IMG/VR virus record: IMGVR_UViG_3300034375_001679
Location: 1 to 37,894 of that record
From: a virus
Reading direction: 5' to 3' (one strand)
Length of the DNA stretch: 37,894 nucleotides
Shown here: in pieces, positions 1 through 37,894 of the stretch
Numbering within the stretch: the stretch's first letter is position 1
Layout of the letters: each line of letters begins with the position of its first letter
Notes under the pieces: generated by a model
The model's input: the letters and a program-made list of their open reading frames with translations, nothing else
What the model was told of the DNA's origin: nothing
The model's database searches: none
Position numbers and translations under genes: made by a program

Positions 1-1
1 G

Positions 2-208
2 CGGAATGCAGGTCTACCTGCCGGAACAACGTTCCACACTCTGCGCCACACGTTCGCCAGTCTGCACATAAAGAACGGCACTCAAGCCGTCGAGCTCAAG
101 GAGCTTGGCAACTGGAGTAGCCTGAACTCGATTGCCCGGTACACCCACTTGGGAACTGAGCATAAGAGAGTGGTAATCAATAGGTTGGAAGGGGTACTCC
201 AACCTTGA
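2..208 (+). CDS. int: Tyrosine recombinase (phage integrase), C-terminal fragment
   Basis: The reading frame is open from the left edge to TGA at 206-208, so only the last 68 residues are present and the start lies outside the window. The fragment carries the catalytic core of tyrosine recombinases: HTLRHTFAS holds the box II His and Arg, ELGNW occupies the position where most members have GH or GW, and the nucleophile is the Tyr in ARYTHL. The enzyme would catalyse site-specific recombination between attP and the host attB. It points towards the tRNA-Gly fragment at 315-362, about 107 bases past its stop, which is the usual arrangement of int next to its attachment site. The last codons lie within a perfect 8-bp inverted repeat (182-205). 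The motifs and spacing make the family assignment safe; the host target is inferred from the att fragment. Confidence 0.93.
   Translation, partial: RNAGLPAGTTFHTLRHTFASLHIKNGTQAVELKELGNWSSLNSIARYTHLGTEHKRVVINRLEGVLQP
182..205. repeat. Inverted repeat at the 3' end of int
   Basis: AGGTTGGA (182-189) and TCCAACCT (198-205) are perfect inverted copies separated by 8 bases, just before the int stop codon. An A tract follows rather than a T tract, so it is not a canonical terminator for int. The right arm resembles the anticodon-stem part of the att core (CTCAACCTTG at 346-355), which makes an integrase or accessory-protein site plausible. Confidence 0.5.
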
Positions 209-314
209 AAAAAAGAGGGATCCCGGGTTCGTTGAACACGCCGAGTCCCTTACAGTTAGGTTGGACCCCATAGGGGCAGACGTAACTTATTGATGCTGTT
301 GATGAAACAGAAAT

Positions 315-362
315 TGGAGCGGGAAACGAGATTCGAACTCGCGACCTCAACCTTGGCAAGGT
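315..362 (-). other. attP: Probable attP core: 3' half of tRNA-Gly(GCC)
   Basis: Read on the minus strand, this segment is the 3' part of a tRNA-Gly: anticodon loop TTGCCAA, the 3' side of the anticodon stem, variable loop, a complete T arm with GTTCGAATC, the acceptor strand TTCCCGC, discriminator T and encoded CCA (TGG at 315-317 on the plus strand). Against the E. coli tRNA-Gly(GCC) that I recall, only about three positions differ. The sequence immediately on the 5' side (from 363) does not form D or acceptor arms, so this is not a complete tRNA gene. Phages that integrate into tRNA genes carry such a 3' portion so that integration restores the tRNA. Phage genes lie on both sides, so this looks like attP of an unintegrated genome rather than attL or attR. 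Confidence 0.82.
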
Positions 363-474
363 GGAACCCCTTGTTATTTCTGTCTTTTTTCATCATATCA
401 ATAACTTACAAAGCACTTATGAGATGCGCTCGATAGCTGCATTCTGCCCCATGGACTCCAACCCTTGTTTGGGT

Positions 475-511
475 TCTCACCCCATCCGACCCGCCTTTGC
501 GGGGGGTGAGA
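475..511. promoter_or_regulatory. Strong two-part hairpin upstream of the rightward gene
   Basis: TCTCACCCC (475-483) pairs with GGGGTGAGA (503-511), and inside it CCGC (491-494) pairs with GCGG (499-502) around the loop CTTT, with a one-sided bulge at 484-490. A smaller hairpin, AACCC/GGGTT, lies at 460-475. The structure ends about 14 bases before the GGAGG ribosome binding site of the gene at 537. There is no T tract on either strand, so it may be an mRNA leader structure, an attenuator or a protein site. The function is unknown. Confidence 0.5.
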
Positions 512-536
512 TACCCGCTTTATTTGGAGGTAAATC

Positions 537-944
537 ATGACCACTTGGAACATCTATCGCATTGTAGATCACAACGAATGTCCGCCGGTAACGACGTTTT
601 ATGATACGTCCAAGCACAGGCATGACTTCTTAAAGGAGCTGCGTAAGTCGGGTAAGGATCTGTCGCTCGTGGACATCGATATCGTCGTGGTGCAACGCAC
701 CAAAACGGACGTGGTGGATTTTCTTAACTGCGTTAGCGCTTCGCCGCAGTTCGCTTTCTCTGATGAGAATACGGTATCTTCTTCGAGCTTGTCTTCGCCT
801 TCTTCATGCGAGCCTTTTCAGCGGAAGACATTTCCCCACTTGTCTTTGGTGTCTTCGACGAAACACGTTTCGAGGGACGACAAGCAGGATAAGGACGCTT
901 CTTCTTGTCCTTCCCTGACCGTCCACACTTCTTACCCGTCTTGA
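537..944 (+). CDS. Hypothetical protein, the only complete rightward gene
   Basis: The ORF encodes 135 residues. ATG at 537 is preceded by TTTGGAGG at a good distance, so the start is well supported. The first ~65 residues (starting MTTWNIYRIVDHNEC, then a Tyr-rich and Lys/Asp-rich segment and the hydrophobic run DIDIVVV) look like a small alpha/beta domain. I do not recognise a family. From about residue 66 the composition changes to Ser-rich, low-complexity sequence (SSSSLSSPSS), and this part is antisense to the Lys-rich gene at 733-999. The tail could therefore be extension into the neighbouring gene after loss of an original stop codon near 735. Position next to int and attP suggests a lysogeny or early function, but that is inference only. 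Confidence 0.6.
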   Translation: MTTWNIYRIVDHNECPPVTTFYDTSKHRHDFLKELRKSGKDLSLVDIDIVVVQRTKTDVVDFLNCVSASPQFAFSDENTVSSSSLSSPSSCEPFQRKTFPHLSLVSSTKHVSRDDKQDKDASSCPSLTVHTSYPS

Positions 945-999
945 TATCGCGCCAGTCTTCTTTGAACCAGCGTGTCAGACCGCCGTCACTTTTTGCCAC
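733..999 (-). CDS. Small basic phage protein with PYPACRPSKRV motif
   Basis: This 88-residue protein starts at GTG (997-999), overlapping the end of the preceding gene by 14 bases. It is strongly basic and contains the segments RWFKEDWRDIKTGKKCG, PYPACRPSKRV and SSKTPKT followed by SAEKARMKKAKTSSKK. I recall closely similar small proteins in many marine phage and giant-virus genomes (a DUF5872-like arrangement), but I cannot name the family with certainty. The two conserved cysteines (one after GKK, one in PAC) could bind a metal, and the Lys/Arg content suggests nucleic acid binding. It is the last gene of the leftward late cluster and converges on the rightward gene 537-944, overlapping it by 212 bases. 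Its motif-rich frame makes it the more credible of the two in the shared region. Confidence 0.8.
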   Translation of the reverse strand: MAKSDGGLTRWFKEDWRDIKTGKKCGRSGKDKKKRPYPACRPSKRVSSKTPKTSGEMSSAEKARMKKAKTSSKKIPYSHQRKRTAAKR

Positions 1000-1150
1000 G
1001 CTTCTTCACCGTCTTGTACTTACCGCCACGCTTCTTGTATTCACGCACAAGCCAAGCGTTGGCGTAGGCTGATGGATAGACCTTGAACTTCTTCTTTGCT
1101 GCGGCTTTGACCCGGGCATACAGGGCTTTGTCTGTGGGCTCATTAGCCAC
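986..1150 (-). CDS. Small basic protein with VYPSAYANAW motif
   Basis: The frame encodes 54 residues from GTG (1148-1150) to TGA (986-988). GAGG lies 8 bases before the GTG, which supports this start. The core, ALYARVKAAAKKKFKVYPS followed by AYANAWLVREYKKRGG, is a motif I recall from short phage and nucleocytoplasmic-virus proteins; the family name is uncertain. About 18 of 54 residues are Lys or Arg and the C-terminus is almost entirely basic (KTVKKRGKK). It lies directly between two other tiny basic genes, starting 4 bases after the stop of 1155-1262 and overlapping 733-999 by 14 bases, so the three are probably co-translated. Nucleic acid binding is a reasonable guess from composition; no catalytic motif is visible. 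Confidence 0.8.
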   Translation of the reverse strand: MANEPTDKALYARVKAAAKKKFKVYPSAYANAWLVREYKKRGGKYKTVKKRGKK

Positions 1151-1154
1151 CGAA

Positions 1155-1262
1155 CTATCCTCGCTTGCGCTTGTTAGTCGCAGCTCGTTGACCGCGCTTG
1201 GGCAAAGCCTTTTTCATGGATTTTTTGCCGCGCTTTCCTTTACAGGGTTTACCGTCGTGCAT
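1155..1262 (-). CDS. Tiny Lys/Arg-rich protein (35 residues)
   Basis: The frame runs from ATG (1260-1262) to TAG (1155-1157) and has AGGAGAT close upstream, a very good ribosome binding site. The product begins MHDGKPCKGKRGKK and has 15 Lys or Arg among 35 residues. Its GKPC segment echoes the GKKCG segment of the 88-residue protein downstream. It sits 10 bases after the stop of the 2486-residue gene and 4 bases before the GTG of the next basic gene. No function can be assigned from sequence; a protamine-like or nucleoid-binding role would fit the composition but is inference. Confidence 0.7.
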   Translation of the reverse strand: MHDGKPCKGKRGKKSMKKALPKRGQRAATNKRKRG

Positions 1263-1272
1263 GACTATCTCC

Positions 1273-4200
1273 TTAGGGTTTAACTTCGTTCCACTTCTTG
1301 TTGTACCGGTCGAAGATCAGCTCCTGTTGAGCCGTGATCTCGTCCAGCTTTTCATATCGCACCATTGGATCGATGACGCCGTTATCCTCGAGTAGCTTCT
1401 TCTGCTTGGACAGTTTTCTGAGCTGCTTCTCTGCTTGACTGTGGAAGGTCTCGAACTGGTACAGCTCTCTGCCGTAACGCTCTACAAGTGTCTTGCTTTC
1501 CTCTGCGTCAGCGTCTCTGATCTGCGTTCGATACTGGAGCCACTCGTTGCGAGAGTCGTAATAAGTAACTCGATCCTTGTATTGACTGACTCTAGGGAAG
1601 AACGTGCGGATGATTGGTACGTCGTCAGCCTTCAGGTCTCCGGGTCTGTCATTCAGAGACTTGGTCGCAGTGTCCGCTGCATCATTGAAGAACCTACCAA
1701 CACCTCCGAGCAGGAAATCTAATCCGTGCTGAACTCTATCTGGGTTGACCTCAACGCTGCCCGGGATGTAGTCGTCACCACCACTCAGCTCGGCAATGGT
1801 TTTAGTTGTGCTCTCAATCCAATCAGACGTGCGCCTGCGGGTCTTTTGTGACTTGGGCTTCTGCACCAAGAACGGGTTCTGGGGGATCGTAATGTTCTCC
1901 CCGAAGTAGTTGATATTTGCAGCTTGCTCTAGAGCGAAGTCAGTAACGTCCGGTCCGGCGAGGAAGCCTAGCTTCAGCATTACTGACTCTGACGCATCTC
2001 GGTCATCTGAGACGGCGTGTATACCCTGGGGGTTAAAGTGCCGATCCATAGATGTCAGCAGATCCACACCGACCTGATCTGGACTTTTGAGGTCCATAGC
2101 CAGCTCAGCGCCCAAACGACCTACGTCATCGTAGAAGCCCCATCCATACGCCTTAGGCAAGGCAAAGCCTTGCTCATCACTGATACGGAATAGCATTCCT
2201 GATTTTAGGGCATACTCGTTGTAGTCGAGGTAGGTAGACTCTCCATCCTCATCCTCACCAGACATCCAGATGTTTATCAACGTCCTTGCAAACCCGGCAA
2301 GCACAAGCCCCGCGGCGACCATTCGAGCCTTGGTAAGCTTCTCGCCATCCCTGCCTGACTTCAATACAGCCTCGGCAGTATTCACGTTGCCCTGTATTGC
2401 AGCGTTGAAGAATAGGTAGAAGGTGTCTGTTGCGGAGCTGAGCTCCCCTTTGCGATTGAAGTTAACTGTCAGGTCTTTAGCCACGGTCGCAGCAGTTGTT
2501 CTCTCGACCCCAGATTTTCGTGCGGCAATATAAGTGGACAGCCGGGTAACGTTCTCCATTACCTGATTGAAGTCCTCAACAACCTTGCCTAAATAAGCAA
2601 ACGCTTCTCTAATTTTTCCTCGCTTTATCAGCGTCTCAATGCGGCGGGCTTGCTCATCAATGCTTTTGCTGTAAGCAATGCCGGTAGGAGCGCCGTCGTC
2701 TTTATAGTCCTTAACAAACTGCGCCAGCTCTTTAGCTTCATCTGTCTTGGGCTCATTGCCCCGAGCATCACGCCACAACGCCTTCCACGATGGTCCCCAT
2801 CCTTTTACCACCTCCCAGATCAGGTCCTTGTCTTTCAGCCTGCCGGCACGAGAGTCTTGCTCGGCAAGAATGAAAGCGAGTCCCGTTTGAACGTCTCTGA
2901 TTGGGTTAACCAGTCCCCAGCTTGGGTTGTAGTTGATGATCATGTCGCGACGGAAGTTCTGGAATTCCCGCATAAAGGTCATGATTTGGTTGAACGACTC
3001 AACCTCGGAATTGAATATGCCCACACTGCCAGCCTGGAGGTTTCTGTTCAGCTCCTTATCGCGAATCTCAATGAAGTGGTCCTGCCCGTTGCGCTTTACC
3101 TGTATGTATCGGTGAACCTTGTCGTCATCGGGGCGCATCTCAGAAGCCATCTGGCTTTTGCTCTTCCGCACGCTAATATCGTCTGGCGGCGTTTGGAACG
3201 GGTACTGCGTTGGCGGGTAAACGCTCCACTGGTCAGACTTAAACTTGCTGAGCATCTTCAGTAGACGTTGGGCGATTACATTTTTTTCCGCCCTAATAAT
3301 TTTTGTCTCGCCGTCCACAAACGCATTTAGCAGTGGATTGGCTGGCATGGTTACACGACCCTTCGCCTTAAAGGACTCCTTGCCTGTAACGCTGAAGCCT
3401 TTCGCCCCAGTACCCGCAACCATGTCGCCGTCTTGCTCTAGGGCGGCAAAGCCCTTCAGCGGCACATAGAATTCATACGTGTCTTGCCAGTCCTCTTTTG
3501 TCTCGTCATCCAGCAAGCCCTTGTCAACCATGTTCTGACGCATGTCAGAAAGCATCTCGTAGACCTTGCTTGAGATCTCCTCGAGCGCGTCATACTTGTC
3601 TTCGAGCTTTGCCGTGGCGATCACAGACTCTGCCTCAGAGTCGGTCATGCCCGAACCGGTGTCTTGGAATCGGAGAGGCTCGTTCTCAAGCTTGTCTAGT
3701 CGCTCAGTGATAGATTCGACCGGGCGATCGAGAGCGCCCATTGAGTCCTCAAGTGCTTTGTTGAGGCGATCTATTTGCTCCGCCCTCATGGCTTGCTCGC
3801 GTTCGGCAATGACCCTGTTACGTTCCGGGGCATGCTTAGCCAGCAAGTACAGACCTACCTGTTCACCATCGAGATCTGCCGCCTTCATCATTGCCGCTAT
3901 TGGCTTGATGTAGTCGTTCTCAAATTCTTCGATCTGATTCTGCACCTTGGAGTGCATAAGGTTTTCTGCGTCGTAAGCAGATACTGATGCCGGCATGCGG
4001 TCCATACCGACACTGGCAGCGAGACGATCCTCGAGCTCTTTGAGTCTTCCGTAACGATCGACAAGAGCCTTGCTAAAGCTCTTTGGCATTAGCCTGTTTA
4101 GGCGCTGCGAAAGGTCCCTATCTACAAGGTACTCGTCATCGAGGTTGAATGTGACTTCGTGGGGTGGACTATTGTCCGGTGTTCGCTTGCCCTTTATGTA

Positions 4201-7200
4201 TCTTGGGCGTTCTGCCTCGGGCTGTCCGCCGACATCGGCGTCGTCTTGGACATCAGTTTCTTCAACAGCATAGTCGCTTTCAACTGCTTCTCTTTCTGCG
4301 TACTCGCGGATGAGGGCATCGAGGTTGTCTCTGTTGACGCCATCGGCTTCGTACCAAGGGAATCCTTTGTCATATTCACTTACCTTGAACCCTTTCGGGA
4401 TAATGTTGCGCTTCCGAAGTTTGACTTGATCCAAGAATTCGGAGAACTTTTTTGGGGTGAAACGGTACGGCTTGTTTGACTGATCAGCATACAGGAAATA
4501 CGGGTTGCCGTCAGGGTCTCGGGCGTAGATCGCGCCGTACCTAAACAGGTTCATCTTGCCTTCAGGCGCACCCATGTCGGCATAAGGTGTGTCTGCACCT
4601 CTTGCGTCGTCTAACAGCCCCTTCATCGTTGGGTGTGCAACGACCTGACCTGAGTTCAGAACCCAGCTCTCCCAATGGTATCTGCCTACTGAGCCTTCAT
4701 CTTCTCGACCAAGCCTCCGATAAAGCTCTTTGATGCGCTGGTTGAGAGATTTCTCAAGCGCTTCGTATCGAGCCAGACCGTGCCCCTTGTCGAACTCATC
4801 TGCAATGTCGTCGTAGATAAGCTTGCCGTAACGCCCCGCATCCCACATTGAGTTGAGCTGAATCCGGTCGAGGATGACTACGTCGTCACGCCCGGTCATT
4901 AACATTAAGAACGAGAATACTTTGTTGCCGATTCCGGGGTTGTTGATCATCCCCTGGAACTGACGACGAACATCTACGGTGGAGATTGATCGATTACCTA
5001 CAAGATCGTGCAGCTCCTCCAGCCTGCTTCTGCCGTCTTCAGTGCGCTCAGACATCTTGAGCATAAACTTTGCCCAATCGTTAGCATTGCTTGTGCCAGA
5101 TCGACCGAACGAACCCTCTGGTATGAGGCGTTTTACTGCCTTCTCCCAGCTCTTCACGTCCTGCTCTGTCATGGTGCCATCAAGCGTTTTCTGAATGATG
5201 TCACCTGCGGGGTCATCTTTTGCCCCGGGCATTTTTGTTAGCAGATCAACAAAGCCAGCCTCTTGAGCCGAGGCGGTGAGCATTCTCGACATGATGCCCC
5301 AAAGCATGAGCTTTCCGGTTATGTCGGGCGTTGCTTCCCCTGAGGCATAGACCTCGCCCATCTCTCGAGCGGTTTCTAGCCCCTCCCTAGCTGCCTGTAC
5401 TTGTTGATCAGACAGGCGCGAATGAGTAGCGACCCACGTATCTATGTCGTTGTACAGAGAGATCAGTCCGTGAGGCGGTCGGATCGTAGTGTTACTTCCC
5501 GTAAGATCTCTTTCGAACCTCAGCCATGCGGCAGGTGAGGACAGCGGATCGTCGTGTCGATCGCTCAGCGCCTGAAGAGCAGGTATTTGCTTGGCTGCAT
5601 TCTTGGGATTGATCGCCTTTGTTACGGATGCTTTTCCAGTGGTCTTGCCCCGGGAGTTCTGTAGCAAATACTCCGCGCCTTTCTTGATGAACTTAGGCTC
5701 GGAGGATGCGGGCAGGTAAAGCTCGCCGTCAGCTGTTAGCTCGGAGGTAATTTCTCCGTCTTCCTCCATCTGATCTAGAAGATCACGGAAGTTTGCTTCT
5801 TCCTGTCCCACCTGCTCGGACAGTTGTGCAGCAGATATGCCGTCTTCGGGGATGTTCTGTAGCAGATTGTCACGCAGCTCCTGACGTGGTGCTGGTTCAG
5901 CAGCGGGAGCATTGCGCTGGAGTTTCTCATTGTGCAGCTGGGTAAGCGTAGCTTCAGCTTCCTTCCTGTTGTCAGCAAACGTACCGACAGTGTAAGGATG
6001 GAACATATCAAGCTTAAGCTCTTCTTGATGTTGAGGGTCGAGTACCCAGCCTCTAGCAACCGGGTCTCTGGATATCTGGTACACATCACCATCAGCCATG
6101 GTGACGTTCATTGTGCCGTTTAGGTCGAAGTCTTCAGCGCGTTTAACGCTATCGATTTCTACTGGTAATACTTGTCCTGCACTGTCCCCAGCTTCAGGTT
6201 CGGGCGTTCCGCCCACGCTTTCACTGGCTTGTTCCTCGACAAGGCTAGGTCCGCCAGTTCCTCCAGCTCCTCCTTCGTCTTGAACTTGAACGCCTCCTGA
6301 CTCGGCAGGTGTCCGAACGTCTCGAGGTACTCCTGCACCTTCGGAGACAGGGGTTTCTTGGTTAGCTTCCTGATTCCCATACAAACCTCTTACGTCGTTA
6401 GTTACTAACTGCTCTGCCGGAACAGGGTTAGCGAATATGTCCTCGATTATACTATGCCCAAACGGCAAACTCTTCTGTATCGATCCCTCGTTAGCCACGT
6501 AGGCTGCACCAAGTTGAGCGAACAGCTCCTCTCGTGCGCCATCGAGTACACCTTGGATCTTCTCTGGGTCGCCATTTTGCTTAGCGATGTTGTCGTAAAG
6601 GGCGTCTAGTGGGTACGAAAAGAAGCCAGCTCCTTCTGCGTCAGACTCCCATAGGTCAAAGATTTCCTCGATGGCTCTACCCATAGAGATATCAGGCTGA
6701 CCATCGCCGTCGATGTCTTCTACCTTCATTTTGAAGTGATCGATAGCAGATGAGTAGCCGTTTCTAAAGTCAGCTGCATGCATTACTTCATGCGCTGTAT
6801 TGAAGCGATTGCGGCGAGCTCTCTGCTCGTCATCTGCTCCCTCTAGCAAGTGATCGAACCTCATGCCGATCACACTAGACCTGTCGAGGAAAGCCGCCTC
6901 TGCGTCGTGAGGTATGTCCTCAGTTGAAAGGACGTGAGTGCCTTTCACAAGATCACGAAACTCTTTTGGTACGCCACGCATTGCGAGGTCAAGGTAGATA
7001 GACGCCGCTTCCTCGAGGGCTGGGTTGGCTGTTGGGTCGGTGCTTCCTACAAAGTCGGTGAGACCGGGCAGTTGAACTGTTCTGCCGTCCTCGGTGAGCA
7101 TGGACACAGGACCCCGAGACGGTGTGATATTGAAGTTTATGTCCGCTTCAGTAACGCCTTGAGATGCAAACTCTCCTTCACCCGTTGTTTTGGGAATTGG

Positions 7201-8733
7201 TCCACGCGCAGCAGCATCGTTAAACGACTCGATTTTTTGGCTTAGAGTTTCTGGTGTGCTGACCATAAAGATCTCGCCGCCGAACTCATCTGTTTGCTGC
7301 GTTTCCAGTGGTACTGCACGACGAGTGCCACGATTTACCGACGCATTGATAGCGTTCAGCGCAGAAGATCTTTCTGTGCCCTCGAGCTTTTCAGCCGCTG
7401 CTCTCAGGTCAGCCTCTGTAGCTATATCGTCTTCCATGCCGTCAACAATGAGCTGCTTTTGTAGCGGCACAGGCATGTTGCCCCAGTACAGCATCGGCTC
7501 TGCCGGCGGTCTGTCGTACCCCTCCAGCAAAATGTCCATGCTGGGGTCCTGACCGGGCTGTATTGTTGTTTCCTCAGGGGTAAGCGCGACCGTACCGGGC
7601 GTCGGCTCTGGTGTCGGACCCCCCTCCGGGTCGATAGTTGTCTCTGCTTGGGTCAGCTCAATAACTTTACGACGAGCCTCAGGCATACGATTGATGCGAG
7701 CTTGCTCAGCCTCTTCGCTAAACGGTTCGGGACCCTCGGGACCGGGCTGGTCTGGGCGTCTGCCGCCCACCTTTGTCGCCTGTATTGCGGCACCGCCAGC
7801 AGTTCCGGCAAGAACACCGGATGCAAAGGAGTTGATGTACATGGACTTGGATCGTTCATCTGCGACGATCTCCAAGAACTCACGCTGCTGGTCTTCAGGC
7901 AGGTTTTCTTCTGCCCATGCCACTGCGGCTCTGCCCAAAAACTCCTGAGTAAATTCTGTGAAGCCTTCTACGCCAGCAGCTTTGACCGCCTCACGACCCA
8001 CCGCCAAGACGTAGTCCTTACTCATAAAGACTCGCTCAGCAATGTCGTCGTTAAACTGCTCTAATCCGTCCGATCCAAACATTCGCTTGAATGCTCGCTG
8101 TGGAACGCCAAAACGATCGAGCGCTCCCTGAGCCACACCAACAGCTAGGGCTTTGCCGGGAGCCTCAAGACCGGTTTCTTCATAGATTTCAGCAAAGTTA
8201 GAGGCGGTGTTCTGTGCTGCGCTATAACCAACAAATCCGGCAGCAGCGTCGTAGTTCTTTTGAGTGACCTTTTCTGCAAGACGCTTGCCGATCGTATCAG
8301 CTTCCTGCTCGAGCTTGTTTTTTAGCAGTTTTTTAGTACCAGCTTTTGCCGCAACACCTGCAACGCCGCCACCAACCACATCAGGCACCAGCGTTCCGAG
8401 GGTGTAGCCAGCCCAATCAGTGAAATCACCGAATGAATCTATCTCTTCTACGGAGGTGACATTTGCGCCTACGTTGGCAGCGTCCTGCATTTTCTTGCGG
8501 TAGTAAGCTAGACCTGAATCGACCCACTCCTCATTGCCAATAGCGCTACCGACCGTGGCTTTGAGCGCACCGCCAAGACCTTGGGTTTGGTCGATACCTG
8601 CATCTAAGCCTTTACCGAACTGAGTGTCCGCAAGGATTCCACCCTCAGTCAGCTTGTCACCAAGGTCCTCAGTTTTTTGTTCGGGAAGTTCGGGGGCAAA
8701 TGGAGTTTTGCGACCCAGTACTATGCCAGCCAT
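1273..8733 (-). CDS. Large polyvalent protein, probably ejected with the DNA (2486 residues)
   Basis: The start ATG is preceded by AAGGGG at a good distance. Visible regions are: an N-terminal third with hydrophobic Gly/Ala segments (about 105-135 and 300-325) that could interact with membranes; HEVMHAADF at 648-656, a zinc-metallopeptidase type HExxH motif; a Pro/Glu/Gly-rich linker at about 785-858; a winged-helix-like stretch around 966-1000 (ISAAQLSEQVG); a region near 1230-1400 with GRDDVVILDRIQLNSMWD; charged helical domains; and at about 1900-2120 a segment with NPIRDVQTGLAF, TVNFNRKGEL and LFFNAAIQGN that matches my memory of large-polyvalent-protein domain LPD38. The C-terminus is coiled coil. 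Such proteins are packed in virions and injected into the host, where they bundle several activities. Position at the end of the internal-protein group agrees. A second gene is nested out of frame at 6159-6380. The individual catalytic activity is unproven. Confidence 0.85.
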   Translation of the reverse strand: MAGIVLGRKTPFAPELPEQKTEDLGDKLTEGGILADTQFGKGLDAGIDQTQGLGGALKATVGSAIGNEEWVDSGLAYYRKKMQDAANVGANVTSVEEIDSFGDFTDWAGYTLGTLVPDVVGGGVAGVAAKAGTKKLLKNKLEQEADTIGKRLAEKVTQKNYDAAAGFVGYSAAQNTASNFAEIYEETGLEAPGKALAVGVAQGALDRFGVPQRAFKRMFGSDGLEQFNDDIAERVFMSKDYVLAVGREAVKAAGVEGFTEFTQEFLGRAAVAWAEENLPEDQQREFLEIVADERSKSMYINSFASGVLAGTAGGAAIQATKVGGRRPDQPGPEGPEPFSEEAEQARINRMPEARRKVIELTQAETTIDPEGGPTPEPTPGTVALTPEETTIQPGQDPSMDILLEGYDRPPAEPMLYWGNMPVPLQKQLIVDGMEDDIATEADLRAAAEKLEGTERSSALNAINASVNRGTRRAVPLETQQTDEFGGEIFMVSTPETLSQKIESFNDAAARGPIPKTTGEGEFASQGVTEADINFNITPSRGPVSMLTEDGRTVQLPGLTDFVGSTDPTANPALEEAASIYLDLAMRGVPKEFRDLVKGTHVLSTEDIPHDAEAAFLDRSSVIGMRFDHLLEGADDEQRARRNRFNTAHEVMHAADFRNGYSSAIDHFKMKVEDIDGDGQPDISMGRAIEEIFDLWESDAEGAGFFSYPLDALYDNIAKQNGDPEKIQGVLDGAREELFAQLGAAYVANEGSIQKSLPFGHSIIEDIFANPVPAEQLVTNDVRGLYGNQEANQETPVSEGAGVPRDVRTPAESGGVQVQDEGGAGGTGGPSLVEEQASESVGGTPEPEAGDSAGQVLPVEIDSVKRAEDFDLNGTMNVTMADGDVYQISRDPVARGWVLDPQHQEELKLDMFHPYTVGTFADNRKEAEATLTQLHNEKLQRNAPAAEPAPRQELRDNLLQNIPEDGISAAQLSEQVGQEEANFRDLLDQMEEDGEITSELTADGELYLPASSEPKFIKKGAEYLLQNSRGKTTGKASVTKAINPKNAAKQIPALQALSDRHDDPLSSPAAWLRFERDLTGSNTTIRPPHGLISLYNDIDTWVATHSRLSDQQVQAAREGLETAREMGEVYASGEATPDITGKLMLWGIMSRMLTASAQEAGFVDLLTKMPGAKDDPAGDIIQKTLDGTMTEQDVKSWEKAVKRLIPEGSFGRSGTSNANDWAKFMLKMSERTEDGRSRLEELHDLVGNRSISTVDVRRQFQGMINNPGIGNKVFSFLMLMTGRDDVVILDRIQLNSMWDAGRYGKLIYDDIADEFDKGHGLARYEALEKSLNQRIKELYRRLGREDEGSVGRYHWESWVLNSGQVVAHPTMKGLLDDARGADTPYADMGAPEGKMNLFRYGAIYARDPDGNPYFLYADQSNKPYRFTPKKFSEFLDQVKLRKRNIIPKGFKVSEYDKGFPWYEADGVNRDNLDALIREYAEREAVESDYAVEETDVQDDADVGGQPEAERPRYIKGKRTPDNSPPHEVTFNLDDEYLVDRDLSQRLNRLMPKSFSKALVDRYGRLKELEDRLAASVGMDRMPASVSAYDAENLMHSKVQNQIEEFENDYIKPIAAMMKAADLDGEQVGLYLLAKHAPERNRVIAEREQAMRAEQIDRLNKALEDSMGALDRPVESITERLDKLENEPLRFQDTGSGMTDSEAESVIATAKLEDKYDALEEISSKVYEMLSDMRQNMVDKGLLDDETKEDWQDTYEFYVPLKGFAALEQDGDMVAGTGAKGFSVTGKESFKAKGRVTMPANPLLNAFVDGETKIIRAEKNVIAQRLLKMLSKFKSDQWSVYPPTQYPFQTPPDDISVRKSKSQMASEMRPDDDKVHRYIQVKRNGQDHFIEIRDKELNRNLQAGSVGIFNSEVESFNQIMTFMREFQNFRRDMIINYNPSWGLVNPIRDVQTGLAFILAEQDSRAGRLKDKDLIWEVVKGWGPSWKALWRDARGNEPKTDEAKELAQFVKDYKDDGAPTGIAYSKSIDEQARRIETLIKRGKIREAFAYLGKVVEDFNQVMENVTRLSTYIAARKSGVERTTAATVAKDLTVNFNRKGELSSATDTFYLFFNAAIQGNVNTAEAVLKSGRDGEKLTKARMVAAGLVLAGFARTLINIWMSGEDEDGESTYLDYNEYALKSGMLFRISDEQGFALPKAYGWGFYDDVGRLGAELAMDLKSPDQVGVDLLTSMDRHFNPQGIHAVSDDRDASESVMLKLGFLAGPDVTDFALEQAANINYFGENITIPQNPFLVQKPKSQKTRRRTSDWIESTTKTIAELSGGDDYIPGSVEVNPDRVQHGLDFLLGGVGRFFNDAADTATKSLNDRPGDLKADDVPIIRTFFPRVSQYKDRVTYYDSRNEWLQYRTQIRDADAEESKTLVERYGRELYQFETFHSQAEKQLRKLSKQKKLLEDNGVIDPMVRYEKLDEITAQQELIFDRYNKKWNEVKP
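6159..6380 (-). CDS. Nested small protein, out of frame inside the large polyvalent protein gene
   Basis: The frame encodes 73 residues on the same strand as the surrounding 2486-residue gene, but shifted by one base. AAGAGG (6386-6391) lies 5 bases before the ATG, a near-ideal Shine-Dalgarno arrangement. The product starts MGIRKLTKKPLSPKVQEYLE, continues with an amphipathic, Glu/Lys-rich helical stretch (KFKTKEELEELADLALSRN) and ends with KAWAERPNLKLGTVQDKYYQ. It reads as a folded, charged alpha-helical protein, quite unlike a random shadow frame. The surrounding gene encodes only a Glu/Gly/Pro/Ser-rich linker over the same bases (its residues ~785-858), which is the usual pattern where one frame tolerates another. 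It reminds me of small conserved phage proteins but I cannot name a family, and function is unknown. Confidence 0.68.
   Translation of the reverse strand: MGIRKLTKKPLSPKVQEYLETFGHLPSQEAFKFKTKEELEELADLALSRNKPVKAWAERPNLKLGTVQDKYYQ
6386..6391 (-). promoter_or_regulatory. Internal ribosome binding site for the nested gene
   Basis: The minus-strand sequence AAGAGG stands 5 bases before ATG 6378-6380 and lies within the coding sequence of the large polyvalent protein (codons for Val-Arg-Gly). The complementarity and spacing are as good as those of the standard genes in this cluster, which argues for genuine internal initiation. Confidence 0.6.
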
Positions 8734-8743
8734 TCGGTTCCCC

Positions 8744-10225
8744 TTATGGTCGAGCCATCAAGCCTTGGTTGATCAAATATTGTTGTAGCCGCTCAAACTT
8801 AGCTGCCGGAATGGTCATGTCATCCGGGTTATTGATCATGGCGTTAATGTGCGCCATTTGATTTGGATTTAGTTCGTTAACGTCACCAATCAGCTCGCTC
8901 AAGGAGACAATGCCGTTACCTCTAACCGTCTGTCGGCTGTTGGCACCTGATGATTTGAGAGATCGGTCACCAGTATCCACATTGACTTGAGGCATAAGAC
9001 CTCGAAGCTGGGCAGCATAGTCTTGCGCTCGACTGACTTTTGACTCTGTTGGGGTGCCGTATAAGTATCTGCGCTCGGCTCGCTCTTCCAAAAGCGCCAG
9101 CTTGTTTTGCAAGTCTGCAGGGTTTTCTCCCGGCATAACCAAGCCCTGAAGATCGTTGTTTTCAATAAACAGAGCGTTGGCTTGGTTTGAGTCGTTTTTC
9201 GCCAATAGGTCCGTAACTCGCTTAACCTCAGACGCAGTTCTAGCCTTGACCTTATCTGCACCGCCGCGCTTATCGACCTTGTAGTTGTTTACTTCCTCTT
9301 TAAACACGGTGTTAGAAAGAAGGTTGTTGTACATCATTGTCCTGCCATACATGGCTTGCATAGCTTCACCGGGTTCCATCTCGAGCTGGGCTGTATTTCC
9401 GCCTCGGAACTCGGTAAGGGTCGGGTAATAAAAAACGGACCCACCATTGGGGTCTTCCAGCTCAACCGATACTGATCCCCGGATCTTTCCACCAACGGCT
9501 TCTAAATCGGCAAGGTTAATATCGCGAATGGTGTAGCCCTCATACTCCGCGGGAGCATTTGGAAACGTTTGGCTATCAACCTTGGATCCGATTGCCTTGG
9601 TGTTATTGATGCTCATGATGTCAGTTAGTGCAGCAAGCTGAGGCTGATTGATTTGAACGTTTTGCCCAGTCGCCATTGACTCGATTAGTCCAGAGAGCTC
9701 TTGTGAGTGAACGTTAAAGTCGGTGGACATTATCGTGTCGATTGGAAACAGCCGGCTCCCCTCGAGCTGATCAAAATAGCTTGACACCAAGTCACGATTT
9801 TGACGCCTCTGAGTGTCACCGCTCTGAGCTATCTCAAAAATATTGTTGAGGATCTTTCCGTCAGTAATATCCTTGGCATCAGCAAGGTCCTGCGCCGATT
9901 CGCCGGCATCCGTCTCGGCTCGAACGAGAGCTGCTTGAGCAGTTATTGCCGCGTTGCCGTCATCTCGCTCCTGATTTTGAGCATCAAACGCCGCCTTAAG
10001 AACTCTGTATTGATGGTCCATCGTCTTGACGTCGCGCTGCAGCGAAAGATTTTGATCGCGATAGGTTGCTAAGTCGTCAGCCTGTTGCTGCTGTATGCCG
10101 AGGGTTTGAGCTCGGTAGTTTCTTAGGTCGCCTTGTTGTTCTTTTCTAAACGCACGATCCTCCGCAGCGTTCATCGTGTTTTGAACTAGCCCGTAACCCT
10201 TTACAACGCCGTCTGCAAATGACAT
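8744..10225 (-). CDS. Putative internal virion protein (493 residues)
   Basis: The ATG at 10225 follows GAGG at a 6-base spacing and lies 8 bases after the preceding stop. The N-terminal ~110 residues are rich in Gln, Asp, Arg and Ala with heptad-like spacing (for example LGIQQQQADDLATYRDQNL), suggesting long coiled coils. The middle contains mixed alpha/beta sequence, and the C-terminus is Asn- and Met-rich. No enzyme motif is visible. It lies between the small Ala/Gly-rich proteins and the large polyvalent protein, the place of internal core or ejection proteins in podoviruses (as with T7 gp14-gp16). I assign that role by context only; a tail component remains possible. Confidence 0.55.
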   Translation of the reverse strand: MSFADGVVKGYGLVQNTMNAAEDRAFRKEQQGDLRNYRAQTLGIQQQQADDLATYRDQNLSLQRDVKTMDHQYRVLKAAFDAQNQERDDGNAAITAQAALVRAETDAGESAQDLADAKDITDGKILNNIFEIAQSGDTQRRQNRDLVSSYFDQLEGSRLFPIDTIMSTDFNVHSQELSGLIESMATGQNVQINQPQLAALTDIMSINNTKAIGSKVDSQTFPNAPAEYEGYTIRDINLADLEAVGGKIRGSVSVELEDPNGGSVFYYPTLTEFRGGNTAQLEMEPGEAMQAMYGRTMMYNNLLSNTVFKEEVNNYKVDKRGGADKVKARTASEVKRVTDLLAKNDSNQANALFIENNDLQGLVMPGENPADLQNKLALLEERAERRYLYGTPTESKVSRAQDYAAQLRGLMPQVNVDTGDRSLKSSGANSRQTVRGNGIVSLSELIGDVNELNPNQMAHINAMINNPDDMTIPAAKFERLQQYLINQGLMARP

Positions 10226-10233
10226 GGCTTACC

Positions 10234-10806
10234 TCAACCGAATAATTTGTTTAGGAGAAATGCGGCACCAATCCCAATCGCGATAGGGGCTGCGATCGTG
10301 CCAAGCGCAGCCATTGCGCCAGACGCCGCTGAACCAGCTCCTGCAGCACCAGCAGCAGTCGATCCTGCCGCAGCTGCGCCGGTTCCCGCTGCCGCACTTG
10401 AGCTAGCTGCCGCTGCTCCGGTACCGCCGGCAGCAAGACCTCCACCCGCCGCAGCCGGTGCTCCGGGAACGGCTTTTGCTAACGCCAAGCCAGCCTTACC
10501 GGTAGCTGCTGTATTGACTCCCGGTACAGCACTGCCAAGAGCTGCAGTCGTCTTAGTCACAGGCGCTGCTATCGCCGGAGACATGCTTCCTGCCGCCGTA
10601 GCACCCTTAGCAGCAATTGCCTTGCTAATTCCGTACTGCGCTCCTATGCCGGCACCGGTTCCGAGCAGGGCTTTTTCTTGCTGGTCTTTTGCGGCATCAA
10701 GCTGGTCCTGCATGTTCGCTCGCTGAGTGTCTAGCTCTGCAACTTTTGCAAAGCCTTTCATCGCGATACCGCGTTTTGCGTGACCTGAACTAATTAATCC
10801 ACTCAT
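10234..10806 (-). CDS. Ala/Gly-rich hydrophobic virion protein (190 residues)
   Basis: The start codon overlaps the preceding stop as TAATG, indicating coupled translation. Residues 1-50 form a charged segment with a coiled-coil look (KVAELDTQRANMQDQLDAAK). The remainder is almost entirely Ala, Gly, Ser and Thr, with runs such as GTGAAAASSSAAAGTGAAAA, and ends in a hydrophobic helix (APIAIGIGAAFLLNKLFG) able to insert into a membrane. This composition resembles small internal or ejection proteins that line a trans-envelope channel, such as T7 gp14 or P22 gp7/gp16 types, but there is no sequence match I can claim. The neighbouring genes have the same style, so the four probably act together in DNA ejection. 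Confidence 0.55.
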   Translation of the reverse strand: MSGLISSGHAKRGIAMKGFAKVAELDTQRANMQDQLDAAKDQQEKALLGTGAGIGAQYGISKAIAAKGATAAGSMSPAIAAPVTKTTAALGSAVPGVNTAATGKAGLALAKAVPGAPAAAGGGLAAGGTGAAAASSSAAAGTGAAAAGSTAAGAAGAGSAASGAMAALGTIAAPIAIGIGAAFLLNKLFG

Positions 10807-11333
10807 TAGCCGATACTCCTTGCCTTGCCCGACACGCCGGATAGCCCGCCCGTAATCATCTGCAGTCGTCGATCAACGTCGCGCATTCGGGTCTCATTGG
10901 CACCGCCAACAAGCGTCGAGGTGATGTTGTTTTGATCCATCGCGGTGTTGCGAATGCCCAGTCTTGCTGCATTTCGGTCACTAGTTCCCTGAACATTCTC
11001 TGCCGCACCCAATATCGCACCTCGAGTGCGTTCCAACTCTTCAGGCAGGAAGGTTGTTCCAGTGCTGGTGATCATCCCGAGAAGCCGGCGCTCTTGTGGC
11101 GCATAAAACTCTTCATAGTCCCGGGTAGATTGACGGATGATGTCCGCATAAAGCTTGTCACCTGGAGACTCCTTTACACTCAGCCCGCTATATCGATATG
11201 GGTTAATGAACCCGTTACCGTAGTTTTGAGTTGAGCCACCAAACGGTCCGCCGTAACCGCCGCGACCATAGTAGGAGCCAACCTGTGCTTGCATTTCTGG
11301 GTTAAGCATCGACATATAGGCATCAAAATTCAT
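10806..11333 (-). CDS. Putative internal/tail-associated virion protein (175 residues)
   Basis: The ATG overlaps the preceding stop as ATGA (11330-11333), and its own stop overlaps the next start as TAATG. The N-terminus is Gly/Tyr/Asn-rich (SYYGRGGYGGPFGG), followed by a helical region with DIIRQSTRDYEEFYAPQERR and a C-terminal part with ARLGIRNTAMDQNNI. I see no signal peptide, membrane segment or catalytic motif. The pattern of a flexible Gly-rich start and helical body is shared with the upstream gene 11330-11896, and the two may be distant relatives or partners (for instance, both contain RNA/AARLG-type Ala/Arg helices). Role inferred from location among virion proteins. Confidence 0.55.
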   Translation of the reverse strand: MNFDAYMSMLNPEMQAQVGSYYGRGGYGGPFGGSTQNYGNGFINPYRYSGLSVKESPGDKLYADIIRQSTRDYEEFYAPQERRLLGMITSTGTTFLPEELERTRGAILGAAENVQGTSDRNAARLGIRNTAMDQNNITSTLVGGANETRMRDVDRRLQMITGGLSGVSGKARSIG

Positions 11334-11896
11334 GAGTAACGACCTCCGAGCCCATAGGCAGCAGCCATTCCTACTCCGGTTCCTAGAGCACCGGCAGTCC
11401 CGCTTGCAGAAGCGAAGTCACGGCGAGCGATGTTGCCAGCTCTACTTAGTTGGTTTTGAGCTAGGTCAATGTTTCCTTGCATGGCTTGCGTTTCGAGGTT
11501 CTGACCACCGCGAACAAAGTTTGTGAGTCCTGCGATTCCCTGATCAGTGTTTGACATCATGGCGTCTGCTGCGCCTGTGCCCATGCCCCGGAACTGAGCT
11601 GCCTCCAAAGCCTTGGATCGACCTTGATACATTCCTGAACTGGGATCGAAACCGGCGTTATTTAAAGATCGCTTGAACTCGGGCATTTGCTGCTCATACA
11701 GCCCCGCAATCTGGGTAGAAGCCCTGCCGCCGGCATCAGCATATGCCTGATCTTCGAATGTACGATCAACGCTGTCTAAAAAGCCCATCTCTACAGGGAG
11801 AAAGTCTCTCCTGTAGTTGTTGTACATAATCGCCGCTTGCTCAGCTAACGCTGCTTGTGATTCTGGTTCCCTGACTCGGGTATCGCCGCCGCCCAT
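11330..11896 (-). CDS. Putative internal virion protein, Ala/Gly-rich (188 residues)
   Basis: ATG at 11896 is preceded by GAGGG at a 7-base spacing. It starts inside the end of the GNAT-like gene (52-base overlap). The product has a Gly start (MGGGDTRVREPESQ), a long helical section (ALAEQAAIMYNNYRRDFLP, then AGLYEQQMPEFKRSLNNAGF), and a Gly/Ala-rich C-terminal hydrophobic helix (GALGTGVGMAAAYGLGG). It fits the class of small ejection proteins that associate with membranes. I recall similar proteins encoded beside internal virion proteins of marine podoviruses, without a family name. Function is inferred from composition and from the gene group 8744-11896. Confidence 0.55.
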   Translation of the reverse strand: MGGGDTRVREPESQAALAEQAAIMYNNYRRDFLPVEMGFLDSVDRTFEDQAYADAGGRASTQIAGLYEQQMPEFKRSLNNAGFDPSSGMYQGRSKALEAAQFRGMGTGAADAMMSNTDQGIAGLTNFVRGGQNLETQAMQGNIDLAQNQLSRAGNIARRDFASASGTAGALGTGVGMAAAYGLGGRYS

Positions 11897-12309
11897 TTCT
11901 CGCCCTCAAGCTTCTTTGTCAAAGTCGCCCATCGAAGTCGGTATCCGTACTGCTGTCCCAGATCCCATAGCCCACGATGAGGCGTTAAAAACTCTATTTC
12001 TGAGTGCCCTGTGTTCAGGGCTAAGGCTTCCAGCTCGTCGGCATAAGTCATCAAGCTTCCGGGGACAGGATCGTAGGCGATCCAGATCAGCATTATCTTG
12101 CTGTCCCTGAAAGGGTGAGACTTCGTCTGAAGAACGATGAAGCCTGAGGCGGTCCGTGCGGAATCCATGAGAAGAAACGAGCGCTGGTTTACACACGCGG
12201 CGTAAACATCCTCGATTCTCCAGTCCGGGTTATTCTCAGAATGGATTAGTTCTAAGCCCGGTCGAATGACATCCCAAACTTTTCGAATGTCAACAAATTC
12301 TAGAGCCAC
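11845..12309 (-). CDS. GNAT-like acetyltransferase fold protein (154 residues)
   Basis: GTG at 12307-12309 is the start, with AAGG at a 7-base spacing. The order of predicted elements fits a small GNAT domain: an N-terminal helix (DIRKVWDVIRPGLELI), a strand pair containing CVNQRSFLLMDS and GFIVLQTK, a central strand KIMLIWIAY, a helix MTYADELEALALNTG, and a final strand EIEFLTPHRG followed by GQQYGYRL. Phages commonly carry such GNAT-like genes beside internal virion proteins. The acetyl-CoA binding motif Q/R-x-x-G-x-G/A is not clear, so the enzyme may be degenerate or the assignment wrong. The C-terminal 17 codons overlap the next gene. Confidence 0.5.
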   Translation of the reverse strand: MALEFVDIRKVWDVIRPGLELIHSENNPDWRIEDVYAACVNQRSFLLMDSARTASGFIVLQTKSHPFRDSKIMLIWIAYDPVPGSLMTYADELEALALNTGHSEIEFLTPHRGLWDLGQQYGYRLRWATLTKKLEGEKWAAAIPESGNQNHKQR

Positions 12310-12339
12310 AAGTGTACCTTTTTTGCCATAAAATCTCTA

Positions 12340-15300
12340 TTAACGCATGCCTATAATCATGCCGCTTACTTCGCCTATCGAATCCACTGAGCTGCCCGTA
12401 TCTGGGGCTGTGACACCACTTGACCCGAAGCGCGTCATCACCAGCTTCATGTCGATTGTTCCGGTGGTCGCAATGCCTCGTGTACCCGATATTGAGAACG
12501 GCATGTATAGGTCTGTACTTGCCTTGAATCGAGTCTCTCCAACGAGCTGGTAAGCCCCTGATGACCGGGTGCTGACGCTGGCGCTCGTTGAAAAGCCGAC
12601 TGCACTTGCCACGTAAACCCTCGTCCGGCTGTTAGAGGCTGTATAGAAGGCGCTACTAACCGTTGTCGTATTGGTTCCACTCACCAATGTGTTGCCCTGA
12701 GGCACAAGGGTTCGCACATCGCCGCTAAACTCAATAAACGCAGAGCTTTTGAAGCCCCCGGTCTGTACCGTAACGGGTGTGCCAATCGTGGTTAGTGCGG
12801 TCGAGTTGTCTTTCATCCACATCTGGATGCGATAAGTCTTGCTGCTTGTGGAGTTAAACCAGCCACTAGCCTGAGCGTAAGGGATATGCCCCGTGCCCGT
12901 GTGGGTGCTTGCCGCCAAGGTCGCCTCGAGGAACGTCAGGTCACCACCATAGGTGCCCGTGTTAGCGCCACCTGCAAACTGCTGTACTTGAGTGTCCCTA
13001 AACGACTGAATAACGTTTACATCACCCAGCAGGTTGTTGGCGTAAATGTCAGTGGCAGACATGACTGTCGCACTAATGCTGCCAGCGGTAATTTGGTTCG
13101 CATTTATCTCATCTACACGCAGAGCACCTGTAACGGGGTCTGCTGTCAGAGTAGCGCCATCGATGTTTAGGCGTGATGTGGAGATTGTTCCCGCCGTAAT
13201 TTTTGCTGCCGACAGGTTTGAGATCTTCGCATCATCAATTACCGCGTCACCGATCAGCGCATTGGTGATCGAGCCGTTTTTGATGAAGGCAGTGTCCATG
13301 TAGACACCAGCCGGAACCGTTTCACCGTTGATAGTGGTCTGAGCTGCCTGAACGACAAACGGAACAATCAGCTCTGAAGAGTTGCCGGGACTATTTGTCT
13401 GCTGGTTGCTGGCAGTAGGAGCGACAATCGAAAACTTGTCTGCCCTGATGATGAACGCGGATGTTGGTGTGCCATCGTTATCGGTGGTTGATATTCCGAA
13501 ACCAGCTATGTGCCCATTGTTGTCTAGCTTGACCGAGTACTGGCTGGAAAGACCGCCATTGGCGTCACCTACAACAGTTTGCAGTGTCTGAATGGAACTG
13601 GTTTGCCCCGCAACTGTGGCAGTAACGGTATCGATTGATGAGGCATTAGCCGATCCGTTCGGAAACACCTCTGTCGTGAGGTCACTAACTACCTGAGCCG
13701 ATGCCAACTGCACGTTGCCGGAACTGTCGAAAACAGCGGTCGCTAGATTGTCGATGCGACTAGCGTTTGCCGTCCCGTCCGGGAACACTTCTGTGGTGAC
13801 GGTATTTAGGTTTGCGGCTGTAGCGAGTCGCCCAGAACCGTCTGAGTTGAACACCTCTGAGAACAGCCCATCAATGCGACTAGCTCCCGCACCACCAGAG
13901 CCATAGACCTCTGTTTGTAGGTCTGAAACTGAAGTGGCGCTTGCTAGCTTTACCGTGCCGTCAGAGTTGAAGACGCTAGCATCGAGAGTATCTAGTCTGC
14001 TTGCGCTTGTAGTTCCGTCAGGGAATACCTCGGACGTGAGTGTATTGACAGCCGCAGCGGTTGCTAGATTCAGTGTGCCTTCAGTGTTACCAGAAACAAA
14101 CATTGCGGCGGCAATGTTGTCCACCTTGTCACTGATTGCTCCGCTACCGTTTACTTCTGTATTGAGCGTAGTAAGAGCTGCTGCGGTAGCAAGTCTGGAG
14201 GAGCCATCGCCATTGAAAACTTCGGTGACCAAGCCGTCGATTCTACTGGCAGATGCACCGCCCGAACCGAACACCTCGGTCTCTAAATTGTTAAGCGCTG
14301 TAGCACTGGCTAGTTTGACCGCTCCATTTGAGTCGAACACCGCGCTTTGTAGCGTATCGATTGAGCTTGCTGATGTGGTGCCGTTGGGGAACACCTCAGT
14401 AGTCACAGTATTGAGAGCTGAGGACGTAGCTAGTTGCAGTGTGCCGGTGGTGTCGCCGTTTACGAACATGGATGCGGCGATGTTATCTACCTTGTCAGCA
14501 ATAGCACCCGTGCCGGTTACGGCTGTATTTAAAGTATTGAACGCCGATGCAGTCGCAAACTCGAAGTTGCCGTTGCTGTCGTAGATCGCAGTATATAAAC
14601 CATCGATGCGGCTAGCAGACGCTCCAGAAGAGCCATATACCTCAGTTTCTAAAGCACTGACAGCCTGAGCTGTAGCAAGCTTGACCGTTCCGTTAGAGTC
14701 AAAAACTGCCGTGTCCAGGGTATCTATTCTGCTGGCGCTTGCAGTGCCATTTGGGAACACTTCTGTATTGAGTGTAGAGAGCGCACCAGACAGAGCAGTC
14801 AAACCTGTCGATGGGTTGGTAATTGCGCTGTTTAGGGAGTCGATTCTTGAGGATGCTGCGCCTGATGGAGTGACACCGTTACCCCATACCTCGTTGTTGA
14901 GTAGTGTTACAGCCGAAGAGCTAGCAAGCTGGACCGCTCCGTTCGAGTCAAACACTGCGCCCTGTAGCGAGGTCACGTCTGACTGAATACTGCCAACGAT
15001 CGTGCTGTTACTGCTTGAATCGTAGATTGCCGAAACATCATTACTAAGCGACGTAAGAGCAGACCCAGTAGCTAGACGGGATGTACCGTCTGAATTAAAT
15101 ACCTCTGCCTCAAGGCTGGTCACGTCACCCTGTATGGTGGTTATGCTGCCCGAGTTGGTGCTGACACTACTACTAACGCCGCTCAGGGCACTAGCCGTAG
15201 CCAAACGCGCTGTCCCGTCACTGTTGAAGACCTGTGACTCAAGATCCGTTACGTCGGTCTGGAGGGTCGTGATGCTGCCACCTTGGGAGCTTACGGTGCT

Positions 15301-17454
15301 CGATAACCCGGAAAGCGCAGACGCCGTTGCTAGGCGACCAGTACCATCTGAGTTGAAGACCTCCGACTCAAGCGAGGTAACGTCTGTCTGAATTGTTTTA
15401 ACAACAGAAGGATTGGTGCCATCGTAAATAGCCTCGACTGTATTTGTAAGACCCCCAAGCGCCGTGGTCGTTGCTAGCTTTACGTTGCCGGAAGAATCAA
15501 AGACGGCTCCCTCTAGGCTGGTCACGTCGTTTTGCACGGTAGATATCGAGCTGCCTTGCGTAGTGACCGTGTTGCTCAGGGCTGTCAGCGCTGATCCAGT
15601 AGCCAAGCGACCAGTACCGTCACTGTTGAAAACCTCAGCCTCGAGATCAGTAACATCGCCCTGTAACGTCGTGATGTTTCCGCCTTGGGTGTTGACTGTA
15701 TTGGTCAGCGCGGTGACCGACGTAGTTGTCGCAAGCTTGACCGTACCGTCCGAGTTAAATACAGCTCCCTCGAGTGTTGTAATGTCGCCCTGAGCCGTAC
15801 CTAAGCTGTTGCCCTGTGTTGTGACCGTGTTGGTCAGGGTATTGAGTGCTGATCCCGTGGCAAGTCTAGCGGTGCCATCGCTGTTGAATACCTGACCCTC
15901 TAGCGAAGTTACGTCTGCCTGTATGGTTTTTACGATGCTCGGGTTAGTGCCGTCGTAGATCGCTCTCACGTCGCTCGTAAGCGTGTTTAACGCAGAGGTG
16001 GAGGCTAACTTCAGACTGTTGTCAGCATTGAATACAGCGCCATCTAGAGCCGTAACGTCGGTCTGTAACGAGCTGATACTGGTGCCTTGGTTAGATACCG
16101 TTGTATTGGTCGTTCCAAGCGCGGCGGCAGTCGCAAGCAGACTTCCACCATTGCTATCAAACACCTCGTTTTTAAGGCTAGTCACATCGGTGGTAAGACT
16201 GGTGATGCTACTGCCCTGATTCACCACGGTCGTGTTGAGGGTCGAAAACGCTGATGCCGTTGCCAGTCTGCTTGACCCGTCAGTGTTGAACACCTCGGTT
16301 TCGAGTGCAGCAATGTCTGTCTCGTTTGACTCAACACGAGGATCGCTCACCTCTACCCACTCGCTAGTGCCGTTGCCATCACTGTCGAAATAGATGTGCA
16401 GCTCGTTGTTGTCAGATGTGTCATACCATCGAGAGTTCGCCGCAATCGTACCGGTTGGGGCTGTCGCCTGAATGTATACGTCGGCGGTGTTTGCAGACAG
16501 ATCAGATAGTGAGGTCTGTAAGTTACTGGTCGCCGTGTTCAGCGACGTTATCGAGCTGTTAATCGAGGTGATCGATGAGTTGATCGTACCAATGCTAGTT
16601 GTGTGCCCTGAAACCGTAGTTTCGGCAGATCCGATGCGCGACAGCAAGCTGTTTCCAGAGTAACTGGACAGGTAGCCCGTAAACGTCTCAAGGTTGCCTG
16701 CAAGAGTATTGGCAAGTGTTGCGGTCGTTTCAGTGGTCGATATCCTGCTCAGCAGGTTGTTACCAGAGTACGAGCTTGTGTAGCCGGTATAGGTCTCAAT
16801 CGAGCCAAGCAAGGAATCGATGGTCGGAATCTGAGCTATGGGCGATGCAAGACTTTGAGCCAGCTCGCTCGACGTGATCTGGTTAGCCAGCAAATCCATG
16901 ATAACTGTGAGGTCTGGCTGAGTTGTGCCATTGACACCGGTTGAGCTGTTGAACGGACCAATCTCGTTGTTGATATTGACCGCTCGAACCCAGTAGTAAA
17001 AGTTAGCGTTCGATCCAACAGCGTCCGAGTAGATCCCAGTAAAGCCAGAAACCTGAGCCACTAATGTTGCGTTTGAAATACTGTCGGACGTATGCCGGTG
17101 AATCTCAACGTGAGAGTGACCGACGTAGGTGTCTAAGTCCCAAGTAAGCACCACGTTCTGAAACGCACCGCTTGCAGCCAAGCTTGTTGGTGCGGGTGGA
17201 AACTGAACGGTCGTATCGCCTTGACTTGGAACGATGTAGTTTGCGGGGTTGTCCCCGGCGGTACTCAGCGAGGCGTTTCCCGCCAGAGACAACACTTTCG
17301 TATCGAGTAGGTCTTTAAAAGTAACCGCACGATCAATAGGGTTACCCCGATGTCCAATGAGGATATCGAGGTTCTCCTTGATTGACTCACCGAAACGTTT
17401 CTCCGGTGCGCCCCACTTGATGGGGACACTTAAATTAGCCTTGCGCTTAGCCAT
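12340..17454 (-). CDS. J-like tail fibre/tip protein with FN3 and DUF1983-type repeats (1704 residues)
   Basis: I choose ATG 17452-17454 because it overlaps the preceding stop (ATGGCTAA); an earlier in-frame ATG at 17502 would overlap by 56 bases. Regions: residues ~1-75 N-terminal attachment part; ~80-180 a fibronectin type III-like domain (PAPTSLAASG to FYYWVRAVN); ~190-330 helical segments with SIETYTGYTSSYSG repeats; ~335-385 a short beta domain (TAPTGTIAANSRWYDTSDN); ~385-1280 a long repeat array; then YSVKLDNNGHIAGFGIS to IIRADKFSIVAP, typical of DUF1983 in lambda J-type host-specificity proteins; DDAKISNLSAAKITAGTIS; and a C-terminal beta-rich domain for receptor contact. It would form a trimeric fibre. 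Finding a J-like tip fibre beside podovirus-type neck genes is unusual. Confidence 0.82.
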   Translation of the reverse strand: MAKRKANLSVPIKWGAPEKRFGESIKENLDILIGHRGNPIDRAVTFKDLLDTKVLSLAGNASLSTAGDNPANYIVPSQGDTTVQFPPAPTSLAASGAFQNVVLTWDLDTYVGHSHVEIHRHTSDSISNATLVAQVSGFTGIYSDAVGSNANFYYWVRAVNINNEIGPFNSSTGVNGTTQPDLTVIMDLLANQITSSELAQSLASPIAQIPTIDSLLGSIETYTGYTSSYSGNNLLSRISTTETTATLANTLAGNLETFTGYLSSYSGNSLLSRIGSAETTVSGHTTSIGTINSSITSINSSITSLNTATSNLQTSLSDLSANTADVYIQATAPTGTIAANSRWYDTSDNNELHIYFDSDGNGTSEWVEVSDPRVESNETDIAALETEVFNTDGSSRLATASAFSTLNTTVVNQGSSITSLTTDVTSLKNEVFDSNGGSLLATAAALGTTNTTVSNQGTSISSLQTDVTALDGAVFNADNSLKLASTSALNTLTSDVRAIYDGTNPSIVKTIQADVTSLEGQVFNSDGTARLATGSALNTLTNTVTTQGNSLGTAQGDITTLEGAVFNSDGTVKLATTTSVTALTNTVNTQGGNITTLQGDVTDLEAEVFNSDGTGRLATGSALTALSNTVTTQGSSISTVQNDVTSLEGAVFDSSGNVKLATTTALGGLTNTVEAIYDGTNPSVVKTIQTDVTSLESEVFNSDGTGRLATASALSGLSSTVSSQGGSITTLQTDVTDLESQVFNSDGTARLATASALSGVSSSVSTNSGSITTIQGDVTSLEAEVFNSDGTSRLATGSALTSLSNDVSAIYDSSSNSTIVGSIQSDVTSLQGAVFDSNGAVQLASSSAVTLLNNEVWGNGVTPSGAASSRIDSLNSAITNPSTGLTALSGALSTLNTEVFPNGTASASRIDTLDTAVFDSNGTVKLATAQAVSALETEVYGSSGASASRIDGLYTAIYDSNGNFEFATASAFNTLNTAVTGTGAIADKVDNIAASMFVNGDTTGTLQLATSSALNTVTTEVFPNGTTSASSIDTLQSAVFDSNGAVKLASATALNNLETEVFGSGGASASRIDGLVTEVFNGDGSSRLATAAALTTLNTEVNGSGAISDKVDNIAAAMFVSGNTEGTLNLATAAAVNTLTSEVFPDGTTSASRLDTLDASVFNSDGTVKLASATSVSDLQTEVYGSGGAGASRIDGLFSEVFNSDGSGRLATAANLNTVTTEVFPDGTANASRIDNLATAVFDSSGNVQLASAQVVSDLTTEVFPNGSANASSIDTVTATVAGQTSSIQTLQTVVGDANGGLSSQYSVKLDNNGHIAGFGISTTDNDGTPTSAFIIRADKFSIVAPTASNQQTNSPGNSSELIVPFVVQAAQTTINGETVPAGVYMDTAFIKNGSITNALIGDAVIDDAKISNLSAAKITAGTISTSRLNIDGATLTADPVTGALRVDEINANQITAGSISATVMSATDIYANNLLGDVNVIQSFRDTQVQQFAGGANTGTYGGDLTFLEATLAASTHTGTGHIPYAQASGWFNSTSSKTYRIQMWMKDNSTALTTIGTPVTVQTGGFKSSAFIEFSGDVRTLVPQGNTLVSGTNTTTVSSAFYTASNSRTRVYVASAVGFSTSASVSTRSSGAYQLVGETRFKASTDLYMPFSISGTRGIATTGTIDMKLVMTRFGSSGVTAPDTGSSVDSIGEVSGMIIGMR
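13610..16310 (-). repeat. Coding repeat array of the J-like fibre
   Basis: I count roughly 27-29 units beginning with EVF, AVF or variants, such as AVFNSDGTVKLATTTSVTAL. The upstream (N-terminal) half has units of about 43 residues, each ending in DVTSLEG-like heptads, with three longer units containing an IYDGTNPS insert. The downstream half alternates short units of the forms EVFPNGTASASRIDTLDT and AVFDSNGTVKLATAQAVSAL, plus two units with VDNIAASMF. This indicates repeated internal duplication of a coiled-coil/beta module and later reorganisation. Confidence 0.85.
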
Positions 17455-19099
17455 AGATTTCTCGGGCAGACTCGTAGACGCAGACCTCATTGATCGGATC
17501 ACTACCGCTCAACTCAATCTCAAACTCATGTCCTTTGTAGCCGGATGGCAGTCGGAACAAGCTGTCGTTGGTAACTGTCTCTGTGTGCTTCAGAGAGCCG
17601 TCTGCATACAGCTTGAATGTAATGCCTGATCCGTAGGCGTCTGCCTGAACTTTGGCAACCCCCGGATTGATTGGTCGCTGTGCGTAGAACTTCTTGGATT
17701 TCCATGTGTAGGAAAGATTTGTTCCCGCCGCAAATTTTTTCACCGCACCGCCAATTACCAGATATAGCTCATCTTCCTCGAGGTCATTAAACCCCGCGCT
17801 CGCGTGGAAGCTAAGATCAACAAATGAATCTTTTCCTCCACGGGGATCGAAAATGAAGCCTTTCTGTGCTGATCCGGTGTTGTAAAAACCAATATAGTGC
17901 CCCTCCCAGTTGAAGCCTACGATTGAGCTAGGTACTAGCTCCTGCCATTGGTCTCGGGTGAGCAACTGTTCTGTTACCACCTTGAGACCGCCAGTCTCGG
18001 TAGCCATAACCAGTCCGTCTGGGCTTGCGTACATGACAGCAGAACCCATATCGACCACTGATCGCTTGGAAACACACGCTTGGTTTGAGTCGATCTCAGA
18101 CAGCGCCATCGCTGACGGATCAAGACCTGAAATGATGGCTGGCTTTTCTTTGGTTAAGACCAGTACACCTGAGGGCATTGGGGCAAGAGCAACGATGTCC
18201 GACTTGACCGTAAGCTTGTACTCGTCTGGAAAAGCATGTGGCTGGAATGCCTCGGAGAAACATACTGTCTGACCGGCGAATCCCGCCAGTATTCCGTTAG
18301 GCAGAGAGACCAGACCCAACATAGGACCATCAGGATGGTCAGCGGACACATTGTCAGGTGGTGGATCGAATGTTGTGGTGGGTACAGCTTCACCAAGGTC
18401 TGCCTCTTCCTTACTGTCAGTATGTGTTGTGGTTGCTAGAGTTACTTCCGCAACAAACCGGAACGTACCGCCGGTATCCGTGCGATAGATTCGCTTCTTG
18501 CTGAGGTTGTGGTTGCCAGAAGGGTTCGAGGGGAACGTCAAAACCACGCTCTGATCTGAGTAAACATCGACGATCTGGCTAGCCGGTACATCACAGGGCT
18601 GTCCTTCCTCGCCGTACGCACTAACGTACGTGAAGGAATAAGCTCTGCTTTGCGGAATCTCTTCATCTTGCTTGGTAGATGTTGCAGGAGATAGTGCGAC
18701 CGATGAAAATTGTGAAGGTTTCGGTATTCCTAACGCATAAAAAGTACCGTTCCCAACGATCGATGCCAGGGTCATCCGAGGATAGCCAGAACCACCCCCA
18801 ATGCCAGTAGCATATATCCGTTCGTGTTGGTCTTCAGCAAGCGGTGAGCGGACAAAATCAACTTCTTCATTTCGCCCAATCCAAATAGAGTCACTGTACT
18901 TAAACAGCGTCTTAGTGCTTCCAGATATAGAGTAGCTCGCAACTGGAGTGATCGTCGTAGTCGCATTGTCTTTCCACGGCTCCAGTCTCCCGGAGTCGAG
19001 CCTTACGTTAGTTGCTGTTTGTGCCATGTCCTCAGGCAGAAGACGCGCAAATACCTTGGGAGCCTTGCCCCCAAAGGTTTGTAGTTTGAAGCCGGTCAT
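17447..19099 (-). CDS. Tail nozzle-like / stabilisation protein (550 residues)
   Basis: ATG 19097-19099 overlaps the preceding TGA as ATGA, and this start gives the sensible N-terminus MTGFKLQTFGGKAPKVFARL; an upstream in-frame start at 19165 would add 22 residues lying inside the previous gene. The N-terminal segment with LPEDMAQTATNVRLDSGRLEPW is typical of podovirus tail nozzle proteins (P22 gp10- or T7 gp12-like), where A-x-N-x-x-L-x-x-G-x-L recurs. The remainder is beta-rich with repeated Gly-X-hydrophobic strands (GLVSLPNGILAGFAGQTVCF, VLTKEKPAIISGLDP, MATETGGLKVV), which suggests a beta-propeller. It would plug or extend the tail below the adaptor proteins. Family assignment is by pattern recognition. 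Confidence 0.65.
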   Translation of the reverse strand: MTGFKLQTFGGKAPKVFARLLPEDMAQTATNVRLDSGRLEPWKDNATTTITPVASYSISGSTKTLFKYSDSIWIGRNEEVDFVRSPLAEDQHERIYATGIGGGSGYPRMTLASIVGNGTFYALGIPKPSQFSSVALSPATSTKQDEEIPQSRAYSFTYVSAYGEEGQPCDVPASQIVDVYSDQSVVLTFPSNPSGNHNLSKKRIYRTDTGGTFRFVAEVTLATTTHTDSKEEADLGEAVPTTTFDPPPDNVSADHPDGPMLGLVSLPNGILAGFAGQTVCFSEAFQPHAFPDEYKLTVKSDIVALAPMPSGVLVLTKEKPAIISGLDPSAMALSEIDSNQACVSKRSVVDMGSAVMYASPDGLVMATETGGLKVVTEQLLTRDQWQELVPSSIVGFNWEGHYIGFYNTGSAQKGFIFDPRGGKDSFVDLSFHASAGFNDLEEDELYLVIGGAVKKFAAGTNLSYTWKSKKFYAQRPINPGVAKVQADAYGSGITFKLYADGSLKHTETVTNDSLFRLPSGYKGHEFEIELSGSDPINEVCVYESAREIYG

Positions 19100-19479
19100 T
19101 TGCGTCTCCAGACGCGGATGCCGTAGACCGCAGTGAATACAGCGAGGATGAGCCACTGATACCACTCTGGAGTTGTAGACAGCGCGGCAAAGCCCTCAAC
19201 AACATAAGGCTGCATCTTGGGGATGAATGACATGACCAGAGGAATCGACAGCAAAAGCAAAACGAACTCGTCTTTCCATCCCGAGTTCTTGATCTGCTCT
19301 AGCTCCCACGCATTATCCATCTGCTGACCCTGCTGGATCAGCTCAATCTGCTTCGAATGGCGTAGCTTTTCTAGCTCAAGCGCTTGTACTTTCTGCTCGT
19401 GCTTTCGTTGACCGCGACTGTCGATTGCCTCAACAACCTTGCCGCCTAGATTGCCCAGCACAGACCCGAGAATACTCAT
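19096..19479 (-). CDS. Holin candidate (127 residues, two membrane segments)
   Basis: ATG at 19479 has GGAGAGG immediately upstream. Residues 1-25 include a Gly-rich start, residues ~25-65 form a charged coiled coil (KVQALELEKLRHSKQIELIQ), then come two hydrophobic segments: FVLLLLSIPLVMSFIP at about 72-87 and WYQWLILAVFTAVYGIRVW at about 106-124, ending in RRK. Short proteins with a soluble helical start, two or three membrane spans and a basic tail are typical of phage and gene-transfer-agent holins. The gene opens onto a group encoding other membrane or secreted proteins, in keeping with a lysis cassette. The stop overlaps the next start as ATGA. A membrane-anchored virion protein is the alternative. 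Confidence 0.6.
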   Translation of the reverse strand: MSILGSVLGNLGGKVVEAIDSRGQRKHEQKVQALELEKLRHSKQIELIQQGQQMDNAWELEQIKNSGWKDEFVLLLLSIPLVMSFIPKMQPYVVEGFAALSTTPEWYQWLILAVFTAVYGIRVWRRK

Positions 19480-19554
19480 GATCCTCTCCGTAGTTTTGCG
19501 GTCCGTGCGGTTAAATTGTCACGTCATTCTACCATTGACGCGGTCTGGAGACTA

Positions 19555-20085
19555 TTAGCCTCCCAGCGGTGACATGTCATCAATCGCTGCCCAGAGGTCA
19601 TCCATATCCTGACTTAATCTAGCCAAGCGAGCATCCAGATTGGCAAGACTTTCTAGTCTGGCGTTGACCTTGATTTCACTCTCTGAAGAGATCTTCTCTG
19701 CACTAGCGATGCGGTCCCGGATATCTAAAAGCTCTTTCTGTGCGTCCATAATCTGCTCTAGGTTGGCACCTAACTCGCTCAACTTACCTTGCAGGTTTTC
19801 AACGTCAGCAGCACTCATGGCTTGCTCCATGTTGCTGAGCTTCTTGTCCATGTCCTGAAGCCGAAGCACGTTGCCTTCCCGCAGATCGTCGAACCTTTTC
19901 GACAGACCTTCAGCCTGTGCTGTTGCCGCAACAACTGCCTCAGATTGCTCATTGAGCTGAGCGAAAAACTGGCTCGCAGTCCAGATGCCACCTGCCAGCG
20001 TCGATGCCGCAGTGAAAGTTATAGCTAGGTAGACCCCCTTAAAAGAGACGCCGCCTACAGATAATTCCAAGTCACTAAGAGCCAT
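19555..20085 (-). CDS. Membrane-anchored coiled-coil protein, possible spanin-like (176 residues)
   Basis: The ATG overlaps the end of the preceding gene by 11 bases, with GAGG about 10 bases upstream. A single hydrophobic segment (VYLAITFTAASTLAGGIW, ~residues 18-36) is followed by about 130 residues of uninterrupted heptad-rich helix, for example LRLQDMDKKLSNMEQAMSA and ELLDIRDRIASAEKISSES, ending DDMSPLGG. This topology (N-in membrane anchor with a periplasmic coiled coil) is that of inner-membrane spanins, but no partner lipoprotein with a lipobox is visible nearby. Seventy-five bases without a gene separate it from the holin candidate. It may instead be a structural membrane protein. Confidence 0.55.
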   Translation of the reverse strand: MALSDLELSVGGVSFKGVYLAITFTAASTLAGGIWTASQFFAQLNEQSEAVVAATAQAEGLSKRFDDLREGNVLRLQDMDKKLSNMEQAMSAADVENLQGKLSELGANLEQIMDAQKELLDIRDRIASAEKISSESEIKVNARLESLANLDARLARLSQDMDDLWAAIDDMSPLGG

Positions 20086-20920
20086 ACATACAAGCCTCTT
20101 TTTCCCCTTGATCTTCGATGAACCAGCAGCCGCCTTCGGGGCTTGTGCGATAGAAGAGCGTATCCGCGCCGGTAGTTATGATGTCTGTGTCCTGCATGAA
20201 ATATGCGTTGAGGTCGAGAGCAATTGACTGTGATTCGCCTTCCCACTCGACCGTTAATGTTCCTGTGGCTGCGTCAAAGAACGTGTTGTTAGATTCCTCG
20301 AACGTGACGTTCATGGCATATGCCGCATCGTTTGCGCTCTCTAGGAGGGAGGCATCGTTTGCCACTGTCGTATAAGCAGCAGCCGCCTGTGCTGCCACCT
20401 CTACGCTTTCCAGAGCGGAGTTGTAGTCTTCTACCTCAGTGTCATCTAGGTAAACATCGTTTGCTTCTGCGTACTCTTGGAGGGCGATTGTCTCTCTGGC
20501 ATCAGGTGCTTGTGCTGCTTCCTCAGCCATGGTGCCGATGGTGGTCACCATGATGACGGCAGTAGCCGCATCAACGTAGGCATCGATTGCCTCTGACATG
20601 GTGTTTAGGCTGTTGTTACTTTGCTCTGTGAAGTAATCCTCAGCATTGGGGTCCCATGTGTATGTGGCGTTTTTGAAGTTCTGAAGCGCATTGTTGTATG
20701 CGTCTTGCTTTGCTTTATCGATTAGTCCGGGATCGACGACGCCAGAGTTGGCAATGCCATTATTACGGGCGTAGTGAGCCATACCCCCAACTGCGGAGAT
20801 ACCGTAACGAAATGTTGCTCTGATGTCCTCACTGGTTGTTATTAGGTCGCCCAGTTCGTCCGCTACGCTTAGAGGTGCGATAACGATCAGAGATAGAGCC
20901 TGAAGTGTTTTCCTCAACAT
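20075..20920 (-). CDS. Secreted hypothetical protein with signal peptide (281 residues)
   Basis: ATG at 20920 has GGGAGAGG just upstream. The N-terminus MLRKTLQALSLIVIAPLSVA is a classic signal peptide with probable cleavage before DELGD; no lipobox Cys. The mature part is mostly helical and rich in Ala, Asn, Asp and Glu (EDYFTEQSNNSLNTMSEAID; TAVIMVTTIGTMAEEAAQAP), with a short C-terminal beta region (NTFFDAATGTLTVEWEGE) and two Cys near the end (GGCWF, EACMYGS) that could form a disulfide. The first 31 codons lie inside the end of the preceding gene in another frame (92-base overlap). The product is expected in the periplasm, perhaps in lysis or superinfection control; no family recognised. 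Confidence 0.65.
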   Translation of the reverse strand: MLRKTLQALSLIVIAPLSVADELGDLITTSEDIRATFRYGISAVGGMAHYARNNGIANSGVVDPGLIDKAKQDAYNNALQNFKNATYTWDPNAEDYFTEQSNNSLNTMSEAIDAYVDAATAVIMVTTIGTMAEEAAQAPDARETIALQEYAEANDVYLDDTEVEDYNSALESVEVAAQAAAAYTTVANDASLLESANDAAYAMNVTFEESNNTFFDAATGTLTVEWEGESQSIALDLNAYFMQDTDIITTGADTLFYRTSPEGGCWFIEDQGEKEACMYGS

Positions 20921-21491
20921 TGTCCTCTCCCGCTAAAACTTGTGTGTACCAGTCTTCATTTCCCTCCCAGTCAGGAATCCATAAATTGGGATTGCTTTTG
21001 ATTTCTTGTAGTGCCCGCTTACCAACCAGCAGCTTGCCGTTCTTAAGGACCGGGCATGGAGTTGCCGAAACCAACATACTCCGCCAAATGGTTGCCTCTT
21101 GGCAGAGCAAAGCTACTGCCGCCACTCGCATCCCCGCGCCAGCCAAGGCTTGACTGTTAAGGCGTCTCTCACAATGGTGATCAATCTCATAATTACCTCG
21201 ACTGACACCAATACCCACGAGCTGCAAACCCTCAGACTTCGATATCAAGCAGGATGCAGTTCCCGACGACATCAGCGATGGGCTGATTGCGCTAGATACC
21301 GGCATCGATCTACCAGCACCCGCACCTTGATATGTCTTGGTCGTGCGCGGACTATTGATGTTGATCTCTGACAGATCTCCCTCAATCTCGGTGTTGTCTC
21401 CACCACGCGGATCCATGTCCGGCTCGGCATCCTCCCGAACCTGTCCCAGGGCGATACTTGGAACCAGCAAAAGCGTTAGTAATCGCTTCAT
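20829..21491 (-). CDS. Secreted hypothetical protein with signal peptide (220 residues)
   Basis: The start overlaps the preceding stop as ATGA. MKRLLTLLLVPSIALGQ forms a short signal peptide with likely cleavage after ALG. The mature protein has an acidic segment (DAEPDMDPRGGDNTEIEGD), a beta-like region, and a Cys-containing helical core (DHHCERRLNSQALAGAGMR, ALLCQEATIWRSMLV, TPCPVLKNG) with four or more Cys that fit periplasmic disulfides. The last ~30 residues are Ser/Arg/Gly-rich (RYRTSKRSGRTGRPNNNQ) and overlap the signal peptide codons of the next gene. Not recognised; the pairing with a second secreted protein suggests joint action at the envelope. Confidence 0.65.
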   Translation of the reverse strand: MKRLLTLLLVPSIALGQVREDAEPDMDPRGGDNTEIEGDLSEININSPRTTKTYQGAGAGRSMPVSSAISPSLMSSGTASCLISKSEGLQLVGIGVSRGNYEIDHHCERRLNSQALAGAGMRVAAVALLCQEATIWRSMLVSATPCPVLKNGKLLVGKRALQEIKSNPNLWIPDWEGNEDWYTQVLAGEDNVEENTSGSISDRYRTSKRSGRTGRPNNNQ

Positions 21492-21997
21492 CCTAAAGTG
21501 ATATCCGTAAACGTCAGCTCTGGGCTGAAAACTCTTTCTTGGGTCGTCATGCTGGCACCAAGTGCATTAGCATTCTGACGACTCACCATGTGGTTGTGTA
21601 CTGGCGTGTTTGCACCAGATGCTTCCAAGGTCCAGCCGGTGATGCCGATCAAAGCCCAATAAGCATTCCGAGCATCGACGTACTCCTGTGAGTACAGGTA
21701 CGACTTACTGCCAGCAGCATTCGTGCCAACTAGACCTAAAATCCAGTTCGCAGAGGTGCCATTTTGAATACCCGCATTGAGCATCAATACACCGTCATCA
21801 TCTGACACACGCCATACGAAACCTTCACTGAGTAACTGCTCGTAGTCAGCTCGCAGCTTGTCTCGTTTTTCTATGTCCGTGAGCTGACCATGGATACGCC
21901 ACGGAAAACTCCCGGCATCCATATCTGGCAGTGACGCGGTAAACAGTGTGTCAAACTCCGAATCATCAATACTGTTTACTGTCGCAAACGTAATCAT
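21488..21997 (-). CDS. Hypothetical tail-associated protein (169 residues)
   Basis: I take ATG 21995-21997, which shares one base with the preceding stop (TGATG); a GTG one codon earlier is also possible. The product begins MITFATVNSIDDSEFDTLFT and contains DIEKRDKLRADYEQLLSEGF followed by the beta strand FVWRVSDDDGVLMLNAGI, then aromatic-rich helices (YVDARNAYWALIGITGWTLE) and a histidine motif NTPVHNHMVSRQN. The N-terminal layout resembles small phage proteins with a GNAT-like or receptor-side fold, but I cannot support a family. It is coupled to the 82-residue gene upstream, among accessory tail proteins. Confidence 0.55.
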   Translation of the reverse strand: MITFATVNSIDDSEFDTLFTASLPDMDAGSFPWRIHGQLTDIEKRDKLRADYEQLLSEGFVWRVSDDDGVLMLNAGIQNGTSANWILGLVGTNAAGSKSYLYSQEYVDARNAYWALIGITGWTLEASGANTPVHNHMVSRQNANALGASMTTQERVFSPELTFTDITLG

Positions 21998-22245
21998 CAC
22001 TCAATCACCGGAGGGTCCATTGGAACCCGTGCAAGCGAGGGGTTCAGTTCGATCTCTCGATCGAGCAAATCCTCCATAACGTTTAGATGGGCAACTGTTG
22101 CTTCTATGTCGTTTACACCGTCAGTCCTAATCATTGGAACCCTAAACGTCACTGGCGTTTCCTGCGTTATCGACGGGGACGTTATAGTGCCCTCCAGATA
22201 AATCGCATCTGCCGCTGGTGTGTCATAGTTAATAGTCCTGCTCAT
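21997..22245 (-). CDS. Hypothetical small tail-associated protein (82 residues)
   Basis: ATG 22243-22245 overlaps the preceding stop as ATGA, so I prefer it to the start at 22284, which would extend into the upstream gene. The protein begins MSRTINYDTPAADAIYLEG, has a beta-strand-rich centre (TITSPSITQETPVTFRVPMI) and a helical end (NVMEDLLDREIELNPSLA). It is acidic and has no membrane segment. Not recognised; coupled translation with both neighbours suggests that it is a tail-associated or assembly factor for the adjacent fibre-type proteins. Confidence 0.55.
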   Translation of the reverse strand: MSRTINYDTPAADAIYLEGTITSPSITQETPVTFRVPMIRTDGVNDIEATVAHLNVMEDLLDREIELNPSLARVPMDPPVIE

Positions 22246-22829
22246 GTCGTAAACGTCACCGTGATGTTGCCTGAGCCGTCCCACTCCGCATTGATGTTGG
22301 CAAGCTCAGTCGAGTCCAAGCCGTTGGAGCTATCCCAGCCCCACCTTTTTTGGTATCCGCCAGCTAAGTAAGTTGTGGATGCCTCAGAGGATAGGAGCGT
22401 TGTTGTAGTGCCATTACAAACCATGCTGATGCTGGTGAAATCGTTGTCTGGAATGCTGTTAGCAGTTGACCAGTTAAGAGTTACATAGAAAAACGTGCCA
22501 GCAGACGATGTCAGTCTATATATCCCCTCGATTCCACGAGCGTTGTTGCTTGAGTTTGTGTACGTCGTTGGGCTTCTGGACCCCGTAGGACCAGAGCTAT
22601 TCCAGCCGTAAACGCTGTAGTACGCCGTAGTAGCAGAACCCTGCGTAACAACAATGTCCTGACCAGCACTAGCCCCATACCATTCACTAAAAGACATAGT
22701 GGCACCCGAAGCCTTACTAATAAGACCCCGAATGTCCGCATCATTCATCGAAGCCGACGTGCCCGTAGACCCGCCAGCCTCAACGTGGATGTCATTCAGC
22801 GATATAGCACCAGAGGTCTGGAGAGCCAT
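22242..22829 (-). CDS. Tail fibre/decoration-type protein with DIHVEAGG N-terminus (195 residues)
   Basis: The start overlaps the preceding stop as TAATG. The N-terminal ~55 residues (MALQTSGAISLNDIHVEAGG, then NDADIRGLISKASGATMSFS and EWYGA) are of a kind I recall at the beginning of many short tail or decoration proteins in cyanophages and other marine phages, where an ISL/NDI motif and a S-F-S-x-W/F-Y-G motif recur. The rest is Ser/Thr/Gly/Asn-rich and beta-like (YSVYGWNSSGPTGS, GYQKRWGWDSSNGLD), typical of a virion surface protein. It is probably attached to the tail or a fibre. No catalytic residue pattern is visible. Confidence 0.65.
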   Translation of the reverse strand: MALQTSGAISLNDIHVEAGGSTGTSASMNDADIRGLISKASGATMSFSEWYGASAGQDIVVTQGSATTAYYSVYGWNSSGPTGSRSPTTYTNSSNNARGIEGIYRLTSSAGTFFYVTLNWSTANSIPDNDFTSISMVCNGTTTTLLSSEASTTYLAGGYQKRWGWDSSNGLDSTELANINAEWDGSGNITVTFTT

Positions 22830-23095
22830 TAGTCAGTCCAGACTGCCGCGCAGATGTCCTGTACGAGTTGGTCTTCGCCAGTAATATCGTTTTCAGTAGT
22901 AACTTCCTGTTGATTTTCATCATAGCTAGTTTCGTACTTCTGAACGGTATGGACGTTTTCGCGCGTGATCGGAAGCTGATCGTCGTCTGGGTCATCCCAC
23001 GTCACTCTACTTTGTACTATTACATCACTAGTATCCGCCGGGGTTTTTAAAACAACTGTGATTCGCTCAATAGCGTCAGTCTTGGTGATTGACAT
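22829..23095 (-). CDS. Hypothetical small acidic protein next to the giant fibre (88 residues)
   Basis: ATG at 23095 has GAGGAGAT just upstream and lies 20 bases inside the end of the giant fibre gene. The protein has a beta-rich first half (MSITKTDAIERITVVLKTPA, DVIVQSRVTWDDPDDDQLPI) and an acidic Gln/Glu/Thr-rich middle, ending in a Cys-containing helix (LVQDICAAVWTD). Similar small proteins occur beside fibre genes in marine phages, from memory, where they may act in fibre assembly or as adaptors, but I cannot identify a family. Expression is coupled to both neighbours. Confidence 0.55.
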   Translation of the reverse strand: MSITKTDAIERITVVLKTPADTSDVIVQSRVTWDDPDDDQLPITRENVHTVQKYETSYDENQQEVTTENDITGEDQLVQDICAAVWTD

Positions 23096-26000
23096 TTTTC
23101 ATCTCCTCGATGATTTTCTTAAGGGCGTCGATTTCTGATTGTTGCTCTTTGATTGCTTCAACCAAAAGTCCGACAGTGTTTCCATAGTTAAGAGCTAAGA
23201 ACTCATTGCCATCTAGGTCTTTAGACTCATAGACAGCCTCTGGCAGTACCTCTTGCACTTCCTGTGCAATCAAACCGGTAGATCGGTTGCCATCCTTTTT
23301 ATAGTTAAAGGTCACACCATTAAGTGCCTTAACCTTTTCAACTGCGTCAGGGATATTCTCGATGTTTTCTTTTAGCTTGCGATCAGATGGGTCGCTGTAA
23401 GCAGTGACGTTACCCGCGCAAGTAAGGTTGCCCGAGTTATCCATCCGCATCTGAACGTTGCGGTTGTAGCTATGAAAGTCTAGAGAGCCTGTGGTGTTGG
23501 TTTCTCTTACGCCCGTAATCCCTGCGTATTCAACAAGAGAACCGCCGTCAGCCTTCAACATGAAGAACATGCTTGATCCGTTGCCGTTTGCAATCGACCC
23601 GTTAGTTCTTGAAAGATTCAGTACGCCGAAACTACGTGTAGTACCTGCGTAATTGCCGCCCTTGTTCATTTGGAACGCAACGGGAGTGTTATTGGTGTCG
23701 TGATCGAAAACAACCGTACTTGAATATGTGAAAATCTGCTTGTCGCCAGACATCTGCAAACGTCCACCAAGCGTGATTCCGTTGCTTAGTGTTAGGTAGC
23801 CTGCCGTGGTTAGCTGAAATACGTCGCCACTACCATCCCACGAGTAGGCGCGAAGATCGCCGCTGACATTGGTGCCTGTGCGCCACTGCCATTTCACATT
23901 GCCGCCGATGGCAAAACGAATGTGCGACTGTGTCGGTGCGTCCGCTAAAAAACCGCCGAACTGAGTAGCGGCTTGCGCTCGAATAGTCGCGTAAGGCTCT
24001 GCCTCAGTAGCTAGACCTTTTACATCCAGCATATAAGTCGGGGAGTTGTTGTTTATACCGACCTTGCCATCGCCTTTGATGACCATTTTCTGGGTGGCGT
24101 CGTTAAGGTTTGCCACGTCGTTAGCATGGGTATAAAAATTAAGCTGGGTTCCCCAGTGCGCCGCGTTGGCGCTACGCGAACCTGTTATGCCGCTCCAGTG
24201 CGAACCTTGCCCCGAGCCTCCTGTTGCAAAGTAAATGCCCGTCATATCATCGCCATTACTCTGCTGGGTAATGGTCAAGCCTTTATGATTGCTTCCTCGC
24301 GTGATGGTACTGCTGTAAGCGTTGCCGCCTGTTTCTGTAATGTGCAATCTTGATTGTGGCGAGCCGAGACCCAAGCCTGTCCTGCCTGCGCTTGTGACGT
24401 ACATGGAGTTTTGGGGTGCATCACCAGCGAAGCGATACATGACCTTAGTCCATGCCCTGTCAACAATTTCAAAGAACGTGTTGCTTGCGCTATTGCCACC
24501 AAGCTGGACGGTTAAAGTCCCGTCTTCTCTGTCTGTTGATCTGCCTATCCATGCCTCGCCAGTGTTATTTTGACTGTTTGCGAAAGTGCCAACTTGCAAT
24601 TGCTTTGTAAGCTCTACTTTCCCGTCATTTCTTATTACAAGCCTTTCGCTTTCTTGTGCTGATCCGCTACGAGTGTAAAACTTAAGTTCAGGGTATCCGT
24701 TACTTAAATACGCACATCGGATACTTGCTAATGGGGTCGCACCAGCAGAACCTTGAGTGAAGTAAATTCCGTCAAAGTTACCGTTAGTAATGCCGCCCTC
24801 ATTTCGAAGCTCTAGCTGTCCTGTTGTAGCTTCAGACGCACGGGTTTTTATCAGCTTAGCGAGTGTGAAATGAGCGGACGGGGCGCTAGCGTTATTATTG
24901 TAAAACTGAATGTCGTGCGCAGAATACAACGCCATTTTGTTGACATTGGCTGTATCGCCTGACGCCCACTGACCAGTACCTAAACCACCACGGAAGGTTG
25001 AGCCGTTGTAGATTCGGAACGCGCCTGTCGTTGTGTCATGAAGATCTATCTTGCTAACTGCACGGAAATCGCCCCCGCTGATACCAACGCCAGTAGTATT
25101 TGGTCCAAGCAACAGCTTGCCTGCGTTATCAAGATACATTGCTCGATACAATGTAAATGTTGAGTTAGCATTGCCCGAGCCTTGTACACCCCAACGATGG
25201 GTGCCGTTGCTTATATCGTATGTACCAGCAAAGTCAGTCTGTATCCGAGCAAAATTGCCAGAACTGTTTATATAGACGTTTGATGTAAGCCACGTTGAGG
25301 AGTCCCCGTTTTGTGCAAACAGTGAACCTGCTGTACCAAACTGCACTGATGTGTATGAGTTAGACCAAACCTTGGGGTCTGTTCCCAAACCAACAGAAAG
25401 GTCAGGAGAATACCCATCAGAGCTTTGGCGTAACTTGATGTATATCTTGTCTTCATCGTCGTTCCAGCGAGCGCCAAGACGAATATCACCGCCTCCTGCA
25501 ACGCCAACACCTTTGATGTAAGTGCCTTCTGTATCGTTGTTATCATTGAAGCGGATGATTGAGGTGCTGTTTTGCGACGCTCTAAATTTGAGGACGTTTG
25601 CACTCGTATAGTCACCAATGTTGACATTCCCGTCACTGTCTATTCGTAAGCGCAGTTGATCATTAGTTTTCATCTCAATGTGGCGAGCACCAAACGCCGA
25701 CATGACGTAGCCGTTTGTATTCGCCCACGTACCCGCAAAGCCTGAGCCTGTGCTGGCAAAAATAATTCCGCCGCCTGTTGAGCCGCCTACAGTAAACGCG
25801 CCATAACCTGATCCAACGTCTTGCGGGCTTACAGTTCCAAGTGCAAGCTGTGCATCGCTACCGTTGGCATGAATACGCATTCTCTCGCCACCGCTTTGCG
25901 AGAAAAGAATCGGAACGTTTACGTTGTAGTGTATTTCGGCGTAGGTGCCGTTGTTACGCATCATGAACGTATTCGTGGAAAGGTCGTCCACGACGCCGAT

Positions 26001-29000
26001 GCCTACGCCGTCAGCGACTTGCTTTACGACTAACGTGCCTAGTGAATCCCAACTTGAACCGACCTGAGTATTTATGCGAACACGCCCATTCGAGGTAATT
26101 CGCATCCGCTCTTGTGCAGCCGTTCCAAACTGCATAAATTGGCTTGGGTGGTTGAAAGAAATGAAACCGTCTTCGTCCGCAGTAGAATCGGCAAAAGCTA
26201 ACGTCCCGCCATGACCTGTGCCAGAAAGGATAGTTAGTCCATTGTTGCCTGCCGCCGTACCTACTATAAGGTTGTCCGCATTGACGCCTGCATTATTGCT
26301 GCTTTGACCAATATAGACGCGACCCGAAGAGTCGATAACAAACTGGTCATCCACGCCGCTGGACAAGTTGAAGTTTGCAATCTGGAACTTATCGTCGTTA
26401 CGCATACCGACGCGATACGCCGGCGTGCCGTTACGATCAAAGCGCATACCTCCGAAGGTAGATGCGCCCGTAATGTTCATCGTGTAGCCAGAGTAATAAC
26501 TGCCGTCTTGTACGTTACCCGCAATGGTTTGTTTGACTAAGCCGTCTTTTGTGATGCGTAGTCTCTCGTCGTCAGATCCGACCGTAGTTCCTGTTCTGAA
26601 AATAAAGTGACCATTGGTGCCGCTTGTTCCCATGTGGGTCGTGCCGTCACCAGATTGGAACAACCTAAACTGAGTGCCTGCGCCTCGGGTTACTTTGAAA
26701 GCGTTGCCGCCTACTACTGCTTCGACGTGCAAGCGGAAGGAGCTTGGGTTTGTACCGATTCCGAGCAATCCGCCCTCGGTCAAAGCCATTAGCTGATTAC
26801 CGCCGCCTGAGTTGCCGTTTTTGTACCATCTAAAGTAGCGTGTATCAGCGTCGTCGTTATCGCCGTCAATGTTGAAGGTCATCGCCTCGTAAGCGTTTAA
26901 GTGACCCGAGGCGACATCGGGCTTGCCTAGATAAAGCTGACCGCCTTCAACAAACACTGAGTTGCCGAAAATACCGTTGCCATTACTCAGTGGGAACCTT
27001 AAAAGTTCCTGAGTAACAGCTCCATCATTATCGGATAAACCCTCCGCTTTAAAGGTGTCACTGTCTAGCGTCCACCGCGCGCGCTTCAATCCAGTGGTTG
27101 AGGTTGTATCCTCAAAATTAAGCTCTGGCGGATTTGCCACGAGATTTATATCCATTACACCAGTGTGTGTAAATGTAATTCCCGACTCGCCTGTCGTGTT
27201 GGTGCTTAGTATTTTGCGAAGAGTACCGCTTCCTGTGTAATCGATGTCACTACCGTAACGCGCATACGGCTCATAAATCACCGTGCGGTTTGACCAGCCT
27301 GTTCCTGCCGAGTTACCCCCTCGTGGACCTGCGACAATGTAGTTGACTTCGCTACCTGCCAAATTTTGGCTAGAAAGACGCCAGAAGGACGCGCCGGTAC
27401 GATAACCCGCATCGAGCGTACCGATACGCCAAGTGTTCACTCCGTTTCTATAGCGCACCCACTGGTGCCATGCGTTGCCTGCATTGCTGTCGGTTAAGAT
27501 GTATTGACGCTCCTTGGTACCGTCAGCCAAAATAAATGCGTCGGTTTCATCTAAGCCCACAAAACCAGCATTAAGAGTGGTTATGTCACCAACCATAACC
27601 GTGTTGCTCGACCATGTTCTGCCGTCATTATCAACTGAGAATTTTTCAGTCCCACCAGTGCCTGTTGAGTTGCTAACCCCTGTTCGCAGACTTAACAGTT
27701 TGTTAGTGCCAGATGATGCCGCTGTATTTACAACGAACGCGGGGAAAGTAGGGCTTGCAGAAGATTGATGAAAGACACCTGCCGCCGCACCCGCTGTGCC
27801 TGAGTCGGTTTTTGTAATTATAGGGTCTTCACCAAAACCGCCTTCAACAACGAGAGTTCCTTCAAACAAATTGCTAAACGGCGCGTAACTTGATGCGCGG
27901 ATGCGTAGCTGTTCTGTGAAATAAGCGTCGCCGCTATTAAGTATTCCAAAGCGAACAGCATTTACTAAAGCACCGCCAGAGGCAGAGCTTCCGTGACGCA
28001 ATCGGAACCCATTAGTGTTATCAGACGCCAGAGTAGTTAGCCAGCCAGCGGCATCAGTTAGCTCAAAACGACGCGCCTCTGCACCTGTTCCGTTGGACGC
28101 CGCCCGAATAGCACTGACCGCAGAACTGCCTGTATTTGTATTCCACAACCGCATCAAGCTATTGCCGTTTCGACTTTCTCTCGCGTCTACAACATGTCCT
28201 GAGCTTGTGTCTGTAGTGCCAATACTAATTTGTTCACCGAATATTGCCGCACCAGTGGTTCTCGTATCGCCGTGTACTTTTAGCTTGTAGCCAGATTCGG
28301 GAACCCCGGCAATACCCCAGCCTCTAACATCGTTTTGCCAGCGCAGCGCAATATCACCGCTGATCGGGTCGTAAAATCCTGTGAAGCCATCCGATGTGCT
28401 AGGCGTCCAGATATAGCTATCTGTGCCAATCATCTTTAAGTCGCCGGTTACACTTACGTTTGCGCTAAACGTAGCATCCTTGGCTGGCGTGACATTGAGC
28501 CACGTTGACATACTGTTGCCGGTGCTGTTGTTCTGAATGCCGAAATACAAACCAGCACCGTTGTGACCTATAGCGGCGGCATCGCCTGTAGCGCCACCAT
28601 GTATGTATAAGCCTCTAGCAGACCAACCACTGCCATCGGAGATATTGCCAAAGCCGCCCGCAGTGCCTAAAAATAGGTCTGGATCTATTGTTGTGTAACC
28701 AAAAGTTGCGCTATGGCTGAATTGGAAAATGTCATACGTGGCATTCCAATTCATAAATGCGTCAGTAGTGCTGTTGACCGCATCTTGAATGGTTATACCT
28801 GCGCCGTTGGCTGAGCCAGACGAGTCGCCAGTCGAGTAGTTCAACGTGATGTTGTTGTCTTCGACATTCAGGTTGGCGGTATCAATAGTTGTAGTAGTGC
28901 CTTGAACAGTTAAGTTACCGGCAATGGTGACGTTGGCGTTTTTGTCGATACTTAATTGATTAGAACCGGCATTTCGAATATAGAAATTGCTGGAGCCAGC

Positions 29001-31370
29001 GGAAGCGTTAAAGACCCGATCAAGAATAAAGTCATGACCAGTGTCACCGTCGCTATCTTGAGTCGCAACAATTTTGTTTGCGCCGTCTGTAACAATGATC
29101 TGGATGTTTTCGTTAGCGTTACGACCAAACTTGATGCTATTGGACGAATTGTAGAATGTGTGTCCTTCGCCGGTTGCAGTTATAACGCCTGAAGCAATAG
29201 ATCCGACGGTTTCAAGACTGCCGCCATGAAAATTAACACCGCCAGAATCTCTTATGGTGAGTCTTTGGGTATATGTTCCTACACCCGTACCTGACGCATT
29301 TGACGAATAGTTAAACTCTAAATCGTCATTGTCGCCTCGTTTTCTTACAAGCCAATTTCTATTGCCGTGACGGAAATTTATTCCGGGATAGCCGCTAGCA
29401 TCCTGCAACACAAGAGTGCTGTATCCGAAGTTGCCTACATAAGAAGCGTTACCAGTGATGCTGACTGGACCACTAGCATTGATAGCGCCTGAGGTTATTG
29501 TCCCTGAGAGATACAGATTGCGCCAACGGGCAGCGCTGGTACTAAAACCAAGGTCATAAGCATTATCAGTCTGGGGATACACCTTCCCGTTAAGGTCGAT
29601 GTTCATTATGTGACTACCGCCAGCACTAAACTTAAGGTTATTGCCTGACGCTTTGACAAAGTCATTTACAGTCAACGTACCGCTGCTGGTGATGTCGCCA
29701 GTAGATATGCTTCCTATTACCGTAGTGCTCGTGTCGCTAACTGTTATTCTGTTCGAGCCGTTTACTCGAAAAATGATGTTTGCGTCTAAGTCATTGTTTA
29801 TATAAAGGGTCTGGTTACCGGTCGAGCCAAAGCCGACATAGCCCTGTCTTGACGTACCGTTCGACTTATAGAAACTAAAATACGAAACATTACTTGTGTC
29901 GTCGCTGGTGGTTCCTTTAATACCCGAGGTGTTGCCAAATAACGATTTTCCTGAGGCAGTAATAGCGCCAGTAACGTCGATACCTGTGGCGGTGGTGGCT
30001 AGTTTAAGGCTATTGTTGTTGAACAGCTTTACTGTCTTATTATTGGCATGAAATTCAGCCTGAGCGCCTCCAGCAGAGTCTTGAATTAACGTTGCTGTTC
30101 CGTTGCTTTTAAGTATTAATTTTCCTGTGCCTACATCGCTAATGTAGCTATTAGACGCATCATGATAAATCTGTAGGTCAGCGCCAGCACCGAAGATAGC
30201 CTTAGAGTTATCAGCGAACTTTAAGTCTTCATCACTAGCCAGCCATTGGAGTTTTGGACTCGTGCCAGTGTCTTCGTAGAAGCTGATGTCGCCAGCACGA
30301 GTAACAGACAAAGCAAGTCCACCAAGGTCGCCGCTAACGTCAAACGTGCCTGTGGAGTTATTAAAATCTAATGAAAAAATTTCACTAGAGGCGCTGTTTT
30401 GGAAGTTAATAGAGGCTTTGTTTGCTCCGCCACTACCAGAACCCATCCGCAATGTTTGTATAGCATCGGTGCCTGTACCAGCGGCAATAAGTGCCTCATC
30501 TGATTGTACTAAGCCAGTTACGTCGATGCCTGTATTCGTAACTTGGAAGCGCTGCGTACCGTTATAAAAGGCTTGTACGCCTTGGTCCTCAGTAACGATA
30601 ACCATGTTTTGGCTATCAGGTGCCTCTAGTCTCACCTGACTACTTCTAATTCTTAATGAACCAGTGCCAAATTCGCCAATGTAGCTATTACTACCATCAT
30701 GATAAATCTGTAGGTCAGAGCCAGCACCGAAGATAGCTCTACCGTTGTCGTCAAACGTAGCGTTACCTGTAACGTCGATGCCTGTGGAGGTGGTGGCTAG
30801 TTTGGCTGAGTTGTCGTTGTAAAGCGTTACTGCGCCATCTTGGTCTGCGGCAATGTAGTTTTCACCAGAAGCAGATTTGATACGAAGATTTGTAGCCTCA
30901 ATAAATAAATTACCAGTGCCGTTTTCTTCTATGTAGCTTCCTGTGCCTGAGTGATAAATCTGTAGGTCAGAACCAGCACCGAAGATAGCCTTGTCGTTGT
31001 CACCGAATGACAGGTTGCCCGTCATCGTATCCCCAGAGATGGAGACAGATTCGGTGTCGGCGGCTGTTTGAGCCTGTTCAGCTATATCGTCGAGAGCTGC
31101 CGCAACCACGCGCAAGGCAATAGAAGACCCAGAACTCCAGTTCTGTGCCGATGTCCCGTCTTGACCGCGCACGACAGTAAAGGTGTTAGAAGAAACACCC
31201 GTTACCTTAACAATCTCTGACCCGGTACTTTCGCCAATAGAGGCGTAGAAGTAATCTCCAGATCCGAGCGTAGGAAAGCTACTCGATGATGTAACCGAGA
31301 TCGAGGTAGCGGTATTCGACAAGCTGCTGGCTAACGTGGTGCTAGCCAGGTTAGCGAACTTAACAGCCAT
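23076..31370 (-). CDS. Giant tail fibre with C-terminal S74 self-cleaving chaperone (2764 residues)
   Basis: ATG at 31370 follows AAGGG. The N-terminus (MAVKFANLASTTLASSLSNT, then SGDYFYASIGESTGSEIVKV) is an attachment domain of a type common in marine phage fibres. The shaft consists of many beta-rich units, including three copies of a KAIFGAGSDLQIYH-type motif within the first ~300 residues, GTTSDGTVKL-like turns and later lectin-like segments. The end (SDRKLKENIENIPDAVEKV to TGLIAQEVQEVLPEAV to NYGNTVGLLVEAIKEQQ) is an intramolecular chaperone of endosialidase, peptidase family S74. Ser2662 and Lys2667 match the catalytic Ser-Lys dyad (S-D-x-x-L-K), so auto-cleavage just before Ser2662 should release ~103 residues after trimerisation. 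It is a receptor-binding fibre; its length is unusual. Confidence 0.9.
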   Translation of the reverse strand: MAVKFANLASTTLASSLSNTATSISVTSSSSFPTLGSGDYFYASIGESTGSEIVKVTGVSSNTFTVVRGQDGTSAQNWSSGSSIALRVVAAALDDIAEQAQTAADTESVSISGDTMTGNLSFGDNDKAIFGAGSDLQIYHSGTGSYIEENGTGNLFIEATNLRIKSASGENYIAADQDGAVTLYNDNSAKLATTSTGIDVTGNATFDDNGRAIFGAGSDLQIYHDGSNSYIGEFGTGSLRIRSSQVRLEAPDSQNMVIVTEDQGVQAFYNGTQRFQVTNTGIDVTGLVQSDEALIAAGTGTDAIQTLRMGSGSGGANKASINFQNSASSEIFSLDFNNSTGTFDVSGDLGGLALSVTRAGDISFYEDTGTSPKLQWLASDEDLKFADNSKAIFGAGADLQIYHDASNSYISDVGTGKLILKSNGTATLIQDSAGGAQAEFHANNKTVKLFNNNSLKLATTATGIDVTGAITASGKSLFGNTSGIKGTTSDDTSNVSYFSFYKSNGTSRQGYVGFGSTGNQTLYINNDLDANIIFRVNGSNRITVSDTSTTVIGSISTGDITSSGTLTVNDFVKASGNNLKFSAGGSHIMNIDLNGKVYPQTDNAYDLGFSTSAARWRNLYLSGTITSGAINASGPVSITGNASYVGNFGYSTLVLQDASGYPGINFRHGNRNWLVRKRGDNDDLEFNYSSNASGTGVGTYTQRLTIRDSGGVNFHGGSLETVGSIASGVITATGEGHTFYNSSNSIKFGRNANENIQIIVTDGANKIVATQDSDGDTGHDFILDRVFNASAGSSNFYIRNAGSNQLSIDKNANVTIAGNLTVQGTTTTIDTANLNVEDNNITLNYSTGDSSGSANGAGITIQDAVNSTTDAFMNWNATYDIFQFSHSATFGYTTIDPDLFLGTAGGFGNISDGSGWSARGLYIHGGATGDAAAIGHNGAGLYFGIQNNSTGNSMSTWLNVTPAKDATFSANVSVTGDLKMIGTDSYIWTPSTSDGFTGFYDPISGDIALRWQNDVRGWGIAGVPESGYKLKVHGDTRTTGAAIFGEQISIGTTDTSSGHVVDARESRNGNSLMRLWNTNTGSSAVSAIRAASNGTGAEARRFELTDAAGWLTTLASDNTNGFRLRHGSSASGGALVNAVRFGILNSGDAYFTEQLRIRASSYAPFSNLFEGTLVVEGGFGEDPIITKTDSGTAGAAAGVFHQSSASPTFPAFVVNTAASSGTNKLLSLRTGVSNSTGTGGTEKFSVDNDGRTWSSNTVMVGDITTLNAGFVGLDETDAFILADGTKERQYILTDSNAGNAWHQWVRYRNGVNTWRIGTLDAGYRTGASFWRLSSQNLAGSEVNYIVAGPRGGNSAGTGWSNRTVIYEPYARYGSDIDYTGSGTLRKILSTNTTGESGITFTHTGVMDINLVANPPELNFEDTTSTTGLKRARWTLDSDTFKAEGLSDNDGAVTQELLRFPLSNGNGIFGNSVFVEGGQLYLGKPDVASGHLNAYEAMTFNIDGDNDDADTRYFRWYKNGNSGGGNQLMALTEGGLLGIGTNPSSFRLHVEAVVGGNAFKVTRGAGTQFRLFQSGDGTTHMGTSGTNGHFIFRTGTTVGSDDERLRITKDGLVKQTIAGNVQDGSYYSGYTMNITGASTFGGMRFDRNGTPAYRVGMRNDDKFQIANFNLSSGVDDQFVIDSSGRVYIGQSSNNAGVNADNLIVGTAAGNNGLTILSGTGHGGTLAFADSTADEDGFISFNHPSQFMQFGTAAQERMRITSNGRVRINTQVGSSWDSLGTLVVKQVADGVGIGVVDDLSTNTFMMRNNGTYAEIHYNVNVPILFSQSGGERMRIHANGSDAQLALGTVSPQDVGSGYGAFTVGGSTGGGIIFASTGSGFAGTWANTNGYVMSAFGARHIEMKTNDQLRLRIDSDGNVNIGDYTSANVLKFRASQNSTSIIRFNDNNDTEGTYIKGVGVAGGGDIRLGARWNDDEDKIYIKLRQSSDGYSPDLSVGLGTDPKVWSNSYTSVQFGTAGSLFAQNGDSSTWLTSNVYINSSGNFARIQTDFAGTYDISNGTHRWGVQGSGNANSTFTLYRAMYLDNAGKLLLGPNTTGVGISGGDFRAVSKIDLHDTTTGAFRIYNGSTFRGGLGTGQWASGDTANVNKMALYSAHDIQFYNNNASAPSAHFTLAKLIKTRASEATTGQLELRNEGGITNGNFDGIYFTQGSAGATPLASIRCAYLSNGYPELKFYTRSGSAQESERLVIRNDGKVELTKQLQVGTFANSQNNTGEAWIGRSTDREDGTLTVQLGGNSASNTFFEIVDRAWTKVMYRFAGDAPQNSMYVTSAGRTGLGLGSPQSRLHITETGGNAYSSTITRGSNHKGLTITQQSNGDDMTGIYFATGGSGQGSHWSGITGSRSANAAHWGTQLNFYTHANDVANLNDATQKMVIKGDGKVGINNNSPTYMLDVKGLATEAEPYATIRAQAATQFGGFLADAPTQSHIRFAIGGNVKWQWRTGTNVSGDLRAYSWDGSGDVFQLTTAGYLTLSNGITLGGRLQMSGDKQIFTYSSTVVFDHDTNNTPVAFQMNKGGNYAGTTRSFGVLNLSRTNGSIANGNGSSMFFMLKADGGSLVEYAGITGVRETNTTGSLDFHSYNRNVQMRMDNSGNLTCAGNVTAYSDPSDRKLKENIENIPDAVEKVKALNGVTFNYKKDGNRSTGLIAQEVQEVLPEAVYESKDLDGNEFLALNYGNTVGLLVEAIKEQQSEIDALKKIIEEMKNVNHQD
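30160..30992 (-). repeat. Three near-identical nucleotide repeats in the giant fibre gene
   Basis: A nearly identical block of about 38-40 bases occurs at 30162-30200, 30700-30737 and 30951-30990; all three contain TGATAAATCTGTAGGTCAG on the plus strand and CAGCACCGAAGATAGC. They encode the IFGAGxDLQIYHxxxxSYI motif. The retained third-codon positions suggest recent duplication or gene conversion, in contrast to the more diverged units elsewhere in the fibre. Confidence 0.8.
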
Positions 31371-31384
31371 GGCTTAACCCTTTT

Positions 31385-31831
31385 TTAGCTAGCAGTAACA
31401 GTCCAAGTGATGGTCAGAGCGTCAGAAGTACCTTTGTTAATGACGCTGAACACCGTGCGGCAAAGCATTGTGCCGCCAGAGCTAGCATTGAAGATCGCAG
31501 CTTCTGTAACAGCCGCCGCGCTTGAGGGTGTGCCCGCAGGGAAGGTCGCAACGTAAACCACGTCATTGTTGTTGACGGTGGTGCTAGTCAGAGAAACGCG
31601 AGCAGACTCAGATACGAGCGCTGTGTTTCCTGCTGCCGCCGCAGTGGTGCCTGTGCCAATCGCCATGTGTGACATAACAGAGGTAGTGGCATCTTTCATG
31701 CGCGAAGCAACGTAGCCCTTACCAGAAGTCACAACAAGGTTCTTGACGCACTCACGCTGCTTGACGGTTCCGTCTTGAGCAGTGACAACGAGTTCGAGTT
31801 GTCCTTTGAGTTTCAGATCGTCTTGGATCAT
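31385..31831 (-). CDS. Small tail/fibre-associated structural protein (148 residues)
   Basis: ATG at 31831 follows GGAGAT closely. The protein begins MIQDDLKLKGQLELVVTAQD, continues through VVTSGKGYVASRMKDATTSV and SHMAIGTGTTAAAAGNTALV, and ends in beta strands with Thr/Ser-rich sequence (GTSDALTITWTVTAS). I recall this pattern (K-G-Y-V-A-S-R and H-M-A-I-G-T-G) from small structural proteins upstream of fibre genes in T4-like cyanophages and other marine phages, where they form baseplate or fibre-hub parts. It lies between the repeat fibre and the giant fibre. No enzyme motif. Confidence 0.65.
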   Translation of the reverse strand: MIQDDLKLKGQLELVVTAQDGTVKQRECVKNLVVTSGKGYVASRMKDATTSVMSHMAIGTGTTAAAAGNTALVSESARVSLTSTTVNNNDVVYVATFPAGTPSSAAAVTEAAIFNASSGGTMLCRTVFSVINKGTSDALTITWTVTAS

Positions 31832-31843
31832 GGTTATCTCCAG

Positions 31844-33448
31844 TTAATCAGCATTAAGCAGTACGAACCCGAGTAACCCTTTATTGAGTTCCGCGCTCGC
31901 GACAAGTGGCTGGACAATAACTTCATCGCCCATGCTCACACCGTCCGAAATGCCTTTCCGTGGAGACAGTGATTGTGTGTCAGATACAGCAAAAGAATCT
32001 GTCTCGGCTCTTGACACAGAGAAAGCCTGAGACTCAGTGGTGATTATATTATCTGAGGTCGCTTTATTAAAGCTAAACGTTGCCAACTCTGTGGCTGTAA
32101 ACGAGTCGGAAGCTGCCTTCGCAACCGCCAGTGTGGAGCTTTCCGTTATAGACGCGCTGTCAGCTAGTCCCTTACCGGTCAACATTGCGTGACTGTCGCT
32201 GAAACTAAAGGCGTCGGACGCGGGTTTGTTGACCGCCATCGCCGGGGAGTCACTCATGGTCATGCTGTCTGCCAATATCTTGGCAATAGCGAAAGCATGG
32301 TCGTCTAGCATCGAGTAGATGTTTGTCTTGCCAGCCGCCGCTAGCTTATCGATCTGACTGAAATCATCCAGTGTGAAGGCATCTGCAAGAGCCTTGGAGA
32401 AGGCAGTCGCATGCGCCTCCGACATCGGGAAGCTGTGTGCTGGCGATCCCGATACATTCGTAAAGCCGTTTTGAAAGTCAAAGACAAACGAGAAGGGATT
32501 ACGGGTGACCGTAATCGTCTGGGTCAGCGGGAAGCTATCTGACAGGCTCTTACCAAAGGAGAATGCCGCATCCTCAGCCAAGGTATATGAGTGTGCCAGC
32601 GCCTTCTCGATGTCGAAGTCTGGATCATCTGCGAAGCTGAACGTGTCGGTGTTTGTCCTGCCTACATCAAACGCTTGTGAGTCTGCGAAGCTGTAGCTGT
32701 CAGCAGCAGACTTGGCAAAGTCGAATGCTTGACTGTCAGATAAATCAAATTCGTGCGCGTGATCTCGGTTGAAATGCGCTGCTAAGTGTATCGACTCAAT
32801 AATTGATACCGAGTCATCGCGATCCTTTGTGAAATCAAAGGTGACTGTCTGCGACATCGTGTATGTGTCCGACAGACCCTTGCTGACACCAAATGTCTGA
32901 GAGTCGCCAAACCCAAAGCTGTCTGTTGCGCTCTTGGCAATATCGATCGCCTGTGAATCCACAAAGCTATATACGTCATCGAACGATCGATTGAAGTGCA
33001 TCGCCAGATGAATAGATTCGCTTACACCTATCGAGTCGCTTGCCACCTTGCTCACACTAAGAACCTGTGAGTCGGCAAACGGGAAGAAGTCTGAAGTTAC
33101 TTTGTCAGCATGGAATGTTGGCGCATCTGACACCGCAACAAGGTCGGTGTACGAGGGCTGGATCTCGAATGCGTGAGATTCGCCCAGACCAAAGCTGTCG
33201 GTGAAGAAGTAAATCGTTCGCTCTGGATTGACGTGAATGTCATCCAGAAACAATCTGCGGTAGTTAGTCGCGGCATATAGCTCGCGATAGCTGACTTGGG
33301 TGTGGAGCTTTTGATGTGCTACCTGCGCGACAAGATCCCGATCGACTACGATCGCGGCAAACTTTCGCTGTGTCGCGGTTACATGAAGTCTTTGACTTGA
33401 AGCGCTAGCGACCAGCCGTCGGAACTTGACCTCGGCAAAGATCGCCAT
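31844..33448 (-). CDS. Repeat fibre protein with 18-residue units (534 residues)
   Basis: The ATG lies 4 bases after the preceding stop, with only a weak ribosome binding site, so coupled translation is likely. Residues 1-70 contain six short beta-like repeats of about 9-10 residues with R-x-L/F (for example SQRLHVTATQ, QKLHTQVSY, RELYAATNY). Residues 83-518 consist of about 23 units of 18 residues with the consensus S/A-D-S-F-S-F-A-D-S-Q-A-F-x-V-x-K-x-x. The last 16 residues are hydrophobic. There is no signal peptide or membrane span. Composition (Ser, Asp, Phe, Ala) and regular spacing suggest an elongated beta fibre or solenoid. I do not recognise a named domain; position next to the BppU-like gene suggests a tail fibre or spike. 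Confidence 0.7.
   Translation of the reverse strand: MAIFAEVKFRRLVASASSQRLHVTATQRKFAAIVVDRDLVAQVAHQKLHTQVSYRELYAATNYRRLFLDDIHVNPERTIYFFTDSFGLGESHAFEIQPSYTDLVAVSDAPTFHADKVTSDFFPFADSQVLSVSKVASDSIGVSESIHLAMHFNRSFDDVYSFVDSQAIDIAKSATDSFGFGDSQTFGVSKGLSDTYTMSQTVTFDFTKDRDDSVSIIESIHLAAHFNRDHAHEFDLSDSQAFDFAKSAADSYSFADSQAFDVGRTNTDTFSFADDPDFDIEKALAHSYTLAEDAAFSFGKSLSDSFPLTQTITVTRNPFSFVFDFQNGFTNVSGSPAHSFPMSEAHATAFSKALADAFTLDDFSQIDKLAAAGKTNIYSMLDDHAFAIAKILADSMTMSDSPAMAVNKPASDAFSFSDSHAMLTGKGLADSASITESSTLAVAKAASDSFTATELATFSFNKATSDNIITTESQAFSVSRAETDSFAVSDTQSLSPRKGISDGVSMGDEVIVQPLVASAELNKGLLGFVLLNAD
31895..33202 (-). repeat. Array of ~23 units of 54 bp (18 residues)
   Basis: Typical units are SDFFPFADSQVLSVSKVA, TDSFGFGDSQTFGVSKGL and ADSYSFADSQAFDVGRTN. 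Two units are 20 residues long and share SIHLAxHFNR (residues around 152-170 and 226-244). They lie four units apart, so units 3-6 and 7-10 form a duplicated 74-residue block. One unit near the centre is interrupted by an insert with FSFVFDFQNGFTNVSGS. Confidence 0.85.
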
Positions 33449-33452
33449 CTAA

Positions 33453-33827
33453 TTACCCAAACTGGCTTCGGACTTTGAACTTGATTAGGTCAACCACAGT
33501 TTGGGTGCGAGATCCTGAATCAGTAAACTCAATCTCGCCTTCTAGGACGCCGGTCGTATCGAGAGTGTCACTATCAAAAACGAAGGTTACCTTGCCGCCT
33601 AGCGCATCCGTAATTGTCCCAACCAGGGTGTCAATCAGTGCTGTCTGACCTACCTGCCGCACCCGCATTCGAACCGACCCACCATCAAGACTGAGTGGCG
33701 CAAATGTTGCAGGGTCGTCAGGGTCTAATGTCAGCCCCGTTGCCGCTGTATTTGAGTCTTTGAGAGTGATCTCGATCTCAGGGAGTCTGTCGCCTTGGAC
33801 CAGATCTATAGTTGTTAGATAAGCCAT
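33453..33827 (-). CDS. BppU-like N-terminal Ig-type protein (124 residues)
   Basis: The start overlaps the preceding stop as TAATG. The sequence MAYLTTIDLVQGDRLPEIEI, then TLKDSNTAATGLTL, GGSVRMRVRQVGQT, a GxxTFVFDSDTL strand and the final LEGEIEFTDSGSRTQTVVDL is the standard layout of BppU N-terminal or DUF2479-type immunoglobulin-like domains: Q-G-D near the start, S-V-R-M-x-V in the second strand and G-x-x-x-x-E-I-E-x-T-D near the end. Such domains attach fibres or baseplate proteins to the virion. It directly precedes the repeat fibre gene, so an adaptor function for that fibre is a reasonable inference. Confidence 0.65.
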   Translation of the reverse strand: MAYLTTIDLVQGDRLPEIEITLKDSNTAATGLTLDPDDPATFAPLSLDGGSVRMRVRQVGQTALIDTLVGTITDALGGKVTFVFDSDTLDTTGVLEGEIEFTDSGSRTQTVVDLIKFKVRSQFG

Positions 33828-34450
33828 TAGATAAACGCCCTCGGTTTGCAGGTAAGCGTACCGCCACTAAAGCCGTACTTGACCTGTCTGATTGTGCGAC
33901 CGACATCACGCTCGTATAGAGTGCGATTAGCTTGAGCTGCGCCTCCGTCAGCAAATGGCTGACCCGCCATCATCTGTAACCTGAACAAAGCACCGTGAAC
34001 GATGGTCTCTCGGTATTCCTTACCAATTGTGTCAGGTATTGATGTGCTGGTTGACGTTGGCTTGACGCTATACAGGATCCTGAACGAATCGTTCTTGTCG
34101 GGGATCGGAGCAAGGTAGAAGTCGGTGTTATCACGCTGCGCGTAGTACCGGGGGTTACCTTTTTCTGTCTCGTCACCAAGCCTCCGCAGCAACTCGTTGT
34201 AGCTGACAGGCTTCAATGCGGTCTTGTTGTCAAAAATATCGATGATGTGATTAAGCTCAGTACCTGTCGGCAGGGTCACTGCGTACTCGTTCACGCCGCC
34301 AATAATGGTGATGAACTCAGGCTCTGGGATGTACACATCTGTTCGATGACAGAAATCAATGGCGGCATCCCGTACCGCTCTCTCTATGAGGAAGTCCGGG
34401 GCACCGCCGCACTCCGGCTTCACATGCACGGTGAAGTCAGAGTATTTCAT
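33827..34450 (-). CDS. Neck/adaptor protein (207 residues)
   Basis: The start overlaps the preceding stop as TAATG. Helices at the N-terminus (DFLIERAVRDAAIDFCHRTD) precede strands (EFITIIGGVNEYAVTLPTGT, ELNHIIDIFDNK, RYYAQRDNTDFYLAPIPDKN, FRILYSVKPTSTSTSIPD) and C-terminal helices (YRETIVHGALFRLQMMAGQP). This order of a helical start, a beta sandwich and a helical end is that of podovirus head-to-tail adaptor or tail-terminator proteins (T7 gp11-like) and resembles the upstream neighbour 34450-35127, with which it is coupled. No specific family can be confirmed. It would bind below the portal ring. Confidence 0.6.
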   Translation of the reverse strand: MKYSDFTVHVKPECGGAPDFLIERAVRDAAIDFCHRTDVYIPEPEFITIIGGVNEYAVTLPTGTELNHIIDIFDNKTALKPVSYNELLRRLGDETEKGNPRYYAQRDNTDFYLAPIPDKNDSFRILYSVKPTSTSTSIPDTIGKEYRETIVHGALFRLQMMAGQPFADGGAAQANRTLYERDVGRTIRQVKYGFSGGTLTCKPRAFI

Positions 34451-35127
34451 TACATTCTCCCGGCGTTGCGATCAGGAGTGTTTGGCATCGGAGTTACAGC
34501 CGCATCGGCATTGGTCTTAACACCAAGCGCGTTAGCGAACGATTGATAGTGCATCATCGAACGCTCGGCGTTACCAGCGAACTCAGAGTCCTTCTGGTAT
34601 GCACGATAGAGTATGTAATCCAGTATGCAATTCGCATACACGTCATCCAAGCTGATAGTGGTTGTGTCGCTCGTAAAGTCGCTAATAGCGATATCAGACG
34701 GTGCTGAGCTATACACAATCTCGATAGAGTGTGTGCCGCTGGTTGCTTTTGGATACACGTAAAAATGCTTTGGATCAGCAGGATCGTAGATGTAGTGCTC
34801 GATCTTGTTGGTTCCAGCCGCAGTTTCGTGCCAGTTAGGAAGGGTCTCATCGAGGATCTTGCGATCCACCTGAGTTACTGCTCTTCCGTTTACGTTGCGA
34901 ACAATCTCAATCAGGCGCAATGCAGCCGCTGGCAGTGACTGCTTGCTGCCGTTGCCGCATGCAAACGACTCATTCACCATCTTCGCGTCGGGGCGGTGCA
35001 GGACCACTTCCTTCTGAGCGTCATTGAAGAACTTCAATAGCTCTGCGTTAGGGAACCGAACGTTTGTGCTGTCCTGAAGGATGATTGAAGCGCGGTCTAG
35101 GATGTCTACTACCTTAGTCGTTGCCAT
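34450..35127 (-). CDS. DUF6682-type neck/head-completion protein (225 residues)
   Basis: I choose ATG 35125-35127, which has GGGAG about 7-8 bases upstream and gives MATTKVVDILDRASIILQDS; the start at 35190 would extend 63 bases further into the preceding gene. The sequence TNVRFPNAELLKFFNDAQKE, SLPAAALRLIEIVRNVNGRA, TQVDRKILDETLPNWHE and PKHFYVYPKATSG matches the layout I recall for DUF6682 (ILQD-x-x-x-V-R-x-P, N-D-A-Q-x-E, D-P-x-H-F-Y-V-Y-P). Such proteins are encoded between coat and tail genes in podovirus-like phages, probably as a neck ring. Name from memory, not verified. Confidence 0.7.
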   Translation of the reverse strand: MATTKVVDILDRASIILQDSTNVRFPNAELLKFFNDAQKEVVLHRPDAKMVNESFACGNGSKQSLPAAALRLIEIVRNVNGRAVTQVDRKILDETLPNWHETAAGTNKIEHYIYDPADPKHFYVYPKATSGTHSIEIVYSSAPSDIAISDFTSDTTTISLDDVYANCILDYILYRAYQKDSEFAGNAERSMMHYQSFANALGVKTNADAAVTPMPNTPDRNAGRM

Positions 35128-35392
35128 CTTCAGTCTCCCACTCAATGACTTCAAAATCAGGGTTGTTTTCCCAGCCGGGAAGCGGACCAAACGTATTGCC
35201 GGTCTTTTTGTTGCGGATAGTGCGAGCTACCTTTGCAACTTCTTTCTTCTCTGGCTCGGGGTTCTTTGCTTTCTTCGAGAGACGGTCGAGCTTATCTTCG
35301 AGCACTTCCAGCGGTGACCGCCGGTCGAGCTTGACGCCGTACTTTTCCATAGCCTCTTCGAAGATTTCGTCTTTACGAGTTTTATCTGCCAT
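35114..35392 (-). CDS. Small charged protein downstream of the coat gene (92 residues)
   Basis: ATG at 35392 has AAGGA at a good distance. The product begins MADKTRKDEIFEEAMEKYGV, has a charged helical first half (PLEVLEDKLDRLSKKAKNPE, PEKKEVAKVARTIRN) and an acidic C-terminus after TFGPLPGWENNP (VIEWETEDGND). I recall similar ~100-residue proteins immediately downstream of coat genes in marine phages, but no function. It is the first gene after the terminator hairpin and overlaps the next gene by 14 bases. A head-decoration or neck-assembly role is possible. Confidence 0.65.
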   Translation of the reverse strand: MADKTRKDEIFEEAMEKYGVKLDRRSPLEVLEDKLDRLSKKAKNPEPEKKEVAKVARTIRNKKTGNTFGPLPGWENNPDFEVIEWETEDGND

Positions 35393-35403
35393 CTCTCAAT
35401 CCT

Positions 35404-35430
35404 TAAAAACTGGGGGGCTTGCGCCCCCCG
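35404..35430 (-). terminator. Terminator hairpin after the coat protein gene
   Basis: On the minus strand GGGGGGC-GCAA-GCCCCCC is followed by AGTTTTTAAGG. The 7-bp all-GC stem, tetraloop and T run give a Rho-independent terminator in the direction of the late genes. It begins 8 bases after the coat protein stop and precedes the next ribosome binding site, so it may be partial and lower expression of genes beyond the coat protein. Confidence 0.85.
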
Positions 35431-35437
35431 GACGGTC

Positions 35438-36298
35438 TTAGACCTTCCACTTACCTACAGCGAGGCAATCAGGAGTGACTACAGAGGATCCGTAGACTTT
35501 CAACCCTCTGACAGCATCACCAAAAGTAGTCTCGAGGCGCACAGTTTCAGTGTTAGTGAACTGTGACGCGAACGTGATTGCCTTTGGGTGACCCGCAAGA
35601 ACGTGGGTGTAAGTAGCGTCAGTACCAGAAGCTGGTGTGTGGAGGAGGTTTGACTGGTAAACAGTGAAACGATCCACCATGCCTACCTGACCGTTACGGA
35701 GAGGCGAAGTCGCGTCTCCAGTCAAGTACGCCTGACGTAGCTCAGATTGCTTCAGCATGTTGATCATCGATGGAGGGAGAACGATGTAACGACCTTCCTC
35801 TGGGATGTTCAACCCATCAAGCGCTTCAGAGATCTCGAGAATTTTGCCCAAGATGTTTGAAGCTGTGATGGTTGTCTGTGCTGTAGTTGTAGTCGCAGAT
35901 CCGATGACAGAGGAAAGTACGTCTGTCTCAACGGCGATACGCATACCCTCAGCAGCATCGCTAGATGCGGCTTCGAGCATGTTGATGTCAGCTTGCGCTG
36001 CCAACACGTCATCGACCTTGAAGCTGTAGTACTTAGCCTTGTCGATCAAAAGCTCGACGGTGCCAGTGGTCAGCTCTTGAGTTGACACTGTACCGGCGTA
36101 GTCGTTGATTGTTACAGCGGGTACTGTACGAATCGTGACCTTGTCGCCTTGACCTGAGATTTCGCCCTCGTACTCGGTATTCGAGATTGCGGGCATTACA
36201 GACTGAGAATAAAACTTAGCCTGCAACAACTTGGAGAATACCTCTGGAATAAAGTTTACTTCAGAAGTAGCTCCGGTACTAAAAAATGAAAATGCCAT
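35438..36298 (-). CDS. Major capsid (coat) protein, P22/HK97-like (286 residues)
   Basis: ATG at 36298 has GAGG 9 bases upstream. The protein begins MAFSFFSTGATSEVNFIPEV and shows a typical coat layout: N-terminal arm helix (FSKLLQAKFYSQSVMPAI), an E-loop-like strand region (YEGEISGQGDKVTIRTVPAV, YAGTVSTQELTTGTVELLID), a helical spine (DINMLEAASSDAAEGMRIAV), then NIPEEGRYIVLPPSMINMLK and a C-terminal beta part (FTVYQSNLLHTPASG, AITFASQFTNTETVRLE, GLKVYGSSVVTPDCL). These match my memory of P22 coat-like HK97-fold proteins of short-tailed phages. It lies directly downstream of the scaffold gene and ahead of the terminator, fitting the high level of expression expected. Confidence 0.85.
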   Translation of the reverse strand: MAFSFFSTGATSEVNFIPEVFSKLLQAKFYSQSVMPAISNTEYEGEISGQGDKVTIRTVPAVTINDYAGTVSTQELTTGTVELLIDKAKYYSFKVDDVLAAQADINMLEAASSDAAEGMRIAVETDVLSSVIGSATTTTAQTTITASNILGKILEISEALDGLNIPEEGRYIVLPPSMINMLKQSELRQAYLTGDATSPLRNGQVGMVDRFTVYQSNLLHTPASGTDATYTHVLAGHPKAITFASQFTNTETVRLETTFGDAVRGLKVYGSSVVTPDCLAVGKWKV

Positions 36299-36319
36299 GA
36301 TTAATTCCTCACAAGAGAA

Positions 36320-37231
36320 TTAGCGGCGAATTGCTCCCTGTTCCATTGCTTTAAGAATCTCATTTTGGTGCTTCACAAAATCTTTGTTCGGCATCCTCAT
36401 GATCTCTTCAACAGTCCAGTTACGCTTTTCACCAGTAACGTTTTGGCTTCTGGCTTTCGGCATTTTGGGTTCTGCAACCGCTCGTGCCTTTTCCAGAGAC
36501 CGCTCTTGCGGCGTCGGAGGTCGTAAGCCCATCTCATCTTTAAACCGACTCAATACAGCGTTCACGTCATTCGAAGAACCTTGCTCCACCCATTGATGGG
36601 TAGCTGCATCCTGCGTCTCCAGCCAGTTCATCCAGTCGGAAGTCGCAATAAGCTCATCCACGTCCGGGTGTACCGCACGGATACGGTTGAAATGCTCTTC
36701 AGCCGCACGGGCTTGTAGCTCTTCGTTTCTGTAACGCTCTTGAGCGGTCAAAGCTTCCTTGGCACTTTGTACCTCTGCTTGCGTTCGACTTAGCTCGTCA
36801 AGCAAGGGACCAGCGATGTCGGGATACTCCTCCCGGATTTGCGCTAGCTTTGCTGTGTCTCGCTCTTTCTCGGCAAGCTGACCTTTAAGCTCTGTCAGGC
36901 TCTTCAGCATGTCATCGTTTTGACGACGAAGGTCTGCCGCTTCCTGCGTTGCTTTGGTCATTCGACTCTGTGCGCCTTTCATTGCCTTCTCAGCTTTTTC
37001 CAAAGCTGACCTCAAAGTATCCACTTCGCCGCTTTCTAGTGGTTCCTCTGGTGCCTCATCCACAACGAGTTCTTCAGCCGTATCCTCAGGCTCGGGGGCT
37101 GCTTGTAGCGTCTCTTCTTCCTCAACTACTTCCGGTTGTTCCTCTACAGGAGTCGGGTTCGCTGCGTTCTGATATTGCTCCATTAACTCTTTTGCTTCGG
37201 CTTCTAATCGCGCCGGGTCATTTCTGCTCAT
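36320..37231 (-). CDS. Scaffolding protein (303 residues)
   Basis: The ATG has AGAGGA upstream. Residues ~25-70 are strongly acidic and Pro/Glu-rich (EEQPEVVEEEETLQAAPEPE). Residues ~70-195 are a long coiled coil (LRSALEKAEKAMKGAQSRMT, DDMLKSLTELKGQLAEKERD). The C-terminal part contains helices and a basic end (GEKRNWTVEEIMRMPNKDF, KHQNEILKAMEQGAIRR). Position between portal and coat, acidic start, coiled-coil body and basic C-terminus for coat binding are the hallmarks of phage scaffolds. It would guide procapsid assembly and be released before DNA packaging. The stop lies 22 bases before the coat gene start. Confidence 0.85.
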   Translation of the reverse strand: MSRNDPARLEAEAKELMEQYQNAANPTPVEEQPEVVEEEETLQAAPEPEDTAEELVVDEAPEEPLESGEVDTLRSALEKAEKAMKGAQSRMTKATQEAADLRRQNDDMLKSLTELKGQLAEKERDTAKLAQIREEYPDIAGPLLDELSRTQAEVQSAKEALTAQERYRNEELQARAAEEHFNRIRAVHPDVDELIATSDWMNWLETQDAATHQWVEQGSSNDVNAVLSRFKDEMGLRPPTPQERSLEKARAVAEPKMPKARSQNVTGEKRNWTVEEIMRMPNKDFVKHQNEILKAMEQGAIRR

Positions 37232-37259
37232 TTTTCGGGTCCTCTAAGGATGTCCGTAA

Positions 37260-37481
37260 CTATGTGAAATCGGATGTCCGTTTCCGGGTCCGCTCACGCT
37301 CTAAAGTGGCTTTCGCCGTTTCTTCCAGTTCAAGCATGAAACGCAACTCAAGGATGCGCCCTTGCTCATATCTGAAATCTTTCTCGTCTGCCGCTTCTAG
37401 TAGCTCTCGGGCGTTATCCAATCGGGACGCCAGGAGCTGCTGGACCTGCTGCCATTCCGGCTTCAGGGATAGCGCCAGCAC
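37260..37481 (-). CDS. Small helical protein following the portal gene (73 residues)
   Basis: The open frame reaches 37547 with a GTG but no ribosome binding site there and overlapping the portal end by 134 bases; I take the internal GTG at 37479-37481, with AAGG close upstream, as the more likely start. The credible part begins near EWQQVQQLLASRLDNARELL and continues as one amphipathic helix bundle (YEQGRILELRFMLELEETAK) with a basic end (LERERTRKRTSDFT). Small proteins of this type, starting with a W-Q-Q-V/L motif, occur between portal and scaffold genes in many phages from memory; the function is unknown. The start is uncertain. Confidence 0.55.
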   Translation of the reverse strand: MLALSLKPEWQQVQQLLASRLDNARELLEAADEKDFRYEQGRILELRFMLELEETAKATLERERTRKRTSDFT

Positions 37482-37894
37482 CGCCTTGCTGCATTCCAGC
37501 GAGCATTTGATTTTGGAGTGCTTGCTCAGCTTGTAACCTCTCTTCACTTTTGATCACTTCATCGGGATCAATGTCTAATGTTGTTGCGATTTCCCGCAGC
37601 AACTTGTTTCGATCAATTTGAGGGGCGTCCATGGGGTTTGATACCAGCGAGAGGAACTGAAGTAGTCGCTGGCTTTGCACTTCTTTCTGCACGAGTGCGG
37701 TGCTTCCGCGAGCCACGATACGAAGGTCGCCCTTAATATCCTCGCGGGGGTTGTATTCCATATTCCAGTGAAAGAGCGATTCGATCATCGGCTCTAACAG
37801 GAAGTCATCGATGTTCTTAATAGTTGACTTGAGCGCTACGTTCGCCGCGCCCATCAACATAGACATACCGGTCGCCGTCTTGTTTAGCGATTTG
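37414..37894 (-). CDS. Portal protein, C-terminal fragment
   Basis: The frame is open to the right edge, so only the last ~159 residues are present and the start is outside the window. KSLNKTATGMSMLMGAANVA, then STIKNIDDFLLEPMIESLFH with WNMEYN, and the following KGDLRIVARGSTALVQKEVQ and QRLLQFLSLVSNP are characteristic of the C-terminal part of podovirus (P22/marine podovirus-type) portals, including the L-N-K-T-A-T-G-M/L-S segment and a K-N-I-D helix before the crown. It ends with a Gln/Gly/Ala/Pro-rich tail (NQMLAGMQQGGAGAIPEAGM). The portal forms a 12-subunit ring at the DNA-entry vertex. Order portal-scaffold-coat supports the call. Confidence 0.85.
   Translation of the reverse strand, partial: KSLNKTATGMSMLMGAANVALKSTIKNIDDFLLEPMIESLFHWNMEYNPREDIKGDLRIVARGSTALVQKEVQSQRLLQFLSLVSNPMDAPQIDRNKLLREIATTLDIDPDEVIKSEERLQAEQALQNQMLAGMQQGGAGAIPEAGMAAGPAAPGVPIG

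Follow-up and report, generated by a model that had tools for sequence, protein, structure and literature searches.

The window, i.e., the whole stretch of DNA analysed here, is a 37.9-kb virus record in which the large genes lie on the minus strand. One of these encodes a giant protein of 2486 aa, and inside it lies a second, much smaller open reading frame, here called N1. The features of the locus are as follows.

1273–8733, minus strand: outer gene, 2486 aa, putative large polyvalent (virion/ejection-type) protein, assigned from its LPD38 domain, matches to large-phage-protein PHROGs and named relatives
1612–2235, minus strand: LPD38 domain of the outer protein, residues 2167–2374 (Pfam PF18857, E 1.2e-16)
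6159–6380, minus strand: N1, predicted nested gene, 73 aa, in the +1 frame of the outer gene, with its ATG at 6378–6380 and its stop codon at 6159–6161
6386–6391, minus strand: Shine-Dalgarno-like AAGAGG, 5 nt 5′ of the N1 ATG (AAGAGG-TTTGT-ATG)
6390–6392, minus strand: TAA in frame with N1, three codons upstream of its ATG
6427–6876, minus strand: zincin-type metallopeptidase domain recognised by motif (HEVMHAAD ... ExFAQ), immediately preceding the linker in which N1 lies

A first-pass annotation had described a 73-codon, same-strand frame shifted by one base within the 2486-aa gene, and its coordinates, its frame and the AAGAGG-N5-ATG arrangement were all confirmed. The Glu/Gly/Pro/Ser linker that it had placed in the outer frame over the same bases is also present, being rich in Glu, Gly, Pro, Ser and Ala and lying about 50 residues past the ExFAQ motif.

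The outer protein matches PHROGs of large phage proteins of unknown function. Towards its C-terminus it shows homology to proteins from Vibrio, Ruegeria, Burkholderia and Stx phages, among them DC1 gp67 and the BcepIL02 DarB-like protein, and in this it resembles the DarB-like virion proteins of Bcep22-like phages. The DarB-like protein of one such phage, JC1, has been detected in purified virions (PMC9144972). The outer gene's label of putative ejection protein comes solely from this C-terminal homology to LPD38 and DarB-like virion proteins. Like the polyvalent proteins (Iyer et al. 2017, PMC5512222), the outer protein is large and multidomain, and carries LPD38 together with an HExxH metallopeptidase domain (HExxHxxD ... 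ExFAQ). That paper describes zincin-like metallopeptidases in polyvalent proteins, relates them to lethal-factor-type zincins and suggests a role in polypeptide processing. The outer HExxH domain may be of this type, which is offered as a lead; none of the Pfam metallopeptidase models reached the cut-off on this domain, and one gave a hint below it.

Members of the N1 family showed no significant match to named phages, plasmids, Pfam or PHROGs, and no carrier was found among cultured phages in 50,697 records. The best tblastn match, in Alteromonas phage PT11-V19 (E about 1), was dropped, as it falls in a 238-aa ORF. The database search proposed in the first-pass annotation gave no named phage, Pfam or PHROG counterpart to the 73-residue product; its homologues, at the same nested position, came from viral contigs. 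A scan of viral contigs with the nested protein returned three relatives, and a wider alignment extended these to 15 and later 17 loci. All 17 have N1 in an unchanged position and frame within a far larger ORF (1268 to 3321 aa as read, the shortest being cut by contig or locus ends). To avoid circularity, a second search used the outer metallopeptidase segment alone and gave 54 loci, of which 53 are testable (in L033 the contig ends before the site). In 51 of the 53, an N1 homologue follows just downstream, its site and frame unchanged; a profile HMM recovered it with E values from 1e-40 to 3e-6, and L039, whose contig ends inside N1, is counted among the 51. In the other two loci, L077 and L078, that site and frame are occupied by another nested ORF, and an empty site, meaning an outer homologue without any nested ORF, was not found among the 53.

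After identical sequences were collapsed, 44 distinct nested sequences remained, including that of L022 (see below). Protein identity falls to 29–40% among distant members, with conserved residues retained. Further viral scans with N1 subfamilies led back to the contigs already known to have nested N1, and to no free-standing copy. Nearly all carriers with sequence reaching far enough have the metallopeptidase (HExxH with ExFAQ) 34–52 residues upstream of N1; no HExxHxxD pattern turned up in the portions read of L072 (the 220 residues upstream) and L019. L072 also has the candidate that diverges most from other N1 members (6395–6604, E 3e-6), with a good Shine-Dalgarno sequence (GGAGG). Among the named relatives examined, both the ExFAQ motif and N1 are absent. 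In the N4 virion RNA polymerase an HExxH is present and an ExFA motif absent, and a long nested ORF resembling N1 was not evident after the HExxH.

The start codon of N1 is ATG, replaced by GTG in L017 and L035 (a few of the start choices were set by hand), and a suitably spaced Shine-Dalgarno match of 4 nt or more precedes 34 of 37 distinct nested starts, the exceptions being L021, L061 and L065, where it is weak or absent. Other +1-frame ATGs in the same genes have such a match in 589 of 3185 cases (18.5%; Fisher p 1e-21). A lack of a conserved start codon and AAGAGG in relatives, which the first-pass annotation held would speak against a gene, was not what was found; the start and a Shine-Dalgarno sequence are conserved.

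The first-pass annotation had also proposed comparing dN/dS in both frames. Substitutions in close pairs were classed by their effect in each frame in the style of OLGenie (PMC7531306), using our own simplified implementation. With simplified tests and few pairs (10 at the closest cut-off), dN/dS within the overlap was 0.196 for the nested frame (NN/SN; bootstrap 95% 0.14–0.26) and 0.80 for the outer frame (NN/NS; 0.56–1.24), the latter not distinguishable from neutral. The pattern is reversed in the upstream flank, where the pseudo-nested frame gave 0.876 and the outer frame 0.116, and in the downstream flank the values were 0.69 and 0.20. Changes synonymous in the nested frame are fast in the overlap (SN 0.25 versus NN 0.05). 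Rather than ignoring the nested frame, outer synonymous variation collapses over N1: outer third-position diversity is 0.669 in the flank but 0.377 over N1 (41 sequences), and outer fourfold-site diversity is 0.104 over N1 versus 0.617 elsewhere (18-sequence clade). Between the window and L007, identity is 62% for the N1 proteins, 34% for the outer protein across those bases and 31% for the adjacent metallopeptidase. These statistics establish that the predicted N1 protein is under purifying selection in the overlap, and that the outer residues there are under almost no constraint.

The outer frame is open across N1 in the viral carriers. When nested-synonymous codons were drawn at outer codon usage, it stayed open in 0.16% of trials; under a milder control, in which each gene's own codons were shuffled, it stayed open in 29%. 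Both the N1 sequence and the openness of the outer frame thus look maintained, while the outer residues themselves are close to free. As the outer frame is near-neutral and N1 is constrained, the Glu/Gly/Pro/Ser linker is largely an out-of-frame shadow of N1.

Start codon, Shine-Dalgarno sequence, frame, stop codon and protein sequence are kept in 44 distinct sequences, and this, with the frame-specific selection, places N1 beyond chance. It is very probably a genuine overlapping gene that is initiated independently. The homologues, the conserved start signals and the selection in the nested frame also support the earlier proposal that a small independent protein is encoded inside the large gene.

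How the overlap arose is a separate matter. One origin compatible with independent initiation is that N1 was once a small gene lying between two others and that the outer protein became fused across it by read-through, the linker being secondary. This is a serious candidate, at somewhat under even chances. It agrees with the near-neutral outer frame over a constrained nested one, with the two unrelated nested families at one site, and with a free-standing homologue of N1; on the other side, the unfused arrangement was not found in any relative, and codon usage, which does not favour the nested frame, is silent as to which frame is older. The single clear free-standing homologue (L084/L085, G085:C7:181863-182114) is in a bacterial genome (E 3e-6 in that genome), near a tRNA-Lys gene and an ORF that, judged by sequence, resembles a phage integrase, suggesting an integrated element. 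Its existence fits a gene older than the linker, for which one homologue is thin evidence. Homologues of N1 are thus found both at the nested position and, in this one case, outside it; a lack of both kinds was among the things that the first-pass annotation held would speak against a gene. Used as a query, the free-standing homologue retrieved nothing. De novo overprinting of N1 within the linker is still to be reckoned with as an alternative origin.

A further locus outside the viral contigs, L022 (5983–6189; DTZW01000192.1, at a contig end), comes from a Gammaproteobacteria MAG and carries the N1 homologue and the outer linker frame, with the rest of the outer gene missing. The locus is either a relic or a chimera produced by assembly. 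Among some 670 genomes sampled from the MAG's own class and phylum, only L022 and one free-standing homologue turned up.

N1 could instead be part of a selfish insertion. In the ShiLan case an out-of-frame HNH endonuclease gene sits in a phage methylase gene (PMC11855218), and the logic there is the same: a small gene in another frame, with the DNA staying open in the frame of the host gene. That an unrelated nested ORF takes the place of N1 in L077, L078 and L088 would also suit such elements. However, neither Pfam, PHROGs nor fold searches gave N1 a match to an HNH or other homing nuclease, and about 73 residues is short for one. Unlike the ShiLan homing elements, N1 lacks an endonuclease, is near-universal at its site and under purifying selection, and leaves no empty sites among the loci seen; it has diverged in step with the outer gene. 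An insertion of this kind is therefore improbable.

Still less likely is a programmed +1 frameshift, by which N1 would form the C-terminal end of a truncated metallopeptidase–N1 fusion. The nested frame is indeed open for 13–39 codons before the start in some relatives, but an in-frame stop codon lies only 0–3 codons before the start in the window, L010, L016, L019, L041 and L069, which argues against a frameshift origin; in the window, the TAA at 6390–6392 is so near the ATG that almost no room is left for one. The spacing of the Shine-Dalgarno sequence is also conserved, while the segment before the start is not.

Alternate-frame ORFs can be conserved passively through the protein they overlie, and the outer gene provides an instance: an ORF at window positions 4194–4379 (minus strand) has tblastn matches in many relatives and overlies a conserved outer stretch. 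It and a second same-strand ORF (5775–6092) were rejected as genes, their alternate-frame similarity being read as a passive shadow. The probability that the nested frame is open given the outer amino acids averages 0.22, and this too would suit a chance open frame at N1. Yet the constraint at N1 sits in the nested frame and not in the outer one, the nested identity exceeds the outer identity, and the Shine-Dalgarno sequence and start are conserved. The reversed dN/dS and the collapse at fourfold sites refute a chance frame of this kind, which is given almost no weight. An equally negligible chance attaches to a conserved RNA element in place of a protein: this would account for synonymous change being so strongly suppressed in the outer frame, but variation follows the nested codons (nested-synonymous changes being fast), and start, Shine-Dalgarno sequence, stop codon and conserved residues are kept among members as distant as those above.

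As an independently initiated gene, N1 would be made from the mRNA of the giant gene by internal initiation at its own Shine-Dalgarno sequence and ATG, giving a small helical protein of about 73–80 residues, with the outer frame held open for read-through of the giant protein and its residues there nearly free. An AlphaFold model of N1 shows compact helices (mean pLDDT 80, pTM 0.59). Foldseek gave no confident match in PDB or BFVD, and neither homology nor fold matched N1 to a known protease inhibitor. The nested distances track those of the metallopeptidase (r 0.85) and of the outer N-terminus (0.81) more closely than those of the outer C-terminus (r 0.57), and physical linkage or adjacency alone could yield the correlation between N1 and the metallopeptidase.

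The product might act on or with the adjacent metallopeptidase, e.g., keeping the peptidase inactive or aiding folding while the giant protein is being synthesised. A partner or inhibitor of the metallopeptidase is the best guess at a function, made tentatively from the fixed position of N1 after that domain, the fact that an unrelated gene can take its place there, and the way in which its divergence follows that of the metallopeptidase. N1 may have other roles in infection.

Same-strand, internally nested viral genes are known, such as E within D of phiX174, and the +1 frame is the commonest internal arrangement (PMC8227390). N1 is similarly a complete predicted gene inside another, on the same strand and in another frame, with both frames coding for protein. 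It differs from phiX174-type cases in that its outer frame is the nearly neutral one. In addition, N1 sits in a gene of about 7.5 kb from a dsDNA phage, and its family is diverse, with identities as low as 29%, and includes a free-standing homologue. What is unusual, then, is a small and widely conserved gene that sits in a giant dsDNA-phage gene and bears the selection while the host frame drifts. No description of the N1 family was seen among the papers that literature searches brought up. In the text of PMC5512222 the word 'overlapping' is absent and 'reading frame' appears once, in reference to small neighbouring ORFs. Gene callers easily drop nested ORFs of this type and N1 has no Pfam or PHROGs match, so phage annotation seems to lack the family altogether; N1 is almost certainly real, and a gene of the sort that annotation pipelines pass over. 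This gives a concrete explanation for one low-complexity linker of a giant phage protein, as the shadow of another gene.

N1 also offers a test case for hidden genes in the linkers of polyvalent proteins, and two other sets of nested ORFs point that way. The first is the second nested family, which shares the site and frame of N1 (L077, 6344–6511; L078, 1503–1667; L088, 5001–5165), the last being one extra carrier obtained by scanning with this family. Its members are about 55 aa long and share the motif LESKFxPQEL...NPKLAQxAL; those of L077 and L078 are 53% identical and preceded by Shine-Dalgarno sequences, and the family has no detectable relation to N1. It is conceivable, as a speculative extension, that the linker after the metallopeptidase is a standing site for +1-frame accessory genes (N1, and the unrelated family in L077, L078 and L088) encoding dedicated peptidase inhibitors or chaperones, so that an enzyme and its regulator would share one mRNA, one coded inside the other, and the linker would be mainly the unread side of a regulator gene; the second set, N2, would then make the linkers of giant proteins a general hiding place.

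N2 is another +1-frame nested candidate ORF, located in a different outer linker and carried by one clade (L051, L062, L047, L049, L035, L045, L056 and L060). Its dN/dS is about 0.47, against about 1.1 for the outer frame (four pairs, with the start codon uncertain), and outer fourfold diversity dips across it. In L051, for example, it occupies positions 6572–6751 and shows the motif FVVPxxL...YPDASxEELxxxLKYS.
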